From: an uncultured Prevotella sp.
GTDB taxonomy: Bacteria; Bacteroidota; Bacteroidia; Bacteroidales; Bacteroidaceae
Reading direction: 5' to 3'
DNA: 64,000 bases
NCBI GenBank assembly: GCA_905235835.1
Contig: CAJONQ010000006.1
Location: 17,003 to 81,002 of the forward strand
In this document: positions 1 to 64,000 of the stretch, piece by piece
Numbering within the stretch: the first letter of the stretch is position 1
Layout of the letters: every line of letters begins with the position of its first letter
The notes under the pieces: generated by a model
The model's database searches: none
What the model was told of the DNA's origin: nothing
The model's input: the letters and a program-made list of their open reading frames with translations, nothing else
Position numbers and translations under genes: made by a program

Positions 1-517
1 CATAGCGGGGTGGGGAGAAATGATCGTCACTCAGAGCGATGGGCTTTGTGGTGTCACCGTCAGGATAGAACGTGATAAACGGGGCTGGTTGCGGTGCAGG
101 CAGCAGGTCGCTCCAAGGGTCGAGGCATGGCTCGCTGAGGTTAATGGTCGCCAGTTTCGTTCCGTCTGTTGCGATGATATCGCAACCCACATAACGCAAA
201 GGCTTCCGCTTCACCTCTGGTGCCATGAGTAGCATGTCATCATTATCCGTCATCTTATCATCGGTCATCGTGGTAAACAGACGGATGATATGAGGCTCAT
301 AAGCACGGATAACCAGGTCATAACTCAGTTGCTCTGCATCAGTATCTGGTGCCATGTCCTCTTGGTTTTTCTGTCGCTGATAAGGAATCGTCACGACAAT
401 ATCTCCGTCTCGCTCCACGATCTTCGTAGGTGCATAGGCTTTCCATAAAGCTTCGTCCCTTTGCAGTGTCGGGTCGAAGTCCATGAAGTCAAAAAGATGG
501 TAGTTGGTTTGTTTCAT
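1..517 (-). CDS. N-terminal part of a large carbohydrate-active enzyme, possibly GH31-like; truncated by the window edge
   Basis: Open frame on the minus strand from ATG (CAT at 515-517) through codon 2-4 with no stop: MKQTNYHLFDFMDFDPTLQRDEALWKAYAPTKIVERDGDIVVTIPYQRQKNQ...LVIRAYEPHIIRLFTT...DDHFSPPRY. Missing from the ORF track because it is incomplete. Overlaps the stop of the upstream gene by 4 bp. Confidence 0.6.
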   Translation of the reverse strand, partial: MKQTNYHLFDFMDFDPTLQRDEALWKAYAPTKIVERDGDIVVTIPYQRQKNQEDMAPDTDAEQLSYDLVIRAYEPHIIRLFTTMTDDKMTDNDDMLLMAPEVKRKPLRYVGCDIIATDGTKLATINLSEPCLDPWSDLLPAPQPAPFITFYPDGDTTKPIALSDDHFSPPRY

Positions 518-2019
518 TGTTTGAATATAAGGTTAGGACCAGGATGGTTATCGCCTATCTCATCACGTCGGATGGGACGACCTTCGGTCTTATTGTTTTC
601 TATGGTAAACCCGTCAGTCCGTGCGTCGAGGTAGATGCAGAACCCACGGTAGTTGGTAGCGTATGGGGCAGGGAAAGGCTGTGCTATCTCATTGTCCCTG
701 ATACTGGAATGCGGTTGGTTGGACAGCGTGTAGATGCCCCCTGCGTCATAGAGTTGGTGGGCATAGTCACTTATCTTGTTTTTGATGATATGATTGTTCC
801 GCATACCAGTGTCAAGAGGTGTCCATCCCCAACCGATGCAGATACCGCTGTAATTGGTATGGGTGACCCAATTCTCGCTGATGGTGCAGTCTTGGACATA
901 CCCAAAACCAATGGCGACAGCCCCCCAGTCCTCTTCACTGCACCAGAAGAAGTTATTGCCATATACCTTGATATTCTTGCAACGTTCGGCAAGATGAGTA
1001 TAAGGACGGTGCACCTCCATCGGACTCTCCGCAAAAGAACCTGCCATGACAGCAGTGCCACCGATATGCTCAAATCCACACCCAGTAACGGTACAGTCAC
1101 TGACATGATCTACAAAGTCAAGGGCGGTGGCTGCGAGATGATGGAAAAGAATACCGTCGAAATGAACATGATGGGCATTCCTGACAGTGACGGCACTGAC
1201 AGGACGCTCCACCCAAGCCAGGTTCTCCAATCCGTCATCCCATGGCAATCCTGGGTTCTCTTTCAGTTTATAGGCGTCAAGAAGAGGAAAACCACCTTGC
1301 AGGGTGACATGTCCTTTATGCAAAGGGCGGTTCCAGCAGGTATTCTCTATAGTGAGATCTTTAAAATTGACGTAGTCCGCACCGTCAACAATCACTAATT
1401 GCTCAATACCGTCACGCTGTTCTGTCGTTCGCAATAGGAAACTGCTATTGCCTCGCTCACCTCCAATGACAGGTTGTGGCCATGGATGCTCAAATTCCAG
1501 GCGGCTCTCTGGCTCCATGAAGGAGACGATGGTCTTGTCGCCTTTCACTTGCATGTCCTTGACACGAAGGATGGCGATTGCCCAGCGCTGGTGAACCACC
1601 ATTTCAAGATTCTTTGTTTCCAAAACCTCTTTCGGAGGAGTCGGGATGGTGATCGTCCTACCTGTCGTGTTGAAGTCGATCATGCGCTCCATCCCTTCTT
1701 TGGGGAAAAGCTGGATGTGTTGCTGTTTAATATCCCCACAGATGATAGTATGGGTATACTCCTCACCACGAATCAGGAGTGGTGAGTCTTCCGTACCACT
1801 ATCCTCAGGGCGTAGGAACAAAGGCTCGTTCATGTAGTATCGTCCTTTCTTTAAGGTAATCGTGATACCTCCTTGGCATTGCGGATTATTGGTACGTCGC
1901 CATTCACGTGCTTTCCGTAAAGCCTCGTGCAGACTTTCACCAGGGTTTACGACAATCTCACCTGCATGGGATAGATGGGCGACTAATATCAGAAGTATAG
2001 CGGTTAGCAAATGTTTCAT
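514..2019 (-). CDS. Secreted right-handed parallel beta-helix protein (GH141-like / pectate-lyase-fold)
   Basis: 501 aa with signal peptide (MKHLLTAILLILVAHLSHAGE). 'PGESLHEALRKAREWRR...ITITLKKGRYYMNEPLFLRPEDSGT' matches the 575-aa paralogue at 36050-37777. Confidence 0.75.
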   Translation of the reverse strand: MKHLLTAILLILVAHLSHAGEIVVNPGESLHEALRKAREWRRTNNPQCQGGITITLKKGRYYMNEPLFLRPEDSGTEDSPLLIRGEEYTHTIICGDIKQQHIQLFPKEGMERMIDFNTTGRTITIPTPPKEVLETKNLEMVVHQRWAIAILRVKDMQVKGDKTIVSFMEPESRLEFEHPWPQPVIGGERGNSSFLLRTTEQRDGIEQLVIVDGADYVNFKDLTIENTCWNRPLHKGHVTLQGGFPLLDAYKLKENPGLPWDDGLENLAWVERPVSAVTVRNAHHVHFDGILFHHLAATALDFVDHVSDCTVTGCGFEHIGGTAVMAGSFAESPMEVHRPYTHLAERCKNIKVYGNNFFWCSEEDWGAVAIGFGYVQDCTISENWVTHTNYSGICIGWGWTPLDTGMRNNHIIKNKISDYAHQLYDAGGIYTLSNQPHSSIRDNEIAQPFPAPYATNYRGFCIYLDARTDGFTIENNKTEGRPIRRDEIGDNHPGPNLIFKQ

Positions 2020-2112
2020 ATTCTAAAGACGTGAAAAACCCTGAAATGTCACCACTATGGATAGTGACAAAATGCATGTTTTTTCGTCTTTAATTAAAAT
2101 AAGGAGAAGCAG

Positions 2113-3120
2113 ATGAAGCAGAATATGAGACAATGGGTGGCTGATGTCATCCAACGGAAAGAGGTCACAGCATTGCCTGTGATGACCCATCCTGGTATCG
2201 AGATGAATGGTAATACCGTGCGACAGGCTGTTAGCAACGGACGTGTCCATTATGAGGCTGTACAGACATTGACGAAACGTTATCCTACTGTCGCCGCTGC
2301 TACTATCATGGATTTGACGACTGAGGCAGAGGCTTTTGGTGCGGAGATAGCCTTCAGCGACATCGCTGTACCGGCGGTTGTAGGTCATAGTCTGTCCAAT
2401 GCGGAGGATATCAATAAGTTGGAGATACCTTCTCTCTCCCAAGGACGTATCCCTGCCTATCTGAAGGCAAACCTTCTTGCGGCACGTGCCATTACGGATC
2501 GTCCTGTCTTTGCCGGATGTATAGGACCATATTCGTTAGCTGGTCGTCTTTATGACATGTCTGAGTTGATGATGCTGATTTATGAGAACCCTGATGCCGC
2601 ACATCAACTTCTGAGTAAATGTACGATGTTTATCAAGAAATATTGTCAGGCATTGAAACAGACAGGGGTAGGGGGCGTGATGATGGCGGAGCCTGCCGCT
2701 GGATTATTGTCAGATGAGGACTGCAAGATTTTCTCTTCTGAGTATGTCCGTTATATTGTCGATCAGGTGCAGTCTGATGATTTCTTGGTGATTCTTCATA
2801 ACTGTGGTAATACGGGGCATTGTACAAAGGCGATGGTAAGCACAGGTGCTGCTGCTTATCATTTTGGTAATAAGTGCCTGATGGAAGAGGTCATCCGTGA
2901 TGTGCCGCCTACGGCACTTGCCATGGGTAATATTGATCCTGTCTCTGTCTTTAAGGACGGTACTCCAGAACTGATGCGCAAGAAAGTGATTGACTTATTG
3001 GAGAAGATGAGGGATTACCCTAACTTTGTACTTTCCAGTGGATGTGATACTCCTCCGCATACGCCACAAGCTAACGTAGATGCCTTCTTTGAGGCATTGG
3101 ATGAGTTTAACAAACAATGA
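2113..3120 (+). CDS. UroD/MtaA-MtbA-family corrinoid:acceptor methyltransferase-like protein
   Basis: 335 aa, uroporphyrinogen-decarboxylase fold signatures (VFAGCIGPYSLAGRL, ILHNCGNTGHC, LAMGNIDPVSVFKDGT, FVLSSGCDTPPHTPQANVDAFFEA). No signal peptide. Confidence 0.8.
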   Translation: MKQNMRQWVADVIQRKEVTALPVMTHPGIEMNGNTVRQAVSNGRVHYEAVQTLTKRYPTVAAATIMDLTTEAEAFGAEIAFSDIAVPAVVGHSLSNAEDINKLEIPSLSQGRIPAYLKANLLAARAITDRPVFAGCIGPYSLAGRLYDMSELMMLIYENPDAAHQLLSKCTMFIKKYCQALKQTGVGGVMMAEPAAGLLSDEDCKIFSSEYVRYIVDQVQSDDFLVILHNCGNTGHCTKAMVSTGAAAYHFGNKCLMEEVIRDVPPTALAMGNIDPVSVFKDGTPELMRKKVIDLLEKMRDYPNFVLSSGCDTPPHTPQANVDAFFEALDEFNKQ

Positions 3121-3770
3121 CGGAGAAGACACTGACTTACGACCAGTTGGCAATAACCCTTGCTGATGTCTATGAGCAGATGGGGTACCATGGTGTGTCA
3201 CCTGATGAGGCAACACAACGGGAGACAAACCTTATTATCGAGGAGGTTCGTCGGTGGTTACGTCCGCAATTCTGCTATCAGGTCGTCAAACAGCAGCCTG
3301 CCTTCGACATGGGTAAGATTATCCTGCGCCAACTGCGAGGCTCTGCGGCTTATGCTCTTTTTGTATGTACAAGTGGTACGGAGTATGAGGCATATCAGCA
3401 GCGACTCAAAGAACAAGGTGATATGGTACGTGTCTATATCGCTGATGCGCTCGGCTCTGTCATTGCAGAGCATTGTGCCGACCAGATGGAGGTTACGCTG
3501 CAAGAGAATATAGACAAATTGGGTTGGCGACATACCAACCGTTTCTCCCCCGGCTATTGTGGGTGGCATGTCTCCCAACAGCAATTACTCTTTCCTTTGT
3601 TTGAAGGACATACTTGTGGAGTCAGACTTACAGACTCTTCCCTGATGGTACCAATCAAGAGTGTCAGTGGTATCATCGGACTAGGTCCACAGGTCAAGTA
3701 CATGGACTATACCTGTGGACTCTGTGATTTCCAACAGTGTTACAAGCGGAAGTTAAAGCTTCCCCAATAA
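3117..3770 (+). CDS. Stand-alone vitamin B12-dependent methionine synthase (MetH) reactivation-domain-like protein
   Basis: 217 aa with MetH activation motif 'NRFSPGYCGWHVSQQQLLFPLFEGHTCGVRLTDSSLMVPIKSVSGIIGLGPQVKYMDYTCGLCDFQQC'. 4-bp overlap with the upstream gene. Confidence 0.85.
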   Translation: MTEKTLTYDQLAITLADVYEQMGYHGVSPDEATQRETNLIIEEVRRWLRPQFCYQVVKQQPAFDMGKIILRQLRGSAAYALFVCTSGTEYEAYQQRLKEQGDMVRVYIADALGSVIAEHCADQMEVTLQENIDKLGWRHTNRFSPGYCGWHVSQQQLLFPLFEGHTCGVRLTDSSLMVPIKSVSGIIGLGPQVKYMDYTCGLCDFQQCYKRKLKLPQ

Positions 3771-6584
3771 CTGCTTTGCCACAGTGACTGCGGAGTTGGC
3801 ATTATCACTGTAACCATCAGCACCTATCTCATCAGCAAAACCCTGAGTGACGGGGGCTCCGCCTACCATGACTTTCACTTGGTTGCGGATGCCTGCTGCC
3901 TCTAAGGCATCGATGACCTCCTTCATATAGCCCATCGTTGTGGTGAGCAAAGCACTCATACACAGGATATCTGGTTGATTCTCCTTGACAGCTTGGATGA
4001 AGGTGTCGGCAGAAACATCAATACCAATATTGACCACCTCGAAGCCACAGCCTTCCAACATAGAGGCTACCAGGTTCTTGCCAATGTCGTGCAGGTCGCC
4101 TTTAACAGTACCGATGACCACCTTGCCTAATGAGGTACTTGCAGTACCAGCCATCATCGGTTTCAAAATTTCCAAGGCTGCCTTCATCGCCCGTCCTGCC
4201 ATCAGCAACTGGGGAACAAACGCCTTTCCGTCCTGGAAACGCCTACCTACCTCACTCATAGCACGAATCATCTGACCGTTAATGAGGTCTTGTGGGGCTA
4301 TATTCTGGTCAATAGCCTCTCGTGTCGCAGTGGCGGCATCATTGCTCTTACCTTCGAGGATGGCGTTATAAAGGCGTTCTTCTGGGGAGGGGACAACTTC
4401 ACTAGGGGAACTAGTATGACTAGAAGAACTAGGAATACTAGATATACTAGAAGAACTAGGAATACTAGTTAATCCAGCACCTTCCCCTGGAATCAACGGA
4501 GAAAGGTATAATCCCTTAACTGGCTCTACGGCTTGTGCCATCAGACGGATATGGGCATCCGTCGTACCACAGCAGCCACCGATGATATTCAGACAGTGAT
4601 GCTCTAATAATTGCCATACATCAGCAAGCAGCTTCTCTGGTGTCTTGATATATTGCCCTTTCGCATCAGGCATGCCGGCATTGGGGTAGAGACTTACTTT
4701 CGTACCATATTGGGCAAGCTGGCAAACCAGTGGTGTCATCTTCTGTACGTCAGAGAGACAGTTGATACCGATAGAGAAGGGCTTGATGGTGAGTCCTTCC
4801 AAGAATTCGGGAATGCTCTGTCCCATCATATTATGTCCGTCAGGGGTAGAGACAGAGAAACTTAGCATAATAGGAAGATGAGGAGCAATATGCTGGGCTG
4901 CCTCAATAGCGATACGGGCATTCTCCACATCGAAGATGGTCTCTATGAGTAAGGCATCGACACCCCCTTCGGCAAGTGCTTTCATCTGTTCCTCATAGGC
5001 TTCGCTCAACACTTCCTTGGACAGGGGGACCCCAGAGGTGGCAACGGATGTGGTACGACTGGTCGGACCAATACTACCCACCACATATCGCGGTTTCTCT
5101 GGTGATGAATACTCCTCAGCAACCTCACGTGCTATTTGGGCAGCGGCAAGATTCATCTCACGGCAGTAGTCCTGCATACCGAAGTCACCCATGGAGATAC
5201 GTTGTGCGTTGAACGTATTGGTCTCGATGATGTCGGCTCCTGCCTCTAAGTATTTGCGATGAATATCCCGGACGATGAACGGACAGGTCAGTGACAGCAC
5301 GTCATTACAGCCTTTCAGGTCGTAATCATGATGGGCAAAACGTGCTCCGCGGAAATCCTCCTCACGTAATTGGTATTGTTGTATCATCGTACCCATGGCA
5401 CCATCGAGTACAAGGATACGGTCTGTGGGGAACTCAGCCTTGGACTGCTTAACGGGTTCTTCAGGTGACTCAACGAGACGGATAATCTCCCTTACCTCGT
5501 CATCCACCTCATCGTGGCTCTGGTATTCCTCAATGATACGCATCGCCTGTTCCACTTCTCGTTCGTTATGGAAATCCATCTCCAGATGGACACCGTCACC
5601 TCCGATATTGTCAAGCAGTGGACGTAACTCATCAAGGGTTACCCAGCATGCCATGATACTCTTGCCATGTGCAAGGATCTTCTTGTAGAGGTCATACCAT
5701 TTCGGACTACCTCCTTGTGGCTCACCAACACCAGGTGTCCATTGGATAGCATTCAGTTCCTTGATTTCCAGTAGGGCATCCAGATGGTGCATGGCTCCCA
5801 CGCCGTCCAAATGATAGAGGGTGTAGTCAATTTTCTGGCATTGCTCACGGATAAACGGCTGTACGAAGCGGCGATAATCGTCAACACTAATCATCGTGGA
5901 GATATCGCTTTGCAGTTTCGACATCTTGCCCGGAGCCCATGAGGAGAAATAGCAGAATGCCATCTCGTCGCCCTCACGGATAATATCGTAGAGCTCATCG
6001 AATACCAGGAAATAGATATCGTTAATCTGTTGCATCTGGTGTTCCAGCACCTCAGGTTGCATCACCGTGTCAAGGAGAACCTTATCAGTACCTTTGATGG
6101 CAGCGAGAACATCGAGTCCCTCCATCAGGTCAGGCATACCCACATAGTAATGTCCTTGTGCCTTCTGCTTACATGCCTTCAGTAATTCTTTATGCAGCAG
6201 GTAGTTCGGATGGTTGGGGTTGAAGACGATATCGTCTTTGTAGTTAGGGTCAGGATGAATCCAGATAGTATCCTCACCGCCCTCGAACACACCACCAAGG
6301 ATAGCGGCAAGCGAGCCAGGACCTAATTGGGTGTTGGCGACGGGTAACATGTCAGCCATCAGACTGGAATGTGCCACATACCAGTCCAGATACTCCGCAC
6401 GCCACTGGGGGTCAAACCATTTCTGGTTTAAGTCACGGGGTGCTGGTGGCATTGGAATATCCGCATGTGGCTTTACTCCCTCTTGGAAGTGCTCCCACAT
6501 ATTCAGGATAATCCCTTTGTGGTTCCACCAGTTGATGTATCGTTTCTTTGTTTCTTCTAGATTCGGTTTCCAAGTATTCATCAT
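3753..6584 (-). CDS. Three-domain fusion: UroD-like methyltransferase + homocysteine S-methyltransferase + B12-binding corrinoid domain
   Basis: 943 aa. N-term UroD-like (about 1-370); HMT domain 'ILVLDGAMGTMIQQYQL...GINCLSD...IIGGCCGTTDAHI' with Zn-cysteine motifs; C-term corrinoid domain 'GKVVIGTVKGDLHDIGKNLVASMLEGCGFEVVNIGIDV' (DxHxxG). No folate-binding domain. Ser-rich linker before the B12 domain. Confidence 0.88.
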   Translation of the reverse strand: MMNTWKPNLEETKKRYINWWNHKGIILNMWEHFQEGVKPHADIPMPPAPRDLNQKWFDPQWRAEYLDWYVAHSSLMADMLPVANTQLGPGSLAAILGGVFEGGEDTIWIHPDPNYKDDIVFNPNHPNYLLHKELLKACKQKAQGHYYVGMPDLMEGLDVLAAIKGTDKVLLDTVMQPEVLEHQMQQINDIYFLVFDELYDIIREGDEMAFCYFSSWAPGKMSKLQSDISTMISVDDYRRFVQPFIREQCQKIDYTLYHLDGVGAMHHLDALLEIKELNAIQWTPGVGEPQGGSPKWYDLYKKILAHGKSIMACWVTLDELRPLLDNIGGDGVHLEMDFHNEREVEQAMRIIEEYQSHDEVDDEVREIIRLVESPEEPVKQSKAEFPTDRILVLDGAMGTMIQQYQLREEDFRGARFAHHDYDLKGCNDVLSLTCPFIVRDIHRKYLEAGADIIETNTFNAQRISMGDFGMQDYCREMNLAAAQIAREVAEEYSSPEKPRYVVGSIGPTSRTTSVATSGVPLSKEVLSEAYEEQMKALAEGGVDALLIETIFDVENARIAIEAAQHIAPHLPIMLSFSVSTPDGHNMMGQSIPEFLEGLTIKPFSIGINCLSDVQKMTPLVCQLAQYGTKVSLYPNAGMPDAKGQYIKTPEKLLADVWQLLEHHCLNIIGGCCGTTDAHIRLMAQAVEPVKGLYLSPLIPGEGAGLTSIPSSSSISSIPSSSSHTSSPSEVVPSPEERLYNAILEGKSNDAATATREAIDQNIAPQDLINGQMIRAMSEVGRRFQDGKAFVPQLLMAGRAMKAALEILKPMMAGTASTSLGKVVIGTVKGDLHDIGKNLVASMLEGCGFEVVNIGIDVSADTFIQAVKENQPDILCMSALLTTTMGYMKEVIDALEAAGIRNQVKVMVGGAPVTQGFADEIGADGYSDNANSAVTVAKQLLGKL
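4402..4468. repeat. 9-bp tandem repeat with CTAG in every unit (8 units), coding for the Ser-rich interdomain linker
   Basis: CTAG starts at 4402, 4411, 4420, 4429, 4438, 4447, 4456, 4465, an exact 9-bp period. Encodes TSI-PSS-SSI-SSI-PSS-SSH-TSS-PSE on the minus strand. Confidence 0.95.
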
Positions 6585-6589
6585 ATATA

Positions 6590-9500
6590 TTATTTGTTGA
6601 TTTGTTCTTTTAAGGTATGTTGTCCCTCCCTGATGATCTTTGTCTGTCCACTATAAGGGAGTCGGACGGTTGCTTCCCGATGAATGGGAATCTCTGCGTT
6701 TAACACGAAAGTATCGCCCTCCAAATGCCAATCGACCTTGACATCGTCCATTTTCCCCCGGCACCAAGTGAGGTCACCTACGGGATGAGGTGCTATTGTA
6801 AGGTGTTCTCCCTCTCGCCAGATACCTAAGAAATAAGGTATAAGCAGGTTATTCAGATGTCCCATCATGAAATGATTCATAGAGGCACCGAACTCTGGGT
6901 TCCATTGTTCCGTCAGCGTAGTGTGTCCGAGTTTAATCTGATAGCCGTAACCAGGAACATCGTAATGGTTCAGCATCTTATAAAGCTGTTCCTGTTGTCC
7001 ATGATGGATAAGGGCGTTAAACAGATAGCGATTGCCAACGTCACCCGTTGTCAGACGGTCGCCATGGGCGTGAATATCGTTAATCAGTTGTTGTAATACA
7101 GCCTCACGGTCTCCTTCTGGTATGAGATCCATCTCAAGGGCTATGGCTTGTGCACACTGACTGCCTGTGGCATACTGGTGGGTAGCAGGATGGTAGAACT
7201 CCTTAATGAAGGCGGTCTTGATACTGTCGGCACGTGCTTCCTCCATTAAATGATTCCACCAATAGTAATGTGCTGTTGAAACAAGTGCCATAGGTGTGTT
7301 CTGGGCAAAGCCCGCACGCCCTGGTCCGTAGTCGTACCAGTCGCCCAGTCCCTGCCGAAGGATATAGCAAGAGTCCTGCGTTGCCAGATAATCTACATAG
7401 CGTTTCATCTGCGGACGATAGCGATGGATGAGTTTATCGTCGCCATAGAACGCTTGATAGAGGAACGGTAGGGCAATGAAAGCACCTCCCCATTCTGGTG
7501 ACTCCAAGAAGGGAGGAGCCCAAGAGCCCTCGAAAATAACGTAGTTGGGTGCTATCTCAGGTAAGGCGCCATTGGGATATTGCGCATCGGCGATGTTCTG
7601 CATGGTCTGTTCTATCATCGCCCGACAGTCGTAATTGGCTAAGAGTCCCTCACCATTCAGCCAGTCTTGTTCCAGCCATCCTAACTTCTCACGATGGGGA
7701 CAATCCGTCCATACTGACTGCCAGTTGGAGCGAATAGCACGGTCAATCAGGCGGTAAGCGTCATTAAAGAGAGGATTGGAACATTCAAAGTCACCAGTCT
7801 TCGAGGCGGAATTGTAGACGAAGCACGACTCGATGTTTTTCAATACGTCTAAATCCCCCTCTACTTGCAGATAGCGATAACCATAATATGAGAAGCGGGG
7901 ATGCCATGTCTCTTTTTCACCTTTTAATATATAAGTATAATCATGTGGACGACCTGTCTGCTTCTGATTGACCAGTTCCTCTTTGGTCAGTGTCTCACTG
8001 GGTGTCAGTCTCAGCCATTGTCCTCGTTTTCCTTGGACGGTAATTTCGGGGAATCCAGCAAGGTTCTGTCCCATATCGAGCACTAATACGGAGTCTTTCC
8101 TGACGGTATCCCTCACGGAATAGCGTTCCATGATCTTCACAGGTTTTGCTATCTGCTGGCGGAGGACACCCTTGGGTGCTTCCTGAATGACAACAGGATG
8201 CCAGTCTGTCGGGTTCTCTAATCGCGCATCATAGTCTTCACCTCCATAAATACTGTTGAAGGTGATAGGGGATAGTGCCCATTGCCATTGCTCATCGCTG
8301 ACGATATCCTCTGTCTTTCCGTCATCATACTCAATGTGCATACGGAATAATAAGGTGGGAGGACCGAACGATATCTTCATCTTGGCATAGCGAAGTCCCT
8401 GTTCGTTGTAGAAACCATTACCCAGAAGTACTTGGATGGTGTGATGGCTGATAGCTGATGGCAGATGGCTGATATAAGATGTGACATCGTATGTGTTATA
8501 AAAGATGCTCTTGTCATAGTCACTCCATAGTGGTGCAAAGCATGCGTCGCCCACCTTCTTTCCGTTGATGGAGAGTTCATAGAACCCTAATCCTACAATA
8601 GAGACGGTTGCCTTAAACACTTTCCCTTTGGGGCAGAACTCTTTCCGCAGCAGGATACTTCGTTGACTCAGTGTGTCCACCTTCTTCCATGCCTCTTTCA
8701 CCAAGGGCTCTTTCAACTTAGCACCAGTGTAGTTACGACCCTCCGGCAGGTGAGCGTCTTGACGGGTAATGGCACCAATCCACTTGGCATTCTGAGGCTC
8801 ATCTATATCATCCGAGTAATCAACCCCATCAATGTCATAAGTGATCTTACCATTTTTTATTTTCGCATCGACACAACGTTGTCCGGAGAGATATAGACGG
8901 AAGCGACAGTTCCACTCATGATTCCATGCAGGGAAGAGAATTGGATTGTGATCGAGGTCTTCCTGCAACAGCATCTCTTGCAGACCAATCATACCGGCTC
9001 CCCCTCTGTTATGGTCTGGAGCCCAGTCGAAACCAGGATCCCAGAAGGCAGGGAAACGATAGGGACCGTTGCCCAACTTCTCCGTATTCAGACGTATCGC
9101 CTCGTCAGTCATCCCTAAGCATGCAGCCCAGATATTGTCTTGTTTCCATCCTTTCGTACTACGCATTTCCTTGGCATGCGGATCTTTGAGATAGGTATTA
9201 CGGGCAATATCAAGGTGTGGTCGTCCCAATCCATAGATACGCCAAGGGAAGACAGGGTATAGTTGAGGTGTCTCCGTGTTCTGTATCCGTTCCCAACTAA
9301 CAGCAGGGGCTATACAGGTGTCACCGTCTATCACCTGGAGAGGAATCTCGGGAAGGGTAGAATCATCGCAACCTGTCTCGATAAGATAATCCTTTAATGC
9401 CTGCAGGGCAGCGACAGTACTGGAGGGATTGCGTGCCATCTTGTAGGTCTCACAGCCCGATCCAGGATAGATATCAAGGTTAGGGTAGTGGTTGGCGAAG

Positions 9501-10942
9501 AAACGCAGAGGCTCAGTGACGAGCACACGATATTTGTCCAGTGTGGAGTCAGGATACCATGGCAGCATATCGAGATACATCTTCCCAAACTCCAAGGCAG
9601 TGTCCCACTCATATTCCAACCATTTATTCTTCTCAACTCCCCAGTCGTCACCGTCCTTATGCTTACCATATTCTGCAGGATTGGGTAGTCCGAAGTTCTC
9701 TATCTGTTCACTGAAGCACGCACCGTCATGTCCCCAATGGTGGCGTGACCAAGCGATGGCATTGGGTAACATCCGAAGATAGGTGTCGAGTTGCGGCTTT
9801 AAGACCTCGTAATCACCACTCTTGAGCATGGGCCAATAGACAAGTCGTTGGTTCTGTGCCGTCATCGTACCGCCTCCCCATTTACGATAGTCTGGGGTGA
9901 AGGTCATGGTAGGGTCGACATAAACAGGGTCGAAGGTAAAGAGTCCGCCATTGAATTTCGTAGGCCATTCACCATAAGCGTTACATCCCAGCATATACCG
10001 CATCAGTTCGTAGTTGCGGATCATCTGTGTGACTTCTGGCAGTTGACAGTCGGTTTCTATAAAGCTCCGTTGCCAATACCCATGCCACCATGATGCGCTT
10101 CTATCCTTCGATGCAGCGGCACTGACAGGCGAAGTAGGCTCCTTACTAGCATACAACTGGATAGACACCACACACTTTTTCATCTTTTTCCGTTGGAAGT
10201 TCCAACTACGATAGTCCGTTGAGGCATATTTGCCATCAGTCGTTCCTATGAATGAGAAACCGTCAGCCTGCATGATGCCGCCCATTTTCAGGAGTCCAAT
10301 AGGGTTATAGAGGTTGTCTTTGATGGCATCCAGACGCTCACGGTTGACCGTGAAGTCGAACACCGTCTCTTTCCTGTTCTGGTGATAGAAGGCGAGACGA
10401 CTTTTCGAGGCATGGATACTATCAGCGAATGTCATGCAGTCCTTGGGGATAATCCACTTATAAGAGCACTGCTGGCACTCAGCCTTGGTGACCGGACGGT
10501 CCTGATATCGCCAACTCTCGTAACTGAGTGTCGCCTTTCTTGCCTGTGGCGATGACATATCCACAAACACAACGGGGGAATAGACATCCACCCACAACCT
10601 GATATCGACCTCTTTTCCTTTGATGTAAATGGCACCCTCATCGAGACACAGACGTTGCTCGAAGTGGTTATCCTCGAAAGGATTCCCTTCCAAATGCAGT
10701 CTCCAGCGTCCTGCCTTCAACAGCGTGTTGTTCTCATCAAACCATCCGCTTTGGGCGATATAGAAAAGCACATCCCCGTTCTCCACCCAGACATTCATGC
10801 CAATGTCATGACCTCCACACGGCATCGACTCGCTGGAGTTCCTGCTTGGGGTCTTCCATACGTAATCCTTTGGGGTATAGTCGGCGGTGTAGGTAAGCGT
10901 CGAGAACGCTAAGAAGAGGGAGAGAAGGATGCTTTTTTTCAT
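6590..10942 (-). CDS. Two-module glycosidase: N-terminal DUF5703/(alpha/alpha)6-type module + C-terminal GH78 alpha-L-rhamnosidase
   Basis: 1450 aa with signal peptide. N-term 'SESMPCGGHDIGMNVWVENGDVLFYIAQSGWFDENN'; C-term GH78-type 'SVWTDCPHREKLGWLEQDWL' and 'GYGYQIKLGHTTLTEQWN...SMNHFMMGHL'. Confidence 0.85.
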   Translation of the reverse strand: MKKSILLSLFLAFSTLTYTADYTPKDYVWKTPSRNSSESMPCGGHDIGMNVWVENGDVLFYIAQSGWFDENNTLLKAGRWRLHLEGNPFEDNHFEQRLCLDEGAIYIKGKEVDIRLWVDVYSPVVFVDMSSPQARKATLSYESWRYQDRPVTKAECQQCSYKWIIPKDCMTFADSIHASKSRLAFYHQNRKETVFDFTVNRERLDAIKDNLYNPIGLLKMGGIMQADGFSFIGTTDGKYASTDYRSWNFQRKKMKKCVVSIQLYASKEPTSPVSAAASKDRSASWWHGYWQRSFIETDCQLPEVTQMIRNYELMRYMLGCNAYGEWPTKFNGGLFTFDPVYVDPTMTFTPDYRKWGGGTMTAQNQRLVYWPMLKSGDYEVLKPQLDTYLRMLPNAIAWSRHHWGHDGACFSEQIENFGLPNPAEYGKHKDGDDWGVEKNKWLEYEWDTALEFGKMYLDMLPWYPDSTLDKYRVLVTEPLRFFANHYPNLDIYPGSGCETYKMARNPSSTVAALQALKDYLIETGCDDSTLPEIPLQVIDGDTCIAPAVSWERIQNTETPQLYPVFPWRIYGLGRPHLDIARNTYLKDPHAKEMRSTKGWKQDNIWAACLGMTDEAIRLNTEKLGNGPYRFPAFWDPGFDWAPDHNRGGAGMIGLQEMLLQEDLDHNPILFPAWNHEWNCRFRLYLSGQRCVDAKIKNGKITYDIDGVDYSDDIDEPQNAKWIGAITRQDAHLPEGRNYTGAKLKEPLVKEAWKKVDTLSQRSILLRKEFCPKGKVFKATVSIVGLGFYELSINGKKVGDACFAPLWSDYDKSIFYNTYDVTSYISHLPSAISHHTIQVLLGNGFYNEQGLRYAKMKISFGPPTLLFRMHIEYDDGKTEDIVSDEQWQWALSPITFNSIYGGEDYDARLENPTDWHPVVIQEAPKGVLRQQIAKPVKIMERYSVRDTVRKDSVLVLDMGQNLAGFPEITVQGKRGQWLRLTPSETLTKEELVNQKQTGRPHDYTYILKGEKETWHPRFSYYGYRYLQVEGDLDVLKNIESCFVYNSASKTGDFECSNPLFNDAYRLIDRAIRSNWQSVWTDCPHREKLGWLEQDWLNGEGLLANYDCRAMIEQTMQNIADAQYPNGALPEIAPNYVIFEGSWAPPFLESPEWGGAFIALPFLYQAFYGDDKLIHRYRPQMKRYVDYLATQDSCYILRQGLGDWYDYGPGRAGFAQNTPMALVSTAHYYWWNHLMEEARADSIKTAFIKEFYHPATHQYATGSQCAQAIALEMDLIPEGDREAVLQQLINDIHAHGDRLTTGDVGNRYLFNALIHHGQQEQLYKMLNHYDVPGYGYQIKLGHTTLTEQWNPEFGASMNHFMMGHLNNLLIPYFLGIWREGEHLTIAPHPVGDLTWCRGKMDDVKVDWHLEGDTFVLNAEIPIHREATVRLPYSGQTKIIREGQHTLKEQINK
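8440..8474. repeat. In-frame imperfect GATGGCTGAT-type tandem repeat within the GH78 module
   Basis: 'tgtgatggctgatagctgatggcagatggctgata' encodes 'ISHLPSAISHHTI' in the minus-strand GH78 frame. Confidence 0.7.
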
Positions 10943-10947
10943 ATAGT

Positions 10948-12354
10948 TTACCAGTTATCAGTACGGAAAGAGGAGACAGGAAGACCGTCATGCATCAGGT
11001 CACCGTCAGCCCAGTCTTTAAAGGCATAACGGATGGCGACGGGTTGCTTGACGGCATCACAGGTGACATAGACTCGATTGCGTGACACCCATACCTTAGT
11101 GGCTGGGTGGAACACCTTATCCGCACCTGCCACCTCGAAGTTATTGGACGTGGTTCCATGCTCAAAATATACCCATTCCTTGGAGCGGTCGAAGGCGATA
11201 ACCGCTGTATCGTTCTCGAAAGTCACTTCCTTATAGGTGGCAAACTCAGGTAATCCTTTGACATCGTAAGTATTGGCAAGGGCGAGAAGGGCAAGTCGCT
11301 CACCAGCCTGACGTTTCTTACGAGGATGAATACCATACTCCAAACCAGCATCCATCAGTACTGCCATGCGGGCATTGGGAATCATCGTCTCTGCCTTTGC
11401 CTGTTGTTCACGCAGATACTGACTGTCTTTCCAGTCAATCAAAGAGTAGTCGTAAGGAGCTATCTGACAATAATAGAATGGGAAGTCACCTTGTTTCCAC
11501 TCACTGCGCCATCCCTCTACCATTGTTTTCAACAGGGTAGCATAGTAGTCGTAACGGGGTACATTGTCTTCTCCCTGGTACCAGATGGCACCTTTCATGG
11601 TGTAACCGATGAGGGGATACAACTGACCGTTATAAAGAGCGGTAGGACAGCGTTGCTGGAGTTTCGAGACATCTCCTACCGTGATGGTCTGTTTTACTTT
11701 CGGGAAGGCACGCAACCAGTCGGCTTTCATCCATGCCTCACAGGCAGAACCGCCCCATGCCGTCACGATCAATCCGATGGGAACGTCCAAAGTAGAACGC
11801 AGGGCACGACCGAAATAGTAGGCTGTTGCCGAGAAGTCACGGACACTGGCACTGTTTGCCTCGTTCCATTGTCCTGCCACATTGTATTTGGGAGTCAGTG
11901 ACACATGGCGCTTGACGGTGAATAGTCGCAGTTGGGAGTCTTTACAACGCAACAACTCCTCCGTCGTTCCTTCAACGGGTTGTTGCTTGAATCCCTTCAT
12001 CTGCATCTCCATATTCGACTGTCCAGCACAGATCCATACCTCGCCGATAAGGATATTACGCAGGGTAAGTGGCTTACCGTCGTCGAAGGTAATCTCATAC
12101 GGTCCACCAGCCTGAGGTGTCAGAATCTTCACCTCAAACCGCCCGTTCTTGTCTGTCTTTACCTGATAACTCCTCTGATTCCATGAGGTCGTGATCTTCA
12201 CCGTCTTATCTTTATCGGCTGTTCCCCATAGGTTACACTCTGTTTGCTGCTGCAACACCATGTTGTCGCTGAAGAAATTCGGGAGCCTAACCTCCGCAAA
12301 GGAAGTGCTTAGCGATAATAAACACGTGATCAAAAAGAATGTGATGCGTCTCAT
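10948..12354 (-). CDS. Sialate O-acetylesterase-like SGNH carbohydrate esterase
   Basis: 468 aa, signal peptide, 'LIGEVWICAGQSNMEMQMKGF', 'GLIVTAWGGSACEAWM', 'GAIWYQGEDNV'. Confidence 0.88.
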   Translation of the reverse strand: MRRITFFLITCLLSLSTSFAEVRLPNFFSDNMVLQQQTECNLWGTADKDKTVKITTSWNQRSYQVKTDKNGRFEVKILTPQAGGPYEITFDDGKPLTLRNILIGEVWICAGQSNMEMQMKGFKQQPVEGTTEELLRCKDSQLRLFTVKRHVSLTPKYNVAGQWNEANSASVRDFSATAYYFGRALRSTLDVPIGLIVTAWGGSACEAWMKADWLRAFPKVKQTITVGDVSKLQQRCPTALYNGQLYPLIGYTMKGAIWYQGEDNVPRYDYYATLLKTMVEGWRSEWKQGDFPFYYCQIAPYDYSLIDWKDSQYLREQQAKAETMIPNARMAVLMDAGLEYGIHPRKKRQAGERLALLALANTYDVKGLPEFATYKEVTFENDTAVIAFDRSKEWVYFEHGTTSNNFEVAGADKVFHPATKVWVSRNRVYVTCDAVKQPVAIRYAFKDWADGDLMHDGLPVSSFRTDNW

Positions 12355-12355
12355 A

Positions 12356-15300
12356 TCATTGTTTTATGATTAATTCGGGTTGTGCTAACAGACCGGCAGG
12401 CAACAGGTTGTCACCCTTGGTGCGATACTTGGCATTCGTCCAGATACCTTCATAGGGAGCCTTCCCTTGGTCCATGCCGCGCAGGGCATTATGCCAAGTG
12501 TTGACGACCTCTATCTCTATCTTGTTCTTACCTTTCCTCAATGCCTTGGTCACCTCCACCTCATAAGGTGCTGTCCATGCGATACCACAGTCGATACCGT
12601 TCACCCAGACATGGGCAATGTCCCTGACATCAGGGAATTTGATCCATGCACGACCCTCAGGATGTTTTTTCATCTTCCATGTTGTCGTATACATCGCATG
12701 ACCGCTGAAGTAGCGGATACGTTCGTCTGGATGCTGACTCCAGTCGAACAACTGCTGGTTGTCGAGGGTGATGTTACTTTCTTTGAAGGTGACATGATAG
12801 GGGGTAGTAATTATTCCCGGCGTGGGAACTTTGGATTCCCGGCGTGGGAACTCTGGATTCCCAGCGTGGGAACTCTGGATTCCCAGCGTGGGAATAAATA
12901 AGGAACCATATGCGGGCATGGTGAAAGTTACTTTTGTCCTCCCATTCTCCTCGGTATAATCGACTTGCGTCACCTCATCTGTGACAGGATTATAGATATG
13001 CGGAATGTGTCCTGTACCACGGAATGACGCAGTAATCACTCGTTCTTTGTCCTCTTGATTGGCGAGGAAATAGATGTCTTGGTCGTCTGTCTGCCGATGG
13101 GCATAGGCGATACCTTCTGGTAGAATGACATCACGCTCAACGCCTTCTATCGTCTCTCCGTGCCAAGGCTTATCGATAATCGTAACACCTTGCTGGCGTA
13201 ATTGTTCTATTCGCTGTTGTACTTCCTTGGAGATGATGCATCCTTCAGGGATAACTAATACTTTGTAGTTAAAGGGTTGTGTCAGCAGAGCATCCTTATT
13301 CATCGAGTCATACTGGTAACCATGCAACGGGTTGATCCAGTCTTTCAGGTCTACAATACCAGCAGAATGGCGTACACCGACAGGTGACTCCTCCATCGGC
13401 TGTCCGATGTTGGCAAGGCGTTTCTGTTCGGAAGCGACACGCTCTGCACCAAAAAGTCCTGGTAGCATGGAGACTAAACGGTCTGGTGTCAGAGCACGGC
13501 TGGGTATCTCCTCACCAGTATAGACAGCGATATCCACCACGGGTGTACCTTTCTGCAGCAGGGTCTGACAACGGGTAATATAGTCAACCATTGCTTTTGC
13601 CTCAGGGAACCACGTCTGGTCGCGCTGGAAGAAGAGACCGATTCCGTCGAGGGTCATACCCGGTTTGCGGTCGAGCCACGGATTATGGGTGTTGACATGG
13701 AAGAACAAACGGTTCATGCCCAAGGCGAAGTTGCGGTCGAGTAGGGGTTTGATACTTGCGGGTGTCTCGTCCCATACACCACGGACCTCTGTGAATCCCT
13801 CAGCCTGAACGATTTGCTTGCCATAGACATGGGCACCACTGATGGCATCGAGCATGTCGTTGGGCTTGTCATGAGTAGGGGAGTTCAACCAGTATTCACC
13901 CATCGGTACATCTACATATTGATAGTGTTCCATACCGTCAGAGACCATGGTGGGAGCCACACTCTCAGATGATAGTTGTACACCGTACTCTTTCGCTTTC
14001 TGTGCTACAGTGACGAAGAATACCTCGTTGACCAGTTCATTGATGGTCTTGCGAATGTCCCTCAGTGTCTCATCACCCCCTTTCATAGGGATACCAGCAT
14101 AGATGGGTAAGAGGGGGATGATGTCATATCCCCTGCGACGTTGGAACTCCTGGGCGAAATTCTTGCTCCAGTTCTGCGAGCCACACTCCCAAGAGTCGAC
14201 ATGCAGGTATTGAATCGCCTGATGGTTGGGGCGGTTCATGAAGAGCCCGAACCAGTGATCCACCTGTTTCTCCACCGCTTCCTTTGAGAACTTATCGCAT
14301 TCCAGTCCCTTGGCACCACCTGCTGTGGCATTGGTATGACCTGTAGAGGTGTGTCCCATTCGCAGGATGCGCCACATACCTTTGGGTAAATCGATCTCCA
14401 CCATGTCACCATCCATCTTGGTATAGATGATGTCCTGTGGACGGAGATAGTCGTCAGCAGACAGTTCTTCCTTGGAAGTATCAGGGGCTATGCGCCATAC
14501 ATAACCAGCCTTTCCCTCCCAATTGTCGATGAGGGACCAACTGCCAAACTTGATATTCTTTAGTCTGAGGACGGGTTTCCATTTGGCGGCATCCAAATCC
14601 TCAGCACCATGTTCCGTACCTTCCGGCGTCCATTCAAAGCGGAAGTACTTGGCACGGGTGGGAGGAATACTGAATGTCGTATTGAAACCAGTGTTCTGCC
14701 ATCCCTGCCGAGGGGGCGTGAGTTGTTTGACAGCATAGAAAATCACACCGTCGTCAGAGGCTTTGACACTCAGTCGCTGGCATTGGAAATTCGTACCAGA
14801 GGGCTCTATCTCAATGTTCCGCACTAATGTGGAACGGTCGAACTCATACTGTATCCAACAAGGAGTGTCAGCACAATAGACCCCTTTCGCATTCACTGTT
14901 ACCTCTGGGGAATAGGAAACCTTGGGAATATCAGGGCTGTCTTGCTTGACTGGTATTGCATACACACCGATGTCCTCATAATAGTTCTCATAGTGTTGAG
15001 GCTTGGACATTCGGAAATGATGGAAGCCCCCATCCATGATTGTATCGCAGAAAACAATCTTCTGCATCGATTCCTCTGGTGTAATCCATGGACCGCCAGC
15101 CAATGCAAAGCCGTCACAGACATGAATACCCATTCCCAAGCCGAGGGAATCAGCTTGCACCAGGGCTAAGTCGACCATCTTCCAGAAGTTGTCACTCAGC
15201 GCATCGGCATTACCTTCATACTCTGGACGCTCCGCAGCTCCTCGTATCGGCATCAGGTAACAGCCTCCCAGTCCCACCTCTTTCATTGCCTGCAGGTCAG

Positions 15301-15427
15301 CCATGACCCCTTGTTCTGATACGGCTCCATACATCCAATACCAGAAAGTCCAGGGCTTGGTGGTGTCTTTTCCCTGCACTGACAGCGCAAGGCACAGGAC
15401 TATAACTGAGAGGATGATCTTTTTCAT
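12356..15427 (-). CDS. GH106 family alpha-L-rhamnosidase
   Basis: 1023 aa, signal peptide, N-term 'KPWTFWYWMYGAVSEQGVMADLQAMKEVGLGGCYLMPIRGA' typical of GH106; C-term beta-sandwich 'AWIKFPDVRDIAHVWVNGIDCGIAWTAPYEVEVT'. Confidence 0.9.
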   Translation of the reverse strand: MKKIILSVIVLCLALSVQGKDTTKPWTFWYWMYGAVSEQGVMADLQAMKEVGLGGCYLMPIRGAAERPEYEGNADALSDNFWKMVDLALVQADSLGLGMGIHVCDGFALAGGPWITPEESMQKIVFCDTIMDGGFHHFRMSKPQHYENYYEDIGVYAIPVKQDSPDIPKVSYSPEVTVNAKGVYCADTPCWIQYEFDRSTLVRNIEIEPSGTNFQCQRLSVKASDDGVIFYAVKQLTPPRQGWQNTGFNTTFSIPPTRAKYFRFEWTPEGTEHGAEDLDAAKWKPVLRLKNIKFGSWSLIDNWEGKAGYVWRIAPDTSKEELSADDYLRPQDIIYTKMDGDMVEIDLPKGMWRILRMGHTSTGHTNATAGGAKGLECDKFSKEAVEKQVDHWFGLFMNRPNHQAIQYLHVDSWECGSQNWSKNFAQEFQRRRGYDIIPLLPIYAGIPMKGGDETLRDIRKTINELVNEVFFVTVAQKAKEYGVQLSSESVAPTMVSDGMEHYQYVDVPMGEYWLNSPTHDKPNDMLDAISGAHVYGKQIVQAEGFTEVRGVWDETPASIKPLLDRNFALGMNRLFFHVNTHNPWLDRKPGMTLDGIGLFFQRDQTWFPEAKAMVDYITRCQTLLQKGTPVVDIAVYTGEEIPSRALTPDRLVSMLPGLFGAERVASEQKRLANIGQPMEESPVGVRHSAGIVDLKDWINPLHGYQYDSMNKDALLTQPFNYKVLVIPEGCIISKEVQQRIEQLRQQGVTIIDKPWHGETIEGVERDVILPEGIAYAHRQTDDQDIYFLANQEDKERVITASFRGTGHIPHIYNPVTDEVTQVDYTEENGRTKVTFTMPAYGSLFIPTLGIQSSHAGNPEFPRRESKVPTPGIITTPYHVTFKESNITLDNQQLFDWSQHPDERIRYFSGHAMYTTTWKMKKHPEGRAWIKFPDVRDIAHVWVNGIDCGIAWTAPYEVEVTKALRKGKNKIEIEVVNTWHNALRGMDQGKAPYEGIWTNAKYRTKGDNLLPAGLLAQPELIIKQ
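12813..12897. repeat. 22-bp tandem repeat, 4 units, each with an ATTCCC[GA]GCGTGGGAA palindromic core, inside the GH106 ORF
   Basis: Units start at 12813, 12835, 12857 and 12879 (last partial). Read in frame as IPTLGIQSSHAGNPEFPRRESKVPTPGI. Confidence 0.95.
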
Positions 15428-18240
15428 TCGAATTGGAGAATTACATTGATGGAGCCTTTACCTTGTGACCAGTAGGGTTGTGCCGAAGGACCATTCAGGT
15501 CTGTCGTATTCACCTTATTACGTACGGCAGGAATCACCTTCAATAAAGCGATGCCAGTCTCTGGTAATGTGTAGAGCAGATGGTCACGACCGTCACGTGG
15601 AGTATAGACTCCCACATAACAATTGTTAGGATGGATAATTCCAATCTTACCTTCTGTTGTCTCTATTTGCATCCAATCGACATCAGCGAAATAGCCTTTA
15701 AACTCAGGATACTCGAAAGACTCCCCAGGAATAGGGTCGTTATAGTTCGTCTGCCAATACCCGTACTGGGGACCTTCCAAGCGGTTCTGCCATACACGAT
15801 ATGGACCACGTCCTACCCATTGCTTGCTCTTTACCTGTTGTTCGGGATAGTCAAAGCAAATACCCATCAGATCAACAACACCGTTGAAGTTGTAGTAGAC
15901 CTCCATCATGACTGTACCATCTGTGTGGAAGTCCCAACGCACTAATTCCAATGAGCCGTGACGATAGTTTGCTGAAAGCACACCACCATCGAAATCGAAA
16001 CCAGTAAAACAACCTTGGTCAGCATATTCTGTGTATTCGGTCTTCTTGCTAAAGGCTTCCTTGTCATCGTGGTTATAAAAGCCATCTTGGCTGCGATCGC
16101 TTCGTTTGGCAGCTACAAAACGAGGACCATGATTCAGCTTAATGCTCTTGCTGCCTATAGTTACCTGCTGCAAACTTCCGTCTTTTTTAGAAAACGAATA
16201 AGTACGACCTGCCACACTTATGGTCACATGGTCGGCAGTTTCGTTCTTAACGACGCTGTTGATGTCAGTGGGATGCTCGGTAATATACGACGAAGTTTTG
16301 AAATTCCATGTATAAATATCCTCCCCATTAGGGTCGGTTGCTGTTATTTGTAATGCGCTTCCACTGCCTTTAGGTAAATCAATGGTTTTCGAAGCAAATG
16401 GCTCTACGCTGCCTACACTAAGTATTCCTTGGCTTAAAGTCTTTACGGAAGACTGCCCGTAAGCAGGCATCTGAAGATGCTTATAGGTAAACTTGCAGTC
16501 TTTTAAATCAGTGAAGTTATAGTGGTTACTGATGACTAACTGTGAGTTGTCAATGACTATCTGTACGGGGCTCCATACCTCACGGATGGTATAGAACGAG
16601 CCTTCCTTCTCCATGTGCGGTCCGACGATACCGTCAGAACCGAAGTTACCCATACAGTCTACGATGTTATTCATATCCGTACGTACCACTCCTTGGTCCA
16701 TCAGGTCCCAAAGGAAACCACCGGCACAACGGGGATTCGACATCATCAGTTTCCAGTAGTCAGCCAGTCCGGCACCATGTCCACCTTCATACAGACCATG
16801 CAGGAACTCCGTAGGCATGAAGATCTCCTTCTGTCGCATATACTCTGCCGTCTCACCCCATGAGCGATAGTGCTTCGTCTCGAATCCGTTGCGGTTAGCC
16901 CATGGATAGAGTACCACACGCTGCTGTGGGTCAAACTTCGCAAAGTAAGGTTCTAACTCATAGTTGAAACCTCCCTCATTACCGTTGCTCCAGAAGATAA
17001 TACTGGGATGGTTGACATCACGGGTCACCATCTCCTCTACTAACTTGGAGCCGACGATGGTCTCATGAGCCCAGTGCCATCCAGGTAATTCACACTCCAC
17101 GTAAAGTCCTAATGAGTCACATGCCTCTAAGAACTCTGGGTCTGCGGGATAATGGGAGAGACGAACAGCATTCATGTTCATCGACTTGATGAGTTTGACA
17201 TCCTCGATGTTCTTTGTTTTTGACAGTGTACGACCTGTCTCTGGACGGAAAGAATGGCGGTTGGCACCTTTCACGATGACTTTCTTTCCATTGATAAAAA
17301 GACCATCTTCCTTGTCACCGGCATATTGATGACGATACTCAATGGTGCGGAAACCGAACTTCTGACGCTCAATATGTAAAGTCTTGCCCTGTGCGTCTTT
17401 CAGTGTAAAAACAGCCGTATAGAGATGAGGCTGCTCGGCATTCCATAGTAACGGGTTCTTCACCACGAAATCAACCAGTGCCTTGTCGCTGGCAACTGGA
17501 GAGTCAGTGCTTTGTGCTACCTTCGTTCCTTTTGCGTCAGTGACACTGACACTTACAGAACCGCCTGGCAAAGCACGATTCAAAAAGACATCAGCCATAA
17601 ACCGTCCATCAGCCTTGGCATTGATGGCTACACGGTTGATGTTCTGGGCTGGTTTGGAAATGACAAAGACAGGGCGCCAGATACCTCCAAAGTTCCAGTA
17701 GTCAGCACGACGCTCTGCAAGGTTGACCTGTGGCACAGTACTCTCTTTCAGCACCTCTACCTCCAAGCGGTTCTTCTTTGCTCCGAAGAAGACACGGTCT
17801 GATACATCAATGGTATGGCGGGTAAAGCCTCCTTGATAGGTACCATTACCAGCCTTACGTCCGTTAATCTGGACACGGATTTCTGTAAAGGCAGCCTCAA
17901 AGACGAGCAGGATCTGTCGTCCTTGCCACTCCTGCGGCAGGGTGAACTCGTGTTTATACAGTCCCTTCTCGTCAGCGATTCCCTCAGGGGTTGCCTTGCC
18001 GTAGAACCGCATGCCATATTGATAAGTGCCGAAACCTTGCAGTTCCCAGCATGAGGGCACTCCTATCTTGGTCCATTCACCACTATGTCGCCCGTCAGTA
18101 CATTTGAAGTCCCATTGTACCATATCATCGCATCCAGTACCACTGAGGTACTGTCGATGTGTGTTCACGTCACCTGATTGTGCCCATGTCCAGAGACAAC
18201 TCATGGTCAATAGTCCTGTCGTCCATATCTTCTTTCTCAT
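15424..18240 (-). CDS. GH2 family beta-glycosidase (beta-galactosidase-like)
   Basis: 938 aa, signal peptide, 'GVPSCWELQGFGTYQYG', 'VIVKGANRHSFRPETGR', '[32 protein letters not shown]', '[14 protein letters not shown]', 'GGFLWDLMDQG'. Confidence 0.9.
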   Translation of the reverse strand: MRKKIWTTGLLTMSCLWTWAQSGDVNTHRQYLSGTGCDDMVQWDFKCTDGRHSGEWTKIGVPSCWELQGFGTYQYGMRFYGKATPEGIADEKGLYKHEFTLPQEWQGRQILLVFEAAFTEIRVQINGRKAGNGTYQGGFTRHTIDVSDRVFFGAKKNRLEVEVLKESTVPQVNLAERRADYWNFGGIWRPVFVISKPAQNINRVAINAKADGRFMADVFLNRALPGGSVSVSVTDAKGTKVAQSTDSPVASDKALVDFVVKNPLLWNAEQPHLYTAVFTLKDAQGKTLHIERQKFGFRTIEYRHQYAGDKEDGLFINGKKVIVKGANRHSFRPETGRTLSKTKNIEDVKLIKSMNMNAVRLSHYPADPEFLEACDSLGLYVECELPGWHWAHETIVGSKLVEEMVTRDVNHPSIIFWSNGNEGGFNYELEPYFAKFDPQQRVVLYPWANRNGFETKHYRSWGETAEYMRQKEIFMPTEFLHGLYEGGHGAGLADYWKLMMSNPRCAGGFLWDLMDQGVVRTDMNNIVDCMGNFGSDGIVGPHMEKEGSFYTIREVWSPVQIVIDNSQLVISNHYNFTDLKDCKFTYKHLQMPAYGQSSVKTLSQGILSVGSVEPFASKTIDLPKGSGSALQITATDPNGEDIYTWNFKTSSYITEHPTDINSVVKNETADHVTISVAGRTYSFSKKDGSLQQVTIGSKSIKLNHGPRFVAAKRSDRSQDGFYNHDDKEAFSKKTEYTEYADQGCFTGFDFDGGVLSANYRHGSLELVRWDFHTDGTVMMEVYYNFNGVVDLMGICFDYPEQQVKSKQWVGRGPYRVWQNRLEGPQYGYWQTNYNDPIPGESFEYPEFKGYFADVDWMQIETTEGKIGIIHPNNCYVGVYTPRDGRDHLLYTLPETGIALLKVIPAVRNKVNTTDLNGPSAQPYWSQGKGSINVILQFE

Positions 18241-18351
18241 ATACTATACCTTATTTATATATTATAAGGACTCTTTCATGGCGGTTTTGTACCCCCCGAC
18301 TCGTTACAAATCGGAGTCTCTGCCGTCTTATTAAAAAACAAACGAAAAAAG

Positions 18352-19287
18352 ATGATGATACAGAACAAACCTCTTAGCGGAATCATTCCGCCCTTAGTAA
18401 CTCCTTTGAAAGATAATGAGACACTTGACATTGAGAGTCTCGAACGACTGATAGAGCATCTGATTGCAGGTGGTGTACACGGACTCTTCATCCTGGGTAC
18501 CACAGGTGAGGAGCAGAGTCTGAGTTATGACGTACGTAAACAGATGATCAAGGAAGCATGTCGTATTAATAAAGGTCGACTGCCACTGCTCGCATGTATC
18601 ACTGATACCAGTATTGTGGAGAGTATCAAACTCGCCAAGGTTGCTGCAGAGTGTGGTGCTGATGGTGTCGTTTCTGCTCCCCCTTACTACTTTGCCACAG
18701 GACAACCCGAACTGGCTCAGTTCTATGAGGAATTGGTACCACAACTTCCACTTCCCGTATTCCTCTATAATATGCCGTCCCATGTAAAAGTGAGCTTTGC
18801 TCCTGACACCGTACGACGTATCGCCCAGAACCCGCAGGTAATCGGTTTTAAGGACTCCAGTGCGAATGCGGTTTATTTCCAATCGGTGATGTATAAGATG
18901 CAGGAACGTCCTGACTTTGCGCTGCTTGTGGGACCAGAGGAGATTACGGGTGAGTGTGTCTTACTGGGTGCTCATGGTGGTATCAATGGTGGTGCGAATA
19001 TGTTCCCGGAACTGTATGTGGCAATGTATGATGCGGCACGTACTGGTGACTTACTTCGTGTTCGTCAGTTACAGCAATTCATCATGCAGATATCAACAAG
19101 TATCTATACGGTTGGCAAACATGGCTCCAGCTATCTGAAAGGACTGAAATGCGCCCTCTCTTTGTTGGGTATTATCAACGACGATTTCGTAGCCTCACCT
19201 TTCTATAAGTTTAAAGAGCCTGAGCGTGAGAAGATTCGTCAGGCACTCGCAGCCCTTCCTATAGAGAATGGTAAACTGAAGATATAG
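18352..19287 (+). CDS. DapA/NanA-family (DHDPS-like) aldolase, possibly a 2-keto-3-deoxy-sugar-acid aldolase
   Basis: 311 aa, 'GIIPPLVTPLKDNETLDIESLERLIEHLIAGGVHGLFILGTTGEEQSLS', 'PLPVFLYNMPSHVKVSF', 'VIGFKDSSANAVYF'. Confidence 0.88.
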   Translation: MMIQNKPLSGIIPPLVTPLKDNETLDIESLERLIEHLIAGGVHGLFILGTTGEEQSLSYDVRKQMIKEACRINKGRLPLLACITDTSIVESIKLAKVAAECGADGVVSAPPYYFATGQPELAQFYEELVPQLPLPVFLYNMPSHVKVSFAPDTVRRIAQNPQVIGFKDSSANAVYFQSVMYKMQERPDFALLVGPEEITGECVLLGAHGGINGGANMFPELYVAMYDAARTGDLLRVRQLQQFIMQISTSIYTVGKHGSSYLKGLKCALSLLGIINDDFVASPFYKFKEPEREKIRQALAALPIENGKLKI

Positions 19288-19290
19288 CCT

Positions 19291-20751
19291 ATGCACACGA
19301 TAGATTTTATCGTCTTTCTGGTATTCACCCTCGGTGTGGTAGTCTTCGGTTGTTCTTTCTATAAGAAAGGAGGGTCGGCTGATGAGTTTACGTCAGCAGG
19401 ACATTCTATCCCAGGATGGGTGGTAGGTATGAGTATCTTCGCAACCTACGTATCGAGTATCAGTTATATAGGCTATCCTGGTAAGGCTTTTGCTGCTGAC
19501 TGGAATGCCTTTGTCTTCTCACTGTCTATTCCGATAGCCAGTTATTTCGCGGCGAAATACTTTGTGCCGTTCTACCGTAAGAGTGGATCCGTTTCTGCTT
19601 ATACATTTTTAGAGGAGAAATTCGGGGCGTGGGCACGGCTCTATGCCTCGGCATGTTATCTGTTGACACAGATAGCCCGTATGGGATCTATCCTATATTT
19701 GCTTGCCGTACCGATGTATATACTCATGGGGTGGGATATTCATACGGTTATTATCCTGACCTCTATCGGCATCATTATCTATTCGATGCTCGGTGGACTG
19801 AAAGCGGTTATCTGGGCAGACGCCATTCAGGGCATTATACTTATCGGAGGTGCCTTACTCTGTCTTGGACTGCTTCTTTGGCGTATGCCGGAGGGACCTA
19901 TGCAGGCTTTTGACCTTGCAGTTCATTCACCTGTGGGAAATAAGTTCTCGCTCGGTGAGTTCTCACTTGATCTGACGAAGAGCACCTTCTGGGTATGTCT
20001 CATCTATGGCATCTTTATCAATTTGCAGAATTACGGTATCGACCAGAACTATGTGCAACGCTATCATGCGGCAAAGACTGATCGTGATGCCCGTTTCTCG
20101 GCATTATTCGGTGGTTATCTGTTTATCCCCGTATCGGCATTGTTCTTCTTGATAGGTTCCGTATTATATAGTTATTATACGGCGAATCCCTCGTTGCTAC
20201 CGGCGGATATTGCCGCAAAGCCCGACTATGTGTTCCCGTATTTCATCGTCAGCGAATTGCCTGTTGGTCTTCGGGGATTGTTGATTGCCAGTATCTTTGC
20301 GGCGGGAATGAGTACGGTATCTACCAGTGTGACCTCTGCTGCGACGATTGTCTTGACCGACTATTTCAAACCATTTTTCCATGGTGCCACAGACCGCCAT
20401 CATCTGGTTGTTCTTCGTATATCGAGTGTTATAGTCGGGGTGTTAGGCATCATCGTCGCCATTGCCATGTTGAGTGTGGAGAGTATCATTGACGCATGGT
20501 GGACTTTATCGAGTATCTTCTCTGGTGGTATGCTGGGACTCTTCCTCTTAGGGTGTATTCCACAGAAGATCAACCGCTTGGCGGCTATCATCGGATGTGT
20601 CTTCGGTGTTGCCGTTATCGCATGGATATCATTGGCAGGTATGTGGAATCTGCCTGGTATTCATCTCCATAGTTACCTTGCCATCGTGCTCGGTACTACG
20701 ACCATCTTCCTGATTGGCTTTCTCGCTACTATCGCCATTCGCAAGCGATAG
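19291..20751 (+). CDS. Sodium:solute symporter (SSS family)
   Basis: 486 aa polytopic, 'FTSAGHSIPGWVVGMSIFATYVSSISYIGYPGKAFAADWN', 'GGLKAVIWADAIQGIILIGGALLCLGLL'. Starts 3 bp after the aldolase stop. Confidence 0.9.
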   Translation: MHTIDFIVFLVFTLGVVVFGCSFYKKGGSADEFTSAGHSIPGWVVGMSIFATYVSSISYIGYPGKAFAADWNAFVFSLSIPIASYFAAKYFVPFYRKSGSVSAYTFLEEKFGAWARLYASACYLLTQIARMGSILYLLAVPMYILMGWDIHTVIILTSIGIIIYSMLGGLKAVIWADAIQGIILIGGALLCLGLLLWRMPEGPMQAFDLAVHSPVGNKFSLGEFSLDLTKSTFWVCLIYGIFINLQNYGIDQNYVQRYHAAKTDRDARFSALFGGYLFIPVSALFFLIGSVLYSYYTANPSLLPADIAAKPDYVFPYFIVSELPVGLRGLLIASIFAAGMSTVSTSVTSAATIVLTDYFKPFFHGATDRHHLVVLRISSVIVGVLGIIVAIAMLSVESIIDAWWTLSSIFSGGMLGLFLLGCIPQKINRLAAIIGCVFGVAVIAWISLAGMWNLPGIHLHSYLAIVLGTTTIFLIGFLATIAIRKR

Positions 20752-20775
20752 TAGCGGAAAGCTATTATTTGATAC

Positions 20776-27407
<6,632 letters not shown>

Positions 27408-27436
27408 CTGTTTGTCGTTTTAGTAGAATTATTGGG

Positions 27437-27467
27437 CAAAGATACAAATAAGCGAGCACAAAACAAA
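27437..27467 (-). promoter_or_regulatory. Bacteroidetes-type promoter (TTTG-N19-TATCTTTG) for the 27407-20776 operon
   Basis: Plus-strand CAAAGATA 27437-27444 and CAAA 27464-27467, spacer exactly 19 nt. Confidence 0.75.
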
Positions 27468-27539
27468 GAATTTGTTCTTTTATTTTCATTCCCTACAAGT
27501 TTAATTCAGTAAAAGCTCTCTTTGAGTATTTTCGCAAAA

Positions 27540-27750
27540 ACATATAACCATATAACATGACCCCTTCAAACGCCCTTGTACAAAGGGATTGAAGCATGTT
27601 ATATGTTGCCCGGACATATAACATACATGTAACATCATGTGTGAGAAGTATGTTATATGTATGTTACATGTTTGCCAAACATGTAACATGCCATAAAGCC
27701 TCTGGTTATCGGGGTTTGCGCCCTGTCATGTTATAAGGTTACATGTTTTT
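27540..27750. repeat. Cluster of near-palindromic CATATAACATG / ACATGTAACATG / GTTATATG motifs
   Basis: Many alternating copies of TGTTA(T/C)ATG and reverse complements (catataacatacatgtaacat, gtatgttatatgtatgttacatg, aacatgtaacatg). No convincing ORF. Confidence 0.7.
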
Positions 27751-27767
27751 TGAAAATTCATAAAAAT

Positions 27768-27826
27768 CAGTTACCGACTGAAGGGCACTCAGTTACCGAC
27801 TGAACCCTCTTTTCATACCGACTGAA
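27768..27826. repeat. Three direct repeats of TACCGACTGAA at exact 22-bp period (iteron-like); first two within TCAGTTACCGACTGA
   Basis: TACCGACTGAA starts at 27772, 27794 and 27816. The core TCAGT-N5-ACTGA is a 5-bp-arm inverted repeat in copies 1-2. Confidence 0.85.
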
Positions 27827-28006
27827 GGCTTTAATCGGGTCAATCAAAGCCTCCATTTGATAAAGATATAGTTTATCCTTCGTTCCGATATCAGTTATGG
27901 GGATACTCCGATATCTCCTATGGGTCACGCAAGGTATCCTTTAGGGGATAAAGGAACTATCCCCTTCACTCGTTTTTCACTCATTTTAAGGGCAAAAACG
28001 GCATTC

Positions 28007-28087
28007 GTTGCCACCCTTGTCACCTTCGTTGTTACCGTAATCGTTTGATTATCAAACAGTCTTGCAAGGTGGCAACGGTGACAAGGG
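28007..28087. repeat. Composite inverted repeat GTTGCCACCCTTGTCACC ... GGTGGCAACGGTGACAAGGG around a GTTTGATTATCAAAC palindrome
   Basis: Left arm 28007-28024, palindrome 28043-28057, right arm 28068-28087. CCCTTGTCACC/GGTGACAAGGG pair exactly. Confidence 0.8.
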
Positions 28088-28149
28088 TTTGAAAATTACA
28101 TGTAGGGGAGTGGTGGGACTCTGATAACCTCACTTTCCTGTCCAAATAT

Positions 28150-28180
28150 TTTGTAAGATGAAAGAAAAGTTGTACCTTTG
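28150..28180 (+). promoter_or_regulatory. Bacteroidetes-type promoter (TTTG-N19-TACCTTTG) with no long ORF immediately downstream
   Basis: TTTG 28150-28153, TACCTTTG 28173-28180, 19-nt spacer. Confidence 0.65.
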
Positions 28181-28398
28181 TGGTGAATCACTGAGTCCCC
28201 GTTTTTCAAACAGAACCACAAAAACTCGAACTGTTTTTCGGAACTTAATAATCTATATCTGAAAACACCGAAGGGTATGGGGGCGAGTAGCCCCTAATAT
28301 GGTTAAAAATTAAAAAAGAAAGGATTTGTTCTTTATTAACTCTTTTTTCTTAAAAAATAAAACAGTATCTTTGCAGCGTAAAGAAACAAAAGACTTAT

Positions 28399-30255
28399 AT
28401 GAAAAATTATTTTGTATTGTTTATTTGTATATGCGTTAGCTTACAAGCCATTGCTCAGAAACTAAAGGATTTTCAAGAGGCAATGAAGACACCAAGGGAA
28501 TTTGGTAAAGGATATATACTTACCAAACGCTATAAAGACGAAAAAGTCCGTCAATTTGCCAGCGAAAATGGGTTTAAGGTTGTGGGTGTTAATTACAAGG
28601 GATTTGTAATGTTTGTTCCTTTGGATGAATATGATACCTATAAGTTTGAAATCAACGGATATGACTATATCAACAGCTTCACGCAAGGATATGCCAGGTC
28701 CATGGATTTGGGAGCCTCTGTGAGCACAAGTGTAAAACATGACTTGGAGCACTATGTGGCCATCTCGGAATCGGAACGAGTTAATAAGAATCTACGAGGA
28801 ATAGATTTTAAGGCAAGGGGCTCGGCCTATCTATATGGGAATGACCGTTTTTTCAAGTTCGACCAAGTTTTTTGGACAAGAGAAGTAAAGAACGGAATGA
28901 TAGACGGACGGGGCGACGGATTTGTAGTTACGAAAAACGAGGCAGGTGAAAATGTATATCACTCATTTAGCGGCGGGTTTAAAAATGGTTTGCCTTATGG
29001 TGATGTAATTATTGCTCGTGGCTTCCCAAACGATGGACGTGGCTGGAACTCGTATTTCAAAGTGAGCAAGGAAAAGATAGAGGTGGGACATATTAGTGAC
29101 GGATTGGCAAAATATAGAATATTTACCGGTTCTTCACGGAATATTCCTCTTTACGGATATGTTGATGAACGGGGCAATATCACAATTAAACCAAGTTACA
29201 AAGAGGCCAAAGACTTTAACAACGGCATTGCCTATGTAACACCAGACAAGACAGAAGTGAAGATTGACAAGACAGGGCGGGTGTTTGGTCTTTCCGAGAA
29301 TGCAAAAATGTCTTTTGACGAGATGATAAAGATGAAAGAGCAATATCCCCAGTTGTTGGTGTCAATAGAAGCCCATGCTTCAAAATATGTTGAAGAGGAA
29401 CTGAGTTTCAACGAGTTGGTACGAGTAGAGAAAGTATTTCCTAACTTGTCACAGAAAATCACCCCATACAAACTGACTATATATAAAAAAGACTATCAGC
29501 AACTACAAAAGGTATATCAGGCTGTTCTCGTTTCTGCTAATGCAAATAAGGCAGACAAGCAAGGTAGTCAGTTCGTTAGCACGTTTATCAGGCAATATAG
29601 TTCTTATGACCCGGACCAGAAAGTTTCGATGGCACGTGAACTGGCAGCCTATTATACGGTTTGTGATGCAATGGAAATTAGTGTCCGTAATAGCTATTGG
29701 AACCATGATTCCTATAATCCCTCTTTCTATTATGACGGCAACGAACACAAGTCGACGCTTTCTAAAGCAAAAGAGATTTGTTCTAGTGCTGCAAACTCAA
29801 AATTCAAAGGTTTCTATACTTTTGCCTTGCCTGGAATAAAGGCAAAATTTGACGATATTTCATACAAATTAGCACGGGACAGCCACGAGTATGAATCTGC
29901 ATACTCACAATATCTGGCAGAAAAGAGAATGAAAGAAGCAGAATACGAAAATAAACGTGCTCAACTAGAAAATATCAACGAGACAAGTGTTTTCCTATAT
30001 GTAAAAAGACAAGACGAGAATTGGAGTGGTGGAAGATTTTTTGATACTGACGATAATTATGATGACACCAAAAAAGTGATATTTGTAGAAATAGACAACC
30101 CGAGCAGTACTTTCACAGGAGTTATACATAAAAGAAGACGTGGCTCCCAAATTTGTTATTATAGCAGTGGCGGAACTTACACAACATATCAAGATGCGGT
30201 TTGCGGTGAATACCTTGATCACTACAACAGAAGTTGGAATCATCACAAATATTAA
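28399..30255 (+). CDS. Secreted hypothetical protein with WG-repeat/MORN-like segments
   Basis: 618 aa, signal peptide (MKNYFVLFICICVSLQAIAQ), 'LYGYVDERGNITIKPSYKEAKDFNNGIAYV' WG-like and 'GMIDGRGDGFVV...FSGGFKNGLPYGDVII' MORN-like. TATCTTTG -7 element at 28366-28373. Confidence 0.75.
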   Translation: MKNYFVLFICICVSLQAIAQKLKDFQEAMKTPREFGKGYILTKRYKDEKVRQFASENGFKVVGVNYKGFVMFVPLDEYDTYKFEINGYDYINSFTQGYARSMDLGASVSTSVKHDLEHYVAISESERVNKNLRGIDFKARGSAYLYGNDRFFKFDQVFWTREVKNGMIDGRGDGFVVTKNEAGENVYHSFSGGFKNGLPYGDVIIARGFPNDGRGWNSYFKVSKEKIEVGHISDGLAKYRIFTGSSRNIPLYGYVDERGNITIKPSYKEAKDFNNGIAYVTPDKTEVKIDKTGRVFGLSENAKMSFDEMIKMKEQYPQLLVSIEAHASKYVEEELSFNELVRVEKVFPNLSQKITPYKLTIYKKDYQQLQKVYQAVLVSANANKADKQGSQFVSTFIRQYSSYDPDQKVSMARELAAYYTVCDAMEISVRNSYWNHDSYNPSFYYDGNEHKSTLSKAKEICSSAANSKFKGFYTFALPGIKAKFDDISYKLARDSHEYESAYSQYLAEKRMKEAEYENKRAQLENINETSVFLYVKRQDENWSGGRFFDTDDNYDDTKKVIFVEIDNPSSTFTGVIHKRRRGSQICYYSSGGTYTTYQDAVCGEYLDHYNRSWNHHKY

Positions 30256-30318
30256 GCGACCTATGAAAAGGAACAAAAGAGAAAGATCAGGGGGGCGGTT
30301 GATCATTTAGATTCCACA

Positions 30319-30368
30319 ATTATCCACAGTTCGCAGATAGGATAACAACTCTGTAAACTGTGGATAAT
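30319..30368. repeat. 13-bp perfect inverted repeat containing two consensus DnaA boxes (TTATCCACA)
   Basis: ATTATCCACAGTT 30319-30331 and AACTGTGGATAAT 30356-30368. DnaA-box 9-mers at 30320-30328 (+) and 30359-30367 (-). Confidence 0.85.
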
Positions 30369-30433
30369 ATTTACTTCCTCTCATTCTTGTTGATTCTGAA
30401 TCGTGTGGAACGGATAGCCTCATCACTAGCAAC

Positions 30434-30586
30434 ATGGAGCAGAATTTAGAGCCGATACGGAGCAAGATTTACGAGATTCGGGGACAGCGGGTGATGCTGG
30501 ACCGCGACTTGACGGAGTTGTATCAAGTTGAAACCAAGAATCTCAAAAGAGCGGTCAGGGCGAATATGGAAAAGATAAAGTTATAA
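30434..30586 (+). pseudogene. Truncated ORF6N-domain protein (N-terminal 50 aa only)
   Basis: MEQNLEPIRSKIYEIRGQRVMLDRDLTELYQVETKNLKRAVRANMEKIKL* resembles the ORF6N N-terminus (LDxDLAELYxVETKxLxxAVxRN) and stops where the domain should continue. Below the ORF-track size cut-off. Confidence 0.75.
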
Positions 30587-30638
30587 TAAGGATATTAGGG
30601 GAGTGAAAAAATATTCTCAGCCCATTGGCATTATCGAT

Positions 30639-31025
30639 TTATTTTGGTTCCATATTGTCGTCTTTCTCCCATTGCTCCCAATCGGTGTTAGCAAGATACT
30701 TTTCTATTTGCTCACATAACTCTGGTATTCCAGTTGTAGCTGTTTCATATAGCGTGTCGGGCTTTATACTTGCGTATCCATGGACAAGAACATGTCGCAT
30801 ACCTTGTACAACAGACCATGGTGTCATAGGATGAGTTTCCTTAAACGCTGGTGTTAACATGTAAGCCGCCTCACCAACTATCTCAACATTCTTCATCACC
30901 GCATAGTAAGTGCGTATGTCTTTTTGAAACTCATTGAAAGGTATTCCTTCAATGAGTTTCATGACATTATGAGAATATTCGATAATATCTTCTAATCGCC
31001 CTTTATCACGTGCTTTCTCTCTCAT
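30639..31025 (-). CDS. hepT: HepT-like ribonuclease toxin (DUF86)
   Basis: 128 aa with R-x4-H-x-Y motif (RHVLVHGY) in a DUF86 context. Overlaps the MntA-like gene. Confidence 0.88.
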   Translation of the reverse strand: MREKARDKGRLEDIIEYSHNVMKLIEGIPFNEFQKDIRTYYAVMKNVEIVGEAAYMLTPAFKETHPMTPWSVVQGMRHVLVHGYASIKPDTLYETATTGIPELCEQIEKYLANTDWEQWEKDDNMEPK

Positions 31026-31311
31026 AGATTAATTTCTTTTCTCGTTCAGCACTTTCTACTGCATAAGGTCTCAAAGTTCCCTCTTCTATCAAATCCACCT
31101 CTCGACCTAACAGATCTTTCAAGTCCATATACATACCGCCAAGAGTGAAAAGGGTGAAAGGCTTACCTGTACGATCTGGAATGATGAGTATATCCACATC
31201 ACTATCTGGGGTCTCTTCACCACGGGCGAAAGAGCCAAACAACCATGCTTTCAGGACGGGTTGGGTCTTGAAATACTCTGCAATCTTCTCTGTCATCAAC
31301 TGTGTACTCAT
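31006..31311 (-). CDS. mntA: MntA-like minimal nucleotidyltransferase antitoxin
   Basis: 101 aa with GSX10DXD motif (GSFARGEETPDSDVD). Paired with the HepT gene. Confidence 0.87.
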   Translation of the reverse strand: MSTQLMTEKIAEYFKTQPVLKAWLFGSFARGEETPDSDVDILIIPDRTGKPFTLFTLGGMYMDLKDLLGREVDLIEEGTLRPYAVESAEREKKLIYEREST

Positions 31312-31336
31312 AGGCAGAACTTGATGTTTACATGGG

Positions 31337-31371
31337 CAAAGATACGAAAAATTTGAGTAAGTGAGAACAAA
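31337..31371 (-). promoter_or_regulatory. Bacteroidetes-type promoter for mntA-hepT
   Basis: Plus-strand CAAAGATA 31337-31344 and CAAA 31368-31371, 23-nt spacer. Confidence 0.5.
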
Positions 31372-31463
31372 ATAAATGAATTTGTTTTGTCGAACGTGAA
31401 AAATTTATCTAATCACCTTCAATCCCTGACTGCCTTGATATTCTTACTTTTTCCGAATTACTA

Positions 31464-34063
31464 TTACTTTTGGAACAACCAATCAACCTCTCCAGAGGGA
31501 CCGTTGAGACCACAGTCGCGGGGCTTGATGTCACTGGTGGTGAATCCTGCTACCATGAGGATGCCCTTGGGCAGATGCAATGTCTGGCGACCAGCAGGAA
31601 GGGTATATTGGTGGATGTTTACCTTTGGCATCTGTACGATACTGATAGCATTGGTGAGCAGAGGCTCTGCCTGTCCGTACTCATTGCCAGTAGCGTCAAT
31701 CTCCAGTTTAGGTGCTTTTGCCCATTTGGAGTCATCATCCTTGAAGAGACCTACGAGGAGTTTCACGGGTTTGTCACTTTCAAACTCAATGGTTGTTCCT
31801 ACGATGCGTGTCGTGTCACGGTTCAGTACAAGTGCTTGCAAACCGATAAGTTCAGGAGCGACAGAGTCAACAGGGGTGTCAGGACGGTTCTCGAAGATAA
31901 TGGCACCTTTCTTAAGAGTGATGAGTTGAGTGTTCTTTGCGAAGAGTTTAACGCTGGCAGGTCGGGCTGGCAGGATGTTCTCATTTGCTTTCTCCACAGG
32001 GTTCTTCAGTTTAATGATATTCTCTTTGAGAGCATCGAGTTCTGCCTGATAAACCGTAGCAAGTTCCGACCATGTCTTCATCTTTCCGCCGTCGCCACCT
32101 ACAGGAATACGGCGCTGGGATGTCTGCATGGAGTTTGCATAAAGGTAGGCATCCTGTGTAGCTGCGCTCAGCGCGTTCCACCAGTTCTGACTCTGTTCCA
32201 TATACTGAACGGCTTTATCCAGATACTTGATGTCCTGTGACCATTTGTAGTTCAGAACCTGTTGTGCGGCAATTACCTTCAAGCGGAAGGCGGCTGCGAA
32301 CATACGGTAGAACTTCATGTCATTCCTGACACGCTCAAACTCATCAGCATGACGTGTCGGATTTGCTACTAAGAGGTCGACAGCATGTTCTGCCTCGGTG
32401 CCATGTTGTGCACATTGTTCCACGATGTCTAATGGCAGTTCACCTGTATGCGGAAGGTGTTTCCATTCTTTCTCCACATATTCAATGAGTTTCTCTCCTT
32501 CCGGTCCGCAACTCTCATAGAAACCGGGATAGATGGTGTATTTGTAAGGATTCACCAATTCGCCCATCGTCATACCGAGAAGCAAGGTCTGTCGGTTTCC
32601 CTCCGTAATACCGAAACGACGCAATGTGCAATCTCACCTGCCTCATCATAGGCTTTCAACAGTTGTCCGGCGGAAATCGTGTCTATACCATAGTAATTGG
32701 CAAGTTGTTGTTTCCAGTATGCCTGATCCTGTCCTCTGTCACAGTTCCACGCATAACGTCCCCATACCTTATACCACATCCAGTCACGGTCGATCTGCAG
32801 CAGTCGCTCACCGTTGGGTAACTTATCGGCAGTATAGGGCCAGTCCCAGTAGGAAGCCTGTGGATAGAGGTGCAAACCCTTAGAGTGATGTATCTGGTGC
32901 ATTGCCTGTACTGTTTTCTGAGTAAATGCCGGTGAGGACCAGCGCCATGGTTCCAGATTGGCAAGGATATGCACATTGTCGATATGGATGGGAGCCGCAG
33001 CGGCAAGCATACGATGTGTCTCTCCCCATGGACCTCCTGGCTCATAGGTCGTCAGACTCTCACCCGTATATTTGTTCATCGTATAAATATTCGGGTAGAG
33101 TGGGAGGGATGCTTTCAGCACGGCGGGTCCGTCCGTGTCATGATTGCGGAGGATGATAGGTGGTGTATCTGTGCGTCCAGACGCTCTCAGTCCGTCTTGG
33201 ATACCAGGGATAATGGTCTCTGTCATCCATTTGATATCATTGTCAATACCAGACATTGCCTCGCCGAGACATACCAGGAATCCCACTTTAGGATATTTCT
33301 CCACAAAAGCAGCGATCGACTTACGGGTATAGTCGGCGATAAGCGGTGTGATAGGACGATTGCGGTCTTGCGTCTTCAAATCATAATGGTCGGCAAAAGG
33401 TTTACTCAGGATGATATTGTAGAACATCTGTATGACACGGATGCCTCGGCGGTCAGCCTCGTCCACAAGGAAGCCGAACATCTCTTGGTTCTTCTGCATG
33501 GTGGCATCATCCACCTCAGGGGCAAAAGGATAGTCCTTGAGTTTTACCAGTGAGGCAAAGGGATGACCGTTCCAGAGATATACCGTATTCATATTGTTTT
33601 CAGCTAACAAGTCGAGATATTTCAACCATAATGCTTTGTCATAGAACCACGGGAAATTCTTAGGTGTATAAGGATACTCATAGACCCGATGTCCTGGGAG
33701 GTAGACTGTTTTCTGCAGTCCGACACAGGCACCACGCAGTTTCATCTGTGGCACTTCATGGATGGTTGTCAGTTTGCTCAGTGTCGGGTCTTCCTGCAAG
33801 AGTTCCAATAGTCTGTTGACACCATAGATCGCTCCGGCACCGTCATTGCCGATTACTCGTACTTTCTTCCCTTTACGTATCAAGGTAAACCCTTCTTCCT
33901 CACCCTGATTGGTGATCTCAATCGTGACATGATTCTTTCCTTCCTTTCCGTTTAAAAGGGTGGATGCATAACTTGTCTGGGGCGTTACGTCCTTGACAAA
34001 TACTTTACCATAGGCAATATGGGCAGACAGCATGCACAGGGCACAGATTATTTTCTTCATCAT
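31464..34063 (-). pseudogene. GH138-like (alpha-D-galacturonidase) or related GH67-like glycoside hydrolase, split by a frameshift near 32620
   Basis: ORFs 32570-34063 and 31464-32624 are consecutive pieces. Frame 1 reads ...YDEAGEIAH then diverges; frame 2 continues RRFGITEGNRQTLLLGMTMGELVNPYKYTIYPGFYES. N-term 'IRKGKKVRVIGNDGAGAIYGVNRLLELLQ' is GH67-N-like; TIM barrel 'LKYLDLLAENNMNTVYLWNGHPF'. The GH138 assignment also leans on RG-II context. Confidence 0.6.
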
Positions 34064-36066
34064 AGACTAATTCTTATTTCTTTATTTGCAGGAATCATAA
34101 TAGGTTGGTCACCAACGATGAGGGTCCCTTGTCCTCCATCGCTCAATACAGAGACCTCATGGGTAGTCATCCTCACATGAATCTTACCGAATGGGGTAGG
34201 AACGTCACCCTCCATCCAGTCAAGTCCACCAAGCGTGGGACGTATTTCGTATTCTTCGTAGCCGGGTTTTGTTGGTGTCACACCGAGGAAATACTTTCCG
34301 ATTAAATAGATAGGACTGGCACCCCAGGCATGACATAAACTCTTGCCGTAAGGACGACCATACATGGCAAGGTGTTGTGTCCCTGTCTCTTCTGGATTAT
34401 ATTTCTCCCAGAAAGAGGTGGCACCTTCACGGAGCATCCCTCCCCAGTAGGCTTTCATCTCCTGTAAGACCTGTTTCTGTAATCCTTCTTTGCAGAGTGT
34501 CTCCAGTTCGTAGAAACGCATATAAGGGGTGGTGATAGGGTCAACATCGGGATTGAGCATCACGCTTTGCATAATCTCCCGGCACTCTTCCTTATAGGCT
34601 AATCCGTAGAGAATGGCAAACATATTAGGGAACTTGGTGATCTGCCGATTCATCTTACCGTCCTCGATGGCATGATAATAGGCTTTCTGCTCATAACTCC
34701 AGAAAGTCTGTTTGATCTTGTTGCGCAGTGATTCGGACTTTACACGATAATTACTCTTGATACCTAATAGTTTGGAGCAGACAGCCATCGTCTCCATCGC
34801 CTTCATGAGCAGAATCTGTTCGAAACACAACGTACCGCGTTTATGCATCGGGAAGTCTACCCAGTCGACGAAAATCCAATCGTCAGGTTGTCCTTCTGCC
34901 ATGCCTTCCTCGTTCAGACGACTTTCCACATAGTCCATGAGTGTCACCATGCGGGGCCACATCTCACGGACAAAAGCGATATCGGCAGTATACTGGTAGT
35001 AGTCAAGGATAGACTTAAACCAGTAGAAGGTGTAGTCCATGATGGTATTGATATGGGCTGTTACCGGGTCTTTCCCTCGCAACTGGCGAATGGTACGCTT
35101 CACACACTCTGTGTCGAAGCGGAGATAATAGTTCATCAGGTACGACTGGATGGCATCACCACTCCATGTCCAACGGTCACGCTTGATACCATCCATGAAG
35201 AACTCACGGGTGGTGAGGTCCATGGTGTAGGCGGCAACGTTCCAGATATGATTCAGTTCCTTATCAGAACAACGGAACGAACCGCTTCTCTTCATATCAA
35301 ACGGAGCGTATTCGTAATCCATAAGGACCTCTTCATAATGGGCACCTTGCTCTTTCTCTATATAGACATAGCGAAATGCCTTGCTGTCAAGTCTCTCTCC
35401 CTCGCTGAGTATGTCAAGGGTCTCACAGTGTTCCTTGTTCAATGCCTCTTCGGCACTTTCTCCATAATAAATATGTATACGACCTTTCAGTCCTTTTACT
35501 TTCAAATACCCGAAGGTCTCCTTCCCGAAATCATATAGACCGTCTTTCTCACTGACAGGTCGTTGCTCTTTGGTGAGTAAGTGATAACTGGATGGCGGTG
35601 TCTCGATACTATTAAAGTTCCAGGAGGCTGCTGGTACGTAAATACCTGAACCATGGGCAATACCATTCTCGTCAATCCATATTTTATCCTCATAGGTGGC
35701 TAACCATGTGGAGTCGGTATGAATGGTGTCACCTTCGATAAACAGAGCAGGGGGTGTGGCTTGATTCCATACCTTTAAATTCAGTTTATGTTTGCCTTGA
35801 GGTACGGTAAATGTCTTGGGTTGTCCAAACTGTAACTTGCCGTCTAACATGAGATTGAATTTTCCCTCACTGGCAATGATTATTGTCTCCTCATGGCTTA
35901 GTTCGAACTCACGGGAGAATTCCACCGTGACGTAGTGTGAGTCTTGTTTCCAGAAAGGAGGAAACATAGCACCCCGTTCCGTCCGTCGGTTATTAAAGAT
36001 GTTACCCAGCCATATCTCGAAGTCACCAGGGTACCATATCCATGTGGCTTTATCTCTTTCCTGCAT
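34060..36066 (-). CDS. GH78-family alpha-L-rhamnosidase
   Basis: 668 aa, 'DKATWIWYPGDFEIWLGNIFNNRR', 'FFMDGIKRDRWTWSGDAIQSYLMNYYLRFDTECVKRTIRQLRGKD', 'LCHAWGASPIYLIGKYFLGVTPTKPGYEEYEIRP'. Confidence 0.85.
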   Translation of the reverse strand: MQERDKATWIWYPGDFEIWLGNIFNNRRTERGAMFPPFWKQDSHYVTVEFSREFELSHEETIIIASEGKFNLMLDGKLQFGQPKTFTVPQGKHKLNLKVWNQATPPALFIEGDTIHTDSTWLATYEDKIWIDENGIAHGSGIYVPAASWNFNSIETPPSSYHLLTKEQRPVSEKDGLYDFGKETFGYLKVKGLKGRIHIYYGESAEEALNKEHCETLDILSEGERLDSKAFRYVYIEKEQGAHYEEVLMDYEYAPFDMKRSGSFRCSDKELNHIWNVAAYTMDLTTREFFMDGIKRDRWTWSGDAIQSYLMNYYLRFDTECVKRTIRQLRGKDPVTAHINTIMDYTFYWFKSILDYYQYTADIAFVREMWPRMVTLMDYVESRLNEEGMAEGQPDDWIFVDWVDFPMHKRGTLCFEQILLMKAMETMAVCSKLLGIKSNYRVKSESLRNKIKQTFWSYEQKAYYHAIEDGKMNRQITKFPNMFAILYGLAYKEECREIMQSVMLNPDVDPITTPYMRFYELETLCKEGLQKQVLQEMKAYWGGMLREGATSFWEKYNPEETGTQHLAMYGRPYGKSLCHAWGASPIYLIGKYFLGVTPTKPGYEEYEIRPTLGGLDWMEGDVPTPFGKIHVRMTTHEVSVLSDGGQGTLIVGDQPIMIPANKEIRISL

Positions 36067-37777
36067 TGTTTTTGATTTGGTCGTTTACTTGTGGTCCGTT
36101 ATTCTCCCAGACATTACCGGGACCGTTGGCGTTCTTCAGGAACTTTTCGGAAGGTGTCCAGTTGTCACGTAAAGTGATGTTCGACGAGCCTTCGTCGGTA
36201 TAGAGATAGAACCAGTGATTCGGGTCATGTACGTAAGAAGGGGTGGCAATGTCTCGCACTGCATTCTCGCTGATGATGGTGCCAGGTTGGTTGCCGAGGG
36301 AATAGATGCCGGCACAGTCATACATATGCTTGGCGTAATGATAAATAAGGTTGGCATGTACCTTATTGTCTTTCATGCAGACAAGGTCGCGGTTCCAGCC
36401 CCAACCGAGGGAGATGCCAGTATAAGAGACATCGTGAATGGTATTGTGGTCGATGGTAATACCTGACACATAGCCAGCAGCGATGGCAACACTGCCCCAG
36501 TCCTCATTCGTCACATCATAGAACTCAGACTGCTCGACGGTCTGTCCTGTGCATACCTCACGGAAATCGGTGGGCTGATAGGGCAGATGGGTTTCCAGCC
36601 CTGCTGGTGAGAAGGAGCCACAGACGTACCCATTCATGGCGATATCCGTGAACGTACAGTTGGTCGTCGTGCCACGACGACATCCTATGATGTAATCCAG
36701 CCCAGAACCGCCGAGGTGCTCAAAACGACAACCGTCGAAGTTGATATCCTCAGAATAGCATATCTCGACAGCGGCATCCGCACGTCCCAGCCATCCTTGA
36801 TTGTCCAGTTTGTGGTTGTTGGGACGGTCAATCTGCGGACGCAACTTGTAAGCCTCTGTCAGGTACATACCGGCTTGCAGAGGTACGTGTCCTTTCTCGG
36901 AGGGGCGCATCCAAGTAGTATGTGAGAACTGGACACCTTTAATGGTGATATGACGTACAGGATGCTCAGCAGTACCGATAACTTCCACCAAAGTCTCTAC
37001 AACAGGTACTATCGCCTCTTGGATGGTTTCTCCTGTATGCGGCATATAGTAGAGCTTATGCTCACGGATATCATGATACCATTCCCCAGGCTCGTCTAAC
37101 AGCTCTTTGGCATTCGTCAGGTAGAAAGGGGAAGGGTGCTTCGTGTCTGGTGTCATGGGTGAGGGCCAGGGATGCTCAAACTGGAGTTTGTCCTCTGGCT
37201 GGTGGAAACGGATAGCGGCAGAGTCGCCCTGTGGGGTGATGCTCTTAATACGTAAGTTGGAGGTACACCACATCTCGTGCAATACCATTTCAGCGTATGG
37301 GGCTTTGAGTATCTTCTCCACCGCTTTCCTTGAAACCCATAAGATATGGCTCTTCTTGTCGTATGTCCGAATACGGCTCATCTGCTCAAAGTCACTGACA
37401 TCACGTGCCCTTGTCGCTTTCTTTCCATTGACCCACAGTTGGCGGAAATCGACAGGACGACCGTTGAAGTCAGGTACGTCAGCAACCAACAGCTTCCCTT
37501 GTCGCTTCCAGTTGGTGATTCTCATACCGCCACTGATAATGGCGTTCTCTCCCTCGATAGTCAGTCCACTATCTTCTGGACGGAGTCGCAAGGGTTCATA
37601 TATATAATAGGTGCCAGTCTGAAGATGGATGGTCACATCAGTTGCTTGTCCCAGTCGTCGCATCTCCCTTGCCTTGCGGACAGCATCAGTAAGCGACGAG
37701 TCGGGGGTGATACGAATATCTGCTGCATGAGTGTTCATGCAGCAGAGGAGCGTGAGGATGCCGAGTATTCTATTCAT
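36050..37777 (-). CDS. Right-handed beta-helix glycosidase, GH141-like
   Basis: 575 aa, signal peptide, 'DSSLTDAVRKAREMRRLGQATDVTIHLQTGTYYIYEPLRLRPEDSGLTIEGE'. Position between GH78 and GH127-like genes matches BT1001-BT1003 order (recalled). Confidence 0.72.
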   Translation of the reverse strand: MNRILGILTLLCCMNTHAADIRITPDSSLTDAVRKAREMRRLGQATDVTIHLQTGTYYIYEPLRLRPEDSGLTIEGENAIISGGMRITNWKRQGKLLVADVPDFNGRPVDFRQLWVNGKKATRARDVSDFEQMSRIRTYDKKSHILWVSRKAVEKILKAPYAEMVLHEMWCTSNLRIKSITPQGDSAAIRFHQPEDKLQFEHPWPSPMTPDTKHPSPFYLTNAKELLDEPGEWYHDIREHKLYYMPHTGETIQEAIVPVVETLVEVIGTAEHPVRHITIKGVQFSHTTWMRPSEKGHVPLQAGMYLTEAYKLRPQIDRPNNHKLDNQGWLGRADAAVEICYSEDINFDGCRFEHLGGSGLDYIIGCRRGTTTNCTFTDIAMNGYVCGSFSPAGLETHLPYQPTDFREVCTGQTVEQSEFYDVTNEDWGSVAIAAGYVSGITIDHNTIHDVSYTGISLGWGWNRDLVCMKDNKVHANLIYHYAKHMYDCAGIYSLGNQPGTIISENAVRDIATPSYVHDPNHWFYLYTDEGSSNITLRDNWTPSEKFLKNANGPGNVWENNGPQVNDQIKNNAGKR

Positions 37778-37781
37778 AACG

Positions 37782-39842
37782 TTATCGGGCTAAGTTCAAC
37801 CACAGACTCATGTCTTGAATACCACGATTGTCCCAGGCATAGTAGGGGATGAGGCGTATGTGTACTTTTTGACTTGTTGGCTTCACCAACTCACGGTAGA
37901 GCGTCTGATTGTCCCATGTCTTGTCATTGATGGCGATGGCTTCTCCCTCCAGTGCGGTGAAGGAATGACCGCCAATGCTCATTGGTACTTCCTTTAACTG
38001 AATGTCGGCAGGCAGGGCAATATCGTTGATGCGGTAAGCTCCTTGAATGTCCTGTCCTTCCAGACAATAGACGATAGGACCGCGCATGACGGCAATCTGG
38101 TTCTTTGCCTCCTCGACCAGTGGGTTCGCCTCCACGAGACGGGGACGCATGTCAAGGTTCAGCTCAATGACATCACCCTTCTTCCATTTACGGGAAATGC
38201 GCAGGTTCGCAGACTCTCCATTCACCTTCACGGTATACTGATCACACCAGTTGGGTTGATGCAGCTGGATAGTCTGTAAGTTCTTCGCCTTTTTGATGGT
38301 GAGGGTGATCTTTCCGTCCCATGGATAATTGGTTGTCTGCTCCACTTCCAGGTCGTTGGTCTTCAACACATTCTGTCCATATAGATTAACGTATAGTGTC
38401 TGTCTGTTGACGGCATAGGCATATTCCTGTGCCTGACAGAGAGTACGAAGTGTATTGGGAGGACAGCAGAAACAGGTGATGTAATGCTGACGGTGTTTGG
38501 GCCATCGCATGGTGTAAGGGAACTCCTTGGTGCGTCGCAACGTCTCAGTATAGAAGAAGTCACGTCCGTTAATGGAGATACCAGAGAGAATACCGTTATA
38601 GAGCTCGTTCTCTATATTGTCGATATACTTGGCGTCTCCCGTTGTTTGGAACATACGCCATGAGAACAGCATCATACCAATCTGTGCACATATCTCATTA
38701 TGGGCAGCCTCCTGTGGCAACTGGAACTGTCTGCCGTAAGCCTGATGAATCTGTTGAATCGAAGGCTGGTTATAGGTGGTACCGTCAGGTGACACACCGT
38801 CGTAGAGGGCACCGCATCCCCCCATGATATATATCTTATGCTGAATGATGTCATCCCAAATAGCCGAGAGGTTCTTCATCAACTGTTCCTCACCAGTCTC
38901 CGCATAGAGGTCGGCAACACCAGCGTAGAGGTAGTTGGCACGAACGGCATGTCCTATTGCCTCATACTGGTCACGGAACTTATGTCTGTCCTGGTTATGA
39001 TCCTCACCGTTCTGTACACTGTCACGGATAGCGATGAGTCCTTTGGCGAGGGTGAGGTATTTCTCGTCTCCCGTCTCCCGATACATCTCTGCGGCACCCA
39101 TATAGTGACTGGGACAGATCGCATTACGAGAAAGCTCTGCCGCATCATTGGTCAGGAAGTTATAAAGGAAGTCAGCTGCTTTCTTACCGCAATCAAATAA
39201 GGTGTTCTTACCGGTGGCACGCTTGTGGATGATACCCGCCGTGATAAGGTGACCGAGGTTGTAGGTCTCGAAATTAAGACGCGAGGCGAAGGCGTGTTTC
39301 TGGTCTTTTCCAATCTCGATACCTGCCGCATTCTCCGTAAGGGCATGGGAGTCGATACCCGCATTACGCTCACTGATAACCACAGGTGTATGGATATAGC
39401 CGTCGGCACGCTGGGCGAGTGCCACCTGCTCGATGAATTGGTCCATCAGTGCGTCAAGTTTGGGGTCTTTGGTGATAGCATAAACCGTAGCACAAGCCTC
39501 CAGCCATTTATACATATCTCCATCGTGGAAGGGAGGACCGTGGTGCTTGCCTTTCACAGTACCTGCGGCAACCTCAAAGTTGCGGAATCCATTACTGCCA
39601 TGCAGTCCCATGTCATCCATCGTCTCGTAGGGGGTGTTCCATGTGTCCCACATCGACCAGATACCCGTATTTGCCATCACATTGAAACGGTCAGCCCAGA
39701 AGCCGCCCGTCCATTTGACTGCACCCAACGGTGTGTTTGTCATCTTCGCCTGCCGGCTATGACTCATATCGGTCAGTCCACCTTGCGCCATCGCTGTCGC
39801 GGCACAACCTATCATCATGGTTATTAATAGTCTGATTTTCAT
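37782..39842 (-). CDS. GH127-family enzyme (RG-II acerosidase or beta-L-arabinofuranosidase-like)
   Basis: 686 aa, signal peptide, 'GAVKWTGGFWADRFNVMANTGIWSMWDTWNTP', 'FHDGDMYKWLEACATVYA', 'YAYAVNRQTLYVNLYGQNVLKT', 'HYITCFCCPPNTLRTLCQ'. Confidence 0.85.
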   Translation of the reverse strand: MKIRLLITMMIGCAATAMAQGGLTDMSHSRQAKMTNTPLGAVKWTGGFWADRFNVMANTGIWSMWDTWNTPYETMDDMGLHGSNGFRNFEVAAGTVKGKHHGPPFHDGDMYKWLEACATVYAITKDPKLDALMDQFIEQVALAQRADGYIHTPVVISERNAGIDSHALTENAAGIEIGKDQKHAFASRLNFETYNLGHLITAGIIHKRATGKNTLFDCGKKAADFLYNFLTNDAAELSRNAICPSHYMGAAEMYRETGDEKYLTLAKGLIAIRDSVQNGEDHNQDRHKFRDQYEAIGHAVRANYLYAGVADLYAETGEEQLMKNLSAIWDDIIQHKIYIMGGCGALYDGVSPDGTTYNQPSIQQIHQAYGRQFQLPQEAAHNEICAQIGMMLFSWRMFQTTGDAKYIDNIENELYNGILSGISINGRDFFYTETLRRTKEFPYTMRWPKHRQHYITCFCCPPNTLRTLCQAQEYAYAVNRQTLYVNLYGQNVLKTNDLEVEQTTNYPWDGKITLTIKKAKNLQTIQLHQPNWCDQYTVKVNGESANLRISRKWKKGDVIELNLDMRPRLVEANPLVEEAKNQIAVMRGPIVYCLEGQDIQGAYRINDIALPADIQLKEVPMSIGGHSFTALEGEAIAINDKTWDNQTLYRELVKPTSQKVHIRLIPYYAWDNRGIQDMSLWLNLAR

Positions 39843-39843
39843 A

Positions 39844-39872
39844 ACTCTAAACTCTTAATTCTAAACTCTTAA
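39844..39872. repeat. Simple direct repeat (CTAAACTCTTAATT x2) at a gene junction
   Basis: 'actctaaactcttaattctaaactcttaa' between the GH127-like and isomerase-like genes. Confidence 0.7.
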
Positions 39873-41326
39873 AGTTGTCCTCCTCTTGCCTTTACTCGTT
39901 CATACCATGCCTCACGCTCTTTGGTTAAGTCGTAACCACGCTTGGTGAGGTAGTTGTTAATGCGTCCTTTGTACTTACCGAACACCTCGTGTTTCTTCTT
40001 CGAACTCTCCGCGTCGATAGCGAGTTCACGAGCCTCGATCAGCCAAGCGAGGATCTGCTGTTTCTCCTCATCCTTCAACGTCGGTATCATATCGCACTGT
40101 GCCTCATAGGTGACCTTCACCACATTGAAGGTCATCACATCCTTCACACGGTCGATATGATGTGGTTTCAGGTACATTGACAGGTCGGCGAGGAATCCGA
40201 AGTGTGAACGGTAGAGTTTGGAGTCGCATTGTGCCTCGGCGAGTTTCTTGTCCGTCTTCTTGATAGAGTCCCGCTCGGCATAGATGTCATTCAGTTTGAA
40301 GTAGCGGTTGGCGATGATATTAACAACATTCTGTCCCATCGGGGTCCAGGTGATACCCAGTTCATCAGTGGCTTTCTGAGAGCGACCGATGATGGTCTGT
40401 ACATATTCAGGATCACGTCCCTCGCAATCGAGCTTAACGTCAGCCTCAGGATAGGAGTTAAAGGTCTCTTTCAGATAACGCACATTGGCACCGTAGTTCA
40501 TCTTCACATTACGCACCATCTTCACGTCACGGCTCCGTTCTACAAACAACCAGCCTTTCCAGTTCATCTCGTCAAGCGTCTGTTTGATAAGTGGCAGGTT
40601 GATGGCAGGGTCCTTGCTGAGCCATACGCTATCTGTATTAGAGGCATGGATGGCGCATATATTCTTGGCTCCCAGTTTCTTCATATCCTTGACGATGTCC
40701 CATCCGTTCTCTATAATGGTCTGCCATTTATAGAAGATAGCGATACCGTCGCTCTTGATCTCTTTCAGCAGTTTCAGGTTGCCGGCGGCATCCAAGGGGG
40801 TGTCGATACCCACTACCTTTCCGTGACTCTTCGCTGTCTCACCGATGGCATGCAGGCGATTGACGAGATCCTTTCGTTTTGCTTTGTCGGTGGTCCAGTT
40901 GTTACCACATCCTCCTAAAGGGAGAAAAGCAACCTTGACATTTCCCATCTTGTCCATCGTATCAAAACAGTCTTCCATCAAAGCGAGGTAGTTGTCACGC
41001 TGGGTCAGGTCCTGTCCGTAGAATCCGCTCATAGCAATGGCACCGATACGGATGCCGAGGCTGTCAGCGACAAACTTAAAACGGGCGGCATCCTCCGGGT
41101 TGCGCATCTTGTTGTCAAACATCTCGCGCTTGCCCAGTCCACCCATGTCCATCTCGATACCGTCACAACCTAAGTCCTTGGCTAACTGGAACTCGCCCAG
41201 CTTCTGGCGTTTCAGTACCATCCAGTCGCAGACACCCACTTGATAGCGGTCTTGCGCCATCATCGTACCCAACCATGGCATTCCGCAGAGGAGTACTGAT
41301 AAAAGGAAAATGCGTAGTTTGTTCAT
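39869..41326 (-). CDS. Xylose-isomerase-like TIM-barrel (sugar phosphate isomerase/epimerase) fused to a DUF3826-like domain
   Basis: 485 aa, signal peptide. TIM-barrel part 'QLAKDLGCDGIEMDMGGLGKREMF'; C-term 'LSMYLKPHHIDRVKDVMTFNVVKVTYEAQCDMIPTLKDEEKQQILAWLIEARELAIDAESS' is DUF3826-like. Confidence 0.75.
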   Translation of the reverse strand: MNKLRIFLLSVLLCGMPWLGTMMAQDRYQVGVCDWMVLKRQKLGEFQLAKDLGCDGIEMDMGGLGKREMFDNKMRNPEDAARFKFVADSLGIRIGAIAMSGFYGQDLTQRDNYLALMEDCFDTMDKMGNVKVAFLPLGGCGNNWTTDKAKRKDLVNRLHAIGETAKSHGKVVGIDTPLDAAGNLKLLKEIKSDGIAIFYKWQTIIENGWDIVKDMKKLGAKNICAIHASNTDSVWLSKDPAINLPLIKQTLDEMNWKGWLFVERSRDVKMVRNVKMNYGANVRYLKETFNSYPEADVKLDCEGRDPEYVQTIIGRSQKATDELGITWTPMGQNVVNIIANRYFKLNDIYAERDSIKKTDKKLAEAQCDSKLYRSHFGFLADLSMYLKPHHIDRVKDVMTFNVVKVTYEAQCDMIPTLKDEEKQQILAWLIEARELAIDAESSKKKHEVFGKYKGRINNYLTKRGYDLTKEREAWYERVKARGGQL

Positions 41327-41344
41327 ATCAGATCATGATTTGTT

Positions 41345-41485
41345 CTATTTTAACGCCGCCGACTGGCAGATAGCGACATAGATGCGCATCTCCAACTCTT
41401 TCTTTTCTTTTGCGGAAAGAGGTGGGAGAAGAGGAATATAAGAATAAGTGAATTTTTCCCTGTTGTCTTTGACTTTACCTGCCAT
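41345..41485 (-). CDS. Small 46-aa ORF (hypothetical), not in the ORF track
   Basis: ATG at 41485 to TAG at 41345: MAGKVKDNREKFTYSYIPLLPPLSAKEKKELEMRIYVAICQSAALK. Lies between the ECF sigma and isomerase-like genes, same strand. Confidence 0.5.
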   Translation of the reverse strand: MAGKVKDNREKFTYSYIPLLPPLSAKEKKELEMRIYVAICQSAALK

Positions 41486-41520
41486 TATCGTCGTTTTATT
41501 TTAAGACGTAATAATGGCAG
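41479..41520 (-). promoter_or_regulatory. Long hairpin overlapping the start codon of the 46-aa ORF
   Basis: Arms CTGCCATTAT (41479-41488) and ATAATGGCAG (41511-41520) with an inner CGTC/GACG pair. The ATG (41483-41485) lies in one arm. Confidence 0.7.
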
Positions 41521-41548
41521 TCGTGTAACCAACCAAAGGGGAATGCTT

Positions 41549-42061
41549 TTATACAGCACGCTCAATCTCTCCAGCGTATTCTCTAAGACGACTGATACTG
41601 CGATGCATCAGATTCCTCACACTCTGATAGTTGATACCCATGATGCGGCAGATGTCCTCATATTTCCGTTGCTCTACATAGTAGAGGTTGATAATCTGAC
41701 GCTGACGGGGAGACAGCTTCTCAAAGTATTTCTCTACGTTGTCTGTGAGTTGCTGCTGCTTTTCCATCTTCTCATGGCAGTACTCCTCATAGTCTGCGAC
41801 AGCCTGCATATTGGTGTCATTGACCTCATCCTCCGTCATCTTGCTGTTTTTCCTGAACTCATCATGGATACGGTTACGCAAGGAGATGAATAGATAGTTA
41901 TCGACATTGTCGATAGGACCCAGATGGTCCTTTCTGGTGTATAGCTTCACGAAGACATCTTGTATGCAGTCTTTCAGCATCTCACGATTCGACGTGAAAC
42001 GGGAACCGAAGGCAAACAGTTGGTCGATATGTTTGTTATAGAGCTGTGAAAAGTCTATCAT
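41549..42061 (-). CDS. ECF-type RNA polymerase sigma-70 factor
   Basis: 170 aa, 'DFSQLYNKHIDQLFAFGSRFTSNREMLKDCIQDVFVKLY', 'LSPRQRQIINLYYVEQRKYEDICRIMGINYQSVRNLMHRSISRLREY'. Confidence 0.93.
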   Translation of the reverse strand: MIDFSQLYNKHIDQLFAFGSRFTSNREMLKDCIQDVFVKLYTRKDHLGPIDNVDNYLFISLRNRIHDEFRKNSKMTEDEVNDTNMQAVADYEEYCHEKMEKQQQLTDNVEKYFEKLSPRQRQIINLYYVEQRKYEDICRIMGINYQSVRNLMHRSISRLREYAGEIERAV

Positions 42062-42101
42062 CTTAGTAGTTTGTATTTGAAAGTAGTTTGTTTGTCACCT
42101 G

Positions 42102-42109
42102 CAAAAGTA
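42102..42109 (-). promoter_or_regulatory. Putative -7 element (TACTTTTG) for the ECF sigma gene
   Basis: Plus-strand CAAAAGTA about 40 bp upstream of the ECF start, matching TAnnTTTG. The -33 element was not clearly located. Confidence 0.4.
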
Positions 42110-42183
42110 ATAATATATTTTGTAAATCCACCACATGAAAACGGTCTTTTTCCGTTTTTTTAATAATTTAATACAACATGCCC

Positions 42184-45100
42184 TTACATCTGTCGGAGCC
42201 AGTAAAGCCCGTTCACCTTGCTGTTATCAGGACGGAAGGTATGTTGGAGACGGACACCTTTCTGACGGAGGGTGATGTCACCTGTCTTCATATCAATAGA
42301 ATAGACATGGTATTTTCCTGCAGTTATCGGCAGACTGGCTTCTGATGTCTGTGTGTAAACCAAGTAGCCTTTCCGGGTATCACCAATGGCGAGATACCCT
42401 TCTGCGTTCATCACCTTCATCTGACAAGCATCCTTTAATAGGGTCTGTTGGAGGGACTGGGATGATGCGGTGCTGATGGGGATATTGGGAAGTGAACCAC
42501 CTGCCAGCAGTATCGCCCAGCCATAGGTGGGATATTGTTGGGAGAAGAAGGTGACGGCTTTCTCTGGATAACGGTTGCGATACTCGACAACGGAGCGGTA
42601 TGCCTCCTCAAAACCGGTCTTTCCCACTTTGACCTTACGCATCCACTGACGGGGAGCAAGGTTGCGTCCTCCCTCGGGAGCCCATAGTCCGTTGGTGTTG
42701 TAATGCCAGTAGCGGATGTCGATGATATCAACGACTTTCCGGAACTCGGGGTCTGCGAGGATGCTGTCCTGTACGTCCTTGGTACAACTGAGGGCTATCA
42801 GGGGGTGATGTCCTGTCTCTGCCTCCCATTCCGCAACGGTCTTCAACCAGAAACGGGTGAAATGCAACGGTCCTGTATACTCGGCACTGATGGAGTGTAT
42901 CACGTTAGGTTGGTCTTTGGTCTGGTCGAGACACATACGGATATACTGCCGATGGAGGGACTGGAGTAGGGAATTCTGCTCGTCATAGAACTGCTCTGCC
43001 ATGAACACACGCTTGTCACCAGCAAAAGGAACAGGTTCTGGGAAGTCTGTACCGTTGATGTTGTTGACGGGTCGCCATGGACAGTCTACCCAGTGGGCAC
43101 CAGCCTCTAAGATGTTATGCTGGAAATAGTGCTCGTTATAGAGCATGATGTTTTGTCTTGCGGCTTGATGGGCGAACTCATTCAGACGCAGCCAGTACCA
43201 GCGATTGGGCTTTGTCAGGTCATAGCGAGAGAGACCGTCCCATGCGGTACCCTCACCAGTGCGACTGAATGGCTGCTCGTAGAAGGGTGCCCACACATCA
43301 CCATTGGCACGACGGATACGCTCATGGTCTGTCCTGCGGAGGTCATACCATAGTCCATAATTGTGGTAGAGGGAACTATAATGATGGTCGGCAAGGAAGT
43401 TGACGACAGAGTCGATACGGTCTGTCCATCCCAATCCCTCACGTCCTGGTACGAAACGGGTGATGGCTGGCTTGGCACCATTCGTGACGAAATTGTCTTT
43501 CACCCTTCCACTCCACCAAGGAATCGCATACTGATTACCTGTCAGCAGCATACCGTCCACGGCAAGGTGTCCGTTGATGATGGAGTATGCCTTGGTGGTG
43601 GGAGTGTGTTGGGGACGGTTCTGATGATTAGTCATCGCAAGGCGGCTGTGATCAGCAGAACCGTCCCCAAGGGTTGGAATACTGTCCAGCCACATCTCCA
43701 AGGTGAGTCTGGGCTGTGTCAGCGACTCCTGTGCCATCTCCATTGCCTGCTCAACAGTCGGTGAGCTGGACGCATTGGTAGGGCGGGGGAGGATATACGG
43801 CTCGAAGGGGAGCTTCCCTAATCGCTTCTCCAACTGGTCGTAGAACAGACTGCGAGGGGTCACATGGTCGTTGCTGCTGGTCCATTCTCCATTACCAGTG
43901 AGTGTACCCCAACAGCCGTGTCCACTGCAACGGTTGTCCCTGTCAGGGGAATAGCACTCGATGGTGGAGGCTGTACACTGCCACAGCATGGAGTTTGCGG
44001 TGTTCCATCCTGTACCAAACTGGAACTGTTCCAGATTGGCAAAACGGATATCGCTGCCGTCGATATTGACGATGTCAAAGAGCAAACCTGCTGCCCATGA
44101 GCCGATGCTGCCACTGAAGCCCAGCGACTCCTCACCCTCACACTGTACAAAGGCGTTAGGTCCTGCGGCACAATAGCCTGCTGCGAAGTCGTGGATACCC
44201 TGCCGCGAGATGCAACGCTGGAAGAGGGTCTGCTGTCCTCGTGTCAGGAATACCTGTCTGCGCCATCCTCCTATCTCAGAGACGGGCTGCTGGGCAATAC
44301 AGTCTTCAATCGTGATACGACTGGTTTGCTTCTGTAGGTTGACGGCAGAGCCGGCAAGGTGCTGGAAGATGACTTTACGAACCCATGAGTCGCGAACATG
44401 ATTCATAAAGATACCATCCCAGCAATGGTCCTCGTCCTTGGCATTCCAAGTGGCATGCTCGGAGTCAATCGTCAGGTTCTCCACACCGCATTCTGTGAGT
44501 TCTCCCTGATGGTTGGTCTTGATGACCGTTGCCCCACCGTATGTCTGGGAGAGGGTCGTGGTGATAGGAGCGTCGAGGGTAATTGTCGTCCCGTTGATGG
44601 CTGTGATGGTACGGTCCCAGGTGATGTCGATATCCGTAGCCTTCCAACCCGTATAGTCGAGTCCACCACCAAAGTCATTCATATTCAGCGACGCAATCCA
44701 CTCTGTGGTACTGGGACGCAGGATATGGATACGACTACCTGTCTGCAGTCCTTTCGTCGATGCCAACGTGAGTTGCGTACTGCCGGCAGGTACCTTCTCG
44801 TTGACGACAGCAATGGCATCGCCCTCAGTCTTACTCTCCATACCTTCTATATAGATGGCGGCACCACGGTCGGCACCTGTCTTGAGAAGGACGGTCTTGT
44901 ACTTGTCGACACCTCTCAGTACGATACCAGATGTGGTGATACGTATCGCTTTGCTGATCTTGAACACGCCCTCACCCAGCAGGACGCAACCTCGATAGTC
45001 GTTGGCATCGGGCTTCTGTCTTGCCACCTCATCAATCGCCTGCTGGATGCGACCAGCGCAGTCACCGTCCTGCCATGCCACGAAGATGCTGACGGGAATA

Positions 45101-45255
45101 GTGGGGATTGCCTTCTCGGAGGCATGGTAGCCACAGGTGGAGTAGTCCATGGGGATATACAATTCCTTCTTGGGCTTGGGTGCGGCAAACAGGTTTACTG
45201 ACACGAAGCAAATTATTAACAGGGTCGTTAAGCGTGAGATATGATATTTGCTCAT
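42184..45255 (-). CDS. Large secreted two-module protein: pectate-lyase-superfamily beta-helix + C-terminal TIM-barrel-like (DUF6298-type) module
   Basis: Start set to MSKYHISRLTTLLIICFVSVNLFAAPKPKK (signal peptide, CAT 45253-45255) because the promoter lies downstream of the ORF-track start. Beta-helix 'IRITTSGIVLRGVDKYKTVLLKTG'; C-term 'WWSGRVKDNFVTNGAKPAITRFVPGREGLGWTDRIDSVVNFLADHHYSSLYHNYGLWYDLRRTDHERIRRANGDVWAPFYEQPF'. Confidence 0.8.
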   Translation of the reverse strand: MSKYHISRLTTLLIICFVSVNLFAAPKPKKELYIPMDYSTCGYHASEKAIPTIPVSIFVAWQDGDCAGRIQQAIDEVARQKPDANDYRGCVLLGEGVFKISKAIRITTSGIVLRGVDKYKTVLLKTGADRGAAIYIEGMESKTEGDAIAVVNEKVPAGSTQLTLASTKGLQTGSRIHILRPSTTEWIASLNMNDFGGGLDYTGWKATDIDITWDRTITAINGTTITLDAPITTTLSQTYGGATVIKTNHQGELTECGVENLTIDSEHATWNAKDEDHCWDGIFMNHVRDSWVRKVIFQHLAGSAVNLQKQTSRITIEDCIAQQPVSEIGGWRRQVFLTRGQQTLFQRCISRQGIHDFAAGYCAAGPNAFVQCEGEESLGFSGSIGSWAAGLLFDIVNIDGSDIRFANLEQFQFGTGWNTANSMLWQCTASTIECYSPDRDNRCSGHGCWGTLTGNGEWTSSNDHVTPRSLFYDQLEKRLGKLPFEPYILPRPTNASSSPTVEQAMEMAQESLTQPRLTLEMWLDSIPTLGDGSADHSRLAMTNHQNRPQHTPTTKAYSIINGHLAVDGMLLTGNQYAIPWWSGRVKDNFVTNGAKPAITRFVPGREGLGWTDRIDSVVNFLADHHYSSLYHNYGLWYDLRRTDHERIRRANGDVWAPFYEQPFSRTGEGTAWDGLSRYDLTKPNRWYWLRLNEFAHQAARQNIMLYNEHYFQHNILEAGAHWVDCPWRPVNNINGTDFPEPVPFAGDKRVFMAEQFYDEQNSLLQSLHRQYIRMCLDQTKDQPNVIHSISAEYTGPLHFTRFWLKTVAEWEAETGHHPLIALSCTKDVQDSILADPEFRKVVDIIDIRYWHYNTNGLWAPEGGRNLAPRQWMRKVKVGKTGFEEAYRSVVEYRNRYPEKAVTFFSQQYPTYGWAILLAGGSLPNIPISTASSQSLQQTLLKDACQMKVMNAEGYLAIGDTRKGYLVYTQTSEASLPITAGKYHVYSIDMKTGDITLRQKGVRLQHTFRPDNSKVNGLYWLRQM

Positions 45256-45284
45256 CTTTGATGTTGTTTTAGCGATAGTAACTG

Positions 45285-45292
45285 CAAAGATA
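45285..45292 (-). promoter_or_regulatory. Putative -7 element (TATCTTTG) for the beta-helix gene
   Basis: Plus-strand CAAAGATA 45285-45292 about 30 bp upstream of the assigned start. Confidence 0.5.
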
Positions 45293-45458
45293 CGATTAAG
45301 TAAGCAAAAAAACAAGAAAATCTTGAGTTTTTTCAAGCGAGAGTATCTTCGGGATTTTCTCCAAAGATATGAAGATTTTGTGAATCTTCCAAATAAATCA
45401 ATAAAAATCGGATGCACCTTTGCGATGCATCCGATGAAGAGAGATATGTGTCTCTTGA

Positions 45459-47660
45459 TTACTCAGCGAGTGGGTCGAAGGTGCCAGAAGCACCTCCCTT
45501 GTTGTAGTCACCCCAACCGATAGTCTGCTCCAACTGCTTGTTCTGGTTCTGTACACCACTGTTGAAGCCTAACAGATAATACTGAGGTTGGAACTTAATA
45601 TACAGGTCGTTGTGCTGAGAGTCACGTCCGTCACCCTTCTGCTCCTTAACGGCAAGATTGTCCTGGTACCAAGTCTTCAAAGCCTCCAGATCTGCACTAA
45701 GTGTCGCACTATTCAGGTTGATACCTGCAGGACGTGTACCGCCACCATTCAGCAGAGGATCACCATCCCACTGAGCGGTTCCTACACCATACTTATCAGC
45801 CACACGATACTGGATCTTCTCACGACGCTGACCGTTCAGCGGCTTGAATCCAAGCCATGTGCAGGTGTTGCCATCCCAACCAGTGAGAGCCCAAGAACTC
45901 TTCAGGTTAGCCTGACCGGCACCACCGTCAAAGAGCATCCAGCGACGCATGTCGTCGAAGCGCTTGCCCTCGTAGGCGAACTCAATCTGACGCTCATACA
46001 GGATCGCACTCATACAAGCGGCTTGCTCATCACCAACGAAGTCGGCAGTTGTTCTGTCGGGAACACCAGCACGCTGGCGAACCTGATTCATATATCCCAA
46101 TGCAGCACTTACATCACCAGCACCACAAGCAGCCTCCGCAAGGTTCAGCAATACCTCAGCATAGCGGAGTTCGATGAGGGGAGCGGCAGAGTAGAACGGA
46201 CCTGCACCAGACTTCCAACCAGCAGGATTGTAAGTATAGAGTGCTGAGCCATTCAGGTCGAGGTCATCACTCTTCTTGCGAACGAGTATGCTATTGCCGT
46301 ATGTACCACCATCACCTAAGTTGTCGGCACCATAAGAGTTTCCACTCTCCACGTTACCCTGGTCATCAGCACTTACATACCATACGTAGCTCCACAAAGT
46401 GTAGTTAGGACCATCACTTGGGTTGTGAGCATTGTGGATAGAAGCATCACCGTTATAAGCCCAACGGTAACCTGGGAAGGTGAAGGTACGATAGAAACGT
46501 GGGTCACGATTCATAAACGGATAGTCGGTATCCAGAACCTGATCAGAAGCCTTCAACTTGGTGTAGTTGTCAGCGGCAGCAGGAATCTTACCATCACTCA
46601 TCGGGAAGAGGTTGAGCATCATGCGAGAGGGGATAAGTCCGTTACCACCTGTGTTGTCAGGACGGATATAACGCTCCCACATGTTGTTCTTCGCAGCATC
46701 GTCGATACCAGTCAGGATGACTGTTGTGTTGTAGAGGGTAAAGAAGATAGCCTCACGATTTGCCGTCTTTCCTATCTGTGTGAAGACACTGGCAAAGTCA
46801 CTACCATTCACGTTATTGCCAGAAGTGTAAAGACCATAGCCACATGCATTGATTGTTGAAAGGTCTTCCTTCATGGCATTGTATGCGGCAGTCCAACGAG
46901 ACTTGTCGTTAGCACGGTTGAAGATAGGACTAGCCCACAACAGCAGTACACGTCCTTTCAGAGCCAAAGCAGTACCAGAGGTGACGCGTCCATAGTTAGA
47001 ACCGTCTTTCCAACCACCATCTGCTGTCTCACCTGCCAAGAGGAGTGCGGCATTCTCAAGGTCTTCCAGAATAAACTCGATGGTCTCCTTTGTGGTAGAA
47101 CGTGGAGTATAATTGCTCTCAATAGGCTCCAGTACCTCTTTAACCAAAGGCACACCACCATACCACTTAACGAGGTTGTAGTAGCACCATGCACGGAAGA
47201 AGTATGCCTGTCCCAATAGCGTGCTCTTCTGAGCTTCTGTCAGAGAACTCGTCTCCACACCACGAATGAAGTCATTGATGTTACGGATACGTCCGTAAAC
47301 AGCTTCCTGAATATTGTTGGATGTTCCCATGAAGTAGTCGGGGACAGAGGTCGTTGTGGAGTTGTCACTCGACAGGATATTCTCTGGATGAGTGAATGTA
47401 CTGAAACCTGCAAATTCCTCGGTTGACTGACCTGCATCGTCAGAGAGTCCACATGAAGGATATTTCCAAGACATATTCGCTGTTGTAGGCAGACACCAGC
47501 CATACAGGTCGTTCAGACGACCATTCGCTCCATCGTAGTCATTGTATACCTCAGCACCTACCTGGTCGTAGTTCTTCTTGTCCTGCAGGAACTGGTCGCT
47601 GCAAGCAGAGAATGCCAACATGGATGCAATGCCAAAGCTTAAATATTTTATTGCTTTCAT
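45459..47660 (-). CDS. RagB/SusD-family outer-membrane glycan-binding lipoprotein
   Basis: 733 aa, lipobox 'MKAIKYLSFGIASMLAFSACSDQFLQDKKNYDQV', SusD motifs 'AYFFRAWCYYNLVKWYGGVPLVKEVL', 'LRYAEVLLNLAEAA', 'YERQIEFAYEGKRFDDMRRW'. Confidence 0.95.
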   Translation of the reverse strand: MKAIKYLSFGIASMLAFSACSDQFLQDKKNYDQVGAEVYNDYDGANGRLNDLYGWCLPTTANMSWKYPSCGLSDDAGQSTEEFAGFSTFTHPENILSSDNSTTTSVPDYFMGTSNNIQEAVYGRIRNINDFIRGVETSSLTEAQKSTLLGQAYFFRAWCYYNLVKWYGGVPLVKEVLEPIESNYTPRSTTKETIEFILEDLENAALLLAGETADGGWKDGSNYGRVTSGTALALKGRVLLLWASPIFNRANDKSRWTAAYNAMKEDLSTINACGYGLYTSGNNVNGSDFASVFTQIGKTANREAIFFTLYNTTVILTGIDDAAKNNMWERYIRPDNTGGNGLIPSRMMLNLFPMSDGKIPAAADNYTKLKASDQVLDTDYPFMNRDPRFYRTFTFPGYRWAYNGDASIHNAHNPSDGPNYTLWSYVWYVSADDQGNVESGNSYGADNLGDGGTYGNSILVRKKSDDLDLNGSALYTYNPAGWKSGAGPFYSAAPLIELRYAEVLLNLAEAACGAGDVSAALGYMNQVRQRAGVPDRTTADFVGDEQAACMSAILYERQIEFAYEGKRFDDMRRWMLFDGGAGQANLKSSWALTGWDGNTCTWLGFKPLNGQRREKIQYRVADKYGVGTAQWDGDPLLNGGGTRPAGINLNSATLSADLEALKTWYQDNLAVKEQKGDGRDSQHNDLYIKFQPQYYLLGFNSGVQNQNKQLEQTIGWGDYNKGGASGTFDPLAE

Positions 47661-47684
47661 AATTTCTTATCTTAATATTAAACA

Positions 47685-50600
47685 TTAGAAACTCAAGTTG
47701 ACACCAATCGTCCACTTACGCAGGTTAGGATACTTGCCATAAGATCCAGCCATCGGGTTCATGAAACTGTCGGGATATGGGTTGTAGAAGTTTATCAAGT
47801 TCTGACCTGTAATGTTCACACGGATACTCTTGATACCAACAGCACTGTACAACTTGTTAGGAATGGTGTAAGCCAATGTCAGACGGCTCAGACGAACAGT
47901 AGCAGCACTTACACGCCAGAAACTGGATGCGTTGCTGTTGATGCTGTAAGCGAGGTTAGGATAGTGTGCCTCACGATTCTGCTTCATGATCAAGTTGCCA
48001 CTTCCATCATAGATGTCTTGGTATACATACATGTTATCTGGATTCCAGAAAGAAGGCATGTTGTAGAACTCGATGTTAGAGCCGGAAGCAACACCACGTG
48101 CCTCAGCAGGAATCAAGGTGTAACCACCCCAGCTCGCACCCATCTGGGCTGTGAGAGAGATACCCTTCCACTCAGCATTCATATTGATGGTGAAGCCATA
48201 AGGGTTAGAACGGTTAGACAGACATACCTGGTCGTTGTCAGCATCTACTACACCGTCAGGACCTGCATACGTCTTGGTCTCTTGGTTGTAAGCACCACGA
48301 ACATCCTTGTAAATCAACATACCCGGGCGGACCTGATCCTTAGTCATACCCATATAAGAGGTGATGTTGTACTTGGCGAAGTACTCCTCAATGTCCTGGA
48401 AAGAACGGAACATACCGATGCACTGCATACCCCAGGTACCGATATCTGTACGTCCACCATAAACAATCTGACGATAGATATAGTCGTCCTCGAAGTCCAT
48501 CACCAGCACCTCGTTGTCGTGGTAACCAGTATTCAGTCCAATCTTATACTTGAAGTCCTTACCAATCTTATCACGCCAGTTGATACCGATTTCCCAACCC
48601 CAGCTGTTCATCTCACCAAGGTTTGTGGAAGCGGACTGTGTACCGACTGTGGAAGGAACGTTCTGACCAAGGTTCAGCAACATCTCACGGTTACGCTCCT
48701 TATAGTAGTCAACATTGATGGCAAGACGACGGTTAAGTACCTGTAAGTCTAAACCGATATTGGTCTTGTAAGACTTATCCCAGTGTACGTCACGATTGAC
48801 AGCAGAGGTGTTCTTGTTGATAGAGATACGGGTGTTCTTACTTGGATCGATGTTTGTACCCTCACCAAATACGATACTCTTGTTCTTATCAAGGGTGTAT
48901 ATCTGCAGCCATTGCCATGGGGTCAGGTTATCACGACCAGTGATACCCCAACTGGCACGAATCTTCAGGAAGTCAATCCATTTGAGCCATTTAACATCCT
49001 GGAACCAAGGCTCCTCACTGATTACCCAACCAGCAGAGAGAGCAGGGAAGGTTCCCCAGTAGTTTTCTGGAGCGAACTTAGTAGAGGCATCGGAACGGAG
49101 CAGGAACTCAAACAGATAACGATCAGCATAGGCGTAATTGATACGTCCGATGTATGACAGCGTACCACTCTCTGCACGGTTGAACTGCAATGACTGGTCA
49201 CCCTTGGTAGAGTTTGACTGATGAGTAGAGAAACCGTAAGGCTCATTAGCCTGGCTGAGGTTGTATTCACTCTCTGTTTCTGATTTCTCTATAGAGAATA
49301 ACGCTCCGACATTGTGCTTACCGAAAGTACGGTTGTAGTTGAAGGTAAGGTTCATCTGGTAGTTGTCCGTACGAACCATCTGACGACTGCTGTAGTTGCC
49401 GTTGGCATATTCAATGCCATTGAAGTTTGAGTAGTCTAAGTAGTCAAAGGTAGGATCATCACCACTGGTTGGTGTATACAGGTGTTGGCCTGAGCCATAG
49501 CGACGCTGCATGGTGTAGAGCGTATAGGCAGTACCAAACTCATTGGTCTTATCGGTATTGATACTCTTAGAGTAAGAGAACTTCACCTTCAAGCCTTTTA
49601 GAATCTTGCTCCATCCGAAGTCGTAGTTAATACTACCGCTGATATTGATGGTAGAGGTCATGCTCTTGGAGAAGTCACCATTATTCTGCAGTGTCTTGAA
49701 GTGATAGTTCTGGTTCTGCACACGGGCACCATTTGAAGGACCGTAGCTTGGAATAGCAAACTCATCAACATACTCAGGGATATAGCGTGGACGGGTCAGC
49801 ATCAGGTTGTAGTCCTTTTCCGCATTGGTACCACCAACTTTCAAGAGAGGCTTCTCTTTGTTGCCATAGTCACCGCTGACAGTCAGGTTAGCACCCAACC
49901 AGTCACTGATCTTCACGTCAACACCAGCACGGTAGTTCCAACGGTCGTAGTCAAGTTTACCAAGGTTACCATCTTGCTTAAAATAGCTAATACCTGCGAA
50001 ATAGTTCACCTTTTCTGTAGCACCACTGACATTAATGGCATGACGTTGTGTGAAACCAGTCTTCCAGTAGTCGTCCAGCAAATCGTAGTTCAAGTTCTTC
50101 ATTGCAGCCAACTCGTCAGCCTGGAATAATGCTGTGGTACGGTTCAGACTGGTGTTTGTGGGGTCAGCGGCAATCACTGCGTTATAGAGACGTCCGTAAT
50201 CATAAGCACTCAGCATCTTGGCACGGGCAACCTCATCAGTAAAACCGAAGGTTCCGCTATAGGAGATACTTGGAGCACCCATCTTACCTTTCTTGGTGGT
50301 AACAAGGATAACACCGTTGGCGGCACGAGAACCGTAAACAGCAGCGGATGCGTCCTTCAGTACAGAGATACTCTCAACCTCAGAAGGATCGAGGTTGTTG
50401 AATGCCTCTTCACCTAAGTTGTGATAAGTGCTTCCAACCTTTACGTCGTTAGGATAGATATAACCGTCGATAACGTACAGAGGAGACTGGGCACTTGAGC
50501 CGATATCACCCAATGAGTTGACGTCACGGATACGCATGGTAGCATTCTCACCAGGACGGGCATCACCACCAGTAACCGACAGACCGTTTACCAAACCACT

Positions 50601-51023
50601 CAGTGAGCTGGCAAGTCCTCCGTTAGCAAGGTCCTGTACATCGTTCATATCAACAGTAGCGATAGAACCAGTCAGGTGAGCTTTCTTTTGAGTACCATAA
50701 CCAACGACAACGACTTCCTCCAATGTCTGCTTGTCCTCTTCCAGTCTTACTGTACCACCAGGAGCGACAGTCTTTGATAGGTAACCAATATAGGAAATAG
50801 TTACTTTACCTCCTTTGGGAACGTCAATCTTGTAATTACCATCAAAGTCAGTGATAGTGGCGGTCTTTGTGCCCGCTACCGTAACTGTTGCACCGATGAC
50901 AGGTTCACCTGCCTCATCAAGTACGGTACCTGTTACCGTTTGATTCTGTGCCAGAGCCGATGCCGAGAATGTGAGCATGAGGCAGAGGCATAAGGTTTTG
51001 ATATATTTTTTCATAATCTTCAT
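47685..51023 (-). CDS. SusC/RagA-family TonB-dependent outer-membrane transporter
   Basis: 1112 aa, 'VTGTVLDEAGEPVIGATVTVAGTKTATITDFDGNYKIDVPKGGKVTISYIGY', 'LEEVVVVGYGTQKKAHLTGSI', 'ISVLKDASAAVYGSRAANGVILVTTKKGK'. Confidence 0.97.
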   Translation of the reverse strand: MKIMKKYIKTLCLCLMLTFSASALAQNQTVTGTVLDEAGEPVIGATVTVAGTKTATITDFDGNYKIDVPKGGKVTISYIGYLSKTVAPGGTVRLEEDKQTLEEVVVVGYGTQKKAHLTGSIATVDMNDVQDLANGGLASSLSGLVNGLSVTGGDARPGENATMRIRDVNSLGDIGSSAQSPLYVIDGYIYPNDVKVGSTYHNLGEEAFNNLDPSEVESISVLKDASAAVYGSRAANGVILVTTKKGKMGAPSISYSGTFGFTDEVARAKMLSAYDYGRLYNAVIAADPTNTSLNRTTALFQADELAAMKNLNYDLLDDYWKTGFTQRHAINVSGATEKVNYFAGISYFKQDGNLGKLDYDRWNYRAGVDVKISDWLGANLTVSGDYGNKEKPLLKVGGTNAEKDYNLMLTRPRYIPEYVDEFAIPSYGPSNGARVQNQNYHFKTLQNNGDFSKSMTSTINISGSINYDFGWSKILKGLKVKFSYSKSINTDKTNEFGTAYTLYTMQRRYGSGQHLYTPTSGDDPTFDYLDYSNFNGIEYANGNYSSRQMVRTDNYQMNLTFNYNRTFGKHNVGALFSIEKSETESEYNLSQANEPYGFSTHQSNSTKGDQSLQFNRAESGTLSYIGRINYAYADRYLFEFLLRSDASTKFAPENYWGTFPALSAGWVISEEPWFQDVKWLKWIDFLKIRASWGITGRDNLTPWQWLQIYTLDKNKSIVFGEGTNIDPSKNTRISINKNTSAVNRDVHWDKSYKTNIGLDLQVLNRRLAINVDYYKERNREMLLNLGQNVPSTVGTQSASTNLGEMNSWGWEIGINWRDKIGKDFKYKIGLNTGYHDNEVLVMDFEDDYIYRQIVYGGRTDIGTWGMQCIGMFRSFQDIEEYFAKYNITSYMGMTKDQVRPGMLIYKDVRGAYNQETKTYAGPDGVVDADNDQVCLSNRSNPYGFTINMNAEWKGISLTAQMGASWGGYTLIPAEARGVASGSNIEFYNMPSFWNPDNMYVYQDIYDGSGNLIMKQNREAHYPNLAYSINSNASSFWRVSAATVRLSRLTLAYTIPNKLYSAVGIKSIRVNITGQNLINFYNPYPDSFMNPMAGSYGKYPNLRKWTIGVNLSF

Positions 51024-51051
51024 TCTTTTATGTTTAACCTTTCATCTGAGA

Positions 51052-52548
51052 TTAAGGCAGCCAGCGTGGGTCACCAGTCTGACGAGCCACCTGTGTAGCA
51101 CCACTGATGGTGAAGTCGCCAATCGCAGGATTAGCAAACTGTGGATCTTCTTGGATCATCGTTCCAGAGGTGTCGTAGGTTGGATTCTCAGCCTCCTGGA
51201 AAGTACCGTCAGCATTCATATAAGTGTTGTTGGCAAACTCCGCATGAAGTTGGTTGGCACGTCCGTGCAGGAAACGACGGGCAACACCGCTTGGGGAGCA
51301 GTCATAGAAGATACAATTCTTCATAATCCAATAGGAATAATTCTTTGATTGCATACCATTGTAGTTACCCCACTGCCCACCATTCCATGTGACATGGTAG
51401 AATGTACAGTTCAGATAGTTGACGCTATTGGTTGCGGCTTGATACTCAGGTGTGTCTTTCACATACAAATTCGGACCAGTAGCCATACCTGCTTGATAGA
51501 AGTACTTATAGTCACCGGTTACATCATCAGGCTCATAGAATGTAGAGTTGCTCACCGTCAGGTCGTTGATGTGACCGGCCTTGTTTGTCCAGAACACGCC
51601 ACCACCCAGATTTGTTTCAGGTGTCATGTGTACAAAACAGTTATCTACCAAGAAAGTCATACACGCAGTCTTTGCTTGGTTATCAAAGAATAGGTAACTC
51701 TTCAAATTTTCAAAATTACAGCTTACGATGGTAATAGGATCTGTGATGATAGGACCTGTCCATGCGTAAACAGCAGGGTCTATATCAGAAGCGGCAGTTA
51801 CTGTCGTGCTCTTGCTAAATTCGAAGACTCCTTTTGCACCTACACGGGCAGCACAATCGAAATCAAGATATTTGGCATTGAAACCAGCAGTAAAGTTGAT
51901 AGCGGCATCCGCAGAAGTCAATGTGATAGTAGGATGGTTGTCCTTGCTGTTAGAACGCAGTGTTACTGCCTGTCCGTCAAAGTCAATCAGCCCACTGATA
52001 GTATAATCTGCACCACCCTCAAGGTCAAAGTTAAGATTCTCTCCAATCTTGTCTGTGGGAAGATTAGCTGCAAACCAAGTGGTCAGGTCGCTGCCTGCAG
52101 GGATAGTCATGAAAGTAGGAGTAAACGTAGAGAATGCATACTCCAACGTCTCTGATGCGTCGGTATTGTTCTTGCTCTTGTTGCCTAACGTCAAGAGAGT
52201 CATCTGGTAATTGACGTCCTCCTCGCGTTTTGTGGTTACAGAGCAACCGTCAACAATAGAGTCGTTAATAAGTGGTTCATCAGGATTGCTTACATCGATC
52301 AAGTTGATACGATAACCTCCTGCTCCCATAACCACGGGCCATGAAATGGTTTGCGACTTTCCGTCTGCACTGGGTGTAATAGTGATGTCATCAGCAGATA
52401 ATGATGCTACCTGCGTGTTGCTTACACCACTGTCAAACGATTCTTCGTCATAACCATCCTTAGCGCACGATGTAAAGAAGAGGGCACCAGCTCCGGTCAG
52501 AGCTAACGCACAGATCTTACTGTACGTAAATAAATGATTCTGTTTCAT
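51052..52548 (-). CDS. SusE-like surface lipoprotein with FN3-type/DUF4957/DUF5123-like domains
   Basis: 498 aa, lipobox 'LALTGAGALFFTSCAKDGYDEE', beta-helix-like 'FYHVTWNGGQWGNYNGMQSKNYSYWIMKNCIFYDC'. Lies directly upstream of susC. Confidence 0.7.
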   Translation of the reverse strand: MKQNHLFTYSKICALALTGAGALFFTSCAKDGYDEESFDSGVSNTQVASLSADDITITPSADGKSQTISWPVVMGAGGYRINLIDVSNPDEPLINDSIVDGCSVTTKREEDVNYQMTLLTLGNKSKNNTDASETLEYAFSTFTPTFMTIPAGSDLTTWFAANLPTDKIGENLNFDLEGGADYTISGLIDFDGQAVTLRSNSKDNHPTITLTSADAAINFTAGFNAKYLDFDCAARVGAKGVFEFSKSTTVTAASDIDPAVYAWTGPIITDPITIVSCNFENLKSYLFFDNQAKTACMTFLVDNCFVHMTPETNLGGGVFWTNKAGHINDLTVSNSTFYEPDDVTGDYKYFYQAGMATGPNLYVKDTPEYQAATNSVNYLNCTFYHVTWNGGQWGNYNGMQSKNYSYWIMKNCIFYDCSPSGVARRFLHGRANQLHAEFANNTYMNADGTFQEAENPTYDTSGTMIQEDPQFANPAIGDFTISGATQVARQTGDPRWLP

Positions 52549-52640
52549 AAATTAAGTTTTAAGTTATACATGTATAAATATTAGTAGCTATATAGTCTTT
52601 TTCTTAAAAGACGTTGCATAATCTAAAAAGTAATCAATTT

Positions 52641-53660
52641 CTAACCGAAATGTACCAATATGCGAAATACCTTGCCGGGATTTGCAGCCCATTGCTCCAT
52701 TGCGGCAGTGGCTCCTTCGGGGATAACCTCGTTACTAATCAGACGGTCAACAGGACAAGTGCCACGCTCCAAGTAATGGATAACAGCACGGAAGTCAGAG
52801 GGCTGTGCATTACGGGAACCTCTGATGTCCAACTCTTTCTGAACGAAATATTTGGTCTGGAAAGATACCTCCGTCTTGGCATAGCCGATACATACCACAC
52901 GACCGGTGAAGGCTACCTCGTCGACTGCCATCTGATAGGTGGGGGTACTGCCTACTGCCTCGATAACCACATCGGGACCGAAACCATGGGTGATCTCCAA
53001 CAGACGGGCATGGACATCCTCTGTCTTGGTGTTGACCACGTAACTGGCACCCATCTGCTTGGCAAGGGCGAGTTTCTCATCGTCGATGTCTGCGGCGATA
53101 ACGGTAGCACCTCGTTGGGAGGCACGTACTACGGCACCCATTCCTACCATGCCACAACCAATGACCATGACGACATCGATATCGGTGACCTGTGCACGGC
53201 TGACAGCATGGAAACCCACACTCATCGGCTCGATAAGGGCACAGGTGCGGGGTGTCAACAGTCCTGCGGGGATTACTTTCTCCCAAGGCAGGACGAGATA
53301 CTCACACATCGCTCCCCAACGCTGTACACCTAATGTCTGGTTGTGCTCACAGGCATTGACCCTGTCGTTACGGCATGACGCACATTTACCACAGTTGGTG
53401 TAGGGATTGACCGTCACGGTCATACCATGTTTCAGTCCCTCTGGCACGTTCTTGCCAATCTTGACAATCTCCGCACCGACCTCATGACCGGGAACCACCG
53501 GCATCTTCACCATCGGGTTGCCACCACGGTAAGTGTTCAGGTCGCTGCCGCAGAAACTTACATATTTTATTTTCAATAGCACATCATCATCACCCATCTG
53601 GGGCTCTGGGATGTCTATCACCTTCATCACAGAAGGCTCAGTAATTTGAATTGCTTTCAT
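52641..53660 (-). CDS. Zinc-dependent medium-chain alcohol (sugar/sugar-acid) dehydrogenase
   Basis: Start at MKAIQITEPSVMKVIDIPEPQ (53660). 'FCGSDLNTYRGG', 'PGHEVGAEIVKIGKNV', 'NPYTNCGKCASCRNDRVNAC', 'VIGCGMVGMGAVVRASQRGATVIAADID'. Confidence 0.9.
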   Translation of the reverse strand: MKAIQITEPSVMKVIDIPEPQMGDDDVLLKIKYVSFCGSDLNTYRGGNPMVKMPVVPGHEVGAEIVKIGKNVPEGLKHGMTVTVNPYTNCGKCASCRNDRVNACEHNQTLGVQRWGAMCEYLVLPWEKVIPAGLLTPRTCALIEPMSVGFHAVSRAQVTDIDVVMVIGCGMVGMGAVVRASQRGATVIAADIDDEKLALAKQMGASYVVNTKTEDVHARLLEITHGFGPDVVIEAVGSTPTYQMAVDEVAFTGRVVCIGYAKTEVSFQTKYFVQKELDIRGSRNAQPSDFRAVIHYLERGTCPVDRLISNEVIPEGATAAMEQWAANPGKVFRILVHFG

Positions 53661-53684
53661 ATTTTTAATTCTCACCTCTTACCT

Positions 53685-54062
53685 CTAATATAAATAGAAC
53701 ATCCGCTCCATCATCTGCCATTTCTCATCACTGGTGGCACCCTCACGGCATTGCTGGAACATCGCCATGTAGTCTTCCCATTCCTGTTGACGGGGTAGGG
53801 TGGCAAGTCGCTTCATCGCTGTGTCCCAGTCGAAATCGAGGGGTGTCTCCACAATCATGAACAGACGGTTGCCCAAGATATAGATTTCCATTTCTAAGAT
53901 ACCCACAGAACGGATGCCGTCCAGAATCTCTTTCCAAGCCTCCGGCTCACTATGGCGACGACGATACTCGGCAATCAACTGAGGGTCGTCTTTCAGGTCC
54001 ATCGTCTGACAATAACGCTTGACGGGTTGCCCGTATTCTTTTATCTGATAGCCATTTGTCAT
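53685..54062 (-). CDS. rhaM: L-rhamnose/L-fucose mutarotase family protein
   Basis: Start at MTNGYQIKEYGQPVKRYCQTMDLKDDPQLIAEYRRRHSEPEAWKEILDGIRSVGILEMEIYILGNRLFMIVET. RhaM/FucU-type family. 4-bp overlap with fucP. Confidence 0.85.
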   Translation of the reverse strand: MTNGYQIKEYGQPVKRYCQTMDLKDDPQLIAEYRRRHSEPEAWKEILDGIRSVGILEMEIYILGNRLFMIVETPLDFDWDTAMKRLATLPRQQEWEDYMAMFQQCREGATSDEKWQMMERMFYLY

Positions 54063-55372
54063 AGATTTCTCACTTGATGCATTCTGTAACCGTAAATGGT
54101 GACGATAAGGAAACATACGAAGGGCAGTATGAAGGAGGCATTGGTGGCAGGGAACGACTCAAATACCGTTCCTTGGTCGATAATCATTGCCTGCAACGGG
54201 GGTAATACCGAGCCTCCGAGGATTGCCATAATCAGACCTGCCGCACCAAACTTCGCATCGTCTCCCAGTCCGTCAAGGGCAATACCATAGATGGTGGGGA
54301 ACATCAGCGACATACAACCGCTGACGCATACCAGGCAATAAACACCGTATCTGTTCTGGAAGAAGATGACACCCACAGTGAAGATCATGGCAAGTACACC
54401 GAAGATGGCAAGCAACTTGGCGGGCTTCAACCACTTCATCAGGAAGGTGGCAATGAAACGGGAACAGATGAAGAACAGCATGGCATAGATATTGAAACGC
54501 TGTGACAATACCTCTGCCGACTGCTCGTCCATGCCTTCAGCCATGAATACCCTCGTACCATACTGGATGATAAAGGTCCAGCACATAATCTGGGCACCCA
54601 CATAGAAGAACTGAGCAATAACCCCCTCCCGATAGTATTTCAAGGAGAAGATACGCTTCAGCGTAGGCAGGAAATGAATGTCGTGACTCTGGTCACCATT
54701 CTTCGGCATCTTGGCGAAGAAGATAATCAGGAACATTGCCACGATAACCAGTCCTATTATTAAATAAGGTGAGATGAGGATGCTCAGGTCTGCGTCCTTC
54801 ATCGCCTCAAACTCCGCATCTCCCAACAGGGCACGGTCGTCACTGCTCATCGGATTGAGTTTCGCCTGAATGAAGTTCATGGCGACAAACATACCGATGA
54901 TAGAACCACAAGGGTTGAAACACTGTGCCATGTTCAGTCGTCTGGTCGCCGTATTCTCTGGTCCCATCGTGAGGATATACGGGTTACATGAGGTCTCCAG
55001 GAAGGAGAGTCCACAGGTCATGATGAAATAAGCAACCAGGAAACAGCCATAGAGTCCAATGCTCTTAGAGGGGAAGAACAATAACGCTCCTGCGGCATAG
55101 AGTCCAAGTCCCATCAGCACACCAGCCTTGTAACTATACTTGCGGATGAAGATAGCGGCAGGGAATGCCATACAGAAATAGCCTCCGTAGAAGGCGACTT
55201 GCACCAACGTGCCGTCTGTCACACTCATGCGGAAAATCTTGGAGAATGCCTTCACCATCGGATTGGTGATATCGTTGGCAAAGCCCCAGAGTGCAAAACA
55301 GAAGGTGACGAGGATGAACGGGATAAGATAACTTACCCCATCCTTCGTGATTAGGGAATTGTTCTTACTCAT
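54059..55372 (-). CDS. fucP: L-fucose:H+ symporter (FucP family MFS permease)
   Basis: 437 aa, 'YLIPFILVTFCFALWGFANDITNPMVKAFSKIF', 'LVQVAFYGGYFCMAFPAAIFIRKYSYKAGVLMGLGLYAAGALLFFP', 'SFLETSCNPYILTMGP'. Confidence 0.92.
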   Translation of the reverse strand: MSKNNSLITKDGVSYLIPFILVTFCFALWGFANDITNPMVKAFSKIFRMSVTDGTLVQVAFYGGYFCMAFPAAIFIRKYSYKAGVLMGLGLYAAGALLFFPSKSIGLYGCFLVAYFIMTCGLSFLETSCNPYILTMGPENTATRRLNMAQCFNPCGSIIGMFVAMNFIQAKLNPMSSDDRALLGDAEFEAMKDADLSILISPYLIIGLVIVAMFLIIFFAKMPKNGDQSHDIHFLPTLKRIFSLKYYREGVIAQFFYVGAQIMCWTFIIQYGTRVFMAEGMDEQSAEVLSQRFNIYAMLFFICSRFIATFLMKWLKPAKLLAIFGVLAMIFTVGVIFFQNRYGVYCLVCVSGCMSLMFPTIYGIALDGLGDDAKFGAAGLIMAILGGSVLPPLQAMIIDQGTVFESFPATNASFILPFVCFLIVTIYGYRMHQVRNL

Positions 55373-55381
55373 ACGTGTACC

Positions 55382-57202
55382 TTATTTATATATAGGTCCG
55401 AAGTTGGAGCAGGCACGATAGTCGGCTCCCTCCTTGTCCATACCGAAGGCGTTCCATGCGGCAGGACGGAAGATGTCCTTATCAGCGACATTGTGCATAC
55501 ATACCGGGATACGCAGCATAGCACACATGGTGATGAGGTCGGCACCAACGTGTCCGTAACAGATAGCACCGTGGTTGGCACCCCAGTTGTTCATCACGGA
55601 GTAAACATCTTTGAAGGCATCCTTTGTGGGGTCGAGACGTGGCACGAACCAGGTAGTAGGCCATGTGGGGTCGGTACGCTTGTCGAGGATATCGTTAGTC
55701 TTCGGGTCAAGGTCTACCGTCCATCCCTCTGCGAGTTGCAGTACAGGACCGAGTCCCTGTACCATGTTGATACGCAACATCGTCATTGGCATACCACCTT
55801 TGGTGAGGAAATGACTGGAATAGCCACCGCCACGGAAGTAGTCACGGTCTGCAGGCATCCAACTGGTAGCCTTCAGACAAGCCTCCGTATCGGCATCGCT
55901 CATCTCCCAATGTGACTTCATGACGGGCTTGCCGTCCTTGTCACTCATAGCACCAGTGGCATCGAGTGTCGTGGCACCACTGTTAATGAGGTGGATGAAA
56001 CCTTGTGCGGCAGCACCCTCTGGACGCTTGCCGGCAACACGCTCTACAGCCTCAGGACTCCAGTAGGTACGGATATCAGAGAACATCACACCCTTGTTGG
56101 TGAGCAGATGTCCGAAAAGCATCGATATACCATTGAGGGAGTCGTTCTCCGTAGCGAGGGTATAAGCCTCACGGGGACCGTTCCAGTCGAACGATGTACA
56201 CATCATAGACTCTGGGAAGTCGAAGTTGGGCTTATAGTCTGTCCACTGACGCTGTCCCTGAACACCAGCCGCGATGGCATTGTGTCCGATAGCCTCTTCC
56301 TTATAACCCATCTCAAGCAGTTTCTTAGAACCCTGCATCAGGTCGCGGATAATCATCATCGTCTTCACGGTGAACTCCCAGTCGGCGTCTTTCTCCTCAC
56401 GGTTCTTACCCTTGCCCTTGCCATTGAAGGTCGTCATAGGTACACCGGGGAACAACGGACGGTCCTCGTTATAGTCGTGACCCTCGTTGGGCTTGCAGTA
56501 TTTCTCTACCCATGTCATTGCTTTCTGGAACTCCTCCTTGTCGTAGATTCCGAAGTCTACACGGCGCAGAATCTCCACCAACGATACGTATTCGGTACGC
56601 ATACCCAGATACTGCTGGAGGAAATCGGCATTGACGATAGAGCCGGCGATACCCATACAGGTATTACCCAGTGACAAGTATGACTTACCACGCATGGTGG
56701 CAACAGCCTGGGCTGCACGGGCGAAGCGGAGAATCTTCTCGGCTACGTCGGCAGGAATCGTATTGTCGTTCAGGTCCTGTACGTCATGACCATAGATACC
56801 GTAGGCGGGCAGACCTTTCTGTGCATGGGCTGCAAGAACAGCAGCGAGATAGACGGCACCAGGACGCTCTGTACCATTGAAGCCCCATACTGCTTTGGGA
56901 TAGTAGGGGTTCATGTCCATGGTCTCCGAACCGTAGCACCAGCAACTGGTGACGGTGATGGTGGAGCCGACACCCTCACGCTCGAATTTCTCGGCACAGG
57001 CTGCTGACTCACCGACACGTCCGATGGTGGTGTCGCTAATCACACACTCTACTTTGGAGCCGTCGCCATTGCGAAGGTTGCTCTCAATAAGGTTCTTTAC
57101 TGCGTTGGCAAGTGCCATGGTCTTTTCCTCAAGACCCTCGCGGATGCCCCCCTGACGACCGTCGATGGTGGGGCGGATACCGATTTTAGGATAGTTTGTC
57201 AT
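55382..57202 (-). CDS. fucI: L-fucose isomerase
   Basis: 606 aa, '[35 protein letters not shown]', '[15 protein letters not shown]', '[18 protein letters not shown]', '[15 protein letters not shown]', '[38 protein letters not shown]'. Confidence 0.96.
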
Positions 57203-57225
57203 ATTCTATTGGTTTGTTTTAGTTT

Positions 57226-57265
57226 AATTTTTCAACTCTTCAATTCTTCAATTTTTCAACTCTTC
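57226..57265. repeat. Intergenic simple repeat of TTCAA(C/T)TCTTC units
   Basis: 'attttTCAACTCTTCAATTCTTCAATTTTTCAACTCTTC' upstream of the amidohydrolase stop. Confidence 0.7.
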
Positions 57266-58207
57266 TCACTCACTCATATTCTTAATATAGGGCAGCTCGA
57301 CGAGTTCTCCGAAACGATAGAAGCGTCGGGCGTTCTCACCCAGTATCAGTCGTTTGTCGTCATCTGTCAGTTCTTGTGACTTCAAAAGGAAGTCGTAGGA
57401 CATCCGATAGGTGATAGCGGTGATGGTACGGGGGTAGTCGCTGCCCCACATGATCTTGTCCATTCCCACTAAGCCTGCTGCCTCACGGATGGTACGGACG
57501 GCTGTGGGGTAGGGGTAGAACTCACTATTGTAGAGCCAGGTGATACCACCCATCTCAATTGCTACGTGCTCGTTTCTTGCCAAGGATATCTGCTCCCGCC
57601 AGCTCTTATTCTCCCATGGGTTGGATTGTGGGGGATTCGCCATACCCATGTGTCCAATGGCAATACGCAGGTGGGGACACTCGCTAATGACCTCTCGCAA
57701 CTCACCAACCTGCTGGTCTCCGTCTGCAAGGGTAATCGACAGGAGTATGTCTTTCTGCTCCATCAGGTGGAACATCCGCATCATCTCCGTAGAGGTCAAC
57801 GGACGACCTAACAGACGGTGTCCGGGGATAGCGATACCTTGGAAACGACCACTATTGATCAGTTGCTCGGCATGCTCATAGAACCCGTCTTGCTGATAGT
57901 CACACATGCCACAAACGAAGAAACGGTTGGGATACCGGCTCTTCACCTCGGCAAGATAGTCGTTCTGGATACCGTCAATAAACTCTTGTACCACGACAGC
58001 GGCAGCCACTTGGGCGTAGTCCATGTTTGAGAGGAACACCTCGGCGGAGTTCTTGCCGTCAATGATAAACGGTGGAATCATCTGCACCTCTTCATCCAGG
58101 AAGATACTGCGCCCGTTCTTCTGGGAGCGGATGACTTTCCCGTTCCATGTGGTGTCTTGTCTCAACCACAGGTGACTGTGTGCGTCGATGATTACGAGTT
58201 TTTCCAT
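57266..58207 (-). CDS. Amidohydrolase-family TIM-barrel protein (possible L-fuconolactonase-like)
   Basis: 313 aa, 'VIIDAHSHLWLRQDTTWNGK', 'LRIAIGHMGMANPPQSNPWENKSWREQISLARNEHVAIEMGGITWLY', 'KIMWGSDYPRTITAITY'. Confidence 0.85.
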   Translation of the reverse strand: MEKLVIIDAHSHLWLRQDTTWNGKVIRSQKNGRSIFLDEEVQMIPPFIIDGKNSAEVFLSNMDYAQVAAAVVVQEFIDGIQNDYLAEVKSRYPNRFFVCGMCDYQQDGFYEHAEQLINSGRFQGIAIPGHRLLGRPLTSTEMMRMFHLMEQKDILLSITLADGDQQVGELREVISECPHLRIAIGHMGMANPPQSNPWENKSWREQISLARNEHVAIEMGGITWLYNSEFYPYPTAVRTIREAAGLVGMDKIMWGSDYPRTITAITYRMSYDFLLKSQELTDDDKRLILGENARRFYRFGELVELPYIKNMSE

Positions 58208-59142
58208 CTTACAAACATTTGGTCACCAATAATCTCCTGTACTTTCTTGACCAACTCCTTGTCCATCGGCTCGTTGACATACTGGATGTTCTTCAGTACG
58301 TTATGGGGATTAGCACTGCTAAACAGGGTCGTGGCAATACGTGGATTAAAACTGGTGGAGAACTGGATGGCAAGTTTGTCGATAGGATAGCCTTGCTCCT
58401 CGCAGTAGGATGATGCTTTGGCACATGCCTTTTTCAGGTCTTTGCTGGCTGGGTGCCAGTCAGGTGCACCACGTTGTGACAACAACCCCATCGAGAAGGG
58501 GGAGGCGTTGATGACACCGACGTTATGCTGCTCAAAGAAACCAAGATAGTCTGCCAATAAGGTGTCGTTCAGACTGTAATGACAGAAACAAAGTACGCTC
58601 TCCACGGTTCCCGGCTCTGCATGCTCAATGACCCAGCGCAGGTTCTCGGGCTGCAGGTCGGTAATACCCACATGGCGTACCACTCCTTTCTTGCGGAGCT
58701 CCACCAATGCGGGGAGTGTCTCGTCCACCACTTTTTGCAGACCACCTTCCATGTCGCCTTGGAACTCCACGTCGTGGACGTTGATCAGGTCGATATAGTC
58801 GATGTTCAGACGTTCCATACTCTCATAGACACTCTCTGTGGCACGCTTGGCGGAGTAGTCCCAGATGTTCTTGCCATCCTTGCCATAACGTCCCACCTTC
58901 GTGGAGAGGTAGTATTTGTCACGGGGAATGTCTTTCAGTGCCATACCCAGGACGGTCTCTGCTTTCAGGTGACCGTAGTAGGGTGACACGTCAATGAAGT
59001 TAATGCCGTTCTCAATAGCAGTGAATACTGCCTGGATACCCTCAGTCTCCTTGATGCTGTGGAAGACACCACCTAATGAGGAGGCGCCAAAGCTCAAGTT
59101 TGACACATGCATCCCAGTCTTTCCTATCTCGTTATATACCAT
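58192..59142 (-). CDS. Aldo/keto reductase (L-fucose/L-galactose dehydrogenase-like)
   Basis: Start at MVYNEIGKTGMHVSNLSFGASSLGGVF (59142). 'GINFIDVSPYYGHLKAETVLGMALKDIPRDKYYLSTKVGRYG', 'IDYIDLINVHDVEF'. Confidence 0.9.
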   Translation of the reverse strand: MVYNEIGKTGMHVSNLSFGASSLGGVFHSIKETEGIQAVFTAIENGINFIDVSPYYGHLKAETVLGMALKDIPRDKYYLSTKVGRYGKDGKNIWDYSAKRATESVYESMERLNIDYIDLINVHDVEFQGDMEGGLQKVVDETLPALVELRKKGVVRHVGITDLQPENLRWVIEHAEPGTVESVLCFCHYSLNDTLLADYLGFFEQHNVGVINASPFSMGLLSQRGAPDWHPASKDLKKACAKASSYCEEQGYPIDKLAIQFSTSFNPRIATTLFSSANPHNVLKNIQYVNEPMDKELVKKVQEIIGDQMFVRWKNS

Positions 59143-59185
59143 AATTTGTTTTAGTAATATTAGTAGTTTTATTTGTTTCAAAGTA

Positions 59186-59193
59186 CAAAGATA
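59186..59193 (-). promoter_or_regulatory. Putative -7 element (TATCTTTG) for the AKR-amidohydrolase operon
   Basis: Plus-strand CAAAGATA 59186-59193. Confidence 0.5.
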
Positions 59194-59282
59194 CACATTA
59201 TTTTATAATAAACGTGATTTTTTTGCTAAAAAATAATCATTTCTTAGCAAAACGGTATTAAAATGTGAAAAAGGAAAGAGAA

Positions 59283-60545
59283 TCAAAAAGAACTGCACCG
59301 CTTCATGTAGAAGTCACGGAAGTCTGTCCATCGGTAGTAAGGAGCCTGTGTGGTAGGCACGGGCAACTTAGCCTCCATACCGTTGAGCAGGCATTTTACG
59401 AGGATGTCGTTACGTCCTTGTTTACCACGATAGAACACCAGTTGGATGTTACATGCCTTACAGGTCTCCCAGTTCTGGTAGCAGTTCTTCACCTCATAGG
59501 GATCCTCGGGGTCGAGATCGGCACCGTTGATACCCATCAGGACGGTCAGGGGACCAATGAAGGAGTCGTGTCCGAAACGCAGGTCTGCGATGTGGTCACT
59601 ACTGCCTGTAAATACAGCATCGGCTTTCTGGATGATGTCCTGCAGGATGGGGATGACGACATATTTATCTGAGAATACCCATGTGTAGGATCCTAAGTTG
59701 GAGGCCTCCCACTGCTCGACAATCTCCTCGTCGGTAATCAGGTTGCCCATCATACCCTCATAATTGATACTGGGCAGGGTCTTATAGAAATCGATGAGGA
59801 CATAGGCATTCTTATGTTTGTCTCCAGACAATCCTTCTGTTGACGTGAAGGTTCTTGCCAGTACTTTGTCCACAACGGTGTTGTCGTATTTAAACTGACT
59901 ACGGTTAGCCTCATAACGGGGTTTTGCCTTGGGGAAGTCACGTCTATGGGGATTCTGGCGGTCGTTAGGTACGACAGCATCAAGCGTGAAGCGGGACGAC
60001 TGCTCACGAATCTCTATCTTCGGGTTACACTGTACCAGCTCCTGGCAGAATGCTGACATGCTCAGCACACAACGACCAGAGAGGGAGGAGACGGCAAACA
60101 CATTACCACCTTTCTTGAACACCTCAGGGAACTGGTTGTACATCCTTCGTGCGATACCTTGGTGCTGTTCCCATCCCAACTGGGTCAGTTCTCCGACACC
60201 TGTCATCAACTCGTCTTTGACGGCAATGAACTTACGATAGAACGTCTCGCCCTCAGGGGTGAGCAGCTGTTTCTCATGGGCAGTGGTCATCAGGGTGTCC
60301 AGATTCTTATAGAGTTTGGAACTCCAGTTGTAACGGGACCCATGACGGGCATAGTGACTGATATAGAACGGTTTGTAACCTTTTGGCGCCTTGGTCTTTG
60401 GGGCTTCCTCAAACAGATAGGGACAGTCATTGCCATAGGCTTTCCTCGGATTTTCTTTGAGCTGGTCAAGGACGTTGTTGCTTTGCGCTCCTATGGTCAG
60501 GGAGAGGAGCGCGGAGAATAGGATCGTTACAAATCTTTTAGTCAT
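59283..60545 (-). CDS. Histidine acid phosphatase, MINPP/phytase-like, secreted
   Basis: Start at MTKRFVTILFSALLSLTIGAQ. Catalytic 'ISHYARHGSRYNWSSKLYKNL' (RHGxR) and 'RFGHDSFIGPLTVLMGI' (HD-type). Confidence 0.85.
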   Translation of the reverse strand: MTKRFVTILFSALLSLTIGAQSNNVLDQLKENPRKAYGNDCPYLFEEAPKTKAPKGYKPFYISHYARHGSRYNWSSKLYKNLDTLMTTAHEKQLLTPEGETFYRKFIAVKDELMTGVGELTQLGWEQHQGIARRMYNQFPEVFKKGGNVFAVSSLSGRCVLSMSAFCQELVQCNPKIEIREQSSRFTLDAVVPNDRQNPHRRDFPKAKPRYEANRSQFKYDNTVVDKVLARTFTSTEGLSGDKHKNAYVLIDFYKTLPSINYEGMMGNLITDEEIVEQWEASNLGSYTWVFSDKYVVIPILQDIIQKADAVFTGSSDHIADLRFGHDSFIGPLTVLMGINGADLDPEDPYEVKNCYQNWETCKACNIQLVFYRGKQGRNDILVKCLLNGMEAKLPVPTTQAPYYRWTDFRDFYMKRCSSF

Positions 60546-60571
60546 AAGTCGAATTATTAGTATTTTAATGA

Positions 60572-60579
60572 CAAAGGTA
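60572..60579 (-). promoter_or_regulatory. Putative -7 element (TACCTTTG) for the phosphatase gene
   Basis: Plus-strand CAAAGGTA 60572-60579. Confidence 0.4.
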
Positions 60580-60611
60580 ATGAAAAAGGAGGGAATTACC
60601 AAATTTTTTTG

Positions 60612-60619
60612 TATCTTTG
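60612..60619 (+). promoter_or_regulatory. Putative -7 element (TATCTTTG) for the VanW-like gene
   Basis: TATCTTTG about 17 bp before the ATG at 60636. Confidence 0.5.
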
Positions 60620-60635
60620 CAAAAAACTAAGGAAT

Positions 60636-61445
60636 ATGGCACGGAAACTATTTTGCGAGATATCTCCTTTCACCTATCGGCTCTCGATGGAGAAAGAGAT
60701 CCTGAAACGTCATCTGAAAGACATGTTGGGTAAGACGAATTTTGCCAAAGAGCAGACGGCAGAGCCTTTGCCGGTTCTGGTGTATAGTCATAACTCTCTG
60801 ATTCGTCGTCGCTTGGGAAATGTCAATATGCAGCTGCAAGAGAACAAAGCGGTCAACCTGTCTTTGGCAGTGAAGCAGATCGATGGATTGTTAATCCGTC
60901 CCGGTGAGACCTTTTCTGTATGGAAAAGGGTGGGGCGTACTACCAAACGGAAGGGCTATAAAGAGGGACTGACCATCGCCAAGGGACAGCCCTCGCAGGG
61001 TATCGGAGGGGGTTTGTGCCAGTTGTCAAACCTTATCCATTGGATGGTGCTGCATAGTGACCTGACGATTACTGAGCATCATCATCATGACGGCTTGGAC
61101 CTCTTCCCTGACTTTGGCAGACAGATACCGTTTGGCACGGGTACCAGTATCTCGTATAACTACATTGACTATCGGGTGAGGAATGATACGACAAACACCT
61201 ACCAACTCCACCTGTGGGTTGAGGGTGAGTACTTGTGTGGTGAGCTTCGTGCTACCTCTGTTCTGCCACATACTTTCCATATCCATGCCGAGAACGAGCA
61301 TTTCGATCTGGAGGATGGTGTCTACTATCGTAACGGACAGGTCTATCGTGACATAATCGACCGTGTGTCTGGCAAATGCGTCGAGCAACAACTCATCCGC
61401 ACCAATCATGCCAGGGTGATGTACGACTATCCCCCTACAAAATAA
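60636..61445 (+). CDS. VanW-family protein
   Basis: Start at MARKLFCEISPFTYRLSMEKE. 'LPVLVYSHNSLIRRRLGNVNMQLQENKAVNLSLAVKQIDGLLIRPGETFSVWKRVGRTTKRKGYKEGLTIAKGQPSQGIGGGLCQLSNLIHWMVLHS'. Confidence 0.9.
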   Translation: MARKLFCEISPFTYRLSMEKEILKRHLKDMLGKTNFAKEQTAEPLPVLVYSHNSLIRRRLGNVNMQLQENKAVNLSLAVKQIDGLLIRPGETFSVWKRVGRTTKRKGYKEGLTIAKGQPSQGIGGGLCQLSNLIHWMVLHSDLTITEHHHHDGLDLFPDFGRQIPFGTGTSISYNYIDYRVRNDTTNTYQLHLWVEGEYLCGELRATSVLPHTFHIHAENEHFDLEDGVYYRNGQVYRDIIDRVSGKCVEQQLIRTNHARVMYDYPPTK

Positions 61446-61896
61446 TCTCCATACCCGTTTTCTGCACTTGCATCCCCATGCTCTGGTAGAAACGCTGGGC
61501 AGGGTCGTTGCCCTCCCAGACATTGAGGGTGATGTTATAGCAACCGATAGACTTGGCGTAGTCACGCACAAACTCGTACAACGCCTTTCCGATGTGCTTG
61601 CCACGAGTAGCCTCGTCGACACAGATGTCATCGATATATAATGTCTTGGCGTCTTGCAATAATTGGTGGTCCTTCACCTCGGTAATCTGACAGAAGGCAT
61701 GTCCTAACACCTCTCCGTCTTCATAAACAAAGATAGGTTTGTCGTCTTCTTCGAGGAGTACTGCAAGTTCCTGCTCGTTGTATTTGGTCGTATTCGCTTT
61801 AAACAAGTCTGGTCTGATACCGTTGTGTACTGCTCCTACTTGGTGAAGAAGTCTCATCAAACCTGGAATATCTCTTTTCTCTGCTTTCCTAATCAT
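61435..61896 (-). CDS. GNAT-family N-acetyltransferase
   Basis: 153 aa, 'IRKAEKRDIPGLMRLLHQV', 'LYIDDICVDEATRGKHIGKALYEFVRDYAKSIGCYNITLNVWEGNDPAQRFYQSMGMQVQKTGMEI'. Confidence 0.92.
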   Translation of the reverse strand: MIRKAEKRDIPGLMRLLHQVGAVHNGIRPDLFKANTTKYNEQELAVLLEEDDKPIFVYEDGEVLGHAFCQITEVKDHQLLQDAKTLYIDDICVDEATRGKHIGKALYEFVRDYAKSIGCYNITLNVWEGNDPAQRFYQSMGMQVQKTGMEIIL

Positions 61897-61917
61897 CGTT
61901 TTCGTATTGTTTGTTGG

Positions 61918-62871
61918 TTATTTTACGGCATTTTGGGGACTGCCATTGACGAATGCACTAACATTGGCGATAGCAGTCTGCAATAATCGGATGCGGGCTT
62001 CTCTCGTAGCCCATGCGATATGGGGAGTGATAAAGGCGTTGGACTGGTTGAGTAGGGGATGGTCTGCCTTGGGTGGCTCCTCTGTCAACACATCAGCACA
62101 ATAGGCTGCAAGACGGTTGGTGCGTAATGCCTCTGCAATATCGGTATCATTGACCAAAGGACCTCTGCCTGTATTGATAAGGATGGCAGTCGGCTTCATT
62201 ATCCGTAGTGTGTCGGCATGGATGAGATGGTGTGTCTCGTCTGTCAATGGACAATGCAGGGTGACAACATCGGAGGTGCTCAACAACTCTGTGAGACCGG
62301 CTTTCTGAATACCCAGTGGTAGTACGTCAGCATGTTTACTGGTCAGTACTTTCACCTTCATACCGAAAGCCTGTGCTATCTGTGCCACACGACTACCGAT
62401 ATTCCCAAGTCCTACGATACCCATCGTCTTCCCAGCAAGTTCCTGTAAGGGGGTGTCCCAATAGCAGAAATCAGGATTGTCACTCCAACGCCCTTGACGG
62501 TTTTGGACGGCATAATGCTCCGTGCGATTGGTGACGGTCAGCAGATGAGCGAACACCATCTGGGCGACACTCTCCGTACTGTATGCCGGCACGTTAGTGA
62601 CGACGATACCGTGCTCATGGGCAGCCTTGATGTCTACGACGTTATAGCCTGTCGCCAATACCCCGATGTATTGTAGTCGTGGCAGTTGTTCAATTTCCTC
62701 TCTGCCGAGGACTACTTTATTTGTTAGCACGATGGTCGCGTCTGCGGCTCTTGCCACCGTCTCGTCAGGTTTCGTGCGGTCATATACCGTCACGTCCCCC
62801 AGTTTCTCTAACTCTTCCCACGAGAGGTCACCAGGATTCGTAGAATATCCGTCAAGTATGACTATCTTCAT
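61918..62871 (-). CDS. D-isomer-specific 2-hydroxyacid dehydrogenase
   Basis: Start at MKIVILDGYSTNPGDLSWEELEKLGDVTVYDRT. 'GKTMGIVGLGNIGSRVAQIAQAFGMKV', 'TAILINTGRGPLVNDTDIAEALRTNRLAAYCADVLTEEPP'. Confidence 0.93.
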   Translation of the reverse strand: MKIVILDGYSTNPGDLSWEELEKLGDVTVYDRTKPDETVARAADATIVLTNKVVLGREEIEQLPRLQYIGVLATGYNVVDIKAAHEHGIVVTNVPAYSTESVAQMVFAHLLTVTNRTEHYAVQNRQGRWSDNPDFCYWDTPLQELAGKTMGIVGLGNIGSRVAQIAQAFGMKVKVLTSKHADVLPLGIQKAGLTELLSTSDVVTLHCPLTDETHHLIHADTLRIMKPTAILINTGRGPLVNDTDIAEALRTNRLAAYCADVLTEEPPKADHPLLNQSNAFITPHIAWATREARIRLLQTAIANVSAFVNGSPQNAVK

Positions 62872-62892
62872 CTTTCTTCTTGTTACTGGATG

Positions 62893-62923
62893 CAAAGTTA
62901 CAAATAAGTAAGAAGAAAACAAA
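62893..62923 (-). promoter_or_regulatory. Bacteroidetes-type promoter (TTTG-N19-TAACTTTG) for the 2-hydroxyacid dehydrogenase
   Basis: Plus-strand CAAAGTTA 62893-62900 and CAAA 62920-62923, 19-nt spacer. Confidence 0.7.
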
Positions 62924-62961
62924 AGAATTTCGTAGTAATTACTCATGCCGTAGGATGCTGA

Positions 62962-63375
62962 GTAATTACAACAAAAGATATAGATGAAGCGAAAGAATTA
63001 ACGCAAGTAAGTGATAACCTTTATAAAGGTGTCACTGAGATTATCGATAATGTACGGCAAGAAGTTGTTGTGTATGTGAACAAGCATTCCGATATGATGT
63101 TTTGGCATATTGGACACTACATCAATGAGGATATGGGTTATAAGCAGTATTCTGCTTACGGCAACAAAATTCTTGCGACACTGTCGCAAACATTAACGTG
63201 GAGCCATTTCTTGGAACTCGTCACCATAGAGGATAACAATAAGCGGTTGTTCTATCAGCAAATGGGGATAGCCGAACATTGGAGTGTAAGGTAATATTCT
63301 GAGGAAGAACTGGAAGATGCTATCGCAAAGCAATTAGAAGCTTTCATTCTTGAACTGGGGCAAGGATTTGCATTC
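62962..63375 (+). pseudogene. DUF1016/YhcG-type PDDEXK nuclease remnant (internal stop, central deletion)
   Basis: Single frame 'VITTKDIDEAKELTQVSDNLYKGVTEIIDNVRQEVVVYVNKHSDMMFWHIGHYINEDMG...LSQTLTWSHFLELVTIEDNNKRLFYQQMGIAEHWSVR*' then, after TAA at 63292, 'YSEEELEDAIAKQLEAFILELGQGFAFLERQKRF'. Confidence 0.8.
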
Positions 63376-63879
63376 TTGGAACGTCAGAAGCGTTTTACAA
63401 TTGATGGAACTAACAATGTCCTCAAAGACCAAAGTATACGCTTTACAAAGAAGGAGAACCAGGAGAAGTTCCTTGGTGTCATCAGAAGGATTGTGTACTA
63501 TGCTCCAGAACTTCACCGCAGTTTTGTCTACTACACAAACAACTTCTTCCTTAAAGCTAAGGAAATCGCCCTGCTTTATAAATATAGGTGGCAGGTTGAG
63601 CTTTTCTTCAAGTGGATCAAACAGCATCTCCGAGTCAAGAGATTCTGGGGAGAGTCCGAGAGTGCCGTCCGCATACAGATTCATGTCGCAATCATTACCT
63701 ACTGCCTCATTGCCATCATCGAACACGACCTCAAGATTGGCAGGTCTGTGTTCGAGGTCATGCGTATCCTTGGCAAATCTGCGCTCGCCACGGACAGCAT
63801 CCAAGACCTGCTTAAGCCTCTCAGAGAGGCTACCAAACCGGAAAATGGGCAACTCTATTTTGACTTCAAATTTGATTAA
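63376..63879 (+). mobile_element. 5'-truncated IS4-family-like transposase fragment, in frame with the DUF1016 remnant
   Basis: 'VLKDQSIRFTKKENQEKFLGVIRRIVYYAPELHRSFVYYTNNFFLKAKEIALLYKYRWQVELFFKWIKQHLRVKRFWGESESAVRIQIHVAIITYCLIAIIEHDL' carries the IS4 'YKYRWQVELFFKWIKQHL' (YREK-like) signature. Confidence 0.88.
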
Positions 63880-64000
63880 CATATATTAAGAGACACTAGT
63901 GTCATCGTATAGTATTTCTAAATCCTTGTAATTGGAGAGAAGTTGTAGAATCTCAATGTCTATTAGTTTAGTATGAATTATTTTATTATGGAGTTCTTGC

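Follow-up and report, generated by a model that had tools for sequence, protein, structure and literature searches.

Phased palindrome arrays of Prevotella, one of them in frame within a GH106 gene: a constrained repeat system and putative docking site for a dimeric protein

The sequence of a bacterial gene is generally taken to be under selection for the protein that it encodes. The locus described here raises the question of what is being conserved when a repeat whose copies fall into different reading frames lies inside an enzyme gene. In the window, by which we mean the whole stretch of 64,000 nucleotides analyzed from an uncultured Prevotella sp., a GH106 alpha-L-rhamnosidase gene carries four 15-bp palindromes of the form TTCCC-N5-GGGAA at 12814-12894, with centres exactly 22 bp apart (Table 1). 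The gene had been read beforehand from the sequence alone, and that sequence-only reading had described four copies with a 22-bp period, each translated in a different frame (IPTLGIQ/SSHAGNP/EFPRRES/KVPTPGI). Both points were confirmed, the first by the sequence and TRF (12813-12894, period 22, 3.7 copies, 96% matches, 0 indels) and the second by translation. The array lies in frame between the GH106 part (Glyco_hydro_106, PF17132, residues 21-649, E 3e-128) and a C-terminal GH2-type sugar-binding domain (PF22666/PF02837, residues 901-999). 15-mer searches allowing ≤3 mismatches gave 9 matches in the window against 2.3 expected, and 9 was reached in 0 of 100 shuffles; the array is therefore not a chance feature. 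It is the sole 22-bp palindromic triple of the window. The gene belongs to a rhamnan-type cluster (6590-18240) with a DUF5703-GH78 fusion, a SASA esterase and another large, putative GH2 gene. A 27-bp tandem repeat, ACTAGTATACTAGAAGAACTAGGAAT, was found by TRF at 4410-4469 and is unrelated to the 22-bp arrays.

Table 1. Positions of the palindrome units, spacers, linker peptide and host gene in the window
Feature	Position	Strand	Sequence or basis
Palindrome unit 1	12814..12828		TTCCCGGCGTGGGAA = TTCCC-GGCGT-GGGAA
Spacer 1	12829..12835		CTTTGGA, 7 bp, unconstrained (orthologous arrays: spacers diverge 23-55%, flank identity 70-90%)
Palindrome unit 2	12836..12850		TTCCCGGCGTGGGAA = TTCCC-GGCGT-GGGAA
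Spacer 2	12851..12857		CTCTGGA
Palindrome unit 3	12858..12872		TTCCCAGCGTGGGAA = TTCCC-AGCGT-GGGAA
Spacer 3	12873..12879		CTCTGGA
Palindrome unit 4	12880..12894		TTCCCAGCGTGGGAA = TTCCC-AGCGT-GGGAA
Array-encoded linker peptide IPTLGIQSSHAGNPEFPRRESKVPTPGI	12813..12895	-	ORF translation; other GH106 proteins have linkers unrelated to it
GH106 alpha-L-rhamnosidase gene, 1023 aa	12356..15427	-	ORF + Pfam

Arrays of this architecture are scattered by the hundreds. The 15-mer occurred in 33 of 200 genomes of the genus and an exact tandem pair in 51 of the 200, with a maximum of 80 pairs per genome, while the reversed control gave 0 matches. The exact TTCCC tandem pair was found in none of 294 other Bacteroidales genomes (183 other genera). 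A GTDB-wide scan returned at least 120 stretches, and among the matches listed almost all were rumen Prevotella. A plasmid search gave no match with arrays, and neither the motif nor a matching description was found in the open literature searched. Across loci of the genus the centre and the spacer vary, and TTCCC/GGGAA and the 22-bp period alone persist. The unit motif first proposed was right in being a palindromic repeat, but its variable G/A and T/C positions sit in the free centre and spacer, and the conserved element was refined to RTTCCCA-NNN-TGGGAAY. This is also the consensus unit of the genus (RTTCCCANNNTGGGAAY), with A/T-rich spacers that are 7 bp long in 309 of 317 cases; most arrays have three units (91/152) and a length of about 37-125 bp. 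A parent-genome search including intergenic copies, which the sequence-only reading had proposed, found the repeat dispersed: by pattern search the source genome contains one more TTCCC array (C19:199) and three related AGTTYC-type arrays (contigs C11, C13 and C22) within repeats of ~210-350 bp. The latter repeats (L038, L039, L040) are 90-93% similar and lie near contig ends, one adjoining a VapE gene and one near a tRNA. The period is shared by palindromes of other sequences. A scan for tandem palindromes of any sequence gave 192 triples at period 22 versus 0-10 at periods 18-21 and 23-26. Pattern-free 400-kb samples contained 4 period-22 triples in genome G094 (all TTCCC), 11 in G072 (8 AGTYCG, 3 TTCCC) and none in G024; no other period yielded more than one triple. 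Another large family, AGTYY-N9-RRACT, is scattered through 41 of the 200 genomes, and a CTGTG/CACAG family was sighted once.

How strongly the arms are held could be judged from GH106 orthologues, which were gathered by protein search and not by motif. Intact arrays are present in the window gene and in each of its four closest relatives, which are 83-90% identical. In pairwise sums, these five genes differ at 0/300 arm positions, 82/150 centre positions, 86/140 spacer positions and 218/600 nearby third-codon positions, and three near-independent comparisons of arms with third-codon positions gave a Fisher P of 4e-8. In a second GH106 group the corresponding counts were 3/180, 47/90, 35/84 and 160/360. 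Furthermore, in 85 orthologous pairs of equal layout, which share lineages and many of which were gathered with an exact-arm pattern that favours intact arms, arm differences came to 0.5, 0.4 and 0.8% where the flanks had diverged by a mean of 5.6, 14.9 and 23.6%; the corresponding ranges were 8-47% for centres and 8-55% for spacers. For GH106 and CobB the sets were assembled by protein search, and their arm comparison takes in array-bearing orthologues only. Copy number was unequal in 40 of 88 distant pairs. The arms were equally fixed in a set of mostly intergenic copies. Because the units of one array span three frames, arm conservation cannot be peptide selection. The arrays are a real, dispersed and strongly constrained repeat system, and on these alignments the arms are strongly constrained between species at the level of DNA and are not passively tolerated. 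The DNA of the array seems to be of greater importance than the encoded protein, probably as a protein docking site, and in the linkers of several enzymes a DNA signal appears to override the protein.

Among 118 placed arrays, for which genes were taken from a simple custom ORF scorer that possibly missed small genes, 26 lay in ORFs and 30, 45 and 17 in convergent, codirectional and divergent intergenic regions, respectively. Convergent regions were enriched (30/92 versus 52/368, P 1e-4), and convergent arrays were frequently ≤20 bp from both stop codons. The 26 ORF-internal arrays fall in nine unrelated protein groups. In-frame arrays recur in the same linker across species' orthologues of GH106, CobB, an acyltransferase, ABC-F, GH92 and a protein labelled methyltransferase by sequence reading only; the earlier suggestion that a protein linker tolerates the repeat thus extends to other linkers of other proteins of the genus. 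No Rfam ncRNA family was found at the arrays. The TAnnTTTG (-7) promoter motif was enriched facing away from them, as intergenic sites predict, and kept no fixed distance. Array copies also occur in prophages, and TTCCC arrays were found in 25 viral-contig stretches. Phage arrays often lie close to small hydrophobic ORFs of one class, either 43-56 bp upstream or within the ORF itself; these ORFs begin MQQLTLQFEGYA.., MKQAIQLEIPF.. or MQNVIQIG.. (Prevotella phage contigs L214, L216, L217, L219-L221, L224-L226, L228-L231, L234 and L235); three such ORFs tested had no PHROG match.

The explanation we prefer, and to which as a whole we give roughly an even chance, is that the window feature belongs to a superfamily of phased palindrome arrays, dispersed in genomes of this genus only, and that the arms are a putative site for a dimeric protein, kept by selection at the DNA level. 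Each unit is a two-fold symmetric site with half-site RTTCCCA, and the centres lie 22 bp, or two helical turns, apart and usually number three. A dimeric sequence-specific DNA-binding protein may recognize the arms and sit cooperatively on one helix face across at least three sites, and selection for its binding would maintain the arms even within genes. The arrays would have entered gene ends and linkers in the form of short units; afterwards, slippage may have altered copy number and template switching at the palindrome may have flipped the centres. Candidate roles are chromosome organisation, insulation or termination at gene ends, and mobility. In rumen Prevotella the arrays may organise or regulate the genome as a whole. 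The features expected of a dimeric-binding array were found, namely conserved half-sites, half-sites that vary independently, and phasing near a multiple of 10.5 bp, and the sequence pattern fits phased dimeric protein-binding sites, putative as these are. The possibility that the arrays form the regulon of a shared regulator was rejected, as 97 downstream proteins had no common DNA-binding family. Neighbour-gene analysis likewise gave no candidate array-binding protein or shared DNA-binding regulator, and with up to 271 pairs per genome the arrays are more suggestive of a repeat family than of a regulon.

The palindrome at a given place is exchanged between species. For example, the CobB linker holds, depending on the species, TTCCC/GGGAA, AGTCCG/CGGACT, AGTTTR, GTTTC/GAAAC, ACTTT/AAAGT or ATCCATTG arrays. 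Most of these families form a 120-bp linker with the first dyad centre at base 44 (shuffle P <0.005 each), and ACGAG/CTCGT arrays form a 108-bp linker with the centre at 42. The first centre is at base 44 in at least 13 species with six different palindromes, and most species retain the same 22-bp centres despite the difference in sequence. In further species the array is absent from the linker or the gene is split. Among the CobB loci L266-L282, some, for example L281 (G035) and L275 (G162), have two overlapping ORFs where others have a 66-bp array. Split CobB genes are shorter by 73 bp, so that arrays may fuse or separate two domains. On the CobB tree the palindrome families are interleaved and agree in close sisters only. 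Similarly, the GH106 linker holds TTCCC, GTTTC and CTCCA families whose translations match GH106 linkers. What might have passed for decayed TTCCC arrays in the GH106 genes of G095, G189 and G151 was rejected as such, these being other palindrome families (GTTTC/GAAAC, CTCCA/TGGAG) in the same place. Exchange means either that specificity changed at constant addresses or that different elements repeatedly entered one spot. Genome G179 has many TTCCC arrays yet an AGTCCG array in CobB, so a single specificity cannot explain all arrays. At two loci of G072 (L333, L334), the copies of a 218-bp repeat hardly differ except within the array, where centres and spacers are clearly different, indicating that array contents evolve faster than their surroundings. 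We tentatively suggest, as a possibility short of an even chance, that the chromosome has fixed addresses at gene ends and linkers, at which one DNA-binding protein or several, of changing specificity, read the palindromes phased at 22 bp: species would swap the palindrome sequence but keep the address, the dyad centres and the period, and the linkers would be written by DNA-binding needs. The arrays offer a test case for the co-evolution of palindromic repeats and binding factors.

The exchange of one palindrome for another in CobB and GH106 would also be expected if palindromy itself were selected, with the arrays forming nucleic-acid hairpins or cruciforms that serve as RNA structures at 3' ends, as bidirectional terminators, or as replication-fork or supercoiling elements. 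The enrichment in convergent regions agrees with this, and so does array folding, which beats shuffles as DNA (z -4.8) and as RNA (z -6.0). However, little or no covariation was seen beyond the fixed arms within one family or genome. The arm-flanking bases formed 173 Watson-Crick pairs versus 188.5 expected, A..C being nearly as common as A..T, and at the variable position 4/16 of the G072 family (271 pairs) there were 46 such pairs versus 45.0 expected; the TTCCC centre ends, mostly A..T, had a slight pair excess (366 versus 353). Half-sites thus vary independently within a family, and stem pairing is not the conserved thing. The arms of orthologues were unchanged, without compensatory drift, and the stems are merely 5-6 bp. 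Nested pairing of centres and spacers is avoided: complementarity across the array was below shuffles, for which a nested whole-array hairpin was rejected, and direct similarity was high (z 7-10), so that the units multiplied in tandem and not as nested hairpins. Together with the lack of covariation, this favours reading the unit as a symmetric site made up of two half-sites that are independent of each other. Against the half-site reading, and in favour of hairpins, the AGTYY arms do covary across lineages. Asymmetric centres in both orientations, as hairpin template switching would yield, suggest flips at a hairpin during replication. On balance we regard selection for palindromy itself as rather unlikely.

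Docking of a dimeric protein has also to be weighed against a selfish miniature element, of the Rickettsia palindromic element or BrickBuilt minisatellite kind, inserted by an unknown transposase and merely tolerated. Such an element would account for the uneven number of arrays, which runs from 0 to many tens in a genome, for the copies in prophages and phage contigs, for the multi-copy longer units around some G072 arrays (218 bp, 90%), and for in-frame copies only where the frame is preserved. However, the arms of orthologous, vertically inherited copies do not decay, no transposase family is linked to the copies, and the TTCCC family has no consistent terminal repeats outside the array. 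Flank consensus was weak: a symmetric CTCCGAG centred 22 bp outward in G072, and AGC..GCT at TTCCC arrays. Neither a target-site duplication nor a clean empty site was demonstrated at the arrays examined. We hold mere tolerance of a selfish element to be rather unlikely. A VapE/BT4734-type primase was considered as the agent and rejected: it adjoins arrays at 15 of ~120 loci, but its copy number is untied to them, some array genomes are without VapE, and only 4 of 30 VapE loci carry an array. BT4734/VapE primase-like genes frequently lie 190-410 bp downstream of an array that is accompanied by other iteron-like direct repeats, e.g. CCTCTACTAA (loci L122, L063, L069, L117, L105, L145 and L089).

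The sequence-only reading had likened the array to REP/BIME elements, and a true family of that kind, served by a REP-associated tyrosine transposase, is very improbable. The arrays are, like REP/BIME, short dispersed palindromes, clustered and lineage-specific in sequence. However, the search for the transposase that the same reading proposed for the parent genome was negative: Y1_Tnp/RAYT (PF01797) was not detected at E ≤0.001 in the source genome (G000) or in the TTCCC-rich G179, G094, G035 and G162, and across the genus it occurs in 110 of 200 genomes irrespective of arrays. REPs are defined by a GT(A/G)G head beside an imperfect palindrome of 20-40 bp (PMC2817692), and the arrays have no such head; they also differ in being tandem and not alternating modules, in their fixed 22-bp centre spacing and in their frequent in-frame coding copies. 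That the peptide is ancestral and selected, with the DNA repeat as its by-product, has next to no probability: about ten GH106 proteins of the genus share the in-frame array, but distant GH106 linkers are unrelated, the two array-bearing groups read the arms in different frames (IP.xG.. versus YSHAGN..), and the arms are as fixed in the mostly intergenic set. In the proposed alignment the array was absent from distant GH106 homologues, including the solved 5mqm, nor was its peptide seen there when looked for. Their linkers are of similar length, which indicates that the array substitutes for a linker and adds no domain. Of the in-frame insertion claimed earlier, with 66 bp preserving the frame, the frame held, but the linker is not simply 66 bp longer than in array-less homologues. 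In GH106 genes a layout of four units spans 81 bp, and one of five units, in which one spacer is shortened, spans 102 bp; both preserve the frame. The array of the window gene is an interchangeable interdomain linker.

Of the known systems named by the sequence-only reading, the one that the arrays resemble within genes is the Rickettsia palindromic elements, palindromic repeats of several sequence families that occur in frame in unrelated proteins (PMC10969869); for in-frame occurrence in unrelated protein genes the analogy is sound, and several sequence families exist here as well. However, those elements are about 150 bp, while the palindromes here are 15-19 bp, phased in 22-bp arrays and mostly intergenic; the DNA arms, not the peptide, are conserved between species, and the TTCCC type is confined to one genus (0/183 other Bacteroidales genera sampled). 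The BrickBuilt MITE of Porphyromonas gingivalis also comes from the Bacteroidales, and its tandem repeat, at 23 nt, is close in length to the present one, but the BrickBuilt repeats lack spacers, are bracketed by leader and tail segments with terminal inverted repeats and are always intergenic, and the word "palindrome" is absent from its description (PMC4596501). Borg aaTRs are fast-evolving tandem repeats within and outside genes (PMC9879509). In Borg ORFs the unit length is divisible by three, whereas here it is 22 bp and the copies are in different frames. In lambda OR/OL and the lambda ori iterons, palindromic sites for dimers follow one another at intervals of about two turns, three or four in a row, the iterons lying within the initiator gene. 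Two phage contigs resemble the latter, with TTCCC-type 22-bp arrays in frame inside lambda O-like/DnaD-like initiator genes (L212:1462-1498, L233:2429-2565), whereas the chromosomal arrays are at many unrelated loci with no neighbouring repressor or initiator gene. By analogy, the arrays would work like phased protein-docking sites, still putative, and within genes like Rickettsia palindromic elements.
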